NCBI GenBank assembly: GCA_904830895.1
Contig: LR882958.1
Location: 4,917,501 to 4,981,500 of the forward strand
Length of the DNA: 64,000 nucleotides
Direction: 5' to 3'
Source of the DNA: Planktothrix rubescens CCAP 1459/22
GTDB taxonomy: Bacteria > Cyanobacteriota > Cyanobacteriia > Cyanobacteriales > Microcoleaceae
A program made the position numbers and the translations under genes. The notes beneath the pieces were generated by a model. It did no database searches and was not told the origin of the DNA. It saw only the letters and a list, made by a program, of their open reading frames with translations. Shown in pieces: positions 1-64,000 of the stretch; the stretch's first letter is position 1, and every line of letters begins with the position of its first letter.

Positions 1-2
1 CT

Positions 3-86
3 GCCCCCGCATTAGCGATTGTTTTAGTGGGGATAATTCCGGTTATTTTCTTAAGTTTAAAAATCAGTCAATCCCATCACCATTGA
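3..86 (+). CDS. C-terminal fragment of a membrane protein (window edge)
   Basis: The window opens inside a reading frame that stays open for 27 codons and stops at 84-86. The visible residues form one strongly hydrophobic segment (about 20 residues rich in A, L, I, V, with one internal proline) followed by a short polar tail ending in three histidines. This looks like the last transmembrane helix of a transporter permease or another polytopic membrane protein. The start and the diagnostic domains lie outside the window, so the family cannot be named. Confidence 0.5.
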   Translation, partial: APALAIVLVGIIPVIFLSLKISQSHHH

Positions 87-147
87 CTGTTAAATTGTAA
101 CTATAGTATTAGATGTATTTGTCCTTGAAAAGTGTCAATTTCTACTG

Positions 148-693
148 CTATTTTACCCAAACTCTCGACGTAAGCTCTACCAATTCTTGAGGAATACGAA
201 TTACATTTTTTAGATAGTTTTGGAAATCCTCTCCCGCTTCCCTAATATCTTCATCCTCATGCTGCAATGCTCGTTTAACAAGCTTTTCAGTGAGGTGATC
301 GTCAATATTAATATACAGTTCTAACAACCGTCTATACTCTTCATCCGTACCATCAGCTAACAATTCTTCAGCACTGTTTTCAATATTGTCCAACAACCAA
401 GTTTTCGGTAGAGAAAGAATGGCTTCCCGGCAGAGTTCAATATCCGAATGAGAGACAGTAGCTAAAGCCACTAAATCATTGAATAAAAGCTGACATTCTG
501 GTACAGTGAGGTAAAAGAGCAATCGCAATGCAGTTCCTCTTTCTCTAGGGTTTTGTAATCCTTTTTGCAGCATTGCTACTCTGTCTGTACAACTGTTCAG
601 AAATACTTGACGACTCTGAATATAACCCAATTCTTTAGTGACAACGGATTGCCATAAATCAAGATTTTGAGCAGTTTGTTGTTGACTTAACAT
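148..693 (-). CDS. Hypothetical protein, possible immunity partner
   Basis: A soluble, acidic 181-residue protein with no signal peptide or membrane segment. I do not recognise the family. It reads as mostly helical, with leucine-rich amphipathic stretches (residues 45-100) and a charged C-terminal half rich in E, D and L, somewhat like HEAT-type proteins. Its start lies 25 nt downstream of the end of the Tse2-like toxin candidate on the same strand, so the two are probably cotranscribed. That position suggests, but does not show, an immunity or antitoxin role. A very AT-rich leader separates the pair. Confidence 0.55.
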   Translation of the reverse strand: MLSQQQTAQNLDLWQSVVTKELGYIQSRQVFLNSCTDRVAMLQKGLQNPRERGTALRLLFYLTVPECQLLFNDLVALATVSHSDIELCREAILSLPKTWLLDNIENSAEELLADGTDEEYRRLLELYINIDDHLTEKLVKRALQHEDEDIREAGEDFQNYLKNVIRIPQELVELTSRVWVK

Positions 694-717
694 AATTTTT
701 TCTTTTTGGTTTTGTAT

Positions 718-1281
718 TTATTTTAGCTCTTTCTTCCCAATATAAACCCACCCACTCCCCAGAAATTTCTCAACAAATTCTGTCAATAACATTTTTCGAT
801 TAGGGTAGATAGTATGATGAGTCGGCGAATGAGAACCGCCAACATCTCGGCCATCAGCGATTACATCAAGACCTTCAGGCAATAAAGTATTTTTATCTAG
901 TCTATGATAGTGTCCCGTCAAAGCTGCATACTCAATATCCCCAAAAGTTGATGCACCTGTTGGGGGCTGGGTTGGTTCAACCTGATTGCTTTCAACAGCA
1001 ATGTCCTTACCTTTACGGGGTGGACGAGGACGCTGTTTGTTGCCAAATGCGTATAGTGTTGTAGGTACTACGACTTGCTTGAATCCATTCACAGATTCTT
1101 TAGGTTCGATGGGTTGACCATTTATATTGTTATTGATCGCCACTGATGTATCACTAATTATATTATTGACCCAAGAGAAAATAGCGATCGCTATCAGTTT
1201 ACTTTGTTTTGTTACCCGGTTAATTTTGTTTAATTTGGATAAATTCAATCTGCGGTAAAAGGGGCTCTTTAACCATTGCAA
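718..1281 (-). CDS. Tse2-like ADP-ribosyltransferase toxin candidate
   Basis: A 187-residue protein in three parts. The N-terminus is basic with one hydrophobic stretch (about residues 28-42). The middle, about residues 55-110, is proline- and charge-rich. The C-terminal part of about 75 residues is conserved-looking, with the pattern DVIADGRDVGG ... THHTIYP followed by a short helix and a basic end. That spacing (DGxD, then TH-x-TI-x-P) resembles the Tse2 family of ADP-ribosyltransferase-fold toxins; the match is by eye. The first 62 nt overlap the end of the upstream gene in another frame, so the true start may be later; no internal ATG exists before the C-terminal domain, but a TTG lies at residue 13. 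Confidence 0.5.
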   Translation of the reverse strand: MQWLKSPFYRRLNLSKLNKINRVTKQSKLIAIAIFSWVNNIISDTSVAINNNINGQPIEPKESVNGFKQVVVPTTLYAFGNKQRPRPPRKGKDIAVESNQVEPTQPPTGASTFGDIEYAALTGHYHRLDKNTLLPEGLDVIADGRDVGGSHSPTHHTIYPNRKMLLTEFVEKFLGSGWVYIGKKELK

Positions 1282-1510
1282 TACCAGTAAATCCCCAACG
1301 CTGTAAAATCGGTTTAATTTGATAACCCGTAACTGATTCTACCGCAAACCGATCTTTGACATCCGTAGCGTGTTTGTTTAAATAACTCAAAGCATCAAAA
1401 TTTTCTGAAAATAATAATAAATAAGCCAATGGACTATCGGGTTCAGGATGGGAGGTAACATAACGTCCATCGGCTTTTGAGCGCAGAATATAATAAACTT
1501 CAGAGAGCAT
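1220..1510 (-). CDS. Conserved hypothetical small protein
   Basis: A 96-residue protein beginning MLSEVYYILRS with a plausible beta-strand/turn pattern (residues 5-20: YYILRSKADGRYV) followed by mixed helix and strand. No catalytic motif is recognised. It heads a three-gene minus-strand group with the Tse2-like candidate (62-nt overlap) and the 181-residue protein. The sequence upstream of its ATG contains a purine-rich stretch (ttaaggagacg, minus strand), a good ribosome binding site, which supports this start. It could be an adaptor or chaperone of the toxin candidate; that is inference from order only. Confidence 0.55.
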   Translation of the reverse strand: MLSEVYYILRSKADGRYVTSHPEPDSPLAYLLLFSENFDALSYLNKHATDVKDRFAVESVTGYQIKPILQRWGFTGIAMVKEPLLPQIEFIQIKQN

Positions 1511-1591
1511 TTAAACCGTCTCCTTAAAATTGCAAACTAGGTTTAACCCAATTTATTTTGATCCTATTATCTCTATTTTACCGCTAAAATT

Positions 1592-2581
1592 TCAACGTAA
1601 ATCTTCTAATTTAATTCTAGGGTCAACGGCTTTTAAGAGTAAATCCGCTAATAAATTCCCAATAATTAACATAACCGCCCCCATCATTAAACTCGCCATA
1701 ACTAAATATAAATCCTGTTGTTGTACCGCTTGTAAAATTAATTTACCCAATCCTGGCCAGTTAAAAAAGGTTTCGGCGATAAAAGCTCCCCCTAATAAAC
1801 TGGCAAATTCAAAGCCTAATAATGTGATTAAAGGGTTAATGGCATTCCGTAGGGCGTGAACATAAATCACCCGATTTTCTGGGAGTCCTTTCGCCCTCGC
1901 CGTTTGAATATAATCTTGGCGTAAAACATCTAAAAGTTGCCCTCGCATTAATCTTTGTAACCCGGCAAAACTGGTAATACTTAATGCTAATGTCGGTAAA
2001 ATACTATGCCAAGCAATATCGGCTATTTTTCCCAGGGGTGATAAATCGGGAAAATTAATACTGGTCATGCCGCCAACGGGAAATAGGGGAGAGGTTTTTT
2101 GAGCTAAAAATAATAATAATAAAGCGGTGATGAAACTGGGAAAACCCTGTCCGGTGTAACTAATAACTTGCAAAAATCGGTCGGTAAAACGATTCTGATT
2201 TACCGCCCCAATTATCCCTAATGGAATGCCGATTATCCAGGTTAAAATTAACGATGAAAATGCTAATAATAATGTAGCAGGAACTCGTTCTATTAGCAAG
2301 GAAGTAACGGAACGTTGATTGGCAAAACTAAACCCAAAATTTCCCCTAGTGACAATTTGGCTTAACCAATACCAATATTGTTCTAGGGGAGATTTATCTA
2401 GGTGAAATTGTTCTCGCAATTGTTTTAAGGTTTCGGGGGAAATTTGAGGATTATTTGAGAGGTTATCTAAATAGTCTCCGGGGGCAAGTTGAGTAATGGC
2501 AAAACATAAAGCCGATGCTAAAAGTAGAGTTAAAAGCGCCTGTAATAATCGCTTACCAATATAGACTAATGTTTCACCCAT
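1592..2581 (-). CDS. ABC transporter permease, DppB/OppB type
   Basis: A 329-residue inner-membrane permease of the peptide/nickel ABC importer class. Visible features: an N-terminal transmembrane helix (residues 9-31), the periplasmic segment with the APGDYLD pattern typical of DppB-like permeases, five more hydrophobic segments, and the EAA loop that contacts the ATPase (around residues 220-245, ARAKGLPENRVIYVHALRNA). The length is normal for the family. No DppC, ATPase or substrate-binding gene is adjacent; scattered transporter genes are common in cyanobacteria. The substrate is unknown and oligopeptide transport is only the family default. Confidence 0.9.
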   Translation of the reverse strand: MGETLVYIGKRLLQALLTLLLASALCFAITQLAPGDYLDNLSNNPQISPETLKQLREQFHLDKSPLEQYWYWLSQIVTRGNFGFSFANQRSVTSLLIERVPATLLLAFSSLILTWIIGIPLGIIGAVNQNRFTDRFLQVISYTGQGFPSFITALLLLFLAQKTSPLFPVGGMTSINFPDLSPLGKIADIAWHSILPTLALSITSFAGLQRLMRGQLLDVLRQDYIQTARAKGLPENRVIYVHALRNAINPLITLLGFEFASLLGGAFIAETFFNWPGLGKLILQAVQQQDLYLVMASLMMGAVMLIIGNLLADLLLKAVDPRIKLEDLR

Positions 2582-2637
2582 AACCTTGATTTTTTCCCTT
2601 GATAACTAATAAATTTACCCTAAAAAACCTTAAACTA

Positions 2638-3153
2638 TTAATCATATTGTAATAGACTAATTATCGGAACATCGGGCAATTGTTCCCGTCCTTTTAACCC
2701 GGTAAGTTCAACCACAAAACAAAATCCTACTATTGTAGCCCCGGCTTGTTTAACTAATTCTGCGGTGGCTTTGGCTGTGCCTCCAGTGGCAATTAAATCA
2801 TCAACAATTAAGACTTTATCCCCCGATGAAAGGGCATCTTGGTGCATCTCCAAACAATCTGTCCCATATTCCAATTCATATTCTGCCCGATAGACGGCTG
2901 CGGGTAATTTTTTGGGCTTACGAATTGGAATAAAACCTACTTCTAATTGATAGGCTAAAGGCATTCCAAATAAAAAACCCCTCGACTCCATTCCCAGAAT
3001 ATAGTCAGGAGACAAAGGACGACATTTTTCTGTTAAAGAATCAATTGTATATCGAAGTCCCTGGGGGTTTTGTAACAGGGTAGTAATATCTCGAAATAAA
3101 ATTCCAGGCTTAGGAAAATCGGGAATATTGCGAATGAGAGACTTTAAATCCAT
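2638..3153 (-). CDS. apt: Adenine phosphoribosyltransferase
   Basis: A 171-residue cytosolic purine-salvage enzyme that makes AMP and pyrophosphate from adenine and PRPP. The PRPP-binding signature [15 protein letters not shown] lies at residues 113-127. The N-terminal hood ([18 protein letters not shown], residues 10-27) and the [10 protein letters not shown] segment (54-63) are classic for Apt. The length matches the family. It is on the same strand as the ABC permease, 56 nt upstream of it, and may be cotranscribed, though there is no functional link. Confidence 0.96.
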
Positions 3154-3223
3154 GAGTATTTTAGTAAATAAGAAAATTGATTGACTCAGGGCAATTGTCT
3201 CTCATTTTGTCCGTTCTGTCGAG

Positions 3224-3619
3224 TTATTTTTTAGTCTGGCTTTTGGTATCTTCTTCGGGAAAACGAGTAATATCATCATCTCCTAAATATTCGCCATTTT
3301 GGACTTCAATCATCACCAAAGGAATTACCCCAGGATTTTCTAGGCGGTGGGGGGTATTCATGGGAACATAGGTGGACTGTTTTGGAAGTAATAAGGTTTC
3401 TTGTCCGCCACAGATTACCCTAGCGGTTCCAGCCACAACAATCCAGTGTTCACTGCGATGATAGTGCATTTGGGTACTGATATGATAACCCGGATTTACC
3501 ACAATTCGATTAATCCGATAGCGCTCGCCTTCTTCTAGTAGGCTAACCTGACCCCAAGGCGGTGTCCGAGTCGTTGATTCTTCACTAAGGGTCGGTGATG
3601 GGGTTTTATCTTGGCTCAT
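3224..3619 (-). CDS. Cupin-domain protein, mannose-6-phosphate isomerase type II C-terminal-like
   Basis: A 131-residue single-domain cupin. The core matches the C-terminal isomerase half of bifunctional ManC/AlgA proteins: PWGQVSLLEEGERYRINRI, then HYHRSEHWIVVAGTARV (metal-binding His pair and Glu), and the later PHRLENPG histidine. Stand-alone versions of this domain are common in cyanobacteria. The protein may interconvert mannose and fructose phosphates for GDP-mannose supply, or only bind sugars; no partner gene is present. The N-terminus (residues 1-20) is polar and Ser/Thr-rich. The ATG at 3619 sits directly upstream of this disordered segment. Confidence 0.88.
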   Translation of the reverse strand: MSQDKTPSPTLSEESTTRTPPWGQVSLLEEGERYRINRIVVNPGYHISTQMHYHRSEHWIVVAGTARVICGGQETLLLPKQSTYVPMNTPHRLENPGVIPLVMIEVQNGEYLGDDDITRFPEEDTKSQTKK

Positions 3620-3698
3620 AATTATTTGTGGGTAATTGATTGGTTATTAATTTTAAAGCGTCTAAGGTCAATATGGATATTAAATATTATATCTCGAT

Positions 3699-4195
3699 TT
3701 ACCAAGGACTACCAATTAAGGTAAAACCCGACCAATAATAGGGGTGAGTCAGACTTTTAGAGGGTAAATTTTGCAATTCTGGAGGTAGAGGAATGGCTTG
3801 TTTATCGTCTAATTGTAAATAACCATTTTCCAATTTTATCTCTCCTTTTAAAAGTTTAATTTGTGCTTTTCTTAACGCAGTAGACTGCGTAATCCGGCAT
3901 CTAAACTTAATAATAAGGTTTCAATATTTGGATGGGTCATCGGATTCATATTCCCCGGAATTGGAATAGAAAGGTTGGGAACTAAATCCGGGTATTTATT
4001 CATAGGAATCGGAGGAACAAATAGCGCGGGTGCTGGATTTGATGGTCTAAAATTAGGGTTAGTCAGCACCGGAGGTGGAACGGGTTGAGCAATAACATTG
4101 GAGGGAAAAACAGGAATTTGAGCCCCTGCTGGAAAGGTTAGGTGGCTGAAAACAAAAAGTGTAATCAATCTAGCTGTTAATTGATTGGTTTTCAT
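3699..4195 (-). pseudogene. CHAT-domain protein with internal deletion
   Basis: A signal peptide (residues 1-25, ending PAGAQ) and a Pro/Asn-rich linker lead into NIETLLLSLDAGLRS, the usual beginning of a cyanobacterial CHAT protease domain, but the frame stops at 3872. In the next frame the sequence carries on at once as TALRKAQIKLLKGE and ends HPYYWSGFTLIGSPW at 3699, which is the typical CHAT C-terminus. The central part of the domain, including the catalytic His and Cys blocks, is missing. The deletion joins the two ends in different frames near 3875-3885. The product is at most a secreted 107-residue peptide without protease activity. Confidence 0.82.
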
Positions 4196-4317
4196 TTTGT
4201 CTAACTTCCCCCAGATTTTTCTACAGCTATTTTAACGGATTTACCCCTTTTTTTAATTAATTTTTATTAACTCTTTACATTCATTATTCCTGGGCAAAAG
4301 GGAACAGGGATAATACA

Positions 4318-4998
4318 TTAATTAGATCCAGGTTTTAACCATTGTTTCATCAGCTTAATTTCTGCTGCTTGGGAAACTAAAATAGCTTGGGAAAGTTGCT
4401 GAATTTCAGGTCGTTTTGACTTCGATTGAGCATCTTTTGCCATAATTAATGCCCCTTCATGGTGAGGAATCATCGCCTGAACAAATCGTTGATCAAAACC
4501 GCCATCAGCAGCGCCTAAATCAACCATCATCATCATTGATTCCATCTGTTCCTTAGACATGGACATACTATGACCCATAGCGGCATGATACATGATGGCA
4601 TCTTTCGCTTGGGGATACCATGTTTTCCGCCATTCCTGCATCTGAGCAATTTCTTTTTTCTGGGCTTTAATAATTTCTTCTGCTAATTTTTTAAGTTCAG
4701 GATTATTAGATTTTTGAAGCACCTGTTCAGCCATTTTAATCGCCCCTTGATGGTGGGGAATCATCCCATCAATAAAGCGTAAATCATACTCAGCATCAGC
4801 CGGCCCCAAATCCATCATCATGCTATGATTTCCTGGCATCATGCCGTTATTTTGGGCTAGAACTGTTTCCGAACTAACGGGAGTTGCTGTTTCTGAAGTC
4901 ATGGGTTTAGAATGGGATTGAAGCATTGTACAAGCTCCCAAAATCAAGGTAATAGGAAGACCTAGGATGGGTAATAAAAACCGAGCATTAATTTTCAT
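4318..4998 (-). CDS. Lipoprotein with two DUF305 domains
   Basis: A 226-residue exported protein. It has a hydrophobic N-terminus with a lipobox LGAC (Cys23), a low-complexity Met/His stretch, and two copies of the DUF305 motif: MIPHHQGAIKMAEQVL near residue 80 and MIPHHEGALIMAKDA near residue 175, each preceded by a DLG-A-AD-FD-RF block. DUF305 proteins are four-helix, His/Met-rich exported proteins often linked to copper handling; the role here is inferred. The gene stands alone, with an AT-rich leader of about 170 bp before the next upstream gene. Confidence 0.88.
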   Translation of the reverse strand: MKINARFLLPILGLPITLILGACTMLQSHSKPMTSETATPVSSETVLAQNNGMMPGNHSMMMDLGPADAEYDLRFIDGMIPHHQGAIKMAEQVLQKSNNPELKKLAEEIIKAQKKEIAQMQEWRKTWYPQAKDAIMYHAAMGHSMSMSKEQMESMMMMVDLGAADGGFDQRFVQAMIPHHEGALIMAKDAQSKSKRPEIQQLSQAILVSQAAEIKLMKQWLKPGSN

Positions 4999-5170
4999 AG
5001 TTTTGATGTCAAAATTAGCAAGAAAAGGATCAGTAAGTTAAGATTAAATCAAAATTTGATTTAACGCTTAAATCTTTGACTTTATTATAACACAAAAAAA
5101 ATGAAATGAGCAAAAATAATTACCACTCTAATTCTTAGCAAGTGGTTAAAAATTTACTGAAAATATCAAT

Positions 5171-6025
5171 TTAAAATTGCTGATTCATATTAGGATTAAT
5201 AACAACAACCTGATCGCGTCCCTGGGCTTTAGCTTGATATAATGCCTGGTCTGCAAATTGTAATAAATTATCACAGGATTGGGTATGTTCAGGAAACCCC
5301 GCGACCCCAATTGATATAGTTACTCCTATTAAAAAATCATAGGAATACTCATACTGTAAGTTTTTAATCTTTTGACGAATTTCTTCCGCAATAATTTCAG
5401 CAACTTCAACATTTGTATTGGGTAAAATAAAGACTAATTCTTCTCCCCCATAACGATAAGCCAGATCAGAAGTTCGCATCACTCCTTGTACCGCTTGAGA
5501 GACTAATTTTAAAACAATATCTCCAGCTTTATGACCGAAATTATCGTTAAATTGCTTAAAATGATCAATATCCGCAATTAAAATACTTAAACACTCTTGT
5601 ATTTTTTGGGCTGATTTGAATACCTGGGGTAATACGAGATCTAAATATCTCCGATTAAATAACCCGGTTAGGGGATCATGAATACTATCATAATGTAAGG
5701 ATTCTTCGACAATATTACTATGTTCGATGGTTGTTTCTAGGATTAACTCTAAGTCATTTTTTTCCTGACTTAATAAAGTGACTAAGGATTGTAAATGTTC
5801 TTGAGATGCTTCGAGTTTGAGTTGGGCTAAATAGTGTTGTTCGATTTCGGCTTTGAGTTTTTTCTGGGATTCGCGTAACTGAGTTTCGACTAAATCTCCG
5901 TGATCAATGATAACTTCTAATAGAATTTCCAGATCAGCTTTTTCTTGTTTAAGAGTTTCTATATCTTGGCGAAGTCGGCTGATATAGTCTAACAGTTGTT
6001 TTTCAGAAAGATGCTCATTTTTCAT
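5171..6025 (-). CDS. Diguanylate cyclase (GGDEF) with coiled-coil N-terminus
   Basis: A 284-residue soluble protein predicted to make cyclic di-GMP. The C-terminal GGDEF domain starts at DPLTGLFNRR (residues 117-126), has the metal-binding Asp in ADIDHFKQFN (151-160) and a GGEEL active site (193-197), a functional variant of GGDEF. No RxxD inhibitory site is evident just before it. Residues 15-110 form a long coiled coil with an internal duplication: EKADLEILLEVIIDHGDLVE (28-47) is echoed by EKNDLELILETTIEHSNIVE (88-107). No sensor domain is fused; the coiled coil may mediate dimerisation or partner binding. Confidence 0.92.
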   Translation of the reverse strand: MKNEHLSEKQLLDYISRLRQDIETLKQEKADLEILLEVIIDHGDLVETQLRESQKKLKAEIEQHYLAQLKLEASQEHLQSLVTLLSQEKNDLELILETTIEHSNIVEESLHYDSIHDPLTGLFNRRYLDLVLPQVFKSAQKIQECLSILIADIDHFKQFNDNFGHKAGDIVLKLVSQAVQGVMRTSDLAYRYGGEELVFILPNTNVEVAEIIAEEIRQKIKNLQYEYSYDFLIGVTISIGVAGFPEHTQSCDNLLQFADQALYQAKAQGRDQVVVINPNMNQQF

Positions 6026-6212
6026 TAACTTATACTTACCATAAAGGATGAAATTAGATTTATAACATTATTGATTTAATATTAATTCAAAAATTCATTT
6101 TATTAAAAAAAATAAATCTCCTGGGGATAGGATACTACATCTTTATAATGTTTATATAATCTATAAATATCCAGTTTAGATTTAAAATCAAAGTCTAAAT
6201 GGGGATAAAATT

Positions 6213-6660
6213 CTATTCAATGTTTAGTTCTAAAGAGGGCATGAGTTTTGTTAGATTTTTGAGAGATTTTCCTTGCCAGGAAATTTTTTTTGAGGCTAAA
6301 ACTTTTAATCTTAGTCTCTTTTTTATTGCGAACTTCAATTACAAATTTAGACAGCATATTAATACCAGAACTATTTAAAAACTCTAATTCTTGGAGATTA
6401 ATAGTAATCAGGGATAGGTTTTCTTTTTGTAGATTTACCGTCGTGGGATCATCTTGATTTTCAGGAAAAAAGGTGGTGACATAATCAGCCATAAAATTAG
6501 CGGATAATCCATTATTGCGCCAACGGTGTTTCATGGGAATGGAACTCGGAGAGAAACCAATGACAAGAAATTCGTTGCTGGTTGGAGGAACTTCAACAAA
6601 GTCGCCAAAAATTTGTGTCATAAATCCTTTTGTTAACTGACCCATTATCGGCTGATCCAA
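6213..6660 (-). pseudogene. STAS-like regulatory protein, frameshifted in an 8-T run
   Basis: The intact part resembles the cyanobacterial DUF6272/STAS-like regulators: SLITINLQELEFLNSSGINMLSKFVIEV matches the STAS strand-helix around the conserved Ser/Gly, and the MKHRWRNNGLSANFMADY segment lies upstream. The continuous frame ends in an unlikely basic tail (stop at 6217). A one-base shift inside the run of eight T (6284-6291, plus strand) gives ISWQGKSLKNLTKLMPSLEL, a far better family-like end, with a stop at 6213. The gene is therefore either truncated by a slippage indel, phase-variable, or affected by a sequencing error. It lies 80 nt downstream of the adenylate cyclase gene end-to-start on the same strand. 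Confidence 0.65.
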
Positions 6661-6740
6661 AAAACTCCGTTAGCTCATTTTATCATGTCAGGGTAAAAAA
6701 ATTTACTCATTCAATAAAAATTAATTAGGACTCTTTTTAA

Positions 6741-9320
6741 TTACATTGATAAGGATTGAATCACACGCTGTAAGTAAATTTGAGCGACTTGATCCGAGGG
6801 ATTTTCTTGTAGACAGGCTTCAAAGCACTGAGCCGATTCAAAAAATGCTTCCAGATGATATAGGGTTAAGGCTTGCTCAAACAAGGTTTTTGTTTCTACT
6901 TTTTTTTGATAAAGTAAGGGCGGATCGGCATCAAAAACTTCAAAAACCGAGACCATTTTTGATTTCCCTTTTACCCTAACTTTATCAATCACTCGGAAGG
7001 AATAACTATTAGGATCTTCAAGGGATAAAAATGTATGTTCACTAATTAATAAAGGAATTCCATACTGTTTACTTAATTCCTCTAAGCGAGATCCTAAATT
7101 AACCGCATCACTAATCACGGTACTATCCATTCTATGTTGTCCACCCACGATCCCTAACATTAAATCCCCGGTATTAATTCCGATCCCAATGCTAATCGGA
7201 GGGCGATCAGGACGTTGACGAGTCAGGTTATATTCTGATAATCTTTGTAACATAGAAATTCCCGCTTTCACCGCATCATCAGCACTCCCGCCAAAGAGTG
7301 CCATAATTGCATCGCCAATATACTTATCAATAAAGCCTCGATTTTCAGTAATAGCAGGTTCCATGCGGGATAAATAAGCATTAATAAATTTAAAATTATC
7401 TTCGGGGGTCATCCGTTCCGACATTTGGGTAAAACTCCGAATATCTGAGAATAAAATCGACATTCGTTTCTGTACCGCATCCCCGGATTTAACATCCACT
7501 AAACTTTCATATCCTAAAAACGATAAAAACTGATTCGGAACAAATCTTCCCGCCGCATCGGTTAATTGTTCTTCTTGATCTAAAGCCAATTCTAAATTAC
7601 AATTAACCTCAAACATCTCCTCAATAAACTGTTGGCGTTCTTCCTCGGCTTTTCGGCGTTCACTAACATCTTGAAACACACCAATGGCATAGGTCACTTG
7701 ACCAAATTCATCAAAAATTGGAGTTCCCCACATTTGCAAAGGTATAGTCTGATCTAAGGATATGATTTCTAAGGTATCAATGCAGCAAACGCCATCACGC
7801 AGGGCTTTAAAAATGGGTAAATTATCTAAAATATAAGGTGTTTTTGTGGCTGATGATGAATTTGAATAAACGTTCAATTGTAACGGGGGATTAGAAAATA
7901 AAACCTCAACTCCCAATAACTCTTGAGCCACTTTATTACTATAATATAACTTTCCCAGGGCATCCATAACCACAACACCTAAAGGAATCGCCTCTAAAAA
8001 TTGATAGAGGTGTTGATTTTGAACCTTTAATTCTGACATCAAATCCAAATTTTCAGTTTTCAGCCTTTCGTTAAGCAGACTAATTTCTTGATAGGCTTGA
8101 GTTAATTGATTTTTCTGAACCTCACTAATTTTTTTCTCGGCTTTGAGTTGATTTAAACTCTGTTTTAATTCAATTTCTTTTTTCTCAAGGAGAAAAAGTT
8201 TTTCTTCTAAACCCTGATAGAGACGGCGTAGTTGGCGGGTCATTTGGTTAAAAGAAATAGCCAATTGTCCGACTTCATCATCAGTAACCACTGGAGCCAC
8301 TAACGTCAAATCTCCATCGGAGACTTGAGTTGCTATTTCAGTAATATTGATAATTGGGCGAGTAATTTGTAGTGCTAAAATATAAACTCCAATTGCTAAA
8401 ATAACCGCCGAAGTTAATCCCACCCATAAAATAATCCAAGCTAATCTTTCGGCGGGTTCATTTGCTTCAGATTGGTGCATTTCTACTAATAACGCTAATT
8501 CCTGTCTATCCAGCCAACGATAGGCTGCAATCACCGGAATCCCGGCATGATTAATATAAGTTTTATAGCCATTTTTTCCCGATAAAGCATCTTGAATACC
8601 TGGACTATTAACTTTTTTTGCAAATTCATACCGACCAAATTGTTCGGCGGTAAAAAATATCTGAGATCGATCAAATAAATAGGTTTCTCCCGTGGTTTTT
8701 AAACCTGTTTTATCAAAAACAATTTCTTCCATTTTTTTCATATTCAGGTGTACTACCAACACCCCAAATACATCCTGATTAGATCCCTTAATTGGTGTCG
8801 AGATCGTTAAATTTAGTTTATTTGTAATAGATGAAATATAAAGATTTTGAACAAAAGTCTTGTAAATACCAGATTGAAAATATTTTTCTTGATCCCGATA
8901 TTGACCTTCGGATTTGGGATTAGTAGAAAAAACAATTTGTCCCCCAGTTGCCCTCAAAATCTGAACTTCCTGAAAGTCCGGTTTGGTAGCTAATACCGAA
9001 GCCATATATTGCCGGATTTGAGTATGAGCATCCTGCCAGAGTTGGGAACTGGGATCATCAGTTACTAAAATTTTGGTAGCTGTTTTAATATCAGGTAACT
9101 GTGCTAAGGAAAAAGTCGCATTTTTTTGGTTTTCCACCCATAAATTTAAAGATTTTTCCTTGAGGGTAGCCGTGACTTCCAATTGCTCAAAAATGAGTTG
9201 CTGCATGGAGGTTTTAGCACTTTGAAATGCGACCGCCGCCACACCAAGGACAGTGACCATAGATAGTAGTAAAAAATAGATCACAAGCCTGGACATCAGG
9301 CTTTTTGTCCAGAATTTCAT
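6741..9320 (-). CDS. Membrane-bound class III adenylate cyclase (Cache-HAMP-PAS-CYC)
   Basis: An 859-residue receptor cyclase. Order: transmembrane helix (residues about 11-31), extracytoplasmic Cache-like sensor (32-290), second transmembrane helix (about 293-315), HAMP (315-372), coiled coil (372-440), PAS domain starting FLEAIPLGVVVMD, a second linker, and a class III cyclase domain with both metal-binding aspartates (FSDIRSF and DKYIGDAIMALF). The substrate-selecting Lys (FIDKYIGD) and the DSTVISDAVNLGSRLE block argue for ATP rather than GTP. The C-terminal 50 residues resemble a single TPR-like tail. It probably converts an external signal into cAMP. The STAS-like gene downstream may belong to the same unit. 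Confidence 0.93.
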   Translation of the reverse strand: MKFWTKSLMSRLVIYFLLLSMVTVLGVAAVAFQSAKTSMQQLIFEQLEVTATLKEKSLNLWVENQKNATFSLAQLPDIKTATKILVTDDPSSQLWQDAHTQIRQYMASVLATKPDFQEVQILRATGGQIVFSTNPKSEGQYRDQEKYFQSGIYKTFVQNLYISSITNKLNLTISTPIKGSNQDVFGVLVVHLNMKKMEEIVFDKTGLKTTGETYLFDRSQIFFTAEQFGRYEFAKKVNSPGIQDALSGKNGYKTYINHAGIPVIAAYRWLDRQELALLVEMHQSEANEPAERLAWIILWVGLTSAVILAIGVYILALQITRPIINITEIATQVSDGDLTLVAPVVTDDEVGQLAISFNQMTRQLRRLYQGLEEKLFLLEKKEIELKQSLNQLKAEKKISEVQKNQLTQAYQEISLLNERLKTENLDLMSELKVQNQHLYQFLEAIPLGVVVMDALGKLYYSNKVAQELLGVEVLFSNPPLQLNVYSNSSSATKTPYILDNLPIFKALRDGVCCIDTLEIISLDQTIPLQMWGTPIFDEFGQVTYAIGVFQDVSERRKAEEERQQFIEEMFEVNCNLELALDQEEQLTDAAGRFVPNQFLSFLGYESLVDVKSGDAVQKRMSILFSDIRSFTQMSERMTPEDNFKFINAYLSRMEPAITENRGFIDKYIGDAIMALFGGSADDAVKAGISMLQRLSEYNLTRQRPDRPPISIGIGINTGDLMLGIVGGQHRMDSTVISDAVNLGSRLEELSKQYGIPLLISEHTFLSLEDPNSYSFRVIDKVRVKGKSKMVSVFEVFDADPPLLYQKKVETKTLFEQALTLYHLEAFFESAQCFEACLQENPSDQVAQIYLQRVIQSLSM

Positions 9321-9488
9321 TCAATTTGCCCTTGATCACTGGTCACAACTTCAGTTTCTCAGTTACAACACAAAACTTACACACACTTTTGTTAAGCACG
9401 GGAGAATTTTGCTGTTAGACCTGGTTTATACCAAGCCCGACGGCTAAGAATAGTCCCCAAGATTTCATCAGAAAAATGGGTAGAAACC

Positions 9489-9529
9489 CCGTCCCATTCG
9501 ACAAGCTCAGGGCAGGCCTTCTAGGACGG
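9489..9529. repeat. Right-end hairpin with an inserted short repeat
   Basis: The arms ccgtcc (9489-9494) and ggacgg (9524-9529) form the kind of stem found at IS200/IS605 right ends. Between them sits a sequence containing ttcgacaagctcaggg, which is a widespread short interspersed repeat in bacterial genomes and is not normally part of such a hairpin. A small repeat therefore appears to have landed in the terminal hairpin loop. Confidence 0.4.
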
Positions 9530-9880
9530 CTTTATATTTTTCCCTTTTCAGGGAGGAGGGTATGGTTACCCTCCTAACTCCTATTTCTAGGGTAAAGTTA
9601 GCTTCGCCAATGTTTTAAGAGCTTGTTAGGCTAGTAGCAATGTCTTACCCCTCGTAAAACTGTTTAACTACTAACGACAGAGCCAGGGACTAGCTATGGC
9701 TGACGCCACGCTTCGCTATCGCATCCAACAGGGTGTCATGACTCAAAAAACGTAGTCAGTTAAGACTTAGGCTGGTCAACTAACTGAAGTTAGAGGCACG
9801 AAGCCCCGTCACTTCAGTGCGGGGTGCTGACTCCCTCAATACTTAGCATAAAACGTCTGCACCCTACTTTTTTATTGACA

Positions 9881-9899
9881 CTCTCAGGTCTGAAGACAC
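9881..9899. repeat. 19-bp direct repeat, copy 1 (ctctcaggtctgaagacac)
   Basis: An exact copy of the 19-mer at 11035-11053. It lies 20 bp beyond the tnpB 3' end. It can form a short hairpin (tcag/ctga arms). Two identical copies bracketing tnpB suggest subterminal ends of the element or a relic of recombination. Confidence 0.7.
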
Positions 9900-9919
9900 G
9901 CTCGATTCTGCGGACAGAA

Positions 9920-10968
9920 TTAGTTTAATCTAATTCTCGCTACGACTGCCGCATATCGTCTACTGAGTTGATTAAGCGACAAACCTAATCTTCCCGATAC
10001 TTTTTTTAAAATATTAGCTGCACCATTTAAGTCAGCATTAACAACAAAACCATCAGATGTCCGATAAAGACCACGCTTAATTCTATTCCCAGATGCTTTC
10101 CACCCCATCGGTTTTTCACCGTATTTGGGTAGGGAGTCTCCATCTAAGAAACTAGCTTTTGAAGTGTAGGCTTCCTCGGTTTCAATAAACCTAATCTCGT
10201 GTAAATCACAAAGTTGTTTTACACGGGATTTTAATTTACCCAAAGGCATTTGAACAAACTTTTGATTATTCAAATTCCCTAAATTTGCATCAACTTTAAA
10301 CCCTTCATTCCAACCAATCACTAAAGTTCCAATGCCATATTTTGGTTAATATCTAACTCATGGTTTTGTTTCTCTACTTCGTAGGACATTTCCAGATAAA
10401 AAACACCATTTTTAGGTAGAATCGTGAACTCTTTAACTTTGGAATAGTCAAGATTTGATGGCATAGGTAAGAAAAATTCTGATATTCCAAACCATCTTTT
10501 AACTGTTAATCCCAGAGCGAATCTAAGTTGACCATTAATTAATGTTGGTCTTTGACCTCCAGAATTAGGATAAGCAACTTTAAATAGTTTAGAACCCTGG
10601 AGATAACCGGGAGGTTTAGGTCTAAAATGTAGCTGACCTTTCTTGTGTGAATCTCTCAAGTTTTTGAAAGATTTGAATGCTTCTGTCACCGACATTAAGG
10701 TTTGTTGCATCGGTGTTGATGGCATTGATTGTGCTAATAAAGATTTTGATACCGATGGTTCAAAAGCTAAATCAAACTTTCCTGTTAATAACTTACCTGT
10801 CTTAAACAATGTTTGACGGGCAAAATAAATTCCCGTGTTGTACAATTTACCGGATTGTTGACAAAGGTATTCTAGTAACGCACAGGTTTCTAGGTCGGGA
10901 GACAACAAGATTTGCTGTACTCCGATTGTTTTACTTGCTTTAGTCATTGACTCGACTATTACGGCCAT
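9920..10968 (-). pseudogene. tnpB: tnpB pseudogene with central deletion
   Basis: The N-terminal piece (10321-10968, 215 codons) has the usual TnpB wedge/REC part, for example LLEYLCQQSGKLYNTG and FKSFKNLRDSHKKGQ, and stops right after DINQNMAL, where the RuvC-I GIDxG block should begin. The second piece (to 9920) resumes in another frame at LVIGWNEGFK and holds the ETEEAYTSKASFLDGD and NADLNGAANIL (RuvC-III) motifs. The RuvC-I aspartate and following strands are deleted, with a frameshift at about 10318-10325. No active nuclease can be made. The region between the conserved TSKAS and NADLNGA blocks also lacks the CxxC zinc ribbon of many TnpBs. Confidence 0.88.
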
Positions 10969-11004
10969 GTTGGTTTCTTTATGATAGCATTACTAAATAT
11001 TTCT

Positions 11005-11022
11005 AGGGGAATAAATTCCCCT
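11005..11022. repeat. Palindrome at the left end of the tnpB element
   Basis: Arms aggggaat and attcccct are separated by two bases, 37-54 bp upstream of the tnpB start. A perfect 8-bp stem in this place fits a left-end hairpin recognised by TnpA of IS200/IS605 elements, or a terminator-like structure. Confidence 0.55.
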
Positions 11023-11034
11023 GGGTCGTGTTTC

Positions 11035-11053
11035 CTCTCAGGTCTGAAGACAC
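11035..11053. repeat. 19-bp direct repeat, copy 2
   Basis: Identical to 9881-9899 and in the same orientation. It lies outside the palindrome at the left end of the tnpB element, about 67 bp upstream of the tnpB start codon. Confidence 0.7.
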
Positions 11054-11129
11054 TGAGTTTCCACACTCCCATCCTTTTTTAATGATTCGGTACATTTCCT
11101 AAATTAATACTATATTCAATTTCTGAATT

Positions 11130-11227
11130 ATTCAGGACTTACGCATCACCTCTATAGAAAATAGGAGTAATTCATGAATTACCCCTACTTATGGGCTTAA
11201 ATCCCCAAATTTCCGTAAGTCCTGAAT
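11130..11227. mobile_element. 98-bp MITE with 14-bp perfect terminal inverted repeats
   Basis: The sequence begins attcaggacttacg (11130-11143) and ends with the exact reverse complement cgtaagtcctgaat (11214-11227). The interior is non-coding and contains a smaller partial inverted repeat (aggagtaattcatgaattac). The termini resemble the tcaggacttacg ends of cyanobacterial insertion sequences, so this is probably a non-autonomous derivative. It lies 4 bp beyond the stop codon of the radical SAM gene and may act as its terminator. The flanking bases do not show an unambiguous target duplication. Confidence 0.75.
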
Positions 11228-11231
11228 ACTT

Positions 11232-12815
11232 TTAGACCGATAGGGGTAAGGGGGTGAGAATCTCAACTTCAGGGGTTGCTAAGGGGTGAAGATTCATCTG
11301 TTGCTCAATCCTTTCTCTAGCCAAGGCCCGATATTCCCAGAAATGTTCCCCAGCCGCACATAGCCCCAGATACAGATTCAGCAGTTGGGGTTTTTTCTGG
11401 AGGATGATCCAAAGCTGACTCCAAAACTGTCCTCTAATCTCAGGCCGCCGTATCCCCTGATGCCAGATCACCTGGGCTACTAATCTTAACCCTTTACCCA
11501 GGGGAAACTGCATGGTTTGTTTTTTAGTTGTGGAGCAGTTAATTTTCAGACATTGTTGCAAACAGCGACGCAGATAATTCTCTGGCTCGTATAACGTCCA
11601 AAACCCTTCGATATACTCCTGGGCGATATCGGCCATGGGGCGAGTCGGGATGAAATTCATCAGGGTATTTTGGTCGCCAGTGGGATGGCCGTTTCCCGCC
11701 ATTAAGCGTTTTTCTTGTTTCAGCCGATCCCAAAGCGCCGTATTGGGGAGAGCCTGAAGGATACCAAGCATCGGTTGCGGAATACTGGTTTCTTCAATAA
11801 AGGCTTGTATCCGATCGCCCGCGCCCGCCTTCTCTCCATCAAAACCCAGGATAAACCCGGCATAAATCAGTAGCCCCGCCTGGTTAATTTTACGACAGGC
11901 TTCGGATAAGGGACTACGGGTATTTTGCTGTTTGCGGGTGAATTTCAGGCTATCTTGGTCGGGGGTTTCAATTCCCAGGAAAACCGCATAAAAACCCGCT
12001 TTCCCCATCAATTGTAAGAGTTCATCATCTTCGGCTAAATTGACCGAGGCTTCGGTAATAAAAGTGAAGGGATGGTTATGTTGCTCCATCCAGGGAATCA
12101 ATTCCCGCAGAAAGGATTTAACATTCTTCTGATTACCAATAAAGTTGTCATCGACAATAAACAGAGAACCGCGCCACCCCAGATCATAGAGGGTTTGTAA
12201 CTCCCCTAGGGCTTGAGACGGCTCTTTGGTGCGGGGTTTGCGGCCATACAGGGAAATAATGTCACAAAATTCGCAGTTGAAGGGACAGCCCCGGGAAAAC
12301 TGCATCGCCATCATAAAATAGCTATCCCTCTGAAGCAGGTCAAAACGCGGGATCGGACTTTGGCTAACATCGGGCTTTTCAGTGGAGCGAAAGATCCCCT
12401 GGGTTTGACCTTGACTCAGGGCTTCTAGGAATAGGGGAATAGTCATTTCCCCTTCATCAAGAATCAGGAAATCAGCCCCAGCGTCGAGGGCGTCTTGGGG
12501 GACGGATGTGGGATAGGGGCCACCCACGGCTACGGTTTTACCCAGGCGCACCGCTTTTTGAATTAAGGCTTCAAAGTCGGGTTTCTGCACTAGCATGGCG
12601 GAAAGAATCACCAGATCGCACCAGTCCCAGTCGGCTTGGGTTTCACAGGCGACATTGCGATCGCGAAATCTCATCTCCCAGTCTTGCGGTAACATGGCTG
12701 CAACTGTAATAATACCTAACGGTGGAATTACTGCTTTGAGACCAGCAATTTCCATGAAGCGATCGTAAGACCAGAAAGATTGAGGAAATTGAGGATAGAT
12801 CAGCAATACTTTCAT
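11232..12815 (-). CDS. B12-binding-type radical SAM protein (DUF4070 family)
   Basis: A 527-residue enzyme. The N-terminus (residues 1-150) is a Rossmann-like cobalamin-binding-type domain (MKVLLIYPQFP, VAVGGPYPTSVP). The radical SAM core carries the 4Fe-4S motif CPFNCEFC (Cys177, 181, 184). The C-terminal 130 residues, including a YIEGFWTLYEPENYLRRC block, match the DUF4070-type extension of cyanobacterial and bacterial B12-radical SAM proteins. The substrate is unknown; relatives include methylases and ring-forming enzymes of hopanoid or lipid metabolism. It is divergent from the glycosyltransferase gene across a 133-bp spacer. Confidence 0.92.
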   Translation of the reverse strand: MKVLLIYPQFPQSFWSYDRFMEIAGLKAVIPPLGIITVAAMLPQDWEMRFRDRNVACETQADWDWCDLVILSAMLVQKPDFEALIQKAVRLGKTVAVGGPYPTSVPQDALDAGADFLILDEGEMTIPLFLEALSQGQTQGIFRSTEKPDVSQSPIPRFDLLQRDSYFMMAMQFSRGCPFNCEFCDIISLYGRKPRTKEPSQALGELQTLYDLGWRGSLFIVDDNFIGNQKNVKSFLRELIPWMEQHNHPFTFITEASVNLAEDDELLQLMGKAGFYAVFLGIETPDQDSLKFTRKQQNTRSPLSEACRKINQAGLLIYAGFILGFDGEKAGAGDRIQAFIEETSIPQPMLGILQALPNTALWDRLKQEKRLMAGNGHPTGDQNTLMNFIPTRPMADIAQEYIEGFWTLYEPENYLRRCLQQCLKINCSTTKKQTMQFPLGKGLRLVAQVIWHQGIRRPEIRGQFWSQLWIILQKKPQLLNLYLGLCAAGEHFWEYRALARERIEQQMNLHPLATPEVEILTPLPLSV

Positions 12816-12948
12816 GGATTTTTAGTTTCTAATTTTATTGAGTGTAGGTAAAATTGGCTTAATTTTTATCTATCTTAAGTATGATTATTTGATCAAATCA
12901 CCAAAATTGAATTTCTGTTAATCTAATCTAAACTAAATTTTTTTTACA

Positions 12949-14061
12949 ATGTCAAGACCTACTGTATATTTAGCAATTACCAATCATGGATTTGGTCATG
13001 CGGTTAGAACCTCTGCGGTTGCCAATGAAATCCAAAGGCGTTGTCCTGATGTTTTATTAATTCTCGTCACAACAGCCCCTCGATGGTTATTAGAATCTTA
13101 TTTGGAGGGAGATTTTATTATCCGTCCTCGCGGTTTTGATGTGGGGGTGGTACAGTCCGATAGTTTGACCATGGATACAGCAGCAACCCGGGAACAATGG
13201 CAACAAATCCGTCAACAGCAACGGGCGATTATTGCCGGGGAAGTGAATTTTATTAAACAAAATAAAGTTGATTTAATTTTAGCTGATATTTCTCCCCTGG
13301 CTACGGAAATTGCTAAGGCTGCGGGGGTTCCCTGTTGGATGATGGGTAATTTTGGTTGGGATTTTATCTATCGAGATTGGGGGGAAGATTTTATGGAGTT
13401 AGCAGATTGGATTTCCGGTTGTTTTAGTCAATGCGATCGCCTATTTCGGTTTCCTCTCCATGAACCGATGACAGCTTTTCCCCATCAAATTGATGTGGGT
13501 TTAACCGGGGGAAATCCTCGGTTTGATTTAGACTATCTGAGAAAAACATTAGGGATTAAAACCCCACCGGAAAAAACCATATTATTAACTTTTGGTGGTT
13601 TGGGATTATCGGCAATTCCCTATCATAATATTGAACGGTTATCGGATTATACCTTTATTACCTTTGATCAACATTTACCCCCCTTTCCGAATTTAATTCA
13701 AGTCAGTAATTCTCTGAAATTACCCGATCACAATTCCCATCTATTCCATCTGCGTCCGGTGGATTTAATGCCCCTATGTAGGCAGGTAATTTCTAAACCC
13801 GGTTATAGTACCTTTGCGGAGGCATTACGGTTAGATATTCCGGTTGTTTCTTTAACCCGAGAGGGATTTGCAGAAGCTCCAGTTTTATTAGAATGGTTAG
13901 AAAATTATGGGACACATCAGATTATTCCGGCGACGGAATTTTTTGAACAGGATTGGAATTTTCTACACCAACCTTTAATTAAACCCCGTTTATCTGAAAC
14001 CTTAGATAAAAATGGGAATGAAGCGATCGCTCAAGGGGTGATTGACTATCTTATGGGTTAA
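12949..14061 (+). CDS. GT-B-fold glycosyltransferase-like protein
   Basis: A 370-residue cytosolic protein with a two-lobed GT-B look, resembling the MurG/GT28 and UDP-glucuronosyltransferase-like groups. The N-terminal nucleotide-fold start is VYLAITNHGFGHAVRTSAVANEI (residues 6-28, broken here by the G-x-GH turn). The C-terminal lobe has LTFGGLGL and the donor-binding region CRQVISKPGYSTFAEALRLDIPVV. The nearby YjbQ gene follows after 52 bp on the same strand and may be cotranscribed. Neither donor nor acceptor can be told from the sequence. Confidence 0.78.
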   Translation: MSRPTVYLAITNHGFGHAVRTSAVANEIQRRCPDVLLILVTTAPRWLLESYLEGDFIIRPRGFDVGVVQSDSLTMDTAATREQWQQIRQQQRAIIAGEVNFIKQNKVDLILADISPLATEIAKAAGVPCWMMGNFGWDFIYRDWGEDFMELADWISGCFSQCDRLFRFPLHEPMTAFPHQIDVGLTGGNPRFDLDYLRKTLGIKTPPEKTILLTFGGLGLSAIPYHNIERLSDYTFITFDQHLPPFPNLIQVSNSLKLPDHNSHLFHLRPVDLMPLCRQVISKPGYSTFAEALRLDIPVVSLTREGFAEAPVLLEWLENYGTHQIIPATEFFEQDWNFLHQPLIKPRLSETLDKNGNEAIAQGVIDYLMG

Positions 14062-14113
14062 CTTTACTATTTAAGGATAATTAAGCCCTGAAGGGCTTAC
14101 TACGGGTAAAATT

Positions 14114-14530
14114 ATGGCGCATTATCAAGAAATTTTAGAAATACAAACCAGTGGAAAATCCTTTTCTACAATTACGGCTTATGTACAGGAAGTGGTTAAT
14201 AATTCTGGGATAAAAATCGGAATTTGCCATCTATTTTTACGTCATACTTCCGCCAGTTTAATTATCCAAGAAAACGCTGATCCTGATGTTTTGAGGGATT
14301 TAGAGAACTTTTTATCTAAGTTGGTTCCCGAAGGCAATTATTATATTCATGATGCCGAAGGAGCCGATGATATGCCCGCCCATATTCGCACTGTTCTGAC
14401 CAATACTTCTGAAGAAATTCCGATTTCCCAAGGACGGTTACTATTAGGAACCTGGCAAGGAATCTATCTCTGGGAACATCGACGTCATCGTCAAACACGG
14501 GAATTAGTCGTACATATTACGGGAGACTAA
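14114..14530 (+). CDS. yjbQ: YjbQ family protein (UPF0047), secondary thiamine-phosphate synthase
   Basis: A 138-residue single-domain protein. The conserved core is complete: HLFLRHTSASLIIQENADPDV (residues 37-57), HDAEGADDMPAHIRTVL, and the C-terminal GTWQGIYLWEHRRHRQTREL. Members form trimers with a metal-like His/Asp site; the E. coli protein has weak thiamine-phosphate synthase activity, and the physiological role is unsettled. The length is normal. It ends 9 bp from the converging next gene. Confidence 0.95.
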   Translation: MAHYQEILEIQTSGKSFSTITAYVQEVVNNSGIKIGICHLFLRHTSASLIIQENADPDVLRDLENFLSKLVPEGNYYIHDAEGADDMPAHIRTVLTNTSEEIPISQGRLLLGTWQGIYLWEHRRHRQTRELVVHITGD

Positions 14531-14538
14531 AACCGATT

Positions 14539-15327
14539 TTAGGGGGATTCGGTCGGTATGGAAATGGACTCTAAATAGTGCAGAAAATCCAATAATTCAT
14601 TATCAGTTAAATGCTGGCGAGACCGTTTCCCATAGGTTTTGAGTAAATGGGCGCGACCTTGTTCCTGCGTCCATTGTAGCCGCTTTAATTCAATATCCGT
14701 TTTAGCAATATCCGAGGAAAAATCCGTTGTTTCGAAAGAACGACCAGAACCCGCCGAGGCTTGGCTAAATTCGGGTTCATCGGGATAGGTGGGGATAACT
14801 TCGGGACTTGCAGGAACCGGAGGTAAGGAAGCACTACGTCCTTTAGAACCCTTAGCAGAGGACGATTTGCTCTCCGTATCCTTGTCCGGGGTCTTGTCGG
14901 TTTTGGGCTGAATATAGGTGGCTGATAACCAATCATCGGAGGTGAGAGACGCGGAGGGAATTCCCTCAGAATCTTGATCGGGGATAGAAGATGGAGCGAG
15001 GGGGGGTGGACTCTCAAGGTTAGGAGAGGCTGCGGGAACTGAAACAGGCGTCGCAACTTCCGGTTTGAGTTCCATGGGTGTCGGTTTTAAAGGTTCCCTG
15101 GGGGTAGAAGATTGGGGTCGGGTGGTATCAATATCTAGGGATTGAATCGCCCGTTTTTTGGCTTGATCCTCTGCTAACTCAACGGTATCGGCGGCGGCTA
15201 ATCCCGTGGTTAGGATCGCCCCGTCGATTTCAACCACCGCCCGTACCACATATTTTCCTAGGTAAATGGTGAGTAACTCAGAAATTAAACTTGCCGTCGG
15301 ATAACGCGATCGCAATTGAGCCAACAT
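14539..15327 (-). CDS. Hypothetical protein with dsRBD-like N-terminus and Pro/Ser-rich linker
   Basis: A 262-residue protein. Residues 1-65 (YVVRAVVEIDGAILTTGLAAADTVELAEDQAKKRAIQSL) have the beta-beta-helix rhythm of a double-stranded RNA-binding-like fold, including the closing A-x-x-x-A-K-K-R-A helix. Residues 70-205 are low-complexity, rich in P, S, D, T and K, and likely disordered. The last 45 residues (KRLQWTQEQGRAHLLKTYGKRSRQHLTDNELLDFLHYLE) form a compact helical end. It appears to be a cyanobacterial conserved protein of unknown function; RNA binding is inference. Confidence 0.7.
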   Translation of the reverse strand: MLAQLRSRYPTASLISELLTIYLGKYVVRAVVEIDGAILTTGLAAADTVELAEDQAKKRAIQSLDIDTTRPQSSTPREPLKPTPMELKPEVATPVSVPAASPNLESPPPLAPSSIPDQDSEGIPSASLTSDDWLSATYIQPKTDKTPDKDTESKSSSAKGSKGRSASLPPVPASPEVIPTYPDEPEFSQASAGSGRSFETTDFSSDIAKTDIELKRLQWTQEQGRAHLLKTYGKRSRQHLTDNELLDFLHYLESISIPTESP

Positions 15328-15763
15328 AATAAATAATTCCTAAACAAACTACGATATACTTAAAGATTAGTCATTCACAAAGCTAAACGTCACAAATTCT
15401 ATACCCTATCTCACAAGCACCAAGGGAATCAACATTAGGTGCTATTTCATAAGCTCGAAGTTAGCATTGCCCAAGGGAATAGATACTAGGGTCTCCTCTG
15501 TTTAGCCTGTAGCCTCTATATCTAACGGACGGCTTTTGTGCATCCTTGATTGTAACACTGTCCCTATGGGGTTGGTACAATCAGCCCGTGAGAAGTTCCC
15601 CCCCAGGTGTTTTAAAGATGGGGTTTTGGGGATTGGGTGTTGGGTGTCCGATGTGTGGAAAGCACCAAATCACTTCTTTGCTCAATCTTCACCCGTTTAA
15701 CACCCAATATCCTATCCCTAACACCCAAAACCTGATTCTGACAAAAAGAGGATTAATCGCTAC
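15328..15763. other. Intergenic spacer with imperfect inverted repeats
   Basis: A 436-bp divergent spacer between the dsRBD-like gene and the RNB gene. It contains no convincing gene. The part at 15622-15646 (ttttggggattgggtgttggg) is answered by an inverted, GGGTGTT-rich counterpart at 15699-15732, giving an imperfect large stem-loop about 100 bp before the RNB start. This probably lies in the 5' leader of that mRNA. An AAAGAGGA ribosome binding site precedes the ATG at 15764. Confidence 0.5.
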
Positions 15764-18058
15764 ATGGAATTTTCAATCGCTACACTATTAGCCTATTTTT
15801 CCGATGATAAATTAGTCACCCCCAAGGCTTTAGAGAAAAAACTCGCCCCCGACGAGGAAAGTCTCCGAAAGTTTCAGATTGCTTTGGATGCTTTGGAAAG
15901 AATTGGAATTCTGGAAAAAGATAAAGGTCGCTATCGTCGGGTTCCCGAAGAAGGAATTGTCGAAGCCAAACTCCGATGTTCCAGTAAAGGCTTCTGTTTT
16001 GCCATTCAAGATGCTGAAGGAGCCGAAGATGTTTATATTCGCGAAAGTCATCTAAGTACCGCTTGGAATGGCGATCGGGTTCTGGTTAGAATCATTAAAG
16101 AAGGCAGTCGTCGCCGTTCTCCCGAAGGGGAAGTTTATGTGATTTTAGAACGGGCGAATCCTTCGGTTTTAGCCAGAATTAAACAATCCAAAACCGGATA
16201 TCGGGCGGTTCCTTTAGATGATCGGTTGTTATTTGAATTAGACCTAATTAATGATCCGTCGGAACTGTCCGGGGCTGTGGATCATTTGGTTCATGTAGAA
16301 GTCCTGCGTTATCCCATTGGTGTTCATCGTCCCCTAGGTCACGTTGTCCAAATTCTCGGTTCCGATGCCGAAGATGCCGATGATTTGGATATTGTTTGTT
16401 GTAAACACGATTTACCCCGCAAATGGCCCGCCGGAGTCCTACGGGAAGCGGAGGCGATTGACCGTAACCCGAAAAAAAGTGACTTAAAAAATCGGGTTGA
16501 TATTCGCAATGTTTTAACGATTAGTTTTCAACCGGATTTAGGCAATCCTGAATTTTCGGTTTTCAAGGATTCAGAACGACCGAACCATCCACCCTGTATC
16601 GATCATGCCTTTAGTATTGAACAAACAAAATCCGATCATTGGCAATTAGGGATTCATTTAGCTGATGCTGCCCATTATATTCTTCCCGATAGTGATCTTG
16701 ACCGAGAAGCCCGCAAACGGGGAACGGCGATTCATTTAGCGGATAAATTAATTCCGATTTATCCCGAAACCATTTCTGGTGATCGCTTGGCTTTAGTTCC
16801 CGACGAGGAACGATTGGCCATCTCAATTATGATCACCCTCGATATGGCGGGACGGGTAACGGAATACGAGATCCAACCCAGTGTGATCCGGGTTGATCAT
16901 CAACTCGGCTTTGAACAAACCCAGACCATTCTCGATGGTGAACCCTCGCCTTTTGCGAATGTCCTAGAAAATTTCTTGGAACTAAGTCGGGCGGTACGCC
17001 AAATTCGCTTAGAACGGGGAAGTTTTGAACTAAATTTACCCGATAGTCATTGTCATTTTAATGATGAAGGGGAACTTGGGCCAATTGTTCTCTCATCTTT
17101 ATCTCCCGCCCGGGCGATGGTTTCTGAATTGGTGGTTTTGGCGAATCAAATTGTCGGGAGTCATTTACATACTTTGGGTGTTCCGGCGATTTACCGCGTC
17201 CAACCACCTCCAGAAGCGTCTGATGTCTCGGAGTTAGCGAAATTAGCAACCCATTTGGGGACGGAATTATTTTTGGATGAGGATGAAGAAGTAGAACCCA
17301 GTACCTTCCAACAATTTACGGAGGAATTGGCAAATAGTCGGGCGGAAAGGGTTTTGAGTTATTTATTAGAGGAAACTCTCAAACCTGCGGTTTATAGCAC
17401 CACTGCTAAACTTCATTTTGGTTTGGCCCTTCCCTGTTATACCCATTGCACTTCCCCTCTGTCTCGCTATTGCGATTTACAGATTTTGCGGGTACTCAAA
17501 AGCGTGTTTGAGGAAGGACGCGATCGCCGTTCCACCCGGGCTAAGGAGGGTGTGGATTTGGGCCATTCTTCCTGTCATGGGAAAATTACCTGGAATGTGC
17601 TTCCCCCGGAAATTCAGCATGACTTAGAAAGTCAGTTTAACCAGTTAGTGATTCATTTGAGTGAACGGGAAAGCGTGGCTGTGGATGCGGAGGAGGACTT
17701 AGAAGGACTCAAGAAAACCGGGTTCATGAAGGAACGCACGGGTCAAAACTTCATTGGCTTAATTACCGGGGTTCAGTCCTATGGATTCTTTGTGGAAATT
17801 GAGGTGAAGTCCCCCGGCGGTAAGGTTTTACGGGTGGAAGGACTGGTTCATGTCTCCTCCCTCAAGGATGACTGGTATGAATACCGTTCTCGTCAACAAA
17901 CCTTAGTCGGTCGCAAAAATCGCAACCAATACCGTCTTGGGGATAATGTTGAAGTCCAGGTAAAAAGTGTAGACTACTATCGTCAACAAATTGATTTAGT
18001 CGCGGTCGGTGGTGGTAGTGAGGCCTCAGAGGATAACGACGAACCCTATTTTTCCTAA
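15764..18058 (+). CDS. RNB-domain protein, RNase II/R family, Zam-like
   Basis: A 764-residue protein. Order: winged-helix-like start (1-65), cold-shock-type OB segment (ARLRCSSKGFCFAIQD-like, residues 68-130), RNB domain (about 245-590) and C-terminal S1 domain (about 655-750: GLITGVQSYGFFVEI). The length and N-terminus are like the cyanobacterial Zam protein rather than E. coli RNase II. The RNB active-site box, normally D-x5-D-x-DDA, reads KDSERPNHPPCIDHAFSIE, so two or three of the four metal-binding aspartates are absent. It may bind RNA without cutting, or use altered chemistry. Zam is known in Synechocystis for acetazolamide resistance and pigment regulation. Confidence 0.85.
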   Translation: MEFSIATLLAYFSDDKLVTPKALEKKLAPDEESLRKFQIALDALERIGILEKDKGRYRRVPEEGIVEAKLRCSSKGFCFAIQDAEGAEDVYIRESHLSTAWNGDRVLVRIIKEGSRRRSPEGEVYVILERANPSVLARIKQSKTGYRAVPLDDRLLFELDLINDPSELSGAVDHLVHVEVLRYPIGVHRPLGHVVQILGSDAEDADDLDIVCCKHDLPRKWPAGVLREAEAIDRNPKKSDLKNRVDIRNVLTISFQPDLGNPEFSVFKDSERPNHPPCIDHAFSIEQTKSDHWQLGIHLADAAHYILPDSDLDREARKRGTAIHLADKLIPIYPETISGDRLALVPDEERLAISIMITLDMAGRVTEYEIQPSVIRVDHQLGFEQTQTILDGEPSPFANVLENFLELSRAVRQIRLERGSFELNLPDSHCHFNDEGELGPIVLSSLSPARAMVSELVVLANQIVGSHLHTLGVPAIYRVQPPPEASDVSELAKLATHLGTELFLDEDEEVEPSTFQQFTEELANSRAERVLSYLLEETLKPAVYSTTAKLHFGLALPCYTHCTSPLSRYCDLQILRVLKSVFEEGRDRRSTRAKEGVDLGHSSCHGKITWNVLPPEIQHDLESQFNQLVIHLSERESVAVDAEEDLEGLKKTGFMKERTGQNFIGLITGVQSYGFFVEIEVKSPGGKVLRVEGLVHVSSLKDDWYEYRSRQQTLVGRKNRNQYRLGDNVEVQVKSVDYYRQQIDLVAVGGGSEASEDNDEPYFS

Positions 18059-18070
18059 ATCTTAACGCGG

Positions 18071-18126
18071 ATTTAAGAGGATTTCACGGATTTTAATCTG
18101 TGTTAATCTGCGTCATCCTCTTAAAT
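18071..18126. terminator. 56-bp inverted repeat downstream of the RNB gene
   Basis: Arms atttaagaggat (18071-18082) and atcctcttaaat (18115-18126) are perfect 12-bp reverse complements. The loop is an internal repeat (tcacggattttaatctgtgtt). It begins 13 bp after the stop codon of the RNB gene and probably stabilises or ends that mRNA, although no T-run follows. It is directly followed by attcgta-type heptamer repeats. Confidence 0.55.
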
Positions 18127-18154
18127 TCGTAATTCATAATTCGTAATTGGTAAA

Positions 18155-18859
18155 ATGTCTATTACACAATTAATTAGTTTACTGATTCTGGTGGGGGGTT
18201 TGGCGATCTTTACGATCCAAAATCTATCCCCCTCTTTACCTTTGATTTTTTTAGGAAATCAATTGCCAACTTTACCTATTTCTGTTTGGATTTTAATTGC
18301 GATCGCTGCGGGAATATTAACCTATTTAATCATTCATAATTTATTTCAAATTAATCATCAGAAGGTTAAACCGTTTTCTCCCTCTAAAACATCCCCTGAA
18401 ACCGTTGCTAAACCGCCCCTAGACCCTGTTAATCAGTCTTCTTGGGGTTATACTCCCGAACCCGTCGAACCCACTCCAGAAGCGGTTTATACGGCCCATA
18501 GTTCCGTGAGTCCTTCTGAACCCGAACCCCGTCGGAGTCGTTTTGCGGATGATGATGATTGGGAAACAGAAGTAAAACCTTTTGACCCTGCTTGGGAGCG
18601 AGAAGGGAGAGAAACCCCAGAAAAATCACCCCAAACCGCAACGGATTCGGATTCATCCTATGCCTATTCCTACGAAGATCGAGATTCTAGTAGTACCGGA
18701 GTCGGGAAAGTTGAAACGGTGTATGATGCTGATTATCGAATTATTACCCCGCCTCCTAAAACAAAAATTCAAGATGATATTAAACCTCAAAGTCATAATA
18801 ATTATGATCAAGAAGATTGGGGATTAGAAGATGAGGAGGATCAACCTAATTTTCCCTAA
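18155..18859 (+). CDS. LapA-domain (DUF1049) membrane protein with acidic disordered tail
   Basis: A 234-residue protein. Two transmembrane helices near the N-terminus (residues 3-20 and 38-62) enclose the FTIQNLSPSLPLIFLG turn typical of LapA/DUF1049 proteins. The remaining 170 residues are hydrophilic, rich in P, S, E and D, with repeated short D-D-W and Y-D-x-D-Y motifs, and probably cytosolic and disordered. The LapA domain in E. coli works in lipopolysaccharide assembly; in cyanobacteria the role is unknown. It is 47 bp upstream of aroK on the same strand. Confidence 0.8.
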   Translation: MSITQLISLLILVGGLAIFTIQNLSPSLPLIFLGNQLPTLPISVWILIAIAAGILTYLIIHNLFQINHQKVKPFSPSKTSPETVAKPPLDPVNQSSWGYTPEPVEPTPEAVYTAHSSVSPSEPEPRRSRFADDDDWETEVKPFDPAWEREGRETPEKSPQTATDSDSSYAYSYEDRDSSSTGVGKVETVYDADYRIITPPPKTKIQDDIKPQSHNNYDQEDWGLEDEEDQPNFP

Positions 18860-18906
18860 AATTAAGATTTACTGTTGAAAATTTGAACTATAAAATGATA
18901 TAATTA

Positions 18907-19488
18907 ATGGCTAATTTCTCAGGAGATCTAATAATTTTGCAAGAACGATTAAAAGGCATCAATATTTATTTAATTGGGATGATGGGTTCAGGGAAAAGTA
19001 CCATTGGCGGATTATTAGCCAAACAGTTAGGGTATAGATTCATAGATACCGATGACATAATTAGCAAAACAACTAATCAGTCTATTACTGATATATTTGC
19101 CACGGAAGGCGAAGATGTTTTTAGAGATTTAGAATCTCAAGTTTTATCGGAAATTTGTGCCTATAAAAAATTTGTGGTGGCGACAGGAGGAGGAATTATT
19201 CTTAAACAAATGAATTGGAGTTATCTCAGACATGGAATGATTATTTGGCTTAATGTTCCTGTTGAAGAACTCTATCACCGTTTAAAAGAAGATCAAACTC
19301 GACCCTTATTACAACATCCCGACCCGTTACAACAATTACAAATTCTATTAGAAAAACGTCAATCTTTGTATGCTCAAGCCGATCTCGAAATTAAAATTAA
19401 TCCTGGTGGTGTCCCGCAACAGGTTGTTACCCAAATATTAGAAAAAATTCCCACCATTTTAAAACCTCAATCTTATGGTTTGAATTAA
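18907..19488 (+). CDS. aroK: Shikimate kinase
   Basis: A 193-residue cytosolic enzyme of the aromatic amino acid pathway that phosphorylates shikimate with ATP. It shows the P-loop GMMGSGKST (residues 24-32), the shikimate-binding FIDTDD (46-51), the GGG turn (VATGGGII) and the lid RPLL segment. The first 11 residues are an unusual extension; a TTG at 18940 preceded by caggagat would give a start more like other AroK proteins, so the N-terminus is uncertain by 11 residues. It is probably cotranscribed with the LapA-like gene upstream. Confidence 0.95.
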   Translation: MANFSGDLIILQERLKGINIYLIGMMGSGKSTIGGLLAKQLGYRFIDTDDIISKTTNQSITDIFATEGEDVFRDLESQVLSEICAYKKFVVATGGGIILKQMNWSYLRHGMIIWLNVPVEELYHRLKEDQTRPLLQHPDPLQQLQILLEKRQSLYAQADLEIKINPGGVPQQVVTQILEKIPTILKPQSYGLN

Positions 19489-19519
19489 TTCGATCCCGAT
19501 AAACTGATACAGCCAGGAC

Positions 19520-19543
19520 AGAGACGCGCCATGGCACGTCTCT
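19520..19543. repeat. Near-palindromic short interspersed repeat
   Basis: The 24-bp sequence agagacgcgccatggcacgtctct is nearly a perfect palindrome centred on ccatgg. Related bases occur at 62681-62698 (gagacgcgccgtggc), so this is a dispersed repeat. It is followed at 19558-19585 by ttccctgttccctattccct tandem repeats. Confidence 0.65.
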
Positions 19544-19589
19544 ACGGATATAGCTCATTCCCTGTTCCCTATTCCCTATTCCCTGATTT

Positions 19590-20021
19590 ATGAATTATCG
19601 CAATCCTGCTCCTACCGTTGATATTATTATTGAATTAAGCGATCGCCCAGCCAGACCGATTGTATTAATTGAACGCAAAAATCCGCCCTTTGGATGGGCA
19701 ATTCCTGGGGGATTTGTGGATTATGGAGAATCCGTCGAAACCGCCGCCATTCGAGAAGCAAAAGAAGAAACGGGATTAGATATCGAATTAATTGAACAAT
19801 TTTATGTATATTCCGATCCGAATCGAGATCCCCGTCAACATACCCTCAGTGTGGTTTTTTTAGCCACAGCAATTGGTGAACCCCAAGCCGCCGATGACGC
19901 GAAAGATTTAGAACTATTTGAACCCTGGAGAATCCCGCAAAACCTCTGTTTTGATCATGATCGGATTCTCAAAGACTATTGGCGTTATCGCCATTACAAA
20001 ATTAGACCGCAACTGAGTTAA
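19590..20021 (+). CDS. NUDIX hydrolase
   Basis: A 143-residue single-domain hydrolase acting on a nucleoside-diphosphate-linked substrate. The NUDIX box is complete: Gly41-x5-Glu47-x7-Arg55-Glu56-x2-Glu59-Glu60-x-Gly62. Before it, [13 protein letters not shown] is typical of ADP-ribose pyrophosphatase-like or mutator-type members. The FEPWRIPQ segment near residue 110 and the basic C-terminus are usual for the cyanobacterial group. The substrate is not determinable; related proteins act on ADP-ribose or house-clean oxidised nucleotides. Confidence 0.93.
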
Positions 20022-20046
20022 TCAGCAACGGTCTAGTGTTGAAGGA

Positions 20047-20119
<73 letters not shown>

Positions 20120-20309
20120 TTGTTTTCACTTTCACTAATCTAGCAAATCTGATCGAGTTTGGCAACCCCCCCTGTGGAGAAATTTTTTCTAATCGGAATC
20201 GATCGTAGTATTTTATTGGAGGGGTTTAGTCTCCAAACCCTGTGATTAATTGACTTTGGAGATTCAGCCCTCGGGGTTGGGTTCACAAATCTTATTAGAA
20301 AGTACAACG

Positions 20310-22847
20310 ATGAAGCACAACAGACCCCCCGCAGAGCTTATTGGGGTTGGCTTAATTTGGCTGGTGGTGGCCGTTAGCGATCGCCTATGGTTTAGGATGG
20401 ATCGGTCTGTTCCCGCTTGGGATCAGGCTGATTATCTGAATGAGGCGTTAAATTATTGGCAAGTTTGGCAACATCCCCAATGGTTTTCCGGGGACTGGTG
20501 GACTCAGATGTGGATGATGTCCCCTAAAATTCCGCCGTTGACCTATTTATTAACTATTCCCTTTCAGAATTTATTAGGAATAGGGCCGGATCAAACTAAC
20601 GGGGTTCATCTATTATTTAGTGCTATTTTATTTGCTTCTGTTTATGGTTTAGGCACATTATTATTTAATCGTTCCGTAGGATTTTGGGCAACGGCGTTAT
20701 GCGCTATTTTACCAGGACTTTATCAACATCGGTTACAATTTTTGCTCGATTATCCCTTAACTGCTATGGTGACATTAAGTTTCTATAGCTTGACTTTATG
20801 GTGGTTTTCTGGTCTATCTAATTCCGATAAAAAACTAACTCATTCTTGGCGGTGGGCTATTCTATTTGGGTTGACTTTTGGGTTAGCTCTTTTGACTAAA
20901 CAAACGGCTCTTTTTTTCCTATTTACTCCCCTATTATGGGTAACAATAGGAGTGTTAAAACATCGTCAGTGGAACCGTTTTTTACAATTATTCGCAGCCT
21001 TATTATTATCAATAGCGATTATTTTTCCTTGGGCGAGAACTAATTGGTTATTAATGTTAACTTCAGGAAAAAGAGCGACTCTTGATTCTGCGATCGCCGA
21101 AGGTGATCCGGCTTTAAATACTTTAGATGCTTGGACATATTATTTTAAATTACTTCCCGCCCATGTTTCTTTCCCTCTATTAATTATTCCGATTATTGGT
21201 TTTTTATTCTATATTATTAAACACTATTCTTTATCTTGGAATCAACAGCACCATCCCTTTCAACATTTCTCAAAGTTAAAATTAAACTGGATATCCTTAA
21301 AATGGTTAGCAATATTTTGGTTTGGGGGATATCTCCTCTGTTCCCTAAATCCTAACAAAGATTTCCGCTATAGTTTACCCTTACTTCCGGTTTTAGCAAT
21401 TGTTTTAGCCTATTTTTTAACCTTATTTCCTCAAGGTTGGGGGCGACAAATTCGCTGGGGAACCTTGGGTTTAGGAATAATATTAATGATGTTTAATTTA
21501 TGGCCAATTGGGAGTTATCCAGTTAGACAGGTAATTAGAACTTTAAACCCAGGAAATGAACATCATGTTTATTTAGGAAATCCTTGGCCCCATGAACAAG
21601 TGATTACTGCAATCATTGAAGCACAACCCTATTTAAAAAGCAATTTAGGGGTATTACCTTCAACGCCGGAAATTAATCAACATAATTTAAACTATTATGG
21701 TTCCTTACAAGGTTCTCAGGTTCACGGGAGACAGGTAGGAACGAATAAAAAGAATGTTTTACAGGATGTGCGATCAATGTCTTGGTTTGTGACTAAAACC
21801 GGACAACAGGGCTCAGTAAATCGGGTTCAAGATGCTCAACAAATGACGATGGAAACCTTAGAAACCAGTCCCGAATTTAAGCTAAATAAACAATGGCTAT
21901 TACCCGATAATAGTTTTTTAAATTTATATCAAAGAATTATTCCCTTTGTAGAAGTTTTACCTATAAAAGAATCAATTCCCAAAATAGAATTAGAACGGGT
22001 TTTAATTCCGACTGAAGCCCCCCCCGGACTTCCGGTTCCGGTTAGTTATCAATGGCGAGGATCGTTACGGGATTTGCAGCAGGGAATTGTGATTTTAAAT
22101 TGGAAATTAACTAACCCTAACCCCAAAAGTTTATCATCTTGGATTCATGATCATGGTATAGGAACAGGACAATTATATGGGGATGCACCGGATCAAAGTT
22201 ATCAAGTCACAGAACGAATGGCGATGTTTCCTCCGGTTGATTTGATTCCGGGAAATTATCAATTAGAAGCCACTTATTTGAACCGAGAAACGGGGGAAAG
22301 CTATAAAATTAATACTCCTAATATTACTTTAAAAATTGATCCTAAAGCTCCTCCTATTGTCGCCCCAGAATTGGATTTAGTGACGCAGTTAAGATTATTA
22401 ATTGTGAATTTACCCGCAGGAATTAAGGGGTTAGATCCGATTTTTGCTCAGGTGGGAAGAATTAATCAATATGATCCGACTCAAGATTATACCATTCAAG
22501 CGGAAAAGGCGTTAGAATATCGCTTAAAACAGGAACCTAATAGATTGGATTTTGCTTATAATTTGGCTTTGGCTAATGTTTTACAACAGGATGCTGAAGG
22601 TGCGATCGCAGCATTAAAAATAGTGACTCAACTTGATAGTAAAAACCCCAATGCTCACGCCTATTTAGGATTTGTTTATCTGTATAATTTACAAGCAAAA
22701 TTAGCAGAACAGGCTTCAAAACCAGCTTTAGAGTTAAACCCCAATCAACCTGAATTTAAGATTTTAACCGGGGTTTCTCAACTGATGCAGGGTAATTTTA
22801 TTCAAGCTTGGCAGAATTTACAAGTCCTGAATAAAATTAACAGTTAA
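20310..22847 (+). CDS. GT39-like membrane glycosyltransferase with C-terminal TPR segment
   Basis: A polytopic protein of 845 residues from the ATG at 20310, chosen because residues upstream of it are polar and begin with TTG at 20250. The catalytic first loop carries an Asp-rich motif (PAWDQADYLNEAL), as in PMT/ArnT-type transferases that use polyprenyl-linked sugars. About 10-11 hydrophobic helices follow to residue 430. The C-terminal half is extracytoplasmic with a beta-sandwich-like part and two or three TPR-like repeats at the end (IAALKIVTQLDSKNPNAHAYLG). Substrates are unknown. The gene stands alone. Confidence 0.82.
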   Translation: MKHNRPPAELIGVGLIWLVVAVSDRLWFRMDRSVPAWDQADYLNEALNYWQVWQHPQWFSGDWWTQMWMMSPKIPPLTYLLTIPFQNLLGIGPDQTNGVHLLFSAILFASVYGLGTLLFNRSVGFWATALCAILPGLYQHRLQFLLDYPLTAMVTLSFYSLTLWWFSGLSNSDKKLTHSWRWAILFGLTFGLALLTKQTALFFLFTPLLWVTIGVLKHRQWNRFLQLFAALLLSIAIIFPWARTNWLLMLTSGKRATLDSAIAEGDPALNTLDAWTYYFKLLPAHVSFPLLIIPIIGFLFYIIKHYSLSWNQQHHPFQHFSKLKLNWISLKWLAIFWFGGYLLCSLNPNKDFRYSLPLLPVLAIVLAYFLTLFPQGWGRQIRWGTLGLGIILMMFNLWPIGSYPVRQVIRTLNPGNEHHVYLGNPWPHEQVITAIIEAQPYLKSNLGVLPSTPEINQHNLNYYGSLQGSQVHGRQVGTNKKNVLQDVRSMSWFVTKTGQQGSVNRVQDAQQMTMETLETSPEFKLNKQWLLPDNSFLNLYQRIIPFVEVLPIKESIPKIELERVLIPTEAPPGLPVPVSYQWRGSLRDLQQGIVILNWKLTNPNPKSLSSWIHDHGIGTGQLYGDAPDQSYQVTERMAMFPPVDLIPGNYQLEATYLNRETGESYKINTPNITLKIDPKAPPIVAPELDLVTQLRLLIVNLPAGIKGLDPIFAQVGRINQYDPTQDYTIQAEKALEYRLKQEPNRLDFAYNLALANVLQQDAEGAIAALKIVTQLDSKNPNAHAYLGFVYLYNLQAKLAEQASKPALELNPNQPEFKILTGVSQLMQGNFIQAWQNLQVLNKINS

Positions 22848-22876
22848 GTAGAGATTGATCAAGAGAAAATTCATTC

Positions 22877-23674
22877 CTAATCTAATATAGCCCCCCGTTG
22901 TTTGAGGTTTAATTTAGCTTCGGGAGAGAGTCCGACAACACCGACAAATTTGGCATTTTCAACAATTGTATCGGTGAGATAAATTCCACTTAAATTAGAA
23001 CCGCTTAAATCCGCATCACTTAAATCAGCGCGGGTTAAATTTGCTCCAATTAAATTAGTTTCTTTCAAATCTGCATAACGTAAATCCCGTTCTATTCCCC
23101 CCTGGGTGACAATTTCTTGAACCAGTCGCCATTTATCACTCAGTTGGGTGGTTTCATCAATTAAGGTTCCACTTAAATTTGCACCCCTAAGATCGGCCCC
23201 TAAAAGGTTAGCACTTGTGAGATCAGCCCCAATTAAATTAACTCCAGTGAGATTAGAATTGGTCAAAATTGCCCTAGTCAAATTCGCATTAATTAATTTA
23301 ACATTAGTTAGATTAGCCCCGGTTAAATTAGCTCCAATTAGTTTAGTATAAATTAAATTAGCTCCACTTAAATAGGTATTAATTAAATGGGTGCGGTTAA
23401 GATAAGCACCAACTAATTTAGCTCCATTCAGATAGGCGCGACTTAGATCAGAACCACTTAAATCAGCGCCACTTAAATTAGCATTAATTAGGTTAACCCC
23501 GGTCAAATCGGCTTCGCTTAAATCCGCTTCTTGCAAGTCGGCATTAATCAAATTTGCTCCACTTAAATCGACACTACTTAAATCAACGCCATTGAGTTGA
23601 ATCCCAATTAAGATGGCACCTCGAAAATCCCTTTCCCCGTGGGCGTATTTTTCTAGTAATTGTTTAATATCCAT
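22877..23674 (-). CDS. Pentapeptide-repeat protein
   Basis: A 265-residue protein made mostly of the A(D/N)Lxx repeat. About 35 consecutive repeats span residues 18-170, continue after a break, and resume at about 197-240. They predict a right-handed quadrilateral beta-helix. The break (residues 172-196, LIDETTQLSDKWRLVQEIVTQ) is typical of cyanobacterial members. No enzyme domain or signal peptide is fused. The function is unknown; relatives include DNA-gyrase mimics and thylakoid lumen proteins. Confidence 0.92.
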   Translation of the reverse strand: MDIKQLLEKYAHGERDFRGAILIGIQLNGVDLSSVDLSGANLINADLQEADLSEADLTGVNLINANLSGADLSGSDLSRAYLNGAKLVGAYLNRTHLINTYLSGANLIYTKLIGANLTGANLTNVKLINANLTRAILTNSNLTGVNLIGADLTSANLLGADLRGANLSGTLIDETTQLSDKWRLVQEIVTQGGIERDLRYADLKETNLIGANLTRADLSDADLSGSNLSGIYLTDTIVENAKFVGVVGLSPEAKLNLKQRGAILD

Positions 23675-23756
23675 TGTTTAATGTTCAATCTAATTCGTGT
23701 TACCCTGACTCGACAATAAATTTGCTACTGATGAACAAAGATATCGGGGTTAAAAT

Positions 23757-26147
23757 CTATAATTTATTGCGATTCCGACGAGCGGAACGTAATAATTTTA
23801 CCCGATAAGGATCGGCATCAGTACGCCAGTAGACACGATAACCCCTGATTTGAGCACAATGATCTTCTAAACATTTTAACCAACCCAGGCGCGTTTGAAT
23901 CAACCCAAAGTTATCGAATAGCCCCCATTTTTCCTCTTGGTCAGAGAGTTTTACCAACTGTTGATGGTGGGGATACTCTGGGGTGACTAAGGTGTGTTTA
24001 CGATGCAAAATTGGCGGGTTGGGGCCATCATAAGTTTGATAGCTAACATGAAGATCCCGCAGGTCAATTTGCATACAGTTACTCAAGGTCGGATGGGTTT
24101 CGAGATCAAAATCTGCGGAAAATAAATAGGAAATTTTGGGAGTTTTGATATGAAACTTAATTAAGTTTGCCCCTTCAGGACGACCCAGGGTTTGACTAGC
24201 ACATCCTTCATAGAGTCGCAGTAATGGAGATAGTTTTTCCAATGCTGAAATATGAATCCAGAGGGAATTGGCTCGTTTTTGACCCAATTCACTGTTTTGG
24301 CAATGGTTAGCAATAATTTTAGGATCACCCAGAGTATATAACATTAAATCTGCTAAATCACAAGATTTTCTATAACTACCGAATAAACCTTTTATATCAT
24401 TTTTCATTGCTTCTGAAAGTTGAAACAGTTTCGGACGACGACTAAATCGACTTAAGGCAATATAAACCAGTAAATCTTGACGGCGTTTATGGGCGATTAC
24501 GTCCCATTCTTCGGGATTTGTAACTTGTAAAATAATTTGAAAAGCTCGTTTAATAGTGCCAAATTCCTGTTGAATTTGTTCGGCTTCTGGAAGTTCGGTT
24601 TCCACAGGTAAACGACCGCGATCGCTGATAAATTCAATTAAAGGTTGGAGTAATTCTTGATAATCTTCAAACCGTTTTAAGTTTAAACGAATTCGGGGAG
24701 AAGTTAACCGAGATCGGAAGCGAGAAGCTCGAAATTTTTCGGCTTCGCTCTCATCTCGAAACACAATATAAACCCCTAAATCTAAGGGAATTGCATCAAC
24801 ATTTAAGGCTTGATCAATATAAACTTTAAGTTCTTCCTGTTGATAATATTTTTGAAAGGTATTGCGACTGGTAATCACCCCATCCCCATACACCATAATC
24901 CCTTTTTCTTGAGCATCCACTAATACTTGTGCTGCAACAATTAAAACTTTTTGAGCTAAATTCCAGGCTTGAATTAAGGCTTCCCGTCGTTCGTTTTGAC
25001 ATTCAATTACATTAATCACATATCCCAAATTCACAATATCCGATTCTATTTGGGGAGTCTGGGGAGAATAATAAGGATCCCATCCGCTCCCTGTATACCC
25101 CTGTTCAGCTAACCGTTGAATATCTCCCCCATATCCACAACCATAATCAAAAAAAGTGCTATGTTCTTGAAATACTTCCGCTTCCAGGGCTAAACGCACC
25201 GGACGGGATAAGTTTTTACGGGGAATAGCGGCACGATGGCGTTCAATTTTGGGTGAAAAATGTAAGGCATTTTCGGAATTAAATTCGGTTAAATTATTAG
25301 TTATTTCTGAAAGTTTCATCACCCGATGATCATGGATTTCTACCCCATGTTTATGTAAGTGTTGTTGCCAACCTTTGCGAGTTCCAATAGTTCGGTATAA
25401 ACGAGTTTCTGAGTTAATAAATTCTTGAAGGGATGAAAATTTAGGTGTTTCTAATAATCCTAATCTTTCTTCGGTTTTGGTGAGTTGTTTAAACGTTTGG
25501 TAATTGGGATAACTGGGTGTAACAAAGGTTTCTTTTCGATGTAAAATTGGAGGATTATCACTATTAGAATAATCCATAATATTTACCTGTCCAGTTTTAA
25601 CATTTACTTGAAAACTAGCTGTTAAGGCAGGATGGGGATCTTGATCAAAATCAGGATAAAATAAATAAGAAATTAATGATTGATTGGTATGAAATTTAAT
25701 CAGAGTAAAGGGTTTGAATGAAGGTAAATAAAAACGACTTAATTGTTCGTATATTCTTAATACAATATTTAACTCTGGTAAAGCCGAACGATGAATATAT
25801 AAAGCGTTTGGTAGTTTTTTCCCTAGGGAACTTTGCTGACAATATTGAGTAATAATATTCAGATTTTCAACGGTTATTAATAATTGATTAATCAAAATAC
25901 AGGTCTGTTGATAACTGCCAAAATAGTTGCAGATTTCCCGTTGAAATTCGGTCGTAAAATCATCAAAAGCTTTCAGACGGGGGGGAACTTGTCTTTGTAG
26001 AGCTTGTATAGCCAAAAACATCAGCAAATCATTCCCAACAGCAACATCACGGTTAGGAGAATTCAGTTGAGTTAAAACCTCAGAGGTGGTAAGGGATTCC
26101 CCAGAGTAACTCTGGGGAGGAAAAACAAGATGATGACTACTACTCAT
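23757..26147 (-). CDS. DNA phosphorothioation-associated putative methyltransferase with duplicated flanking domains
   Basis: A 796-residue protein. The central SAM-binding fold contains FDYGCGYGG (residues 333-341), a good motif I, followed by GSGWDPYY and the NLGYVINVIE segment. This core matches the family annotated as phosphorothioation-associated methyltransferase. Residues about 38-275 and 554-772 are clear copies of each other: both contain FGSY, CQ-SLG, LIKFH, ISYLF-DFD-HP-L, PPILHRK-FVTP-YP. The copies sit on each side of the catalytic core. No dnd genes are nearby. It may modify DNA or a sulfur-modified substrate; the target is inferred. Confidence 0.85.
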   Translation of the reverse strand: MSSSHHLVFPPQSYSGESLTTSEVLTQLNSPNRDVAVGNDLLMFLAIQALQRQVPPRLKAFDDFTTEFQREICNYFGSYQQTCILINQLLITVENLNIITQYCQQSSLGKKLPNALYIHRSALPELNIVLRIYEQLSRFYLPSFKPFTLIKFHTNQSLISYLFYPDFDQDPHPALTASFQVNVKTGQVNIMDYSNSDNPPILHRKETFVTPSYPNYQTFKQLTKTEERLGLLETPKFSSLQEFINSETRLYRTIGTRKGWQQHLHKHGVEIHDHRVMKLSEITNNLTEFNSENALHFSPKIERHRAAIPRKNLSRPVRLALEAEVFQEHSTFFDYGCGYGGDIQRLAEQGYTGSGWDPYYSPQTPQIESDIVNLGYVINVIECQNERREALIQAWNLAQKVLIVAAQVLVDAQEKGIMVYGDGVITSRNTFQKYYQQEELKVYIDQALNVDAIPLDLGVYIVFRDESEAEKFRASRFRSRLTSPRIRLNLKRFEDYQELLQPLIEFISDRGRLPVETELPEAEQIQQEFGTIKRAFQIILQVTNPEEWDVIAHKRRQDLLVYIALSRFSRRPKLFQLSEAMKNDIKGLFGSYRKSCDLADLMLYTLGDPKIIANHCQNSELGQKRANSLWIHISALEKLSPLLRLYEGCASQTLGRPEGANLIKFHIKTPKISYLFSADFDLETHPTLSNCMQIDLRDLHVSYQTYDGPNPPILHRKHTLVTPEYPHHQQLVKLSDQEEKWGLFDNFGLIQTRLGWLKCLEDHCAQIRGYRVYWRTDADPYRVKLLRSARRNRNKL

Positions 26148-26251
26148 TCATCTGACCCCCATGAAAACGCGGCAGTTTGTTCTGATTTTAAGGCAAGAAA
26201 CCGGAATTAACAATTAAGAATAATGAAGTTTAACCTAAGAATTTCTTAACT

Positions 26252-28045
26252 ATGGCTAACGAATCTCTATTTCCGTCTAAATCTCCATATCTGACAATCC
26301 CAACCCAACAAAATTCAATCATCCAACGTCGTCGGACTCATAAAGGGGTGATTTTATTATTGTTAATTGGGTGTTTTTTTGGAGGTTTAGGAATTAAACT
26401 GATACAGTTACAATTAATCGAGGGAGAATATAATCGTATTCGGGCGGAAAATAACCGTTTACGTCTGATTCCTGTCCCGGCTAAACGGGGTCAAATTTTA
26501 GACCGAAAAGGAGATTTATTAGCGGGAAGTCAACTCTCGCGTTCCGTATATTTATGGCCCCAAGAACAGTCTCCTGAACAATGGAAAATCACGGCGGAAC
26601 AACTCCATACTATTTTAAATCTTCCCGCTTCTGAGATTCTGCAAAAATTAGAAAAAACTGGATATAGATCTCGAATTCCAGTCAGAGTGAGTCCGAATCT
26701 TTCTGCTGAAATGTTTATTGGTTTAGCAGAAAAAGTGGAAAATTTACATGGTGTTGAAGTGCGGGGAGAATCTCGGCGTCATTATCCCAATGGAAAATTA
26801 GCGGCTCATATTTTAGGTTATATTGGAGAGGCAACACCGGAAGAATTAAAAGCAAATCCTAATTATCCGATGGGAATGATGGTCGGAAAAATGGGAGTTG
26901 AAAAATTAGTAAATTCCCAAATCAAAGGTATTTGGGGGAATAGATTAATTGAAGTCGATGCCAAAGGTCAGGAAATTCAAGAGTTAGGGTTACAATCTCC
27001 TAAACCGGGTCAATCGGTTCAGTTAACATTAGATTTAGAATTACAAAAAACCGCCGAAAAAGCCTTAGCAAATCGTCGAGGGGCGGTGGTGGTTTTAGAT
27101 GTTAAAACCGGAGCTATTTTAGCATTAGCTAGTGGCCCAACTTTTGATCCTAATTTATTTACAAATCAGGTAACAAATCAGGACTGGAAAAAGCTACAAA
27201 GTGCGGAACAACCGTTATTAAATCGAGCTTTACAGGGATATCCTCCGGGGAGTACCTTTAAGATTGTCACCACCACGGCGGGAATTGAATCGGGGAATTT
27301 TTCCATTACTTCTAAAATCCCTACTGCTGCATCAATTAAAATTGGGGGAATTTCTTTTAATGAACATGGAAAAGGTTATGGTATAATTGGATTTAAAGAA
27401 GCTTTAGCTTTTAGTAGTAATACCTTTTTCTATCAGGTTGGGGTGAAAACGGGGCCAGAAAATATTGCTAAATGGGGTAAAGAATTAGGAATTGCTGGGA
27501 CAATTAATTTGGATTTATTGGGGTTAGATGGCGCAAATCCCGGGCAAATTCCTACTCCTAAAGAGAAAGAAAAATTATATGGCGAACCTTGGTATATTGG
27601 GGATACGGTGACCATGGCAATTGGTCAAGGTTTAGTCTTAGTCACCCCGTTAGAATTAGCTGTGATGGTTTCTACTGTGGCTAATAGCGGTTGGCGAGTT
27701 CAACCCCATTTATTAATATCTCAAACTAATACAATTCAAACAAAACCGATTAAAACTAAGATTTCTGTATCTACTTTAAATCTGATTCAGGCTGGGTTAA
27801 TTGATGTAGTAAAAAAAGGAACCGGACGGGGTTTAAATGATGGTTCAATTCCTTTAACGGGAGGAAAAACAGGAACGGTGGAAATCCATGGACAGCCTGA
27901 TAATGCGATGTATGTGGGGTTTGGGCCTGCGAATAAACCAGAAATTGCGATCGCCGTTGTCGTCGAAGCCGGGGGATATGGGGCGGTTTCTGCAGCTCCA
28001 ATTGCTCAGGATATTTTTAAAACCTATTTTAGCAATAGGAAATAG
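26252..28045 (+). CDS. mrdA: Penicillin-binding protein 2 (peptidoglycan transpeptidase)
   Basis: A 597-residue class B PBP for lateral wall synthesis. A short cytoplasmic tail precedes one transmembrane helix (residues 32-50). The dimerisation/pedestal region (50-250) includes the RGQILDRKG motif. The transpeptidase domain has the catalytic tetrad STFK (334-337), SSN (388-390) and KTG (539-541). The length fits PBP2 rather than the septal FtsI. The start at 26252 lacks an obvious Shine-Dalgarno, as is common in cyanobacteria. The gene is solitary; a short repeat follows its stop. Confidence 0.93.
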   Translation: MANESLFPSKSPYLTIPTQQNSIIQRRRTHKGVILLLLIGCFFGGLGIKLIQLQLIEGEYNRIRAENNRLRLIPVPAKRGQILDRKGDLLAGSQLSRSVYLWPQEQSPEQWKITAEQLHTILNLPASEILQKLEKTGYRSRIPVRVSPNLSAEMFIGLAEKVENLHGVEVRGESRRHYPNGKLAAHILGYIGEATPEELKANPNYPMGMMVGKMGVEKLVNSQIKGIWGNRLIEVDAKGQEIQELGLQSPKPGQSVQLTLDLELQKTAEKALANRRGAVVVLDVKTGAILALASGPTFDPNLFTNQVTNQDWKKLQSAEQPLLNRALQGYPPGSTFKIVTTTAGIESGNFSITSKIPTAASIKIGGISFNEHGKGYGIIGFKEALAFSSNTFFYQVGVKTGPENIAKWGKELGIAGTINLDLLGLDGANPGQIPTPKEKEKLYGEPWYIGDTVTMAIGQGLVLVTPLELAVMVSTVANSGWRVQPHLLISQTNTIQTKPIKTKISVSTLNLIQAGLIDVVKKGTGRGLNDGSIPLTGGKTGTVEIHGQPDNAMYVGFGPANKPEIAIAVVVEAGGYGAVSAAPIAQDIFKTYFSNRK

Positions 28046-28047
28046 CC

Positions 28048-28100
28048 CCCCCAAACCCCCCGTGTACGGGCAGGGCTAGGGGAACTGTTCCCTGTTCCCT
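28048..28100. repeat. C/G-run palindromic repeat between mrdA and uvrA
   Basis: A short repeat with ccccccaaaccccccgt facing acgggcagggctagggg, followed by ttccctgttccct. It is a degraded relative of the perfect palindrome at 50008-50041, and lies between two converging genes, where it could act as a bidirectional terminator. Confidence 0.55.
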
Positions 28101-28122
28101 GCTATACTGACATTTTATGGCC

Positions 28123-31100
28123 TCACACCCCAGGCGCGACTGCTATATTTGTAGAATCATGTTGTTTTAACACCTGTTTTAAATAAATCCCGGTATAAGA
28201 TTTATCATTTTTAACAATATCTTCCGGGGTTCCTTCGGCAATTAATTCCCCCCCTTTATCTCCCCCCTCTGGCCCTAAATCAATTACCCAATCTGCACAA
28301 CGAATTACATCTAAATTATGTTCAATTACTAAAATAGAATTACCTTTATCCACTAATCTTTGCAATACATTTAATAATTGATGCACGTCATAAAAGGATA
28401 AACCCGTTGTAGGTTCGTCAATTAAATATAACGTTTTTCCCGTGGCTCTTTTAGATAATTCCGATGCTAATTTAACCCGTTGGGCTTCTCCTCCTGATAG
28501 CGTTGGGGCGGGTTGTCCTAACTGAATATAACCCAAACCGACATCCACTAAAGTTTGTAACCGACCTGCCGCCCTGGGGATATTTTGAAACACTTCTAAA
28601 GCTGTTTCTACGGGCATATTTAACACATCTGCTATCGAATATCCTTTATATTTTACCTGTAAGGTTTCCCTGTTATATCTGGCTCCTTTGCACACTTCAC
28701 ACTGCACATAAACATCGGGTAAAAAGTTCATTTCAATCACATTAACACCCTGTCCTCCGCAGGCTTCACACCGCCCTCCTTTAACATTAAAAGAAAATTG
28801 TCCGGCTTTATAACCTCTGGCTTTTGCTTCAATTGTTTCTGTAAAAACCTCTCGAATAATATCAAAAACTCCGGTATAAGTTGCGGGGTTAGATCTGGGG
28901 GTTCGACCAATGGGAGATTGATCAATTACAATTACTTTATCTAATACTTCTAATCCTTCTATGGCTTTTAAATCCTTGGGAAAAGGCACTTTTTTGGTAA
29001 AATGATGTTGTAAAGCCGGATACAGTAATTCACTCATTAAGGTAGATTTTCCCGAACCAGAAACTCCGGTAATACTAACCAGTTTTCCTAACGGAATTTC
29101 CACGGTAATATTATTTAAGTTATTGCGGGTAGCGTTAATTAATTTAATCCGTTTTCCATTTCCTTTTCTTCTTTCCGTAGGGGTTTCGATTTGTTTTCTT
29201 CCTGATAAATAAGCACCTGTTAAAGAGCGCTCAGTTTTTAACAAAACCTCTATATTTCCCTGAGCAACAATTTCGCCTCCATGTACTCCCGCCCCCGGCC
29301 CAATATCAACTAAATGATCCGCCGCCCGAATGGTTTCTTCATCGTGTTCGACCACAATTAAAGTATTACCTAAATCCCGTAATTTTATCAAGGTATTTAA
29401 TAGTTTGGTATTATCCCGTTGATGTAACCCAATACTCGGTTCATCTAATACATATAAAACCCCCGTTAAACCCGCCCCAATTTGAGTCGCTAACCGAATG
29501 CGTTGGGCTTCTCCTCCTGATAGGGTAGATGCGGTTCTAGCTAAGGTTAAATAGTCTAATCCTACATCGAGTAAAAATTGCAATCTGGCTCTAATTTCCC
29601 GTAGGACTAATTCCGCTATTTTTGCCTGTCTTTCGGTTAGGTTTAACTGATTAATTCGGTTTAAACAATCCTGAATAGAAACCCCCGTTAATTCATCTAT
29701 TTGATATTGTCCAACTCGCACCGATAGGGCTTCGGGTTTTAGTTTTTTTCCTAAACAAACTTCGCAAGGTTGATCAATTAAATATTGTTCTAATTTCTGC
29801 TTTTGTAATTCGGAAGCACTATCTTGATATTGACGTTGTAATAATGGAATTACCCCGGCGTAGGGTCGATAATATCCTTTATTTTCTCGATAGCGAGAAT
29901 CTGTTTCAATTAAAATAGGTTCCTCTGAACCATAAAGGATAATATGTTGTTGTTCTTTTGTGAGTTGATTCCAAGGGGTTGTAATCTCGAAACCAAAAGC
30001 TTGACCGATACTATGCAATATTGATAAATAATAGGAATTATCCTTATCTGACCAAGGAGCAATTGCAGTATAAACTGGTTGAGTTAAGTCGGGAATTACT
30101 AACTCTGGGGAAAAGGTTTTTAGATGTCCTAAACCATGACAATTCGGACAAGCACCAAAGGGAGAATTAAACGAAAATAACCGAGGAGAAAGTTCTTCCA
30201 TTACCGCCCCATGTTCGGGACAGGCAAAATTTTCTGAAAATACCAATTGTAAAGATCCTATCCCTTCATTTAGATTATCCAGATTAACTCCCCCCTTGGT
30301 AAGGGGGGCTGGGGGGGTCAGTTCGTCGCTATTTTCTGGATCTTTTTGGTTTTCAAAGCTTGCCTGTTTTGATGTTATTGGTGTATCATTAGTATTAGAT
30401 GTATCATCTAATATTCCTATAATCGCAATTCCATTAGACTGTTTTAAACAGGTTGTTAAGGAATCGGCGAGACGTTCTTGTAGTCCGGGTTTTTTAATTA
30501 AGCGGTCAATAACAATTTCAATATTATGAATATGGTTTTTATCTAATTCAATATTTTCTGATAGTTCAAAAATCTCATTATTCACCCTAACCCGCACAAA
30601 TCCTTGGGAGGCTAAACTCGATAATAACTTGCGGTGAGTTCCCTTTTTCCCCCTAACAACCGGAGCCAGGATCATAAATTTTGTCCGGTCTGGAAGTTCC
30701 ATGATCCGATCGCACATTTCATCAATAGTTTGGGGCGCAATATTGCGATCACACATCGGACAATGGGGCTGTCCAGCCCGACCAAATAGCAACCGCAAAT
30801 AATCATAAATCTCCGTCACCGTCCCAACGGTAGACCGAGGGTTATGGGAGGTTGATTTTTGGTCAATGGAAATGGCGGGACTCAAGCCATCGATCGCATC
30901 GACATCGGGTTTATCCAGTTGTCCGAGGAATTGGCGGGCGTAGGCGCTCAGGGACTCCACATAGCGGCGCTGACCTTCGGCGAAGATGGTATCAAAGGCG
31001 AGGGACGATTTCCCAGAGCCGGAAACCCCGGTAAAAACGATCAGGCGATCGCGCGGTAACTCCAAATCAACATTTTTCAAGTTATGTTGTTTCGCCCCCC

Positions 31101-31167
31101 GAATGCGGATGGTGTTGGGGGAGTTGTTGGGATAGGGTAGGGGGTCAGAGAGTAATTTTGAGTTCAC
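28123..31167 (-). CDS. uvrA: Excinuclease ABC subunit A
   Basis: A 1014-residue nucleotide-excision repair ATPase that scans DNA with UvrB. Two ABC cassettes are present, with P-loops GVSGSGKSSLAF near residue 47 and GVSGSGKSTLMS near 705 and matching LSGGEAQR signatures. Zinc-finger cysteines occur in CPNCHGLG and CEACGGQG. It is about 45-70 residues longer than usual. The excess lies at about residues 255-300, a polar insertion with ELTPPAPLTKGG encoded by a palindromic repeat (30290-30308). The insertion precedes the conserved SENFACPEHG, so the frame and core are intact. Confidence 0.96.
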   Translation of the reverse strand: MNSKLLSDPLPYPNNSPNTIRIRGAKQHNLKNVDLELPRDRLIVFTGVSGSGKSSLAFDTIFAEGQRRYVESLSAYARQFLGQLDKPDVDAIDGLSPAISIDQKSTSHNPRSTVGTVTEIYDYLRLLFGRAGQPHCPMCDRNIAPQTIDEMCDRIMELPDRTKFMILAPVVRGKKGTHRKLLSSLASQGFVRVRVNNEIFELSENIELDKNHIHNIEIVIDRLIKKPGLQERLADSLTTCLKQSNGIAIIGILDDTSNTNDTPITSKQASFENQKDPENSDELTPPAPLTKGGVNLDNLNEGIGSLQLVFSENFACPEHGAVMEELSPRLFSFNSPFGACPNCHGLGHLKTFSPELVIPDLTQPVYTAIAPWSDKDNSYYLSILHSIGQAFGFEITTPWNQLTKEQQHIILYGSEEPILIETDSRYRENKGYYRPYAGVIPLLQRQYQDSASELQKQKLEQYLIDQPCEVCLGKKLKPEALSVRVGQYQIDELTGVSIQDCLNRINQLNLTERQAKIAELVLREIRARLQFLLDVGLDYLTLARTASTLSGGEAQRIRLATQIGAGLTGVLYVLDEPSIGLHQRDNTKLLNTLIKLRDLGNTLIVVEHDEETIRAADHLVDIGPGAGVHGGEIVAQGNIEVLLKTERSLTGAYLSGRKQIETPTERRKGNGKRIKLINATRNNLNNITVEIPLGKLVSITGVSGSGKSTLMSELLYPALQHHFTKKVPFPKDLKAIEGLEVLDKVIVIDQSPIGRTPRSNPATYTGVFDIIREVFTETIEAKARGYKAGQFSFNVKGGRCEACGGQGVNVIEMNFLPDVYVQCEVCKGARYNRETLQVKYKGYSIADVLNMPVETALEVFQNIPRAAGRLQTLVDVGLGYIQLGQPAPTLSGGEAQRVKLASELSKRATGKTLYLIDEPTTGLSFYDVHQLLNVLQRLVDKGNSILVIEHNLDVIRCADWVIDLGPEGGDKGGELIAEGTPEDIVKNDKSYTGIYLKQVLKQHDSTNIAVAPGV
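30290..30308. repeat. In-frame palindromic repeat inside uvrA
   Basis: The 19-mer ccccccttggtaagggggg is a perfect-arm palindrome inside uvrA. It is part of an interspersed C/G-run repeat (…aaggggggctgggggggtc) of a type normally found between genes. On the coding strand it is read as the peptide PPAPLTKGG without disrupting the frame. Confidence 0.7.
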
Positions 31168-31299
31168 TACATTTCGAGTGGTACAGTCCTTAATTATCTT
31201 AGCGTTACCATTGGCATCTGGGAGTTGTGAATCTGAAAAGGGACTGTTACTATATTATGAGATAGTAAAAATCCTAGTAATAAAATACAGCTTAAAAAA

Positions 31300-31920
31300 A
31301 TGGAAATCAACATTAATAGTACAATCCCATCAGTGAAATCTGAAAAACCTTTTCCAACAAGTCATGAACTCCAGCAGTTTATGGAATGGTTAAAATCAAA
31401 TGAAACTCCCTGGGAAGCAGCCAAGTATTTAGGGGAGTATGAAAAACTAATCATTGAAAATACAATTCGATCTTTGAAGCATAGCCATCCTGATCTATTT
31501 TTAACTTCACAGAGGGAGGAAAAAATAACTGGTGATATTAGTTTTTATCTACATTTAATTGGATACTCTTTAGTCGTAAGTAATAAAACAGCATTAGGTG
31601 AAGCTTTAAAACCCAATATCCTTGATACTTTATCTTTATCTTATAGCTGCTTAATTGAATCTCTCAATTTAATTAAGAATAATATTTTTCTTAAAGAAGA
31701 TGCAAAGCAAGAGATTTTAGAGTATATAAACTATGCCATACAAAAAATTAGTGAAAAGGACAGGGGCAAGAATTTAGAAGATGACAATTATCAGCTTCCT
31801 TTCTGGCAAAAAATCATAGAAATTGGTACAACTGTTTCTCAAGCAGAATGGGAAAAATTACCCAAAGATTTTTCTAAAAACTTTGAACATTATTTGTATG
31901 GGGTTGCTAAAGATTCATGA
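31300..31920 (+). CDS. Predicted antitoxin with a chromophore-less phycobiliprotein-like domain
   Basis: A 206-residue protein. Residues about 17-150 align by eye along the whole length of a phycocyanin/allophycocyanin subunit: FPTSHELQ matches the FLSxTELQ start, AAKYL the AAxAL helix, EEKITGDISFYLHLIGYSLV the KCARDIGYYLRxxTYCLV block, IESLNLIKNN the VEALKYIKAN helix, and EYINYAIQKIS the SYLDYAINALS end. The chromophore Cys of KCARD is replaced (KITGD), so no bilin can be attached there. The last 40 residues (FWQKIIEIGTTVSQAEWEKLPKDFSKNFEHYLYG) look like tails of cyanobacterial VapB-type antitoxins. It overlaps the PIN gene by 4 nt, as in toxin-antitoxin operons. Confidence 0.78.
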   Translation: MEININSTIPSVKSEKPFPTSHELQQFMEWLKSNETPWEAAKYLGEYEKLIIENTIRSLKHSHPDLFLTSQREEKITGDISFYLHLIGYSLVVSNKTALGEALKPNILDTLSLSYSCLIESLNLIKNNIFLKEDAKQEILEYINYAIQKISEKDRGKNLEDDNYQLPFWQKIIEIGTTVSQAEWEKLPKDFSKNFEHYLYGVAKDS

Positions 31921-32330
31921 AGTTTATTTTCTTGGATACTTCATATTTACAAGCTTTAGCTAACCCAGGTGATGATTTACATCAACGTGTCATAGAAGTA
32001 ACAGAAAAGCTGGGTGTGTTTGTTCCTGTTACCAGTGAAATGGTACTTACTGAACTTTTGAATGCCCTATCGAGCAAAGGTCGGTATTTGCGACAAATTG
32101 CACTTGAGATTACTACTAAATTACAAAATGATTCACAGGTTGAAATAGTTATTCAAACCAGCGAATTGTTTAAAAATGCTGTTGGATTTTATAGCCAAAG
32201 ATTGGATAAAGGTTACAGCTTAACAGACTGTGCCTCAATGTTAATTATGCGTCAAAAAGGAATTCAAGATATTTTGACTTATGATAAACATTTTTTGCAA
32301 GAAGGGTTTAATGCTTTGCTTAGAGAATAA
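31917..32330 (+). CDS. PIN-domain RNase toxin (VapC-like)
   Basis: A 137-residue single PIN domain. The metal-binding acidic residues are in place: Asp7 (IFLDTSYL), Glu46 (LTELLNAL), Asp104 (SLTDCASM) and Asp123 (TYDKHF). The family cleaves RNA at specific sites and is neutralised by a cognate antitoxin. It starts in the ATGA overlap with the phycobiliprotein-like gene, which strongly suggests translational coupling. It is followed after 41 bp by another antitoxin gene on the same strand. Confidence 0.9.
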   Translation: MKFIFLDTSYLQALANPGDDLHQRVIEVTEKLGVFVPVTSEMVLTELLNALSSKGRYLRQIALEITTKLQNDSQVEIVIQTSELFKNAVGFYSQRLDKGYSLTDCASMLIMRQKGIQDILTYDKHFLQEGFNALLRE

Positions 32331-32371
32331 GATAACCTTTAGAGGGTATTATAGAAAGAGGTTGACCCAAT

Positions 32372-32674
32372 ATGACAGAGATCAGGATTAATAGTGCAAT
32401 GGATGAAGAAAAAAAGAAACGTTTAGAAGCTAAAGGTTGGAAAGTTGGAACTGTTGCTGAATTTTTAGAACTAACGCCCGAAGAAGCAATGTTAGTTGAA
32501 ATTAAATTAGCCTTAAGTCGGAATAATCAAGAAATTTTAGTCGAAATTAGAGAGGTTAATGATTTTTGGTCAGCGTTACAAGATTTTAGACAAAAGGTAG
32601 ACTTAGAAAGTATTGATGATAATACTTTTGAGAATTTACGCGACAAATTACCTGGGAGAGAGGTTGATTTATGA
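32372..32674 (+). CDS. Antitoxin-like protein, partner of a truncated PIN toxin
   Basis: A 100-residue protein. Residues 10-45 (KKRLEAKGWKVGTVAEFLELTPEEAMLVEIKLAL) match the small helical DNA-binding-like module of HigA/XRE-type antitoxins common in cyanobacteria. The C-terminal half (VNDFWSALQDFRQKVDLESIDDNTFENLRDK) looks like the toxin-binding tail of VapB. It overlaps the next frame by 4 nt (ATGA). That frame starts as a PIN toxin but is cut short, so this antitoxin has lost its own toxin. Confidence 0.78.
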   Translation: MTEIRINSAMDEEKKKRLEAKGWKVGTVAEFLELTPEEAMLVEIKLALSRNNQEILVEIREVNDFWSALQDFRQKVDLESIDDNTFENLRDKLPGREVDL

Positions 32675-32802
32675 CTCTTAAGTATTTACTAGACACTAAT
32701 ATTTTATCAGAGCCTAAACGTCGTTCGACAGAGCGATCGCCTCTATCGGCGCGTAGCCCATCGCATCATTCAACAACAGGAGGAAAATTAATGAGAGACT
32801 AG
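32671..32802 (+). pseudogene. Truncated vapC (PIN toxin) remnant
   Basis: The 43-codon frame begins LKYLLDTNILSEPKR, the classic VapC N-terminus with the first catalytic Asp. After about 17 residues it runs into unrelated sequence containing a HIP1 site and a gcgtagcccatcgc repeat, and then stops. The rest of the PIN domain is missing. The gene overlaps the antitoxin by 4 nt, so the operon layout is preserved. No active toxin is expected. Confidence 0.85.
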
Positions 32803-32906
32803 ACAATTCATAAAGTGTCATACTGTACTAGATTCAGCTATAGTATTATGCTAAGTTAACAACAGTTAATTAAATGCAGAACAATCAAAAATAGGAGATC
32901 ATTGTG

Positions 32907-33305
32907 ATGTTACGGAAAATGACAATTCTATTATTGGCAGGTGTAATTGCGTTTTTAGGTATCGTGGCGAATATCAAGCCTGTCTATGCCTCTCCATTTG
33001 ATGATCTTGCTAATGCAGGATCATCAGTGATCACTACAATTGGTGAAACAGCTAAACAAGCCATTAACTCAGCTACAAGATGCTACTACAATAGTCCAGA
33101 TAATGCAATCGAAGAAAGTAGTTGTAATGCGGCTAAAGCGTTTGCAACAACAGGTATGCTTGTCGGGACTTGCTATCTCGTTGATGGAGCAGCCTCTTTT
33201 GCTTTTCCTCCTGCTATCGCATTAGAAACCGTCTGTGCCTCCTTGGGTATAGGTCAAGGTATAAAAGGAACCTTGAATAAAGGTTTACAAGTCATTCACT
33301 CTTGA
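32907..33305 (+). CDS. Small secreted protein with conserved cysteines
   Basis: A protein of about 132 residues with a good N-terminal signal peptide (hydrophobic residues 6-25, cleavage after VYA). The mature part has four cysteines and ends in a long hydrophobic, glycine-rich segment (CYLVDGAASFAFPPAIALETVCASLGIGQGIKG). I do not recognise the family. A bacteriocin-like or membrane-inserting peptide is possible but unproven. The ribosome binding site aggag at 32892 and the ATG at 32907 give a good start; a GTG codon lies directly before it. The gene sits just after the truncated toxin remnant. Confidence 0.7.
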   Translation: MLRKMTILLLAGVIAFLGIVANIKPVYASPFDDLANAGSSVITTIGETAKQAINSATRCYYNSPDNAIEESSCNAAKAFATTGMLVGTCYLVDGAASFAFPPAIALETVCASLGIGQGIKGTLNKGLQVIHS

Positions 33306-33404
33306 GTTTTATATCAACACTCATTAATCATTAAATTGATCGGCGATTTTGCCTTGTTCCCAGGTTCTACCTGGGAATATCGCTCTAAGTTATTATGATA
33401 ATAG

Positions 33405-33764
33405 TTAATAAGGAATCCAGTCTAATTTGTCTAACCACTCCTGAGCCTCAGTGATTTCCCAAATTAACACTAAAGATTCTGACCAAGTTCTAATTGTACC
33501 ACCTGGACGTAGCCAAACTAATCCCCAAATATGACCTCCTTCTCCCCAATGATCCTGCAAATGTCCTCCCATACTATTGCGGTTATCGGTTACTAATAAT
33601 CGTTGCGATACTTCCAAATAATTCAGCAATTCTGGATCAAGAGTTCCTAATGGGGGTGCTTCTGGTTCTCCCACTCGGATGATATCAATATCTGTATTGA
33701 AACGTTGTACCGCTAACTTCAATTTTGGCGGTAAATTTTCATCAAGGAGAAACCGAACTTTCAT
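33405..33764 (-). CDS. DUF5615 PIN-like toxin
   Basis: A 119-residue PIN-like protein. MKVRFLLDENLPPKL carries the characteristic DEN-x-P motif. RLLVTDNRNSMGGHL provides the second acidic patch. The length fits the DUF5615 family, presumed RNases of toxin-antitoxin systems. It overlaps the DUF433 gene by 23 nt. The middle insertion HWGEGGHIWGLVWLRPGG is a family variant seen with larger active-site loops. Confidence 0.85.
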   Translation of the reverse strand: MKVRFLLDENLPPKLKLAVQRFNTDIDIIRVGEPEAPPLGTLDPELLNYLEVSQRLLVTDNRNSMGGHLQDHWGEGGHIWGLVWLRPGGTIRTWSESLVLIWEITEAQEWLDKLDWIPY

Positions 33765-34089
33765 ATTTTAATTTCTCCTGTTCTCTCTGTTGCTTAATCG
33801 CTTGTAAACGTTGTCTTAACGGTGAAGGATGAGTTATAAACTCTTGATAATGCTGTTCTCGCTGTTTCCATAATCGCAATAAATAAGCATCCATCGCAGA
33901 ACGATTTTGTAAATAATAGGTTATCACAGCATAGATTTTTTCAAGGTTCAGGGTGGGTAATTCCTGTAAAATTTGTTCTGGGGTGTATCCATCCAGATAA
34001 TATTTGATCACATCCTCAATACCAATGCGATGACCTTTGAGGTGAATTTCATCAGGATTAATAAATTCTAAATAATCTTGTAACTGCAT
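33742..34089 (-). CDS. DUF433 antitoxin
   Basis: A 115-residue protein. The DUF433 core is clear: GHRIGIEDVIKYYLDGYTPEQILQELPTLNLEKIYAVITYYL (residues 19-60), a helix-turn-helix DNA-binding module. The C-terminal helical, charged tail probably wraps the DUF5615 toxin. It lies between the ribbon-helix-helix gene (2 nt upstream) and the DUF5615 toxin gene (23-nt overlap), so translation of all three is likely coupled. Confidence 0.9.
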   Translation of the reverse strand: MQLQDYLEFINPDEIHLKGHRIGIEDVIKYYLDGYTPEQILQELPTLNLEKIYAVITYYLQNRSAMDAYLLRLWKQREQHYQEFITHPSPLRQRLQAIKQQREQEKLKYESSVSP

Positions 34090-34091
34090 GG

Positions 34092-34331
34092 TTAAAACGA
34101 TACCTTATATTGTTCTTCAGCAAATTGCTCAAAATCTCTAAACCGTCCCTGTTCAAAATCTTCTAACCCTCGTTTAATGCCCTCAATCGCTGCTTCTATA
34201 TCATCCGTTTCCCATGTTAAGATTTGATTGAGAAGTTCAGTGACAACATAATTAATATCCTGTCCTTGCTTGGTGGCTTTTTCTCGTAGTTTTGCTTCGA
34301 GTTCGGGAGTCAGTGTTACAACAATTGACAT
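34092..34331 (-). CDS. Ribbon-helix-helix (CopG-like) antitoxin-like protein
   Basis: A 79-residue protein. MSIVVTLTPELEAKLREKATKQGQD fits the strand-helix-turn-helix of CopG/ParD-type antitoxins, and the acidic tail (DDIEAAIEGIKRGLEDFEQG) is the typical toxin-neutralising segment. It is the first gene of a three-gene operon, 2 nt before the DUF433 gene. Its own dedicated toxin is missing or it acts as a co-regulator. Confidence 0.82.
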   Translation of the reverse strand: MSIVVTLTPELEAKLREKATKQGQDINYVVTELLNQILTWETDDIEAAIEGIKRGLEDFEQGRFRDFEQFAEEQYKVSF

Positions 34332-34415
34332 AAATATTTTTTGAGTGTTGTTAACCTTTACAGGGTATTATAGCAAGAAATGAGAGCGATCGCTCTATCT
34401 TTAATAATAATACTT

Positions 34416-34844
34416 TTATTCTGGTAAAAATTCCAGGGATAAAATCTCGCTTAAGGTATAGGGACAAATTTCTGGAAATAAAGATAACCCGGTTTCTCTT
34501 TCCGCGCTCAGAGTTGCCAAAGGGTAAACATCTTCTATCGCTTCAGTCAAGTTAGGTTGAAGACTAGGATTTTTTTGCAGAAGTTTTGATAAACGGAGGC
34601 GTTGCTCTTTGATGGTTAATTGCCAACTGCGAGAGCGTAAATTAGGCTGAAATTGCCATTTTAAGAGGTGCATAATTAAGAGTTCTAATCTGCTGTCTAA
34701 TTGTCGTTTTTCCGAGCGTCCCATATCTTCTATTTCTTCAGCAATATTTTGCCAATCAATTTGATGGAGTTGTCCGGTTTTTAATAACTGTGATTGTTCC
34801 TGTGTCCAGGCATAAAAGTCTTGTTCATGGGTAGTTGAATTCAT
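34416..34844 (-). CDS. DUF29 family protein
   Basis: A 142-residue helical protein. The DUF29 pattern is visible: YAWTQEQSQLLKTGQLHQIDWQNIAEEIEDMG, the ELLIMHLLKWQFQP segment, the RSRSWQLTIKEQRLRL block and YPLATLSAERETGL. The family is abundant in cyanobacteria and has no established function; frequent occurrence near toxin-antitoxin loci has been noted. A second, more distant member is at 44700-45128. The gene is monocistronic here. Confidence 0.92.
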   Translation of the reverse strand: MNSTTHEQDFYAWTQEQSQLLKTGQLHQIDWQNIAEEIEDMGRSEKRQLDSRLELLIMHLLKWQFQPNLRSRSWQLTIKEQRLRLSKLLQKNPSLQPNLTEAIEDVYPLATLSAERETGLSLFPEICPYTLSEILSLEFLPE

Positions 34845-34949
34845 AGATTCTCCTGTAATTAAAGGCGATCGCTATTATTATAAATTAGGGTAAAAGTTGA
34901 GATTCAATCAAACTTAAACCCCAATTTAGAGTAATTTTCAACTCCTTGA

Positions 34950-37109
34950 TTACAATTTCATGGTTAAACTAATCCGTTTTAACTTCTCATTAATTTCCAT
35001 AACTCGCACTTTAACAACTTGTCCAACCTTAACAAATTTATTCGGATCATCGACAAATTGATCGGCGAGTTGGGAAATATGAACTAAGCCATCTTGATGG
35101 ACTCCAATATCAACAAATGCCCCAAAAGCTACCACATTCGTTACACTTCCTTCTAATTCCATTCCGATTTTTAAATCGGTTATTTCTTTAATTCCTTCTC
35201 TGAAAGTCGCATATTTAAACTCAGCCCGGGGATCTCGTCCGGGTTTTTCTAATTCGCTAATAATGTCTTTTAAAGTAGGAATACCGATAGTATCAGTAAC
35301 ATATTTATCCAGTTTAACGGATTTAATTTTATCCTTAAATTGACTAATATTATTTAAGGTAACGCCTACATCCTTCGCCATAATTTCCACAACCGCATAA
35401 CTTTCGGGGTGAACTGCGGTATTATCTAAAGGATTAACACCTCCTCTAATTCTTAAAAATCCCGCCGCCTGTTGAAAGGCTTTTGGGCCCAATTTAGCGA
35501 CTTTTAACAGTTCTTTTCGGGTTTTAAAGGCTCCATTTTCATTGCGATAATTGACAATATTCTGAGCAACTGTTGGGGTAATTCCTGATACAAAGGTTAA
35601 TAATTCTTTAGAGGCGGTGTTTAATTCCACTCCCACATAGTTAACACAACTTTCCACAGTATCATCCAGTTTTTTCTTTAATAACTTCTGATCTACATCG
35701 TGTTGATATTGTCCGACACCAATGGATTTTGGATCAATTTTTACTAATTCTGCTAGGGGATCTTGTAACCGTCGTCCGATACTAATTGCACCCCGCACCG
35801 TTAAGTCTAAATCGGGAAATTCTTGCCGCGCTACATCACTGGCGGAATAAATGGATGCACCGGATTCATTTACCATAACTTTTATCGGTTTTCGCTCTAA
35901 TTTAGCGATAATTTCCGTTACAAATTCATCGGTTTCTCGTCCGGCGGTGCCATTTCCAATGGCGATTAATTCGATTTTATATTTATCAATTAATTGTTTA
36001 ACTTTTTTTGCTGCTTCTTGACGTTGACCTGCCGCTTGATGGGGGAAAATTGTATGATATTCACAGAATTTTCCGGTTTCTGATAATACTGAAACTTTGC
36101 ACCCAGTTCTAAACCCGGGGTCAATAGCTAAGGTGGGTTTCATTCCCGCAGGGGAGGCGAGTAATAATTCTCTTAAATTTGATTCAAAGGTTTTAATTGA
36201 TTCTAAATCGGCGTAGGTTTTGCGATCGCTTCTAACTTCACTGATTAAAGATGTTTTCATTAACCGATTAAAAGCATCTTTTAACATCGATTGATAGATG
36301 CTTTTAATAATAGGATTTTTAGTTTTAATTTCCTGAGATTCTAAATGAGATAGAACAAAATCTTGATCAAATTCAATCTCAACTTTTAAGATTCCTTCGG
36401 TTTCTCCCCGCAATAATGCTAACAGATTATGGGGTTTAATATCCTGTACATTTTCTCGATATTGGCGGTACATTTCAAATTTAGTGCTTCCTTCGGGATA
36501 GTCGTCTTTAACTAGGGAAACAAATACCCCTCGATTCATTAAATATTCTCTTAAATAGGCTCGTAAATTCGCTTTTTCCGATACGATTTCTGCTAAAATA
36601 TCAGAGGCTCCATTTAAGGCATCTTCAATAGTTTTAACGCTTTTTTCTTCGGAAATATATTTTTTTGCTTCTGCGTTTAAATCAAAACTTGGGGAATTGG
36701 GTTGATTAAAATTAGCAATAAATTGAGCTAGGGGTTCTAATCCTTTTTCTTTGGCAACGGTGGCGCGAGTTCTGCGTTTAGGTTTGTATGGTAAATATAA
36801 ATCTTCTAGTTCGGTTTTTTGTAAACAGGTTTCGATTTGTTCTCGGAGTTCATCGGTAAGTTTTTCTTGGGATGCGATCGCTTCTAAAATACTTTTTTTC
36901 CGGTCTTCCAATTCCGTTAAATAGGTATAACGTTCTGAGAGATCCCGCAGTTGAATTTCATCTAAGGAACCCGTAATTTCTTTCCGATATCGCGCTACAA
37001 AAGGAATGGTTGCTCCCTCGGAAAACAGTTGTAGGGCGTTTTCTACCTGAAAGGGTTTAAGAGACAGTTCTTGAGCGAGAATTTGAGAAATATTGAGCAT
37101 AGGATTCAA
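34950..37109 (-). CDS. tex: Tex family transcription accessory protein
   Basis: A 719-residue RNA-binding protein. The N-terminal helical part contains VENALQLFSEGATIPFVARYRKEITGSLDEIQLRDLSERYTYL, a Tex hallmark. The YqgF-like RNase H fold is at about residues 325-450 (LAIDPGFRTGCKVSVLS). The helix-hairpin-helix region carries LLTFVSGITPTVAQNIVNYRNENGAF, and the C-terminal S1 domain spans about 648-719 (GSVTNVVAFGAFVDIGVHQDGLVH). The length is close to the 770 residues of other Tex proteins. It acts in transcription and RNA handling. Confidence 0.96.
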   Translation of the reverse strand: MNPMLNISQILAQELSLKPFQVENALQLFSEGATIPFVARYRKEITGSLDEIQLRDLSERYTYLTELEDRKKSILEAIASQEKLTDELREQIETCLQKTELEDLYLPYKPKRRTRATVAKEKGLEPLAQFIANFNQPNSPSFDLNAEAKKYISEEKSVKTIEDALNGASDILAEIVSEKANLRAYLREYLMNRGVFVSLVKDDYPEGSTKFEMYRQYRENVQDIKPHNLLALLRGETEGILKVEIEFDQDFVLSHLESQEIKTKNPIIKSIYQSMLKDAFNRLMKTSLISEVRSDRKTYADLESIKTFESNLRELLLASPAGMKPTLAIDPGFRTGCKVSVLSETGKFCEYHTIFPHQAAGQRQEAAKKVKQLIDKYKIELIAIGNGTAGRETDEFVTEIIAKLERKPIKVMVNESGASIYSASDVARQEFPDLDLTVRGAISIGRRLQDPLAELVKIDPKSIGVGQYQHDVDQKLLKKKLDDTVESCVNYVGVELNTASKELLTFVSGITPTVAQNIVNYRNENGAFKTRKELLKVAKLGPKAFQQAAGFLRIRGGVNPLDNTAVHPESYAVVEIMAKDVGVTLNNISQFKDKIKSVKLDKYVTDTIGIPTLKDIISELEKPGRDPRAEFKYATFREGIKEITDLKIGMELEGSVTNVVAFGAFVDIGVHQDGLVHISQLADQFVDDPNKFVKVGQVVKVRVMEINEKLKRISLTMKL

Positions 37110-37247
37110 AATTAATAGTGACTGTATCTAACCTTAATTCTATCATATTTAATTCAAAAGAATAGCCCTAAATTTTGTATTTTACCAAACTCGATAGAAA
37201 CTAGCAAAATAGCTTATAGTTATAAGTTATCTGAATTTTAGAACGTT

Positions 37248-37694
37248 ATGCAACACTTTAAATATTCGTCGATTATTCATGCCCCTGTAGAAGTAGTTTG
37301 GGAGTTTCATACCCGCCCCGATATTTTGCAAGTGTTAACTCCCCCTTGGCAACCTGTAGAAATTCTGCGACGGGAAGGAGGATTAGAAATAGGGGCAATG
37401 TCTGAATTTCGGATAGGATTAGGGTTATTTTCCGTGCCATGGCTTGCGGTTCATACTGAATATAAACTATATCAGTTATTTACCGATGAACAACAGGAAG
37501 GAATACTGGAAAGTTGGGTGCATCGACATCAATTTGTGGCGGAAAATGGTCACACCCGTCTAACGGATGCGATCGCATTTTCCCTACCCGGTGGAGTCTT
37601 AGCAGAACAAATATTACAAAGTTGGGTTAATAGTCGTTTACAAGATATGTTTCATTATCGTCATCAAGTCACAAAAAAGGAATGTGAAACCTAA
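37248..37694 (+). CDS. SRPBCC (START-like) ligand-binding family protein
   Basis: A 148-residue protein of the helix-grip fold. The start FKYSSIIHAPVEVVWEFHTRPDILQVLTPPWQPVEIL is diagnostic of the cyclase/dehydrase-like SRPBCC group that is common in bacteria. The later HRHQFVAENGHTRLTDAIAFSLPGG and the long C-terminal helix complete the fold. It binds a hydrophobic ligand; the ligand is unknown. The gene starts about 140 bp from the divergent tex gene. Confidence 0.9.
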   Translation: MQHFKYSSIIHAPVEVVWEFHTRPDILQVLTPPWQPVEILRREGGLEIGAMSEFRIGLGLFSVPWLAVHTEYKLYQLFTDEQQEGILESWVHRHQFVAENGHTRLTDAIAFSLPGGVLAEQILQSWVNSRLQDMFHYRHQVTKKECET

Positions 37695-37696
37695 AA

Positions 37697-37731
37697 CCCA
37701 TTCGTAATTCGTAATTCGTAATTCGTAATTC
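37697..37731. repeat. Heptamer tandem repeat (attcgta)
   Basis: About five copies of a 7-bp unit, attcgta, lie between the SRPBCC and SLH genes. Related units occur at 18126-18148. Such short tandem repeats are typical of filamentous cyanobacteria. The spacer is too regular and short for a CRISPR array. Confidence 0.8.
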
Positions 37732-37744
37732 CCCATTAGAATTA

Positions 37745-38815
37745 CTATTTTTGTTGAACCGGTTTGACTAAATAGTCAGAGGAAATCGGTTCTGCTTTTT
37801 TTTGATAGACTAACCCTTGGTAAATCATCGAGGTAACTTCCCCATAAGTCGCCGATTGGTTTGGATTTAAGGTATTTTGATCAGGATAATTAACCACTAA
37901 TCCGGCTTCTGTTGCTGCTGCAACACCTTCAATTGCCCAAGGCGGAATTTGATCCGCATCCTTAAATATTTTTAGGGTTTCTTGGGAATTAGTCGCAGGT
38001 TTTAAGCCTAAACCACTCGCTAAAGCCACTAAAACTTGAACCCGAGGAATCGACTGTTGGGGTTTAAATATATCATTGGGATATCCCGCCAAAAAACCCG
38101 ATTGATTAGCCGATTTCAGATCGGATTTATTCGCAGAGTTTTGAGGAATATCTTTAAATTGAATAGCAGGTTGTTTAGGTTGAGGATTAAACGCTTTTTG
38201 TAGTTCAGTTGCAAATTGTTCCCGGGTAATTTTTTCATCGGGTTTAAACTGTTTTTGATCCGATTGAACAGCCCGATTTTGATTAGCAAAATACAGGATA
38301 AATGGAGTCGCCCAATAGGATTCGGTCGTTGTGGAAGATGGGACAACGGCAGAAGGTAAAGGGGTTGTACAAATATTTCCTGTCGTGGGTTGAACCGAAC
38401 AAGCGGTTTTTGTTGAAGTTTTGTTTTGGGACTGAGTGCCTGGGATAATTTGGGGTTTGAGGGCGGGCTGAATCGGTTTCTGTGCCGGAGTTACAAAGAC
38501 TAATCCCAAAATAGCTGATTCAGGTTGTTTCACCTGTGGTGTCGGTGAAATGGGGGTTGTTATTGCTGGGGTGGGAGTTTCCGAGAGAGGGGAAACCCCA
38601 TCGGGAGGGGAATCTTTTGGGATTTTGGCGACACCTGGATTGGTTGAAGGGATTAGGGTTGTGGGGGAGGTTAAATTGGGGTTGAAAACTAATTTTCGGT
38701 TGGATTGACTTAAAACCCAATATAAAATTGTCCCAATTGTGGCCAGGGCGACAACAATGGCGATGATCTCATCTAGGGGGAGATTAGACCGAGGATTGGG
38801 GGGATAGGATTGTGA
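37745..38815 (-). CDS. SLH-domain membrane protein
   Basis: A protein of about 356 residues from the ATG at 38815; an upstream GTG would add 14 residues. One transmembrane helix (about residues 15-35) anchors it, followed by a Pro/Thr/Ser-rich low-complexity stretch of about 120 residues. The C-terminal half has SLH-like repeats (FKPDEKITREQFATELQKAF, IFKPQQSIPRVQVLVALASGL, TLNPNQSATYGEVTSMIYQGL). SLH proteins bind cell wall polymers; this one probably links the inner membrane to peptidoglycan. It converges with the SRPBCC gene. Confidence 0.86.
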   Translation of the reverse strand, partial: SQSYPPNPRSNLPLDEIIAIVVALATIGTILYWVLSQSNRKLVFNPNLTSPTTLIPSTNPGVAKIPKDSPPDGVSPLSETPTPAITTPISPTPQVKQPESAILGLVFVTPAQKPIQPALKPQIIPGTQSQNKTSTKTACSVQPTTGNICTTPLPSAVVPSSTTTESYWATPFILYFANQNRAVQSDQKQFKPDEKITREQFATELQKAFNPQPKQPAIQFKDIPQNSANKSDLKSANQSGFLAGYPNDIFKPQQSIPRVQVLVALASGLGLKPATNSQETLKIFKDADQIPPWAIEGVAAATEAGLVVNYPDQNTLNPNQSATYGEVTSMIYQGLVYQKKAEPISSDYLVKPVQQK

Positions 38816-38950
38816 CATGGATTCGGTGGCTAAATTAATTTCGGAATAATAAAGCACCCCTTAATTGGGATGAAGGAGTGCCTTTCAAATAGACAAAAAA
38901 CGAGGGGAATTTAGGGGATAAAATCCACCTCGTTTTAACAAGTCCAAAGA

Positions 38951-41488
38951 CTAATTGATAACTCGCAATCCGGCGGATTCTGGGTTATATCCTTCCATTT
39001 CTACGGGTACGGATTTAACGTTCCAGATTTCGTTACAATATTCGCCGATGGTGCGATCGCTTGAGAATTTACCCATCCGCAGGGCATTGAGAATCGACAT
39101 TCTCGTCCATTTTTTGGAATCTTGAAATGCCACACTAACTTCCCGTTGACAATCAATATAGGATTGATAATCAGCAAAAAGCATATATTCATCGTGGTAC
39201 ATCAAGGAATCTACCAAGGGTTTAAACATTTCCTGATTACCATGGGAGAAATAACCGGAGGAGATTCGATCAATCACGGCTTTTAATTCCGGGTTATTAT
39301 TATAGTAATCGCTGGGTTTATAGCCCTTTAATTTCAAATTATAAACTTCTTCTGCGGTTAATCCAAACAGGAAGAAATTCTCAAACCCGGCTTCTTCACG
39401 GATTTCAATATTTGCCCCATCCAGAGTTCCAATAGTTAAGGAACCATTCATGGCAAATTTCATGTTTCCAGTTCCAGAGGCTTCTTTTCCAGCCGTAGAA
39501 ATTTGTTCGGATAAATCCGCCGCCGGATAGATGCGTTGACCCAAAGAAGCGTTAAAGTTCGCCAAAAATACCACTTTTAAGCGTCCCCGGACATCGGGAT
39601 CTTTATTAACAACTTCCGCAACGGCATTAATCAATTTAATGATTAATTTTGCCATGAAATAACCGGGGGCTGCCTTTCCTCCAAAGATAAAAGTCCGAGG
39701 ACAAATATGGGTATTGGGGTTCTGTTTGATCCGGTTATACAGGGTGATAATATGCAGCACATCCAGATGTTGACGTTTGTATTCGTGAATCCGTTTCACC
39801 TGAATATCAAAAATAGAATGGGGGTCAGCTTCAATCCCATTAAATTTCCAGATATAATCGGCTAACAGTTTCTTGTTGTACAGTTTAATTTGATGCCATT
39901 GTTCGCAGAATTCGGGATCATCAACGTAGGCCTCTAATTGACGCAGTTTGTCTAAATCTTTCAGCCAACCGTCCCCAATTTTAGAACTATAAAATTCGGA
40001 CAAGGTGGGATTACTTAATAAAATCCACCGTCGAGGGGTGACACCATTAGTTTTATTGAAAAACTTCTCTGGCCAGAGTTTATAGAAATCCCGCAGGGTA
40101 TCTTGTTTCAACAATTCCGTATGTAGGGCGGCGACGCCATTGACCGCATGACTACCGACGCAGGCTAAATGAGCCATGCGGACGTATTTTTCTCCGCTTT
40201 CTTCAATCAGAGATAACCGTCCAATTAAGTCATTATCCCCAGGATACCAACGGCGCACATCTTCAATGAAACGGCGGTTAATTTCATAGATGACTTGCAA
40301 ATGACGGGGTAACAAATACTCAAATAAACCCACAGACCATTTTTCTAGGGCTTCGGGTAACAGAGTATGGTTGGTATAGGCAAAGGTTTTTTGGGTGACT
40401 CGCCAGGCGGAATCCCAATCAATGCCATATTCATCCAACAATAATCGCATTAATTCCGCGATCGCAATCGCCGGGTGGGTGTCATTCAACTGAATAGCAG
40501 CAGTTTCATTCAGGTTAGAAAGACTGCTGTTGTGCTTGAGATGGCGTTTGATAATATCGCGCAGAGAACAAGCCACAAAGAAATATTGTTGTTCCAGGCG
40601 CAATTGTTTACCCTGGGGGGTGTTGTCATTGGGATATAGAACTTTAGAGATGGTTTCCGATCGCATTTTATCGGCGACCGCCCCGTCATAATTTCCGGCG
40701 TTGAAGGCGTCAAAGTTAAAAGCGTCACTAGCTTCGGCTTTCCACAGTCGCAGGGGGTTGACGGTATTGGTATCATAGCCGGGAACGGGCGTATCGTAGG
40801 GAATCCCAATCACGGTTTTAGCCGGAATCCAACGAATTCGTTCCCGGCCTTTTTCGTCGTGATAAGTTTCGGTATGACCCCCAAAGTTAACATCAATGGC
40901 CTGGTCAGGGCGGGGAATTTCCCAAGGATTACCAAATCTTAACCATTTATCGGGGATTTCAGCCTGCCAGCCATCCTGCATAATTTGGTGAAAAATCCCA
41001 AACTCATAACGAATTCCGTAGCCCACGGCGGGAATTTCCAAGGTGGCCAGGGAGTCGAGGAAACAGGCGGCTAATCGTCCTAAACCCCCATTTCCTAAGC
41101 CGGGATCGGGTTCTTGTTCGAGGAGTTCATCTAAATCCAGTCCCGATTCTTCCACGGCCTGACGGATGCGATCATACAGGTGGAGGTTAATTAAACTGTT
41201 CCCCAGGTGTCGCCCCATCAGGAATTCGGCCGATAGGTAGTAAACGATTTTGACGTTATTGTCATCGTAGGTTTTAAAGGTTTTCAACCAACGGCTTAAC
41301 AGGCGATCGCGCAGGGTATAGGCCAAGGCCATATAAAAATCTTCCTTGGAGGCAATGGCTTCATATTTGCCAAGCTCATAGAATAGATTATCGGCAAACG
41401 CCCGTTTCAGGGTTTCCACACTGGTTCCAGTCCGATCATCCTCAATTTGGATGGGACATTCATTAACAGGAATTAACGGTTCAGTCAT
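38951..41488 (-). CDS. glgP: Glycogen phosphorylase
   Basis: An 845-residue PLP enzyme that releases glucose-1-phosphate from glycogen. The pyridoxal-binding segment EASGTGNMKFAMNG, with its lysine, is intact near residue 680. The N-terminal YYLSAEFLMGR and GLGNGGLGRLAACFLDSLATL blocks are fully conserved, as is the length. In cyanobacteria it mobilises storage glycogen at night and under stress. It is monocistronic, with a roughly 500-bp upstream spacer. Confidence 0.97.
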   Translation of the reverse strand: MTEPLIPVNECPIQIEDDRTGTSVETLKRAFADNLFYELGKYEAIASKEDFYMALAYTLRDRLLSRWLKTFKTYDDNNVKIVYYLSAEFLMGRHLGNSLINLHLYDRIRQAVEESGLDLDELLEQEPDPGLGNGGLGRLAACFLDSLATLEIPAVGYGIRYEFGIFHQIMQDGWQAEIPDKWLRFGNPWEIPRPDQAIDVNFGGHTETYHDEKGRERIRWIPAKTVIGIPYDTPVPGYDTNTVNPLRLWKAEASDAFNFDAFNAGNYDGAVADKMRSETISKVLYPNDNTPQGKQLRLEQQYFFVACSLRDIIKRHLKHNSSLSNLNETAAIQLNDTHPAIAIAELMRLLLDEYGIDWDSAWRVTQKTFAYTNHTLLPEALEKWSVGLFEYLLPRHLQVIYEINRRFIEDVRRWYPGDNDLIGRLSLIEESGEKYVRMAHLACVGSHAVNGVAALHTELLKQDTLRDFYKLWPEKFFNKTNGVTPRRWILLSNPTLSEFYSSKIGDGWLKDLDKLRQLEAYVDDPEFCEQWHQIKLYNKKLLADYIWKFNGIEADPHSIFDIQVKRIHEYKRQHLDVLHIITLYNRIKQNPNTHICPRTFIFGGKAAPGYFMAKLIIKLINAVAEVVNKDPDVRGRLKVVFLANFNASLGQRIYPAADLSEQISTAGKEASGTGNMKFAMNGSLTIGTLDGANIEIREEAGFENFFLFGLTAEEVYNLKLKGYKPSDYYNNNPELKAVIDRISSGYFSHGNQEMFKPLVDSLMYHDEYMLFADYQSYIDCQREVSVAFQDSKKWTRMSILNALRMGKFSSDRTIGEYCNEIWNVKSVPVEMEGYNPESAGLRVIN

Positions 41489-41982
41489 TTATTCTCCTTT
41501 CGTGGGCATCAATCAATGTTAAAGGATTATCCAGTTAATAGAATACAGACTCGCGCTGAGTTCGTGATGTTGTATTCATGATGGTTTGCTGATATTTCCC
41601 CTCTGGATGTTTCTAATAGCGGAAAACTTATTGAGAACTTAGGGTTGATCAAGTTGGGACATACTTTAGCCTGTTTCTCTTGGCTAGATCATCCCCCTGG
41701 GGAAATCCTGACATTGGGGGATAGTCCCAGAATATCAATATTTGTATAGGTATTTGTATAAGTGTTGAATTCAATATATACTGGTAATGGAATTACTGTA
41801 CTCAGGGAGATCCATGGGTTAGTTCTGCTGTTTTCGACCTGCTACTCAACAACCACACATCTTTCAACTAGATTTCTAATCTTGTCTTCCTTGTTACCAA
41901 TGGACAATTTTTAGGAATCACACTACTGGATTTTTTTAATTAATTTCTGCTGCGTACTGTTTAGGCATAACTGACAAAAGCA
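41489..41982. other. Upstream region of glgP without a gene
   Basis: This 494-bp stretch shows no convincing frame on either strand. It presumably holds the glgP promoter. A gtataggtatttgtataagtg direct repeat near 41744-41764 is the only clear local regularity. Confidence 0.4.
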
Positions 41983-42010
41983 ACGGAAGCATTTGTGATG
42001 CCCGTTTTTT
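41983..42010 (+). terminator. Hairpin with T-run ahead of a small frame
   Basis: Arms acgg and ccgt with inner gcat and atgc and a two-base bulge form a stem around ttgtg, followed by six T and, after a short gap, eight more T. It looks like an intrinsic terminator on the plus strand with no gene in front of it, so it may end a small RNA or act as an attenuator for the 60-residue frame at 42046. Confidence 0.45.
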
Positions 42011-42045
42011 GTGTTTTTTTTCACTTGAATGGAGACGATAAAATT

Positions 42046-42228
42046 ATGTTGACTTTTGTGTTGTCTTGTGTTGTCAATGGGACTGTTTTTTTACCTGAAT
42101 ATTCTCGAATGATCACCAATATTGGGAGTAATTCTATGGTTGAAATAGCTGTTTCTCCCCAATCATTAATAGTTCTAGCTCAAGTTCGCAAACATGGCGA
42201 GGATGATCCGATTGTTCCTCCGAATTAA
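42046..42228 (+). CDS. Small hypothetical protein (60 residues)
   Basis: A short frame with a ggag ribosome-binding site (42031-42034) 11 bp before an ATG at 42046; an upstream ATG in frame would add 17 residues but it lies within the hairpin/T-run. The product begins MLTFVLSCVVNGTVFLPEYSR, mildly hydrophobic, and ends with a charged tail. I recognise no family. Low coding certainty because it stands alone between a terminator-like hairpin and leuC. Confidence 0.4.
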   Translation: MLTFVLSCVVNGTVFLPEYSRMITNIGSNSMVEIAVSPQSLIVLAQVRKHGEDDPIVPPN

Positions 42229-42272
42229 ATATAGCAACCGCGATTAGTTATTAAGATAATATATAGGCTGTC

Positions 42273-42294
42273 ATTCGGTGCCCACGCACCGAAT
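42273..42294. repeat. Perfect 9-bp stem-loop upstream of leuC
   Basis: Arms attcggtgc and gcaccgaat surround a four-base loop, 74 bp upstream of the leuC start. It resembles a dispersed cyanobacterial gtgcccacgcac repeat. It could lie in the leuC leader or promoter, or be an unrelated repeat. Confidence 0.6.
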
Positions 42295-42367
42295 CCCTGT
42301 CCTAATTGTGATGGCGACGGCTATAATATTTGTGAGCTAAACTGTTGAGCATCTAAATCTGAATTCT

Positions 42368-43771
42368 ATGAGCGAAAGAACACTATTTGATAAAGTATGG
42401 GAGTTGCATACCGTTGGAACCCTATCATCAGGACAAACTCAACTTTTTATTGGTTTGCACCTGATTCATGAAGTCACCAGTCCCCAGGCGTTTGCCATGT
42501 TGCGCGATCGCCATCTCAAAGTCCTGTATCCTGAACGCACAGTCGCCACAGTAGATCATATCGTTCCCACGGATAACCAGGCTCGTCCATTTGTGGATAC
42601 CTTGGCGGAAGAAATGATGCAGTCCCTAGAACAAAGCTGCAAAACACACAATATCCGTTTTTATAATATTGGTTCTGGGAATCAAGGGATTGTTCATGTG
42701 ATCGCACCGGAACAGGGATTAACTCAACCCGGGATGACCATTGCTTGCGGGGACTCCCACACCTCCACCCATGGGGCATTTGGAGCGATCGCCTTTGGCA
42801 TCGGGACATCTCAAGTGCGGGATGTGCTGGCGTCTCAAACCCTAGCGTTAGGGAAACTGAAAGTGCGCCGGATCGAGGTAAATGGGGAACTAGCCCCTGG
42901 AGTCTACGCAAAGGACGTGGTACTCCATATTATCCGAACATTGGGGGTAAAAGGGGGCGTAGGTTACGCCTATGAATTCGCTGGAAGTACCCTTGAGGGG
43001 ATGTCCATGGAAGAACGGATGACGATCTGTAATATGTCCATTGAAGGGGGTGCTCGATGTGGCTATGTGAATCCTGATCAGGTGACTTACGACTATTTAC
43101 AAGGTCGGGATTTTGCCCCCAAAGGGGAGGACTGGGAAAAAGCGGTGGCTGGGTGGAATAGTATCCGTAGTAGTACGGATGCAGTCTATGATGATGTAGT
43201 CAAATTTAATGCCGCCGAGATTGCTCCCACCGTAACTTGGGGGATTACCCCGGGACAGGGTATCGCCGTTAATGAGTTGATTCCGACTTTAGAGCAGATT
43301 ACCGAAACTGATCGGGAAGTTGCAAAAGAAGCCTATCAATATATGGAGTTTACCCCCGGAACCCCAATTCAAGGGACAAAAGTAGACGTCTGCTTTATTG
43401 GTAGTTGTACCAATGGCCGCCTCAGTGACCTGCGCGAAGCTGCTAAATTTGCCCAGGGTCGGAAGGTCGCCAATGGGGTGAAAGCCTTTGTAGTTGCTGG
43501 TTCAGAACGGGTGAAAGTTGCAGCCGAAGCCGAAGGGCTCGATAAAATCTTTGAAGCGGCGGGGTTTGAATGGCGCGAAGCCGGGTGTTCGATGTGTTTG
43601 GCGATGAACCCCGATAAATTACAGGGAAATCAACTGAGTGCATCTTCCTCTAACCGCAACTTTAAAGGTCGTCAGGGTTCGGCCCAAGGACGCACATTGT
43701 TAATGAGTCCGGTAATGGTGGTGGCTGCTGCGGTCAACGGGGTAATTACGGATGTACGGGAGTGGTTATGA
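42368..43771 (+). CDS. leuC: 3-isopropylmalate dehydratase large subunit
   Basis: A 467-residue aconitase-family enzyme of leucine biosynthesis. The HIVPTDNQ start-domain, [24 protein letters not shown] core and the iron-sulfur cysteines in FIGSCTNGR and [10 protein letters not shown] are complete. It works with LeuD, encoded 155 bp downstream on the same strand, and the pair probably forms an operon or closely spaced unit. Length and order of motifs are standard. Confidence 0.98.
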
Positions 43772-43926
43772 ACACACTTCATCCCCTGAGTAAGCCAGGG
43801 CTATTTCGTTGTCGGTTAAGACGGGGAGAAGATAGGGAGATGGAGTGAATTCATCAAAATTTTAATTGATCAACATTGACTATAAAATGGTGATCAATTC
43901 TTCACACAAACTAAAAGATTTCAACC

Positions 43927-44520
43927 ATGAGCAAAATTAAAAGTATTTCAGGAAAAGGGATTCCTTTAGTTGGGAATGATATTGATACCGATCGGATTAT
44001 TCCAGCCCGGTTTTTACGGTGTGTTACCTTTGATGGATTAGGGGAACAAGTCTTTGCCGATGATCGCCAACAAATGCAGGGAAAACATACCTTTGATTTA
44101 CCCGAATATCAAGGAGCTAATCTATTAGTTGTTAATGCGAATTTCGGTTGTGGTTCATCCCGAGAACACGCGCCACAAGCTATCAATAAATGGGGGATTC
44201 AAGGGATTATTGGTGAAAGTTTTGCCGAGATATTCTTGGGCAATTGTGTCTCAATTGGGATTCCCTGTGTCACCGCAGAACCAGAGGATATCAAGACGAT
44301 TCAAGAGGCGTTAAAAGTTAATCCTAAAGTGGCTATTAACCTAGATTTAGAATCAATGAAAGTCCATTGTGGAGATTTAACTATTGATGTAAATATGAAT
44401 GCAGGTTCTCGTCAATCTTTTATCACCGGAATGTGGGATAGTTGCGGACAGTTAATTGCGAATGTTGCGGAAATTCGAGAAACAGCTACAAAATTACCCT
44501 ATCTGAATTGGGTCAGTTAA
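43927..44520 (+). CDS. leuD: 3-isopropylmalate dehydratase small subunit
   Basis: A 197-residue swivel-domain partner of LeuC. The conserved GNDIDTDRIIPARFL and NFGCGSSREHAPQAI blocks are present. Spacing to leuC is 155 bp with an AT-rich gap, so a separate promoter is possible. Downstream, about 180 bp separate it from a converging DUF29 gene. Confidence 0.98.
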   Translation: MSKIKSISGKGIPLVGNDIDTDRIIPARFLRCVTFDGLGEQVFADDRQQMQGKHTFDLPEYQGANLLVVNANFGCGSSREHAPQAINKWGIQGIIGESFAEIFLGNCVSIGIPCVTAEPEDIKTIQEALKVNPKVAINLDLESMKVHCGDLTIDVNMNAGSRQSFITGMWDSCGQLIANVAEIRETATKLPYLNWVS

Positions 44521-44699
44521 ATCCCAAAAAGGGCACGGAAAGGGTTGAATTAGAAGAAAATCTACAACCCCAAGGATCTAAACCGATTAGTTTAAAGCGT
44601 CTTCCAAATTAAACGGGATTGATATTAATTTAATTTCGTCTAATCAGTTTCAATTTATTTCTGTATAATAAGAAACTGTATTCGATATAAATTATGTAT

Positions 44700-45128
44700 C
44701 TATTCTCGTTCCAAGATTAAATTCATTGCCTTTTTTATAATCTCCTCTCGTTGGACTAATTGACTTAATCCTTCTGCTTCATATTTACCTTCAAAAGCTT
44801 CGAGTGCTGCTTTTTCCAATGCCAAATCATAAGCATCTTCCAGGGTTGTTACTAATTCTGTATCAGTCATATAGGTTCCTTTTGCTTTTTCACGAGAATT
44901 AGTGCGTTGAATTTGCTTGACAGAATTGCGAATAGAAAGATTCCAAAACCTAGTTGTGCGGTTTTCAGCAGATTGCTTAATCAGGTGCAGAAGCAAAATA
45001 ATCCCATAGCTAAATATTTTATTCAGTTTATCAGATTTGCTCATTTCTTCTAATTCTTCTACAATTAACAAAGCTTCTGTTATATTGCCTTGGTGCAGGA
45101 GTTCTTTGATGGTAAGTAATTCTTCCAT
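44700..45128 (-). CDS. DUF29-related protein
   Basis: A 142-residue helical protein, divergent from the DUF29 at 34416. The family resemblance is in the LLLHLIKQSAENRTTRFWNLSIRNSVKQIQR segment and in LEDAYDLALEKAALEAFEGKYEAEGL. The N-terminal 40 residues are a leucine/glutamate-rich helix. Function unknown. The gene is divergent from xisH with 118 bp between them. Confidence 0.78.
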   Translation of the reverse strand: MEELLTIKELLHQGNITEALLIVEELEEMSKSDKLNKIFSYGIILLLHLIKQSAENRTTRFWNLSIRNSVKQIQRTNSREKAKGTYMTDTELVTTLEDAYDLALEKAALEAFEGKYEAEGLSQLVQREEIIKKAMNLILERE

Positions 45129-45246
45129 ATTCGTTATTTTTCCAGTGGTGCTGGTTATTAATTATAGTGTAAAAGAGGATATGAGCGATCGCTATTTCTG
45201 TAAACATTGCTGTTGGCAGCAACGACATATCACGCTTTTATAACTA

Positions 45247-45666
45247 ATGTCCAGACGTGATAATTTACATTTATCCCTGCGCCGCACTCTCGAAAAAGAT
45301 GGGTGGACGATTACGGATGACCCGTTAATTTTAGTGTTAGAACAAACGCTTTTGAAAGCTGATTTAGGAGCCGAAAAATTTTTCGCAGCCGAAAAAGAAG
45401 GACGGAAAATAGCTGTGGAAATCAAAGACTTCGATTCCCCTTCAGTCATTAATGAACTGGAAAAAACGATGGGGCAACTTCAGCTTTACCAATGGGCTTT
45501 GGAGGAGCAAGAACCCGAACGGCAGTTATTTTTAGCTATTAGTCAAGCCGTCTATATTCGACACTTCCAAAAACCAATTTTTCAGTTAGCCGTCCAGAGG
45601 AATAGAATTAACTTATTAGTTTACGAACCAGAGCGGGAGGCTATTATTCAATGGAGCACTCATTAA
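45247..45666 (+). CDS. xisH: XisH family protein
   Basis: A 139-residue protein. [27 protein letters not shown] and [15 protein letters not shown] (a restriction-endonuclease-like D-x(n)-E-x-K core) identify XisH, named from the fdxN excision element of Anabaena. In most cyanobacteria the pair is not linked to any excision element and may instead form a toxin-antitoxin-like or nuclease system. It overlaps xisI by 16 nt. Confidence 0.95.
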
Positions 45667-45986
45667 GTTATGCAGATATCCTGAAAAAAACGCTGCAAGA
45701 GGCAACACGAAACCAACCTCGCCTACAAGCGATTCAGCTTTATCCCGTCTGCGATACCGATTCCGGTCACTTTTTGATTCTAGCTACAGGCTGGGATAAG
45801 CAACGCTGGCTCGATACTATTCTATTTCACGCTCGCTTGGTCGAGCACCAGGTCATCATTGAAGAAGATAACTTTGAGGAAGGGTTAACCTCTGCACTTA
45901 TTGACGCAGGTATCCAAGCAGAGCATATTATTACTAGCCTTGATTATCAAAGTGGTGCTAACCCGGTGGTGTTTCAGGCGGTGTGA
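45651..45986 (+). CDS. xisI: XisI family protein
   Basis: A 111-residue partner of XisH. The core [56 protein letters not shown] is highly typical, split here over residues 29-84. Its start lies inside the end of xisH, a mark of translational coupling. No excised element or fdxN gene is nearby. Function in this setting is unknown. Confidence 0.95.
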
Positions 45987-46135
45987 AGTATTTCTGTCTT
46001 ACCAGCCACAGAAGGAATTATTCAGCAGGCGATCGCTACCTGTGCAAGCATCGCTCTCCCTGGTATTCGCAGGAAAAGCGTCCTCTCGCTTGTCTCCCAT
46101 TCCCAAGCCAATAAGTCTAGCGATCGCCTCTAAGC

Positions 46136-48226
46136 CTAATCTGAGCTACCCATCTGTTTCTCAAGTGACTGCCTTACAAGTCCAATAACATAGGGAAGTT
46201 GACTAAGCAAATACAGTCCAATTTCTACATCACCATTACCCCATCGTCCTAATTTCGTAACATCTTTGCAAATACCTTGGGGATCGTTGATTTCATTAAA
46301 TGACATATTTAGCGAAAGTCTCAGGCGATTAGCTTGCGGCACAATATCCACAAAATTAGTTTCTGCTTTATAAGCAACATACAACTTAAAAAATTCCTCT
46401 GTTACGCAGGGATCGAGTGCAAGAACTTCTTTTCTAAAAGCTTCAAAAAGTTCGCGATTCTTTTTGGTTAAAAGGTATGGATGATCGTTGATGCTATACC
46501 CCAAAGTTTCAGGCTTAGACTTGTAGGAATCAACTACATTAGCTTTTAATTTAGGATAACCCCAAACATCTAAAGCAAGAGTAGATAAACGTTCAGCACG
46601 CTTACAAATAGCATCTTCATTCCATTCTTCAATTTGACTCAATCCTTGATTTAAAGTAAGTGGACTCTCTCTAAATCCTTTTTCCATATCACGTTTTTCT
46701 GAAAATAACCGATCGCTATATTCAGAGTTGTATCCAGTGAGTGTCAAGTTGCCCAATGTGTGCAAATAAGTTTGATGAACCCGTTTCCACTCTGAGCCTA
46801 ATGTCGTTTTCCATGCTGTAGAAAGTTTTTCATTTTGAGGCATGATATGCTCGATGGTATATTCATCTATGGAGACACGCTCTTTCCTACCATAATTTTC
46901 AAGCCGACGAATCCAATAACTACGGTTGCGAAATTTATAAAGATCTTTGGTCTTTATTTCTCTTTTGAACTCATCATCATTGGGAAATCGTCGATAAGAT
47001 GGTAGCAAAAGTAAATAAGACTGAATGCTCTCTAAATGCTTTTCTTTATTAACTGATTTCGATAGAGTGGCAAACGTCTTATTCATTGAGTTGCTAGGAA
47101 TAGCACAAACAGTCCGCCTAAACACATAGGACTCAATTGTTTGGATCAAAATCAAGAAGTCTTGCTTTAATAATCTTTTGCAAACATAATCATGATAAAG
47201 CTCTAGCAAAAGTGGATAGGTAACATCAACTTTTAACTCTCGTAGATCCTGAAAAGCAACTTTAAGCTCAGAATTCTGTTCTTTCCCCAGTGCCATTGCA
47301 CAAAAATAATTGGCAAAAGTATGGATATCCTTTACGAGATCTTCTACACCTGCTTGAGCAACATTCGGTGATCGTGAATGCTCCTTAAATGCTTCGTATA
47401 CTCCACCAATATTTGGAATACTGCCAGTTTTTACGGTGAGATAATGTCTCATAAATCCATCGAAATGGATGCCGTAAGCCTCTTGACCAAATTCTATTTC
47501 CATTGGTCGCCAATACTTTTCATAGAGGCGCGTTTGTAAGATTGGCTCTAATCCCATCAACACATAATTTCGGATTAGATCCGCTTGACTGAGTTCTCGC
47601 CCAGTAGAATTCATGCTCTCAAAAATTAGCTGTGGATTATCTTGATCGCGATTGAGGGCAATGTCTACAACTACTAATTTAGAAAGTCCTTTACAAACTG
47701 TTGTTAGCTCACTCAGTTGATCGTTAAGCAGGGTCTCAAACAAGTTGAAATTTTCCATTACCCGAATAGAATGTTCTTTTGGCTGCTCACTATCCTCAAG
47801 AATATTGATAAGAGATTGCTTGTCAGCTTGCGAAAGAATGAGTTTGAAGTGCATCTCTCCACTTTCTTCAGGATTGAGCAAGTAATAATTCCTTAATTTG
47901 CGCCGAGAAAATCCTTCAAATAACTCACTATCACCTAGAGCATTAGCTAAAGCTGCTATCAGTAATGTGACAGTTGTTAACCTCTGCTGTCCATCAATTA
48001 CAAGTAGTTGCGATTGACTCGTAACTTGATATATCCCTTTCTCTATGTAAACTATAGAGCCAACAAAATGAGCAGATATACTATCGTCTGAGCCAGTACG
48101 CAGGATATCATCCCATAACTGCTTACATTCTTTCTCAGTCCATGAGTAAGTACGTTGATATATCGGTATTATGAATTGAGGAGACTTTTTGATGAATGCA
48201 AGTAAATTGGCTTCAGTGGCTTTCAT
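46136..48226 (-). CDS. GmrSD-type type IV restriction protein (DUF262-DUF1524-DUF5655)
   Basis: A 696-residue fused defence protein. The N-terminal DUF262 (GmrS-like NTPase) has YQRTYSWTEKECKQLWDDI and the DGQQRLTTVTLL motif. The DUF1524 HNH nuclease part carries EHIMPQ and LGNLTLTGYNSEYSD (Cys-less HNH type). The C-terminal 110 residues (LYVAYKAETNFVDIVPQANRLRLSLNM…DVTKLGRWGNGDVEIGL) match DUF5655. Such proteins cleave modified phage DNA, e.g. with glucosylated cytosine, but the target here is inferred. It lies 160 bp from xisI, on the opposite strand. Confidence 0.93.
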   Translation of the reverse strand: MKATEANLLAFIKKSPQFIIPIYQRTYSWTEKECKQLWDDILRTGSDDSISAHFVGSIVYIEKGIYQVTSQSQLLVIDGQQRLTTVTLLIAALANALGDSELFEGFSRRKLRNYYLLNPEESGEMHFKLILSQADKQSLINILEDSEQPKEHSIRVMENFNLFETLLNDQLSELTTVCKGLSKLVVVDIALNRDQDNPQLIFESMNSTGRELSQADLIRNYVLMGLEPILQTRLYEKYWRPMEIEFGQEAYGIHFDGFMRHYLTVKTGSIPNIGGVYEAFKEHSRSPNVAQAGVEDLVKDIHTFANYFCAMALGKEQNSELKVAFQDLRELKVDVTYPLLLELYHDYVCKRLLKQDFLILIQTIESYVFRRTVCAIPSNSMNKTFATLSKSVNKEKHLESIQSYLLLLPSYRRFPNDDEFKREIKTKDLYKFRNRSYWIRRLENYGRKERVSIDEYTIEHIMPQNEKLSTAWKTTLGSEWKRVHQTYLHTLGNLTLTGYNSEYSDRLFSEKRDMEKGFRESPLTLNQGLSQIEEWNEDAICKRAERLSTLALDVWGYPKLKANVVDSYKSKPETLGYSINDHPYLLTKKNRELFEAFRKEVLALDPCVTEEFFKLYVAYKAETNFVDIVPQANRLRLSLNMSFNEINDPQGICKDVTKLGRWGNGDVEIGLYLLSQLPYVIGLVRQSLEKQMGSSD

Positions 48227-48259
48227 TTGGATAATTATTTAGTGAATATTTGATTTACT

Positions 48260-48445
48260 TTAGATAGTCGCCCACCGCAAAGCCTCCGCCTGCTCCTGAG
48301 TCAAATGAACCGATTCATCCGGTGCAAACCCTCCTTGCAACCAAAGTAAACCCATCCATCCCATCAAAGCACCTATACCCAACGTCGTCAATAGGATACC
48401 CGCCGCCACCACCAAAGAACGTGCAGAAGTCGCCACCCTTGTCAA
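48260..48445 (-). CDS. Small hypothetical membrane protein
   Basis: A 61-residue frame with one strong hydrophobic helix (residues 9-36: SLVVAAGILLTTLGIGALMG) and a polar C-terminal tail ending in EQAEALRWATI. I do not recognise it. It has no clear ribosome binding site, but it is in the same orientation 33 bp upstream of the GmrSD-type gene. It may be a truncated membrane protein or a small accessory gene. Confidence 0.4.
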   Translation of the reverse strand: MTRVATSARSLVVAAGILLTTLGIGALMGWMGLLWLQGGFAPDESVHLTQEQAEALRWATI

Positions 48446-48586
48446 TGTAGATTTATCAAACTTTTTTGCTGACTCAGTAAAGTTTTTAATTCTTATGATG
48501 TTAAATCAATTCTTTCTTGATAGTTAACTTTCATATTGATTTTATTATGATATAGTTTCCCTGTTCAATGTATTACTCTCAATAAG

Positions 48587-48976
48587 ATGACTAAACTCAA
48601 TAAATTTAAGGCTTTTTCCCTATCTACCCTAGTCTATGGGATAGCAGCATTAACCTTTTTACCCATTCCCAAAGCACAAGCAGCAACAAATTTTAACTGT
48701 CCGGGTCAATTTCCTCAAAACAGAATGCAGTTTTCTGTGAGTTATCTTGATGGCCGATTTACAACCATTACCTTAACTCCTCAAAGTGGGCCGCCTCGCA
48801 CCAATCAATTAAGATATGATCGACCCAACGAGCGGGGAGAATTGGTTTATCGGGGGGGTGATATGGGAGGCGCTGATATCATCGTCATCGACTTATCAAA
48901 AGGAGCCGTCAAACCGGGGACACAGGTTTCTGTCTCACTGGATGGACAGTGGGCGAGGGGAACTTGTCGGCTCTAA
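48587..48976 (+). CDS. Secreted hypothetical protein
   Basis: A 129-residue exported protein. The signal peptide (residues 1-32) is hydrophobic and ends in AQAA. The mature domain starts TNFNCPGQFPQNRMQFSVSYLDGRFTTITL and reads as an all-beta fold with two cysteines (positions 38 and 127) that could form a disulfide. It resembles small periplasmic cyanobacterial proteins of unknown role. It stands alone. Confidence 0.75.
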   Translation: MTKLNKFKAFSLSTLVYGIAALTFLPIPKAQAATNFNCPGQFPQNRMQFSVSYLDGRFTTITLTPQSGPPRTNQLRYDRPNERGELVYRGGDMGGADIIVIDLSKGAVKPGTQVSVSLDGQWARGTCRL

Positions 48977-49115
48977 TTCAGTTAACTTTTGAAATAGGAA
49001 TGATACGGAAACCGAGTTTTTGATTGATAAACGCGGTTTCTGGGAAAAATATTCTAATTCTAAAAGAATATACAATAAAGATAGATTTTAATTTAGATAA
49101 AATCAGGAGTAACAA

Positions 49116-49334
49116 ATGGAAGCAATTACGATTAAAGTTGATAATGAAGTAGCGAAGCTTTACCAGGAAGCGGATAGTAATAAACAAGAAAAAGCAATTT
49201 GGGTTTGTAGTCTGATTCTAAAAGAATTATTAAAGCCATCTGATTTTGATGAGATTGTTAAACAAGTGAGAGAAGAAGCTAAAGTTAATGGTTTAACTCC
49301 CGAAATTTTAGCCGAGTTATTAGAAGATGAATAA
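49116..49334 (+). CDS. Antitoxin-like protein, partner of a truncated PIN toxin
   Basis: A 72-residue protein. MEAITIKVDNEVAKLYQEADSNKQEKAIWV fits the small helical DNA-binding part of cyanobacterial antitoxins, and the acidic tail (LTPEILAELLEDE) is the toxin-contacting end. A ribosome binding site tcaggagtaac precedes the ATG. Its last codons overlap an ATG that begins a PIN toxin reading MNKLRTVLDTNIVTL and then stops, so the toxin is truncated. Confidence 0.8.
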   Translation: MEAITIKVDNEVAKLYQEADSNKQEKAIWVCSLILKELLKPSDFDEIVKQVREEAKVNGLTPEILAELLEDE

Positions 49335-49374
49335 ACTTAGAACTGTATTAGATACAAATATTGTAACTCTCTGA
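49327..49374 (+). pseudogene. Truncated vapC (PIN toxin) remnant
   Basis: The frame starts inside the last codons of the antitoxin and encodes 15 residues, LRTVLDTNIVTL being the usual VapC start with its first catalytic Asp, before a stop codon. No further PIN sequence follows in any plus-strand frame before the next gene at 49443. The toxin has been lost while the antitoxin survives. Confidence 0.8.
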
Positions 49375-49442
49375 TCACTTACCCTAAAATTATAACCCTT
49401 ATAAATCTATTTATCAAGCAAAATATTTTAATTTTATCAAAT

Positions 49443-49946
49443 ATGATTTGTCATTTTATGGTTGGTATTCCGGGTTCGGGAAAGTCAACGGTTGCTCAAC
49501 AGCTTGCGGATCTCACCCAGGGTTTAATTGTTTCTACAGATCGAATTCGAGAACAACTTTATGGGGATGAAATTATTCAGGGGAATTGGTTAGAAATTGA
49601 ACGAAAAGTATTACAAGAAATGGAACAGGCGATCGCATCTTCTCAACTAATTATTTATGATGCGACTAATGTTTATCGACCTTGGCGACTCGATATATTA
49701 GAAAAAATTGCTCTAATTTATCCAGAAATTCCTCGATCTTGGATTGCTTGGGTATTAGAAACTCCGATAGAAACTTGCAAATTTCGGAATCAAAATCGCC
49801 AACGTCAAGTTCCTGAATCTGTGATTGAACAAATGGGAAAAGCGATCGCAGATTTTCCTCCCACTACCTCGGAAGGATTTATCAAAGTTTATAGTTTAAA
49901 ACCAGACTATTTTGACTTAAAAACCCTTGTCAACAATTTATTATAG
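49443..49946 (+). CDS. P-loop ATPase/kinase of the polynucleotide kinase-like group
   Basis: A 167-residue P-loop protein. The Walker A motif GIPGSGKST lies at residues 8-16. STDRIREQLYGDE and IIYDATNVYRPWRLDIL (Walker B-like Asp and a conserved ATN) place it near the zeta-toxin/polynucleotide-kinase or YjdM-like ATPases that phosphorylate small substrates. LETPIETCKFRNQNRQRQVPESVI supplies the arginine-rich lid. The substrate is unknown. It is solitary, just downstream of the truncated toxin. Confidence 0.85.
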   Translation: MICHFMVGIPGSGKSTVAQQLADLTQGLIVSTDRIREQLYGDEIIQGNWLEIERKVLQEMEQAIASSQLIIYDATNVYRPWRLDILEKIALIYPEIPRSWIAWVLETPIETCKFRNQNRQRQVPESVIEQMGKAIADFPPTTSEGFIKVYSLKPDYFDLKTLVNNLL

Positions 49947-50007
49947 CAGTCACGCTTCGCAATTATAACATCCCAGGAGATACACTCTTTTTTTCCCTGT
50001 TCCCTCC

Positions 50008-50041
50008 CCCCCTAACCCCCCGTGCACGGGGGGTTAGGGGG
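50008..50041. repeat. 34-bp perfect palindrome
   Basis: A perfect 17-bp-arm palindrome centred on gtgcac, with arms made of C-runs and ctaacccccc. It is the best copy of the C/G-run repeat also seen at 28048-28100 and, as a shorter form, inside uvrA. It lies between the P-loop gene and tamB, and could serve as a transcriptional terminator for both converging genes. Confidence 0.8.
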
Positions 50042-50058
50042 CTGTTCCCTAATATCAA

Positions 50059-53000
50059 TTAAAATCTCGTTTCATACTCAAACCGAACTTCACTTTCATT
50101 CCTAAAATTCGTAACTCCCCGCAACAATATATTATCATTAAGACGATAATTAATATTAAATTGAAACGGTTGATCCGCAGCTAAAACTCTACTCAAAGAC
50201 ACATAAGCATTATCAGTCACATCTAAACCAACTTCAATTCCCACTCCTAAAGCGGAAGCTGTACCCTTAGAACCTCGTTCGGCTACCCGCGAGGGATAAA
50301 TCCTAAATTCCGTTAATCCCGTGGCGTTAATCACATTCTGTTGGAGTTTACCAAATAATCCGGTACTGGCAATATTTGCTAATACTAATGTACTATCATC
50401 TTGAATGCCTTGAATCACACTTCCCCCCAATAAAGCCACCAATTCATTTTGAGAACGGGACGGAGAACTTTGTAGCTTAATAATATCATTAATTTCCGAA
50501 GCTGGGCCGCGAACAATTGCGGTAATTCGGATAGTTCGGACTGTTCCAAATCGAGAAGGACTTAGGGCTTCCGTTTGTTCCGCCGGAAAAGCCGAAGGGG
50601 GAGAAACAAACCTTAAAGTTTCAGGAACACGGGTGACTAAACGGACATCTAAAATTGGATTTAATCCCTCCGAAGGAACAAATATTGCCCGTTGGGGATA
50701 GCCTCGATCTAACCTTAATTGACTGGTATAAAGATTAACTTGTCCTCCGGTTAAGTCAATCGTTCCTTGAGGACGAATATCATCAAGACTGGCTAAACTT
50801 CCATTTAATTCAATCGTTCCTTTCGCATTAAAATTAATTAAAGGTGCATTTAAAATCGGGGGAGTCATGACTTGAATATTGTCGCCTAAAGTTAGTTTTA
50901 ATCCGTTCAGACTGACATCAACAGGAGGTTGAGTTGTATTCGTAGTATCTGTGGGTAAGGTAGCGGTTTGTTCCGAAGGTAAGGTAACTTTTCCCTGACT
51001 TAATATGACTTCTCCTCCTAATTTTGGTTTCAATAATGTTCCTGTAAGAAGGATAGCACCATCAGCATTTCCTTTATAGAGTTCGGGTAAATTAAGTGTT
51101 AGTTTTTCCAGGTCTAATTGTAGAGGAGTTTGCAGATCTGGGTCATTTTCATCTAAGGGACGAGACACGGGTAAAACCCCACTTAATCGGATACGTCCGG
51201 TTCCTTTATCTCCTTGTAAATCTCCTTGAATATCTTTAACTTGAATCCGATCGCCGATAAATACAGCAGTTCCACTTAATCCCACAATTGATTGTTCTAA
51301 ACTGCGAGCAATTAAAACTGCATCTTGAATTTTAAATAATCCTTCTGGTTTCAGGTTGAGCTTAATTCCTCCAGTTTCCGGTTGTTGTAAACTACCACTG
51401 ATTCTTAATTGAACTAATCCTTTTCCTTCCTGCCAATTTAATTCAGGATTCAGTAAATTGATCACTGCTAATCCTTGATCTTTAATATCAACTCTAACAT
51501 CAACTACATCACTTTCAGAAGTTACTTTTGCAAAGGGGAATTGAAAAGGTAAAGTCCCTCTAAAATTAATTGGATCGGTTTCGGTAACTAACAAACTTCC
51601 GCCAAATCTTAGTCGAGCATTATTATAACTAAAACTGCTTTGAGCTTCTTGAATTGGTTCATTATTAACCGTTGCTTCTAATAAGGTTAATTCCCCCGAT
51701 GATTGGGGATTATCTAAAGTTCCCCCAATACTCGCCCGAACATTCAATTGTCCGGTTAAATCCACATTTGGCAAATCGACAATTTTTTCAATTTCTTCTA
51801 AGCGGATATTTTTACCCCGAAACTGACCTGATATTTGTTGATTGGCTAAATTTAACTGTCCGCGAAAATCATATAATGCTGATTCAGCAAGCAATTGAAT
51901 GGGTTCAACCCGCACCACATTATCTACAAAATTCGCTTCTAATAAAAACTGATCGGCGGTATATCTGCCATAATTCCAATCTTGACCTTTGATGGTTGCT
52001 GTCGCATTAATTCCCCATTGAATTGAACCTTTAAATGCAATTTCTCCGGTAAATTTTCCGTCTAAATCTCGTAAAGGAGGTAAGGGTTCCGCCGCGATTT
52101 CTGCTAGGGATTCTTGTAATATTCGTCTAATTTCTTCTAGGCGTTGTAATTGTTCAAATAACGTAGCTGTGGGGGGTAAACCGACGGGAACAGGCTTTAC
52201 ATCGGTGGCTATTCCATAGTTTGGAGGGGTTAATCCTCTGCCTAAATCTGCTAAATTAAAGATTTTTAGGGCGGTTAAAATATCCTGTAAACTCCCTTGG
52301 GGGATTTTAATTGTTCCTTCAAATTGATTCGATACAGTGGATAAATTCTGGGTTTGAGGTGTGGAAAGACTGGCTAAAATATCAGAAATATTGGCTTGAC
52401 CATTAATTATAATCTGAGTTATGCCTTTGCTCAATTCAGCATCGGTTAACTTAGCAATACCATTTTGATAACTAAAATTTCCCAAAAATAAATCGGTTTC
52501 AATATGACCTAAAATTAGGTTCTGGATCGCAATATTTCCGATTACCCCTATTTTATTAATATCAAAACTGGCTAAATTAGAGACGGTTAATTTTCCCGAT
52601 GCTATACCTTTTAATTGTCCAATATTTAGTTCAGCTAAGGGAGATAAACTTAATGTTTGTAGAGGAAAGTCGTCTAAATTAATCTCTAAATTATTCCCTT
52701 GAGAGTTTCCGACTAATTGACTATCATTCCGTTTTACTAAAAAGGAAGTCGGTAAATATTGATTATCCAAAGCTAATTCTATTTTATCCCTTTCTCCCGC
52801 TAAGGCAATATTAACCTTTTGATTTGGAATAATATTCACAGTTCCTGCTAGAATGGATTCAAAGGTGACATCCCGAACTGCAAAGTTATTTAATCTTAAA
52901 TTTCCGTTTAGGTTTAAAGCCGAAGGAGTCCCCGTTAATTTACCATTAAAATCAACAATTCCAGCCACTAAAGGACTATCTCCGGTTCTAATTTCTAAGG

Positions 53001-56000
53001 GTAAAGCAGTTAAGAAACTTTGCACTAATGGAGATTGTAAATCAAAATTATCAGCCCGAACATTTAGGTTTAAATTAGATAATTGGGGAATACCATTTCC
53101 TTGAAATTCAACTCCAATTAAGCCATCAGTTGAAAATCCCTGGGTTTCAGCTTTTTTAATATTAATTTCTCGACCATTCCAGCTTGCAATGGCTTCAAAA
53201 GGTTGTTTAATAATCGGTAATTCTGTTAGTCTTAATTGACCTAATGCCTGTATAGTGTTGGGATTAAAGGAGGCAATATTTCCTTCTCCGGTGATTTCAG
53301 TAGTTAATAATCCTCGCAATAAAGGCATATTTTCAGCTTGCTGTAATAGTCCATTTTGACGTAAACTATTTGGTATTTGAGATTCAACTAATTGAGAGAA
53401 TCGACCTAAAGCAATTTGATCTCCTTTAATGGTTGTTTTCCATTGTCCTTGTCGAGTTTCTCCGGTTGCTAAAACTATACCGCCGTCTCGACCTAAATTT
53501 ACCTTACTATCGAGGAAAGCTATTAAGTTATTAGGGGAAAAATTAGTCAGATTCCCATTAAATTTTGCTAACCCTTGTAGGAATCCTCCTTGAAAATTTA
53601 AGGCGTTAATTTCAGCTACTAAACTAGGTTGTAAATTTGCTAAGGGTAATCCGAAATTAATTAAGGGTTGTAGAGGAATTTGATCGGTGATTACTTGACC
53701 TGTTAATTGATTATTTGCTAATTGTCCTTCTGCATTAATAATTCCACCAAAATTCCCTAAATTAACCTGTGCTAATCCCGTAGCAATCAGACTATTAAGA
53801 TTAAAATTAGTTAAATTTCCGGTAAGATTTCCTTCTCCGTTTAAACGACTATTACGAAAGTCTAAGGTTTGAATTTGATTCTGGAGGTTTGGGGGTAAAT
53901 TAGCGAGGGGTAAACCTAAATTAATCCAAGGATTTAACTGGATTTCTTGAGCATTGAATTGTCCTTGAAATTGTCCTTGATTAAGTTGACTATTGGCGGT
54001 AATTATTCCTCCTAATTTACCTAAATTAATGACTGTTTTGGCATTTCCGATAAAGTTATTTGGGCTAAAATTCTCTATTTTACCTGATAGAGATCCATCA
54101 ATTTGTAAAGTTCCTTGACTGATATCTAAACTCTGAATTTGGGAGGTGATAGCATCAGTTAAGTTGGCAAAGGGTAATCCAATATTAATTAATCGAGGTA
54201 AGGATAAATTATCGCTAGAAAAATCCGTTTGTAGTAGTCCGTTTTGGAGTTGGGCGATCGCCTTAATTGTACTATTCTGAAAATTAAGTTGAATTTGACT
54301 ATCCGCTTTTAAACTATTCAGGGAAAAATCTTGCAAATTTGCTGATAATTTGGCGGCTAAATTTAACTGACCATCGGTTAAATCAATAGATTGAATTTGT
54401 TGTTTAGTTGTATTAGGAATTGTGGAAAATAATAGACCCAAATCAACTAAAGGAGTTAAGGAAAGTTGATTAGCTATGACTTCAGCATTCCAAATTTGAT
54501 TATTAGTTTGTTGAGCAATAATATTCAGATTTCCCTCAGCAATTTTAATCTGTGCTTTCGCCGTATTTCCTGAAATTTGAGCTTCCCCAAAAATCGGATA
54601 AATTGTTGAAGGTAAGGAGAATTGACTATTAGCTTTTAAGTTGTCTAAATCTCCAGAAATTTGACCATTTGCTGATAGGTTTCCAATCGGAAAACTGGGG
54701 ATAAATCCGTAGGATTTAGCGATCGCATCCACAGGAATATTATTAACATTAAAATCTAACTTAACAATCGGATTAAGTTCGGTTTTTTGTTGTGAAATCT
54801 GAGGATTTGGGGGTAATTTTAGTAAAGTTTTTTGATCAACCGTAGGCTGAGGTTTTATTGGGGGTGCTAATAACGCGGTCATTCCTGCTAATTTAACTTC
54901 CCCTTTTCCGGTTACTGACCCCCCAAGGGAAGGTTGAATTAATAGGTTTTGAATCTCAATAATTGGATCAGCTAAAATCTTAAAATTTGGATCAAGTTTA
55001 GTTAATATATTAAAATCCGTTTGAATTGTATCAAAATAAACGCGATCTAATAAGGTTTTTTGAGTTGTGCCGATATTTCCTGAAATTTTAGGACTGTTTA
55101 AATTTCCTTTTAAGTTAAGATTAGCTTTCAATTCTCCCGTCACCGGAAAGGGAAGGGTAACAGGTTGGTTCTGAATAGTTTCTACGGTTTTTAACAGGGT
55201 GGAAACTTGAACTGGTTGTAAATTTGCTAATAAATCAACTTGAGTTTTAGCTAAGTCTAAGTTAGAATTAGTTAAAACCGATCCCGTTAATCCTAGAGCC
55301 AAATCTGCCATAGTAGTATTCAACTGATCAATGATCAATTTAGTTCCCGAAAATCGTAATTTAGCTTGACTCAGATTAACAGGTTCAGGAAGACTATCAA
55401 CAGCAATTTTAACTTGATCTAAATTCAGCGTTCCCCGAACATCTGATGGTTTATAATTATTTAATTTAACGTTTAAATTTGTATTAAGTTTTCCCTGTTT
55501 AATCGAAATCCCAGGAGTTTCTACAAACCAAGCTAAATTGCTTAAATTCAAACTATTAGCTTGAATTTGAGCATTAATTTTTCCTGTTTCTAATAAAGCA
55601 TCTCCCTTGATGGCAAAAGTACCTGTTTCTGCAAATTTACCCCTTAAATTCGCTTGAATGCTCTGCTGATCTTCGGTTAAATTAGCTTTGATTTGATCCA
55701 CCGCAATCACAATCGGCTTTTCTTTGGCTTTCAAAAGCTGATAGGGCATTAAATTAATTTGAGCATTTTCAATCCCAATCGTTCTAAAAACCAATGTAAT
55801 TGGAGGATTTGGATCTAACTTAAGTTGAGTATCAATCCAGTTTCCCGATGAATTTTGTTCAATATAAATATTAGGATTAACTATGGTAATATCAAGTTGA
55901 ACCTTGGGTTTAAACAAGGATAAAAGAGAGAAATTAACCTCTACCGCCGTCGCTTCCCCCCTATCGGTATCCGTGGCTGTGACGGGAATGGACGAATGAC

Positions 56001-56241
56001 CAAAACGAATACTATTTAGGGTAAATCCTTCAAGGGGGCCAACATCAACTGGCCGTTGTAGTATCCCTTCTAAGACATTACTAATTATGGGGGCTAACCG
56101 ATATCGAATCAGCCAACTGGCGGTTGTCCCCACGGCTAACAGGGTGACTCCGCAGCCCATACCGCCCCAAAGCAAAATCCGCTTTAACCGTCGTCGGCGG
56201 GGTACAATTGATTCAGAATTGGGATTCGGTGTATTAGTCAT
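50059..56241 (-). CDS. tamB: Translocation and assembly module TamB
   Basis: A 2060-residue AsmA/DUF490 protein that spans the periplasm and helps build the outer membrane, with TamA/Omp85 proteins as partners. It has a transmembrane helix near the start (residues 20-48: ILLWGGMGCGVTLLAVGTT). Long stretches of short amphipathic beta-repeats (DLxGxL-type) follow. The C-terminal DUF490 (about 1640-2060) ends FNINYRLNDNILLRGVTNFRNESEVRFEYETRF, with the closing F. The length is larger than E. coli TamB (1259) but common in cyanobacteria. It is monocistronic. Confidence 0.95.
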   Translation of the reverse strand: MTNTPNPNSESIVPRRRRLKRILLWGGMGCGVTLLAVGTTASWLIRYRLAPIISNVLEGILQRPVDVGPLEGFTLNSIRFGHSSIPVTATDTDRGEATAVEVNFSLLSLFKPKVQLDITIVNPNIYIEQNSSGNWIDTQLKLDPNPPITLVFRTIGIENAQINLMPYQLLKAKEKPIVIAVDQIKANLTEDQQSIQANLRGKFAETGTFAIKGDALLETGKINAQIQANSLNLSNLAWFVETPGISIKQGKLNTNLNVKLNNYKPSDVRGTLNLDQVKIAVDSLPEPVNLSQAKLRFSGTKLIIDQLNTTMADLALGLTGSVLTNSNLDLAKTQVDLLANLQPVQVSTLLKTVETIQNQPVTLPFPVTGELKANLNLKGNLNSPKISGNIGTTQKTLLDRVYFDTIQTDFNILTKLDPNFKILADPIIEIQNLLIQPSLGGSVTGKGEVKLAGMTALLAPPIKPQPTVDQKTLLKLPPNPQISQQKTELNPIVKLDFNVNNIPVDAIAKSYGFIPSFPIGNLSANGQISGDLDNLKANSQFSLPSTIYPIFGEAQISGNTAKAQIKIAEGNLNIIAQQTNNQIWNAEVIANQLSLTPLVDLGLLFSTIPNTTKQQIQSIDLTDGQLNLAAKLSANLQDFSLNSLKADSQIQLNFQNSTIKAIAQLQNGLLQTDFSSDNLSLPRLINIGLPFANLTDAITSQIQSLDISQGTLQIDGSLSGKIENFSPNNFIGNAKTVINLGKLGGIITANSQLNQGQFQGQFNAQEIQLNPWINLGLPLANLPPNLQNQIQTLDFRNSRLNGEGNLTGNLTNFNLNSLIATGLAQVNLGNFGGIINAEGQLANNQLTGQVITDQIPLQPLINFGLPLANLQPSLVAEINALNFQGGFLQGLAKFNGNLTNFSPNNLIAFLDSKVNLGRDGGIVLATGETRQGQWKTTIKGDQIALGRFSQLVESQIPNSLRQNGLLQQAENMPLLRGLLTTEITGEGNIASFNPNTIQALGQLRLTELPIIKQPFEAIASWNGREINIKKAETQGFSTDGLIGVEFQGNGIPQLSNLNLNVRADNFDLQSPLVQSFLTALPLEIRTGDSPLVAGIVDFNGKLTGTPSALNLNGNLRLNNFAVRDVTFESILAGTVNIIPNQKVNIALAGERDKIELALDNQYLPTSFLVKRNDSQLVGNSQGNNLEINLDDFPLQTLSLSPLAELNIGQLKGIASGKLTVSNLASFDINKIGVIGNIAIQNLILGHIETDLFLGNFSYQNGIAKLTDAELSKGITQIIINGQANISDILASLSTPQTQNLSTVSNQFEGTIKIPQGSLQDILTALKIFNLADLGRGLTPPNYGIATDVKPVPVGLPPTATLFEQLQRLEEIRRILQESLAEIAAEPLPPLRDLDGKFTGEIAFKGSIQWGINATATIKGQDWNYGRYTADQFLLEANFVDNVVRVEPIQLLAESALYDFRGQLNLANQQISGQFRGKNIRLEEIEKIVDLPNVDLTGQLNVRASIGGTLDNPQSSGELTLLEATVNNEPIQEAQSSFSYNNARLRFGGSLLVTETDPINFRGTLPFQFPFAKVTSESDVVDVRVDIKDQGLAVINLLNPELNWQEGKGLVQLRISGSLQQPETGGIKLNLKPEGLFKIQDAVLIARSLEQSIVGLSGTAVFIGDRIQVKDIQGDLQGDKGTGRIRLSGVLPVSRPLDENDPDLQTPLQLDLEKLTLNLPELYKGNADGAILLTGTLLKPKLGGEVILSQGKVTLPSEQTATLPTDTTNTTQPPVDVSLNGLKLTLGDNIQVMTPPILNAPLINFNAKGTIELNGSLASLDDIRPQGTIDLTGGQVNLYTSQLRLDRGYPQRAIFVPSEGLNPILDVRLVTRVPETLRFVSPPSAFPAEQTEALSPSRFGTVRTIRITAIVRGPASEINDIIKLQSSPSRSQNELVALLGGSVIQGIQDDSTLVLANIASTGLFGKLQQNVINATGLTEFRIYPSRVAERGSKGTASALGVGIEVGLDVTDNAYVSLSRVLAADQPFQFNINYRLNDNILLRGVTNFRNESEVRFEYETRF

Positions 56242-56277
56242 CTCAAATCTGGCTGTAAGTAAATCAAAACAACATTA

Positions 56278-56345
56278 TAGAAGCAATTCAGACTTTAGCA
56301 TTTTAGCAGTGACATTGATCGGACAGAAGGAGAATGAGAACATTA
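56278..56345. repeat. About 70-bp direct repeat, copy A
   Basis: This sequence, starting tagaagcaattcagacttt and ending gaacatta, recurs at 61168-61241 with about 85-90% identity and a 6-bp length difference. It lies just upstream of the tamB start. The two copies are 4.9 kb apart and bracket the accessory island. Confidence 0.85.
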
Positions 56346-56470
56346 TAGGGATAAGTTAAGTTAAGAAGATTTAGAAACGGGGATAAAAATCTTCTTTTTT
56401 TTGAAGTCTTGACTAAAAATTATTAACGAAATGTTTTTCTCCAAATAAAAAGCACATCATCCCAATCTTT

Positions 56471-56678
56471 TTCAACATCAAAACCACCGATTTTTTCTAC
56501 TAAATGGGGTGGATTTACCTTTTGCAAATCTTGATGCAGTTCTTGGTCACTATCGGAAAATATACCGAAAGTTTCTGCCTATTATTTTCTATAAGGTGAA
56601 TATATCGAAACTTTCGGCTTTTTGTCCCCTAGTGGTTGACAAAACAGAAAGTTTCAGTGTAATAACATAGTTAGGCGG
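56471..56678. repeat. Duplicated promoter cassette, copy 1
   Basis: About 165 bp of this segment are nearly identical to 58408-58573. Copy 1 has an extra 40-bp piece at 56576-56615 that is bounded by the inverted pair ccgaaagtttc/gaaactttcgg. It carries the promoter for the DUF433 gene. On the minus strand it also holds a decayed protein frame. Confidence 0.85.
56636..56663 (+). promoter_or_regulatory. Sigma-70-type promoter of the DUF433/DUF5615 operon
   Basis: TTGACA at 56636-56641 and TGTAAT at 56658-56663 with a 16-bp spacer. The spacer contains agaaagtttca, which repeats a GAAAGTTTC motif found once or twice upstream in inverted forms. The next start is at 56771. The placement of the repeat inside the spacer is what one expects of an operator. 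Confidence 0.6.
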
Positions 56679-56770
56679 TCAGGAAAACTTTGGTAATCAA
56701 TCATACGGTGTCAGACAAAGTATTCTGATTTTTGCTAAAATATTTTTATGCAGTTCAACTCAGGTGCAAT

Positions 56771-57145
56771 ATGTCCCTAATGAACACCCCAGCCAAATTC
56801 CAAGTAACTTCTCCCCCTTTTCGTTGGGATGAAGCGGGAGGTATCCGTATAGGTTCGAGCCGAGTGACTCTGGATAGCATACTTGCCTCATACCACAACG
56901 GCTCCACTCCTGAAGAAATCGCTATTCAGTTTTCAGTTCTTCGTTTGGAAGATATATACAGTACCATTGCTTATTATTTAAATCACCGTCAGGAAATTGA
57001 CAGTTATTTGGAGCAACGTGACCAACAAGCTCAACAACTGAGACAACAACTAACTCAAAAACACAACTTAGTCGATTTAAGACAGCGCTTGCTTGCTCGT
57101 CATCAGTCAAAAGGAGAGTCGAGGCAAAGTGCGCCTTCTAACTGA
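56771..57145 (+). CDS. DUF433 antitoxin
   Basis: A protein of about 124 residues from the ATG at 56771; the frame is open for a further 13 codons upstream but those residues look unnatural. The DUF433 core is GGIRIGSSRVTLDSILASYHNGSTPEEIAIQFSVLRLEDIYSTIAYYLNH, followed by a coiled tail (QQAQQLRQQLTQK) and a toxin-binding end. It overlaps the DUF5615 toxin by 17 nt. It is probably repressed by its own complex at the upstream promoter. Confidence 0.88.
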   Translation: MSLMNTPAKFQVTSPPFRWDEAGGIRIGSSRVTLDSILASYHNGSTPEEIAIQFSVLRLEDIYSTIAYYLNHRQEIDSYLEQRDQQAQQLRQQLTQKHNLVDLRQRLLARHQSKGESRQSAPSN

Positions 57146-57479
57146 CGAAAATTTTAATGGAGCCATCTTGCGTGGGCTGGTGAGGCGTTTACCTGAATTA
57201 GATATAATTCGCGTCCAAGATGTAGGACTGATGAACACTGGCGATCCAGATATTTTAGAATGGGCGGCTAATGAGGGACGCATCTTGCTCACCCATGATG
57301 TAGCCACTATTACGATGTATGCCTACAATCGTGTCAATCAAGGACTACCTATGACTGGAGTTGTTGAGGTGATCTCAAAAGCGCCCATTGGTAAGATCCT
57401 TGATGATTTAGAACTATTTATTTGTTGTAGTGAACCTGAAGAATGTGAAGGTCAGATTCTTTTCATTCCCTTTCCCTAA
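57129..57479 (+). CDS. DUF5615 PIN-like toxin
   Basis: A 117-residue protein from a GTG at 57129, preceded by gtcgaggcaaa; earlier in-frame codons are not natural. VRLLTDENFNGAIL holds the DEN motif; RILLTHDVATITMYAY the second acidic site; and CEGQILFIPFP is the typical C-terminus. It forms a toxin-antitoxin pair with the DUF433 gene. The family is widespread in cyanobacteria; RNase activity is inferred. Confidence 0.88.
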   Translation: MRLLTDENFNGAILRGLVRRLPELDIIRVQDVGLMNTGDPDILEWAANEGRILLTHDVATITMYAYNRVNQGLPMTGVVEVISKAPIGKILDDLELFICCSEPEECEGQILFIPFP

Positions 57480-57545
57480 TTCCTACTATTTGCAGGGTAT
57501 TATGGAGGGGTTAGAACAGGTAATGTAGCGATTGGGAGTCAACTT

Positions 57546-57821
57546 ATGCAAGCCATACTTTTAAGCCGCGAAGAAGTTGCTCAACGTGCAGAGCAACTGT
57601 ACGAAAGCAGAATCCGCCAAGAAGTGGAAGTTGAAGAAAATATTGGCAAGATGGTCATCATAGACATTGAGACAGGTGACTATAGGATTGATGCAAATGG
57701 CTTACGCGCTGCTGACTTCTTGAGCGAGAAGCACCCCCATGCTCGACTCTTTGGGATTAAAATTGGGTACAACGTTGCGGCCGCTTTTGGTGGGGGTGTT
57801 ATGGAGCGTGTAGTCAAGTGA
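57546..57821 (+). CDS. Hypothetical protein upstream of a retropepsin-like fragment
   Basis: A 91-residue protein. Residues 1-45 are helical and charged; GKMVIIDIETGDYRID and HPHARLFGIKIGYNVAAAFGGG suggest a short beta-hairpin and a glycine-rich end. Genes of this kind are often followed by a retroviral-type aspartic protease in cyanobacteria, and here too a protease start follows, overlapping by 4 nt (GTGA). I do not know its function; a regulator or antitoxin-like role is possible. Confidence 0.7.
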   Translation: MQAILLSREEVAQRAEQLYESRIRQEVEVEENIGKMVIIDIETGDYRIDANGLRAADFLSEKHPHARLFGIKIGYNVAAAFGGGVMERVVK

Positions 57822-57946
57822 TTTCAGGGATTGTGGCTGATGGACACCCGATTATTACCATCCCATTTCGGATTCCAAATCGCGCTGACTTCCCCATTGA
57901 ATTCGTGATAGACACAGGATTTACCGATGAGCTTTGTTTACGTTGA
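57818..57946 (+). pseudogene. Truncated clan AA (retropepsin-like) aspartic protease
   Basis: From a GTG at 57818 the frame encodes VISGIVADGHPIITIPF and then the active-site motif IDTGFTDEL, after which it stops at 57944 (42 residues). Clan AA proteases of this kind have about 100-120 residues. The C-terminal half is missing. A short sequence after the stop (ttgagtccccaaaggtaatcag) resembles 60882-60902, which suggests a repeat or recombination joint. Confidence 0.78.
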
Positions 57947-57960
57947 GTCCCCAAAGGTAA

Positions 57961-58182
57961 TCAGCGATCGCAAAGCATAAGTAATATATAGGTGATCGGG
58001 GCATAAACCCACATTCCGCAGATATTTAAGCCAATTGAATTTCCAATTAAATTGGAATAAATAAAAGCCCAAATGACTGCCATGTAATAATTGGGGCTAT
58101 TTTTAATGTAGAATAATAATTGGAATAGCTCAAAAAAGAAAAAGGGGAAAATAGTTGTAAATAAATCTAAGTTATGAGTCAA
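57961..58182 (-). CDS. Possible membrane protein remnant
   Basis: A 73-residue frame rich in F, I, L and Y with two or three hydrophobic segments, for example NYYMAVIWAFIYSNLIGNSIGLN. It has no ribosome binding site and the N-terminus is improbably phenylalanine-rich. It ends next to a HIP1 site. It could be the 3' part of a lost membrane protein gene; I would not count on it being expressed. Confidence 0.3.
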   Translation of the reverse strand: MTHNLDLFTTIFPFFFFELFQLLFYIKNSPNYYMAVIWAFIYSNLIGNSIGLNICGMWVYAPITYILLMLCDR

Positions 58183-58278
58183 GATGAGAACTCTTGGCTG
58201 GAACGAACTTGGTTATAAAATACAAATTTGTTAAAAAAGAGGATTCTATTTCTATGAAAAAATAACAATTATTTTGGT

Positions 58279-58539
58279 TTAGTTAAATAACGGTAAATTA
58301 GCTATATAATCTGATAATAAAGCCTCGGAAGTTGAACGAAAAACTGTAAGGGTTTTCAATTTTTTAGAATTAGTGGAAAATTTAGCCCCCATCTGCCGAA
58401 TGTGGGTTTCAACATCAAAACCACCGATTTTTTCTACTAAATGGGGTGGATTTACCTTTGGCAAATCTTGATGCAGTTCTTGGTCACTATCGGAAAATAT
58501 ACCGAAAGTTTCGGCTTTTTGTCCCGTAGTGCTTGACAA
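58279..58539 (-). pseudogene. Decayed frame antisense to the promoter cassette, copy 2
   Basis: An 86-codon frame starting with TTG. Its first 44 residues (FGIFSDSDQELHQDLPKVNPPHL) occur again, with a different continuation (DWDDVLFIWRKTFR), in copy 1 at 56410-56575 without a start. So one ancestral minus-strand gene has left two 5' pieces joined to different 3' ends. I do not recognise the family; no functional product is likely. Confidence 0.4.
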
Positions 58540-58573
58540 GACAGAAAGTTTCAGTATAATGTACAGTTAGGTG
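58408..58573. repeat. Duplicated promoter cassette, copy 2
   Basis: Near-identical to 56471-56678 without the 40-bp extra piece. It contains the perfect 13-bp palindrome ccgaaagtttcgg (58502-58514) and the promoter for the split PD-(D/E)XK-like gene. Both copies therefore put the same control sequences in front of two different plus-strand gene sets. Confidence 0.88.
58533..58560 (+). promoter_or_regulatory. Sigma-70-type promoter of the split nuclease-like gene
   Basis: A perfect TTGACA (58533-58538) and TATAAT (58555-58560) with a 16-bp spacer. The spacer holds agaaagtttca, and a second GAAAGTTTC site in a palindrome lies 20 bp upstream. The start at 58604 is 44 bp beyond the -10 box and has a strong ggagga ribosome-binding site. 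Confidence 0.75.
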
Positions 58574-58895
58574 GACTCCGTCAGATTTGCTAGTGGAGGA
58601 ATAATGAGCGGACGAGAATCAATTCGCGGTTACCTTGTTCAAACTCTAATCGCATTATTTGAAGCGATGTCAGATAAAGAATGGGTATCTATACGCCTTG
58701 AACCTGGTGGAGATGAAGAAAAAGCTGATCTAATCTTTTACTTAAGTGATAATCGCAAACGAGCAATTCAAGTTAAGAGTACAGCCAAGTCATTTCAGAA
58801 GGCAGAAATTGAGCGCTATGCAAGCGCGCTTGAAAATAGTGTAGCGGCAGATGAATATCGTCTTATTCTTGTTGGAAACTTGGGTTCTCGAGTTA

Positions 58896-60082
58896 AGCTG
58901 TTCAGCATCTAAATAGGGTATAATGAAAAACTAAGTTTAGAAAAATCAATAAAAAGATGCCTGCTAAAAATCACTTAAATGAAAAGCAAGTAGAGAAACT
59001 ACAGAAAAGATTGAAAGAGGAAGAAAATGGACAAATCAGAGAAAGAATCTTGATTCTACTATTGCTAAATGATGGTAAAAAACAAAGTGAAATTGCCAAT
59101 TTTTTGGGATGTTCAATAAATAAAGTATGTTATTGGTGTGTACATGGAGATCCGGACAAGTTAGAAAGCCTGAAAGATGAAAGAATGAAAGGAAATAATA
59201 GAAAAGCCACAGATAAATATATAGAGATATTATTAGAAACTGTAGAAAAAGAACCGGAAGAATTAGGATATGAATTTGGGAGATGGACAGGAGAAAGATT
59301 GGCAACTTATTTAGAACAAATCACAGAAATAAAATTAAGTGGTTCACAAGTGAGAAGGATATTAAAGAAAAAAAAGTATGTTTACTTGTGGGCAAAGTAT
59401 AGCTTGGAAGAGAAAAGAGATCCAGAAAAAAGGAAATTATTTAAAAATAAAATAGAAGAATATTTAAAAATAACAAAAGAAAGTCCAGAACAATTACAGG
59501 TATGGTTTTGGGATGAAAGTGGATTTAATTTAAGAGTAATAAAAAGAAAGAACTGGTGTGAAAAAGGAAAGAGAAGAAAGATTAGAGGAGACAGAAGGAA
59601 AGGAAAAGTTAATGTTATGGGAGGATTGAGGTACTCGGACAAAAAAAGATTTGTAGAATTTCTGGATAAAGGGAATGCAAATAATTTTTATCAAGTGTTA
59701 AAAAGTTTTTATCAAGAGCTAATTCATGAGTGGGTATTAGCGGGAAATCAAGCAGAAGAATTTGTAGAAAAAGGAGCAAAGATTGTCATTATTCTTGATA
59801 ATGCAAGTTTTCACAAAAAAGAAGAATACCTAGAAAAAATTAAAGCAGAAATGCCTAATATCTATTTAGAATTTCTTCCAGAATATAGTCCAGATTATAA
59901 TTTAATTGAATTGGTCTGGCATTCAGCTAAAGAATATATTGCTAATCGACTCTTTAAATCAGTTGATGAGCTAGAGTGTTTATTGCATCAGCTTTTAAAT
60001 GAGGGACAGTTATCTATTAAATGGGGACGTAAACTTAAAAACAAAGGTAATGCTATAATCACAGTTTAAATGCATAACAGCT
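58896..60082 (+). mobile_element. IS630-family insertion sequence (1187 bp)
   Basis: A complete element. It is flanked by TA on both sides (58894-58895 and 60083-60084), the family's usual target duplication. The ends are imperfect 18-bp inverted repeats: agctgttcagcatctaaa on the left and, read on the minus strand, agctgttatgcatttaaa on the right (14 of 18 identical). It carries one transposase gene with all catalytic residues. The higher A content compared with neighbouring genes supports recent arrival. Confidence 0.93.
58957..60069 (+). CDS. IS630-family transposase
   Basis: A 370-residue DDE transposase. The N-terminal helix-turn-helix region is at residues 25-70 (KKQSEIANFLGCSINKVCYWC), followed by a second winged-helix part with ELGYEFGRWTGERLATYL. 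The catalytic triad is visible: WFWDESGFNLR (D), IVIILDNASFHK (D) and DYNLIELVWHSAKEYI (E). The C-terminal part is complete and the frame is unbroken, so the element is probably active. Start ATG at 58957, 60 bp inside the left end. Confidence 0.95.
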   Translation: MPAKNHLNEKQVEKLQKRLKEEENGQIRERILILLLLNDGKKQSEIANFLGCSINKVCYWCVHGDPDKLESLKDERMKGNNRKATDKYIEILLETVEKEPEELGYEFGRWTGERLATYLEQITEIKLSGSQVRRILKKKKYVYLWAKYSLEEKRDPEKRKLFKNKIEEYLKITKESPEQLQVWFWDESGFNLRVIKRKNWCEKGKRRKIRGDRRKGKVNVMGGLRYSDKKRFVEFLDKGNANNFYQVLKSFYQELIHEWVLAGNQAEEFVEKGAKIVIILDNASFHKKEEYLEKIKAEMPNIYLEFLPEYSPDYNLIELVWHSAKEYIANRLFKSVDELECLLHQLLNEGQLSIKWGRKLKNKGNAIITV

Positions 60083-60833
60083 TACCCTGGAGGAGATTAG
60101 TAAGATTGGAAAAGTTATTGTACCTGAACCAGTACCGCAAATTCCCCGTATCCTAGTCGCAGCAGCTGCACATCATCTCGAAGACTGGCTAATCCAATAC
60201 GGATACTCTGCTATTCCTGCATTGGCGCGAGAACTATTGATACGTACACTAACCAACTCATTAGAAGAAATATCCACAGGTCCTGAATCTCAAAAACGAG
60301 ACGAGTTCAAGACTAAGCTTGAGAAGTGGGTTTTGAGTGCATATCCTGGTGCAATGACAAGTGTTGCACGCGAGGTAGCAATCCAACTTCAAGGTGCAAT
60401 CGGTGCTAGTCAGCAAACTTTAAAACGAGAGGCATGTTTGGAAGCTCTTGATATTGTTGATGAGTACTTTGCCTATCAATTATTGCCTGAGTCGGTGATT
60501 GGCTCTTCCAATGATGGCTTCAAGTTTGCATCTCGCGTTCGCAGCTGTTATTCAAAACTGATCGTTGCTTGTGAAAACATCCAAGTAGCCAACCAATTCC
60601 GTCAGTGTCTTGGTACTAACAGTACATGGCGTGGAGATGACATCATTGATTTCTGGAACGCCATACGCCAAGAGTTAGGTTTTGTTGGCGATGCTGAACA
60701 CTCAGACCGCAGTAACCCTTGGATAGCTCATATAAACCTTGATTCAACGACCAGTCATCCCTACAAAGAATCCCTTGCAGAACTGGCCAGAAAATATGGC
60801 TATACTCAACCGGATGAAAGACCAAAGAAATAA

Positions 60834-61167
60834 TTACCGCCAACCTAACAGCCGCAATGCACCGGAACATCTGTATTGTCTTTGAGTCGCAAAGGTTATC
60901 AGTGTCCGGTGATTGCGAACGTTATACGGCTTCATCTCTAAGTTGTAGCAATCGATAAATCGTATCGGGGGTATTCAAAATTAAGTGAGCGATCTCGTAA
61001 TGAGTTAGGTGTTGTATCTTGTGCAGCATTGCCAAGCAACTCGATGGGAACTATAACAAGCAATCACATCGTTGCTCGATACAAATCCAAATGCAGCGGA
61101 CGTAGTAGGGAAGGTCGGTCAGTCCGTTGAAGGTGTCGGTTTCTAGCCAAGATTAAGCACGTAACAA
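60834..61167. other. Spacer with possible gene remnant
   Basis: Between the split gene and direct repeat copy B lies a stretch with no complete gene. On the minus strand a frame ends at 60922 with LTHYEIAHLILNTPDTIYRL, which reads like natural protein but has no start, and is broken near 61045. I cannot name it. The segment may be scar sequence left by earlier island rearrangements. Confidence 0.35.
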
Positions 61168-61241
61168 TAGAAGCAAATCAGACTTTAGCATTTTAGTTTT
61201 AGCAATGATATTGATAGGACAGAAGGAGGATGAGAACATTA
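61168..61241. repeat. About 70-bp direct repeat, copy B
   Basis: The counterpart of 56278-56345, in the same orientation. It ends gaacatta, and the TA at its end (61240-61241) is the target site of the following MITE. After the MITE the sequence aatcaaaacaacatta resumes, which in copy A precedes the repeat. Confidence 0.85.
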
Positions 61242-61417
61242 GAACTCTTGCAAAATAATTTTATGGTATTATGGTAGGTTTTGATCAATTTCATAAAATC
61301 CTAGCCGTTATGGTCTTCGTTGTAATTTGTTGTCAGCCATTTATAATTATGAGTTGACACTCTTAGTCTGAAAGTGAAAATTTGGTATTATAGCATAGAT
61401 TTTTTTTGCAAGAGGTC
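61242..61417. mobile_element. 176-bp MITE with TA target duplication
   Basis: Flanked by TA on both sides (61240-61241 and 61418-61419). The ends are inverted: gaactcttgcaaaataa on the left and, read on the minus strand, gacctcttgcaaaaaaaa on the right (agacctcttgcaaaa is typical of cyanobacterial insertion sequence ends). There is no coding capacity. It inserted at the edge of repeat copy B. It probably depends on an IS630- or related transposase in trans; the IS630 element at 58896 has different ends. Confidence 0.75.
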
Positions 61418-61598
61418 TAATCAAAACAACATTATCGCATTTTTTTCTCTTTTCCTAGTCAGAGTATAAAAATAGGGAATTGTGGGCTTAAATAAATCCC
61501 TATGGAAAGAAATTTTTAAGGATTGATTCATTGTTTAAGAAGTTGCGATCGCACTTTTAATTAAAATAATAATTTTTCATTTAAAAAGTTATGTTCAT

Positions 61599-62027
61599 CT
61601 ACTCTAAATGTTCGATTTGACTATTGGAAATTAGTTTAATTAGATGAGTAGCAACATCTGTTCTATGACATCTATGAAAGTTCATTTCAGCACACAATAA
61701 TAAAACCGTTCCTTGTTCAGCGAGTTCAGCAACTTCACCTAAAGCGATATCTGCTGCTTCTGAGTCGGGAGGAATCCAATTTTGTTGACCAGATATATTA
61801 CCTAAAGCAGTTTTAGAGATATATTTAACATTATTAGCTTCACAAACTTCTTGAAGTTTATTCCCATACCATTTACGACTCCAAGCCCGGGGAGTCATTC
61901 TCACATCAATCACAAAATTAACCTGATATTTATTCAGATATTCTAAAAACAGATCATAGTTTTTTCGATTCCCATATCCGAACGTTAAAATTAGTTTGTT
62001 TTTGAGTTTATAAATATTGTTTTTCAT
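61599..62027 (-). CDS. DUF488 family protein
   Basis: A protein of about 142 residues from the ATG at 62025-62027; an upstream TTG would add 5 residues. The DUF488 pattern is clear: LTFGYGNRKNYDLFLEYL, FVIDVRMTPRAWSRKWYG, and the zinc- or ligand-binding-like LLLCAEMNFHRCHRTDVATHL, with Cys and His residues. The function is unknown, but the family often accompanies DNA-modification or mobile genes. It starts 9 bp after the stop of a truncated gene on the same strand. Confidence 0.9.
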   Translation of the reverse strand: MKNNIYKLKNKLILTFGYGNRKNYDLFLEYLNKYQVNFVIDVRMTPRAWSRKWYGNKLQEVCEANNVKYISKTALGNISGQQNWIPPDSEAADIALGEVAELAEQGTVLLLCAEMNFHRCHRTDVATHLIKLISNSQIEHLE

Positions 62028-62035
62028 GTTTTTGA

Positions 62036-62659
62036 TTAACAATCAAATAATTTTAACTGGCTATAATTTTGATTGGGTTGGTCAGATTTTTTGGGAATAG
62101 GTGGATAAAATAAACCTATAATCATAAAAGTTTGTCGATGATCTTTTAAATTACCAACAATAAAGTATAAATCTTTTTTGTTTAAAAAGTCAACCTCTAA
62201 TTTTTCTCGAACTTTTTCTAGTGCTTCTGCTTCTCGTTCTTCTAAAGTATCTTTTTTTGATCGATCTCTACATTTTCGATAGAGTTCAGAAATTTCCCAA
62301 TCACTAATTGAATATTTATGTTTAACTTGATTATTTTCAATAAATTCATAACCAAATTTGTAGGGTATTTTTTCAAGGTCTGAAGGAATTTCAAAGAAGT
62401 CCAGTTGATCTAATCTGCCTTTTTGTTTATCTCCCCATTCACGCTTGGTTTTTTGATGATAATACTTTAGGATAGACTCTGGTTTAATAATTCCCAGAGA
62501 TTTCCCTTGATCTCTAATATCTTGGATTGATTGAAATTGTAAGGGTAATACAAAAGATTTCCTTTCTGACCAATTATTTTGCGTTCCTATGCGCCTTAAA
62601 ATTTCGATAGAAGAATCATCAATCCGATAACTCTCTAATCTGGAATCCTTTCCTAAAAT
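62036..62659 (-). pseudogene. 5'-truncated gene upstream of DUF488
   Basis: A frame of 207 codons is open from just after a stop at 62660-62662 down to a stop at 62036, but has no ATG, GTG or TTG at its start. The peptide reads like natural protein: SRLESYRIDDSSIEILRR, IPYKFGYEFIENNQVKHKY, DLYFIVGNLKDHRQTFMIIG. The missing 5' end coincides with a dispersed gagacgcgcc repeat at 62681-62698. I do not recognise the family. It was probably the first gene of an operon with DUF488. Confidence 0.7.
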
Positions 62660-62662
62660 TCA

Positions 62663-62866
62663 GCAAACTATCCCGGTGGAGAGACGCGCCGTGGCAAATT
62701 TCACACAACTTCTGATTAATTAAATGAGTGATCGCATTAATTCCAGTTTCCAAGTTCCTTGGCTGGAAATGCTAGATAATAGCCGATATTGCTAATTATA
62801 GTATGTAGAACTTTAGTTAGCATTTTTTTAGAATGGGTATAGAATAATATTTGGTTCCTCACAACC
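62663..62866. other. Spacer with repeat relic before the controller gene
   Basis: It contains a partial copy of the agagacgcgccatgg repeat (62681-62698) and the promoter region of the plus-strand XRE gene. I see no other gene. Confidence 0.4.
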
Positions 62867-63088
62867 ATGAAAGAACCTATTTTAGTTCAATTTGGTCAAC
62901 AAGTTAGAAAATCTAGGTTAAAACAAGGCTTATCCCAAGAAGAATTAGCTGAAAAAGCAGGAGTGCACAGAACATACATAGGTATGATTGAAAGAGCGGA
63001 AAAAAACATTACTTTATTAAATATTGAAAAGTTAGCTAAAGCTTTAAATATGAGTATTATTGATTTACTGAAAATAAATGATGAGTGA
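62867..63088 (+). CDS. XRE-family controller protein
   Basis: A 73-residue helix-turn-helix protein. RKSRLKQGLSQEELAEKAGVHRTYIGMIERAEKNITLLNIEKLAKAL is a textbook XRE domain, very similar to C proteins of type II restriction-modification systems. It overlaps the following nuclease gene by 11 nt, as usual for C-protein/endonuclease pairs, where it delays toxic nuclease expression. No methyltransferase is seen in the window. Confidence 0.93.
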   Translation: MKEPILVQFGQQVRKSRLKQGLSQEELAEKAGVHRTYIGMIERAEKNITLLNIEKLAKALNMSIIDLLKINDE

Positions 63089-63923
63089 CTTAATTAAAAA
63101 TCTCGAAGAATTTTGTATTAAATATAATATTCTACCAGAAAGTTTGTTAGAAATCATTCAAGATCCCAAAGTTTTACCCATGATTCGAGGTAAAGCATTT
63201 GAGTTTTCTGCTCTTGCAAAATTTGAAAATTTTCTTGATCCAACATTATGGAAAATCGTGAAACCTAAAATTAATCCTCAATTTGGCTCTCATGATCAAG
63301 ATGTGGTTATTACCCATTTAGAAACCCATACTAATATTAGAGTAGAATGCAAACTGGCAGCTAAAGGGAGATATAGAAAAGTCAAAACAAAGATAGAAGA
63401 TAAAACTCGATATTTTGAAATTGATGTTAAGTGTATGAGAAGTAGAACTTTGGGACAAGAAAGAGCTAAACAAGTTTCTGCTCAGGTCAATATCCCAGTT
63501 GATGTTATTATGATTCATAACGATCAGTATTTGCCCAACAGTTTCGATATTGTTGTCACCTCAATTGCTAATGCTTTTTATGAAACAGATGAAGCAACGG
63601 GAAATTTTGAGTGGTCTCCTCAAGAAGAAGCAAAAGAATTTTTAGAAAAAATAAGCAGTAAAAACATTGATGATTTACAAGATGAATCTACTTTAAAAGA
63701 TGTTATTTTTGATAAAGTTTACATTGCCAAGTCTGATAATTTAGCAGCAGTGTCACAGAATAAAATTAGATGCACTAGACGTAAATGTCAAAACAGTGAT
63801 AACTGTGGATTTATTCCTAATTTTCCCAAAATCGTTTTTGAGCTAAATACAGGTAAACCGCTACCGCCTTGGTTTGAAATAGAAGATTGTTTACAAGTTT
63901 TACAAACCTTTATAGAAAATTAA
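63078..63923 (+). CDS. Type II-like restriction endonuclease
   Basis: A 281-residue protein. GSHDQDVVITHLETHTNIRVECKLAAKG has the PD-(D/E)XK layout (Asp…Glu-x-Lys as VECK) of a nuclease, and GKAFEFSALAKFENFLDP is the preceding helix. A later cluster of Cys (CTRRKCQNSDNCG) could bind zinc. It is coupled to the XRE gene by overlap; a start at the second ATG (63081) is equally likely. The cognate methyltransferase, if it exists, lies beyond the right edge or elsewhere. The recognition sequence is unknown. Confidence 0.85.
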   Translation: MMSDLIKNLEEFCIKYNILPESLLEIIQDPKVLPMIRGKAFEFSALAKFENFLDPTLWKIVKPKINPQFGSHDQDVVITHLETHTNIRVECKLAAKGRYRKVKTKIEDKTRYFEIDVKCMRSRTLGQERAKQVSAQVNIPVDVIMIHNDQYLPNSFDIVVTSIANAFYETDEATGNFEWSPQEEAKEFLEKISSKNIDDLQDESTLKDVIFDKVYIAKSDNLAAVSQNKIRCTRRKCQNSDNCGFIPNFPKIVFELNTGKPLPPWFEIEDCLQVLQTFIEN

Positions 63924-64000
63924 TAGATATACAAATTTGTTATTTTTAACCATAAATTGGTAATTCTAGCTGCTGATAAGAATAGGTTAGATTAAGTTCA

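What the first reader, a model, noticed from the sequence alone, without database searches (positions are those of the whole stretch)
31300..32330. Antitoxin built on a chromophore-less phycobiliprotein fold, coupled to a PIN toxin
Seen: 31300-31920 aligns by eye over about 135 residues with phycocyanin/allophycocyanin subunits (ELQ start, AAKYL, GDISFYLHLIGYSLV, ESLNLIKNN, INYAIQKIS). The chromophore Cys of KCARD is gone (KITGD). The last 40 residues look like a VapB-type tail, and the stop overlaps the PIN gene by 4 nt. Known: phycobiliproteins build light-harvesting antennae; VapBC-type pairs are toxin-antitoxins. Inference: a globin-like phycobiliprotein domain has been recruited as a sensor or dimerisation part of an antitoxin, which might tie toxin release to antenna turnover or bleaching. 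I know of no described system of this kind.
Basis: partly seen in the sequence, partly recalled or inferred. Interest (0 to 1): 0.87.

Follow-up and report, generated by a model that had tools for sequence, protein, structure and literature searches.

The report
Phycocyanin-derived antitoxin paired with RNase toxin
In some cyanobacteria a copy of the blue light-harvesting protein phycocyanin seems to have lost its pigment site and become the front half of an antitoxin for a neighbouring RNA-cutting toxin, which may let the toxin respond to breakdown of the light antenna.

Summary
Observation confirmed. Window 31300-31920 encodes 206 aa: residues 9-149 match Pfam Phycobilisome (6.3e-14), the model matches phycobiliproteins, and the chromophore Cys is gone. 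The last ~40 residues are a tail shared with other PIN-adjacent proteins; the gene overlaps a PIN gene by 4 nt.

Profile searches extend it: full-length fusions in 11 of 388 genomes of the order (5 Planktothrix, 6 in three other families), each with a PIN frame (9 intact, 2 damaged) at the same 4-nt overlap. The 13 intact phycobiliprotein domains form one clade (97/92) that groups with phycocyanin alpha, CpcA (99/99), so one capture of an antenna subunit fits best. In Planktothrix the domain is under purifying selection (pooled dN/dS 0.22). It is probably not needed for neutralisation: short relatives that are little more than the tail sit beside related PIN genes, and the tail also ends type I restriction specificity subunits.

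Best reading: a VapBC-like toxin-antitoxin pair whose antitoxin carries a CpcA-derived regulatory domain. A link to antenna breakdown through NblA and ClpC, host or phage, is plausible but untested. No toxicity, binding or tail-PIN contact was shown.

The parts
31193..32359 (+). whole module: the block that stays alike when its surroundings change (about 105 nt upstream, antitoxin, toxin, about 30 nt downstream)
   Evidence: blastn of five Planktothrix loci: L001 1394-2560 aligns to L033 1394-2560 at 91% while the flanks differ (window mapping)
31241..31274 (.). inverted repeat upstream of the antitoxin (13-nt arms, 85% complementary, 8-nt spacer; core TTACTAT-N8-ATAGTAA); possible operator, function unknown
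   Evidence: Exact core at the module in 4 of the 5 Planktothrix genomes with the fusion, at the remnant in G392 and at one unrelated place in G391 (10 genomes searched); G390 has one mismatch. Not found upstream of four other fusion loci, two of which have different inverted repeats
31300..31920 (+). antitoxin gene (206 aa): phycocyanin-alpha-derived domain plus neutralising-type tail
31324..31749 (+). residues 9-150: degenerate phycocyanin alpha (phycobiliprotein) domain without chromophore Cys
   Evidence: PF00502 6.3e-14; pooled dN/dS 0.225 over five orthologs; pocket residues
31750..31788 (+). residues 151-163: variable linker, low model confidence around 159-165
31789..31917 (+). residues 164-206: conserved tail PFWQKIIEIG..V...EWEKLPKDFSKNFEHYLYG
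   Evidence: shared with PIN-adjacent small proteins and with HsdS-type proteins
31917..32330 (+). PIN-domain toxin gene, VapC20-like (137 aa); acidic residues D7, E46, D104, D123
   Evidence: PF01850 2.1e-7; VapC20 4e-8; in 36 aligned PINs E46 and D104 are invariant, D7 is kept in 34 and D123 in 35

Best explanation
This is a type II-like toxin-antitoxin pair. The PIN protein (VapC20-like) is the toxin, presumably an RNase that stops translation. The C-terminal ~40 residues of the upstream protein are the part that neutralises it. The N-terminal two thirds is a phycocyanin alpha subunit (CpcA), captured once, that has lost the pigment-binding site. It now acts as a regulatory module that sets the stability or partner binding of the antitoxin. 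Shown here: the homology, the fused architecture, the constant PIN partner, a single clade that groups with CpcA, and purifying selection on the domain in Planktothrix. Inferred: neutralisation by the tail, toxicity of the PIN protein, and the regulatory role. My most likely route for regulation is delivery of the antitoxin to ClpC protease by the phycobilisome adaptor NblA, which would free the toxin when antennae are dismantled; I give that last step alone about 0.25.
For: PF00502 above its cut-off in 12 of 12 fusion proteins scanned, of 13 intact ones found, with phycocyanin alpha as the best NCBIfam model in the same 12, up to 9.1e-35. Full-length fusions in 11 of 388 order genomes, each with a PIN frame at a 4-nt overlap. 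All 13 intact fusion domains form one clade, 97/92, in a group with 22 CpcA rows, 99/99. Domain pooled dN/dS 0.225 over five Planktothrix orthologs; excess of silent changes in the three pairs tested of ten, P 6.1e-5, 1.5e-6 and 6.6e-7. Five short relatives (57-107 aa) that are little more than the tail overlap their PIN gene by 4 nt. PINs of six such loci lie with the nine fusion PINs on one side of a 100/98 branch. Toxin gene damaged in 2 of 11 loci (G157: in-frame loss of 42 aa including E46; G467: split frame) with an intact antitoxin; the reverse in 0 of 11. NblA in 10 of 10 genus genomes.
Against: No toxicity, neutralisation or binding was tested. The tail matches no named antitoxin family (three tail-only proteins) and no solved structure (best E 0.92), so its role rests on recurrence beside PIN genes. 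In 30 phylum loci a PIN homologue followed in 24, some of them partial, and in 6 none was found. The split PIN in G467 comes from a draft genome of about 570 contigs and could be a sequencing error. Fusion domains keep CpcA positions that look to me like fold core, and no preserved partner surface stands out (solvent exposure not measured). Tandem antitoxin copies before one PIN gene in G499, G467 and G509 are unexplained.
Confidence: 0.65

Rival explanations
1. The phycocyanin domain is only a stable platform (dimerisation, folding, anchoring of the tail), with no sensing. It joined the tail by chance recombination and is kept for structural reasons.
For: The tail rides on unrelated carriers: almost nothing, DUF2281-like (one hit above and one just below the cut-off), a RelN-antitoxin-like domain (below its cut-off), type I restriction specificity subunits, phycocyanin alpha. 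Positions conserved in the fusion domains look like fold core.
Against: Short, nearly tail-only relatives suggest that no platform is needed. The domain is under purifying selection over about 140 residues. One clade of CpcA-like domains found in four families suggests a use tied to phycobilisomes.
Confidence: 0.3
2. The domain is a decoy for phage- or host-made NblA: NblA binds the CpcA-like domain, brings ClpCP, the antitoxin is degraded and the PIN toxin stops translation. During infection this would be an abortive defence against phages that dismantle phycobilisomes.
For: The domain groups with CpcA. NblA is a ClpC adaptor that interacts with phycobilisome rods (PMC7966870, passages); truncated CpcA and CpcB forms map to regions described as NblA-binding (PMC6722726, passages). 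Phage PaV-LD of Planktothrix agardhii carries nblA, and phycobilisome degradation was reported in Synechocystis given that gene (PMC4103541, passages). NblA homologues in 18 of 50,697 phage records: 9 at E 4e-6 to 2e-5 (8 Microcystis phage records and one named only as cyanophage) and 9 Nodularia phage records at E 1e-3, with duplicate records of some phages.
Against: No binding evidence. [quoted passage not shown] binding to alpha subunits is recalled from a 2006 paper whose text I did not see. No NblA-contact surface could be shown to be preserved. PaV-LD was not among the 18 records; I did not look for it by name. PADLOC gave no significant defence match (best E 0.031). Host NblA would also trigger it in starvation.
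Confidence: 0.2
3. The domain senses phycocyanin assembly by pairing with free CpcB or a bilin lyase, so antitoxin stability reports antenna state.
For: Phycocyanin alpha fold, with Asp87 kept in the window; Cys84 kept in two relatives, L159 and L160.
Against: Asp13 is lost in 13 of 13 fusion domains, and the loop before Cys84 is short by about eight residues or more. That Asp13 matters for alpha-beta pairing is recalled, not from a call.
Confidence: 0.1
4. No toxin-antitoxin pair: a decaying antenna paralogue that happens to lie before a PIN gene.
For: Only 5 of 10 Planktothrix genomes have it, though one of the five without it is only 73% complete; the neighbourhood is a rearranging island.
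Against: Purifying selection, PIN frame in 11 of 11 and one clade across four families.
Confidence: 0.03

Closest known systems
C-phycocyanin alpha subunit (CpcA), PF00502 / TIGR01338
   Same: fold and ancestry: best curated model in 12 of 12 fusions scanned; fusion clade groups with CpcA
   Different: 40-120 bits against a cut-off of 269.45; pigment Cys84 lost in the window; loop before Cys84 shortened; extra tail; PIN partner
VapBC toxin-antitoxin systems; nearest solved toxin VapC20 (5wzf, 23S rRNA-specific endonuclease)
   Same: PIN toxin with the acidic residues, antitoxin gene upstream, 4-nt overlap
   Different: antitoxin has no known DNA-binding domain: Pfam finds only PF00502
Cyanobacterial PIN-COG2442 (DUF433) systems such as Synechocystis VapBC10 (PMC3834315, abstract and passages)
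   Same: two-gene PIN pair in cyanobacteria; antitoxin turnover by a Clp protease (ClpXP2, tested in E. coli) is reported there
   Different: VapB10 is a DNA-binding COG2442 protein, not a phycobiliprotein relative
Panacea and other partner-swapping antitoxin domains (PMC8832971, abstract and passages)
   Same: domain-level mixing in toxin-antitoxin evolution
   Different: there one antitoxin domain meets many toxins; here one tail, beside one PIN type, is carried by many N-terminal parts

Membership tests
Phycobiliprotein family (PF00502) | profile score above the gathering cut-off (22.2 bits) | tested here: met
   52.7 bits in the window; 12 of 12 fusions scanned, 41-97 bits; the 13th, L162 copy 1, was not scanned
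Phycobiliprotein family (PF00502) | phycobiliprotein fold | tested here: met
   model pLDDT 78.1; of the 50 Foldseek rows listed (155 matches at E 0.001 or less), 48 are titled as phycobiliproteins or phycobilisomes and two as fluorescent proteins. rmsd 5.7 A to phycocyanin alpha 4f0t_A, 2.5 A to 7uqa_C
C-phycocyanin alpha (TIGR01338 equivalog) | score above the equivalog cut-off (269.45 bits) | tested here: not met
   40.1 bits in the window, best relative 120 bits
C-phycocyanin alpha (antenna subunit) | chromophore-binding Cys84 with Arg86 and Asp87 (roles recalled) | tested here: not met
   I, G and D in the window; Cys84 kept only in L159 and L160, where Arg86 and Asp87 are lost (13 rows)
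VapBC type II toxin-antitoxin | PIN-domain toxin with conserved acidic residues | tested here: met
VapBC type II toxin-antitoxin | antitoxin gene next to and upstream of the toxin, conserved across relatives | tested here: met
   PIN frame in 11 of 11 fusion-bearing genomes, 4-nt overlap, damaged in 2
VapBC type II toxin-antitoxin | antitoxin with a DNA-binding domain (the definition in the abstract of PMC3834315) | tested here: not met
   only PF00502 in the Pfam scan; no significant DNA-binding family in NCBIfam
VapBC type II toxin-antitoxin | autoregulation at an operator | tested here: inconclusive
   inverted repeat upstream in Planktothrix; the same repeat was not found at four other fusion loci
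VapBC type II toxin-antitoxin | toxicity and neutralisation by direct binding | not testable with these tools
   needs bench work or a complex prediction

The most novel reading that the evidence does not exclude
A light-harvesting protein has been turned into an immune tripwire. A pigment-less phycocyanin alpha domain on an antitoxin acts as bait for NblA, the adaptor that cyanophages (and starving hosts) use to feed phycobilisomes to ClpCP. Attack on the antenna destroys the antitoxin and frees a VapC20-like RNase, so bleaching triggers dormancy or abortive infection.
Probability: 0.18. Interest if true: 0.93.

Novelty: new variant of a known kind. Interest (0 to 1): 0.77.

Why it matters
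It would be a case of an antenna subunit turned into part of a toxin-antitoxin pair, giving a concrete, testable molecule that could link antenna breakdown to growth arrest. It also shows a tail beside one PIN type riding on unrelated carriers (almost nothing, DUF2281-like, restriction specificity subunits, phycocyanin), which suggests that antitoxins can be tied to host processes by domain capture. If the NblA step holds, it would explain why a host would put bait in an antitoxin when its phages carry nblA.

Tried and rejected
Single-sequence searches suggested the fusion was confined to Planktothrix; the profile of five orthologs overturned that. Other collections gave no fusion: plasmids and phages with the window protein, no match; viral contigs, none of 11 pattern matches confirmed; plasmids with L159 and L161, 4 and 2 records matching the phycobiliprotein part only, none covering 80% of the query; viral contigs with the family alignment, 14 loci matching the tail part only. 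The extended profile in 386 phylum genomes showed no full-length member beyond three Planktothrix in its capped list; in the family of G521 it gave 2 of 20, both known. In the large searches at most 7-8 first-look candidates per genome were scored, so fusions may have been missed and 11 of 388 is a lower bound.

Trees: the first put the Planktothrix domains on a long branch between canonical proteins and orphan phycobilisome-like proteins (24 rows). For the second I dropped L063, L069 and one CpcA row and added the eight other fusion rows; it joined the Planktothrix domains to the remaining orphans, did not give the 13 fusions as one group, and flagged long branches (29 rows). For the third I dropped the two remaining orphans and added 19 CpcA rows (46 rows). 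The one-clade result depends on these choices. Four Planktothrix rows have unusual composition, some long branches are still flagged, and the order inside the CpcA-plus-fusion group is unresolved.

In the PIN tree the fusion PINs are not one clade: the label needs three changes, because PINs of nearly tail-only antitoxins nest among them (inner forks there are weak, 81-93). Tail against PDB: nothing significant. Remnants of a phycocyanin domain in 21 loci without a known fusion: none (the 22nd, L001, scored 2.5e-61, but its own sequence is in the model). Repeats shared between fusion promoters: none. A different alignment of 32 rows gave no better model (pLDDT 77.1 against 78.1). Promoter-like sites are not clearly enriched in the region (8 found, 5.6 expected, sd 2.3). 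The dN/dS tests on the tail alone are weak (P 0.16 and 0.037).

Full report
What is there. Window 31300-31920 is an open frame of 206 codons; 31917-32330 encodes a 137-aa PIN protein, and the two overlap by ATGA. The first protein scores 52.7 bits to Pfam Phycobilisome over residues 9-149 and finds phycocyanin alpha chains in the PDB (8e-8). An AlphaFold model (mean pLDDT 78.1) gives a mostly confident helical domain at about 20-155, a poorly defined linker at 159-165 and a helical tail of middling confidence. Of the 50 Foldseek rows listed, 48 are titled as phycobiliproteins or phycobilisomes and two as fluorescent proteins. The PIN protein hits PF01850 and VapC20.

Where it lives. The fusion is in 5 of 10 genomes of the genus, each time 206 aa and before the PIN gene. 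In all five it lies on the 5' side of a uvrA-like gene (named by eye), directly beside it in three and about 1.4 and 4.7 kb away in G157 and G390. A sixth genome, G392, keeps about 80 nt of the upstream block, and its island shows no phycocyanin domain. One of the genomes without the fusion, G389, is only 73% complete. The pattern fits a mobile or easily lost module.

Selection. Over residues 9-150 the five orthologs show pooled dN/dS 0.225; for the PIN gene (four intact copies) 0.16. Silent changes exceed the neutral share in the three pairs tested of ten (P 1.5e-6, 6.6e-7, 6.1e-5; these pairs share history). The tail has few changes and its two tests are weak (P 0.16 and 0.037). The phycobiliprotein part is therefore not a decaying leftover.

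Wider family. Each has the tail and a PIN frame overlapping by 4 nt. G499 and G467 have two fusion genes in tandem before one PIN gene; G509 has one intact and one broken copy. In G157 the PIN gene has lost 42 codons in frame, including E46. In G467 it is split, which in a draft genome could be a sequencing error. An intact fusion remains in both, and no locus shows the reverse. That asymmetry, 2 of 11 against 0 of 11, is what a toxin-antitoxin pair predicts, but the numbers are small.

Ancestry. The best NCBIfam model is phycocyanin alpha in 12 of 12 fusions scanned, from 40 to 120 bits; G521's domain is 36% identical to an annotated cpcA product. In a 46-row tree the 13 fusion domains form one clade (97/92) in a group with 22 CpcA rows, whose inner order is unresolved; that group is separated from CpeA, allophycocyanin-type and beta rows at 99/99 (row labels other than CpcA and CpeA are mine). 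Two earlier trees that held orphan proteins were less clear, and one of them did not show a single fusion group. One capture of CpcA is the simplest reading.

What the domain lost. Mapped to CpcA, 13 rows: Cys84 is Ile in Planktothrix, Leu in L158, Tyr in the f4 genus, and still Cys in L159 and L160, which instead lack Arg86 and Asp87. The loop before Cys84 is short by about eight residues in 11 of 13 rows and by more in L159 and L160. Asp13 is Lys, Gln or Thr in all 13. No row has Cys84, Arg86 and Asp87 together, though bilin binding in L159 and L160 cannot be excluded.

What the tail is. A search of 386 phylum genomes with the tail alone found it in 31. Among 30 fetched loci, three of them Planktothrix fusions, a PIN homologue follows in 24; in L129, L133 and L148 it is 65 residues or fewer, and in 6 loci none was found. 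One of those six, L124, has a different PIN-like gene further on (by eye). Carriers include almost nothing (57-107 aa proteins), DUF2281-like (33.4 and 26.3 bits against a cut-off of 26.5), a RelN-antitoxin-like domain (47.6 bits, cut-off 70), and type I restriction specificity subunits of about 550 aa (PF01420, three of three scanned). In a tree of 36 PIN proteins the nine fusion PINs and six PINs of nearly tail-only antitoxins lie on one side of a 100/98 branch, the six nested among the nine. So the tail seems able to serve beside this PIN type without the phycocyanin part, which then looks like an added function. This is an inference from genomes, not a neutralisation test.

How it may work. 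Antitoxins are commonly removed by Lon or Clp proteases; Synechocystis VapB10 is cut by ClpXP2, as tested in E. coli (PMC3834315, passages). NblA is a ClpC adaptor for phycobilisome proteins; [quoted passage not shown] Truncated CpcA and CpcB forms map to regions said to bind NblA (PMC6722726, passages). Planktothrix phage PaV-LD carries an nblA, and phycobilisome degradation was reported in Synechocystis given that gene (PMC4103541, passages). All 10 genus genomes have NblA, and 18 of 50,697 phage records have a homologue, 9 of them weak (E 1e-3). A CpcA-like antitoxin domain would be a natural NblA substrate. I could not test this. The positions the fusions keep look like fold core and mark no contact surface.

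Known or new. Four literature searches aimed at this combination found no report of such a system (open-licence PMC only, listings seen). The held text of the 2009 survey of type II systems has no 'phycob' or 'phycocyanin' (PMC2701414). PADLOC has no significant match. It looks like VapBC but fails that family's DNA-binding antitoxin feature, so I call it a new variant.

Noticed in passing
L163 4193-6279 (+), L164 4596-6664 (+), L165 5978-8073 (-): Proteins with a type I restriction specificity domain (PF01420) end in the same tail and are followed at once by the PIN gene: a restriction system apparently tied to a PIN toxin.
   Followed up: partly
window 32372-34850: Cluster of toxin-antitoxin-like genes beside the uvrA-like gene: a degraded antitoxin/PIN pair at 32372-32802, further small antitoxin- and toxin-like genes and a DUF29-like gene; names are by eye.
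   Followed up: partly
window 32333-32359 and 34352-34378: A 27-nt repeat (93% identical) just after the PIN gene and again 2 kb on; also once in G388's island. May be a recombination point.
   Followed up: no
L064 1474-1956, L066 1456-1962, L069 1480-1941, L070 904-1944: Orphan phycobilisome-like proteins in the same genome; the match in L070 is borderline (22 bits) and lies inside a 346-aa protein; L069 lies near V4R-like genes (by eye). L064, L066 and L069 are not close to the fusion.
   Followed up: partly
L008 2118-2405: G157's PIN gene has an in-frame loss of 42 codons, apparently between two short TSE-coding repeats, removing E46; the antitoxin is intact.
   Followed up: yes
L193-L206: Tail-part relatives in 14 IMG/VR viral contigs; their genes and neighbours were not examined.
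   Followed up: no
L161 696-2154, L162 705-2154, L171 5548-7007: Two tandem phycocyanin-tail genes before a single PIN gene in three genomes of one genus; one copy broken in L171.
   Followed up: partly
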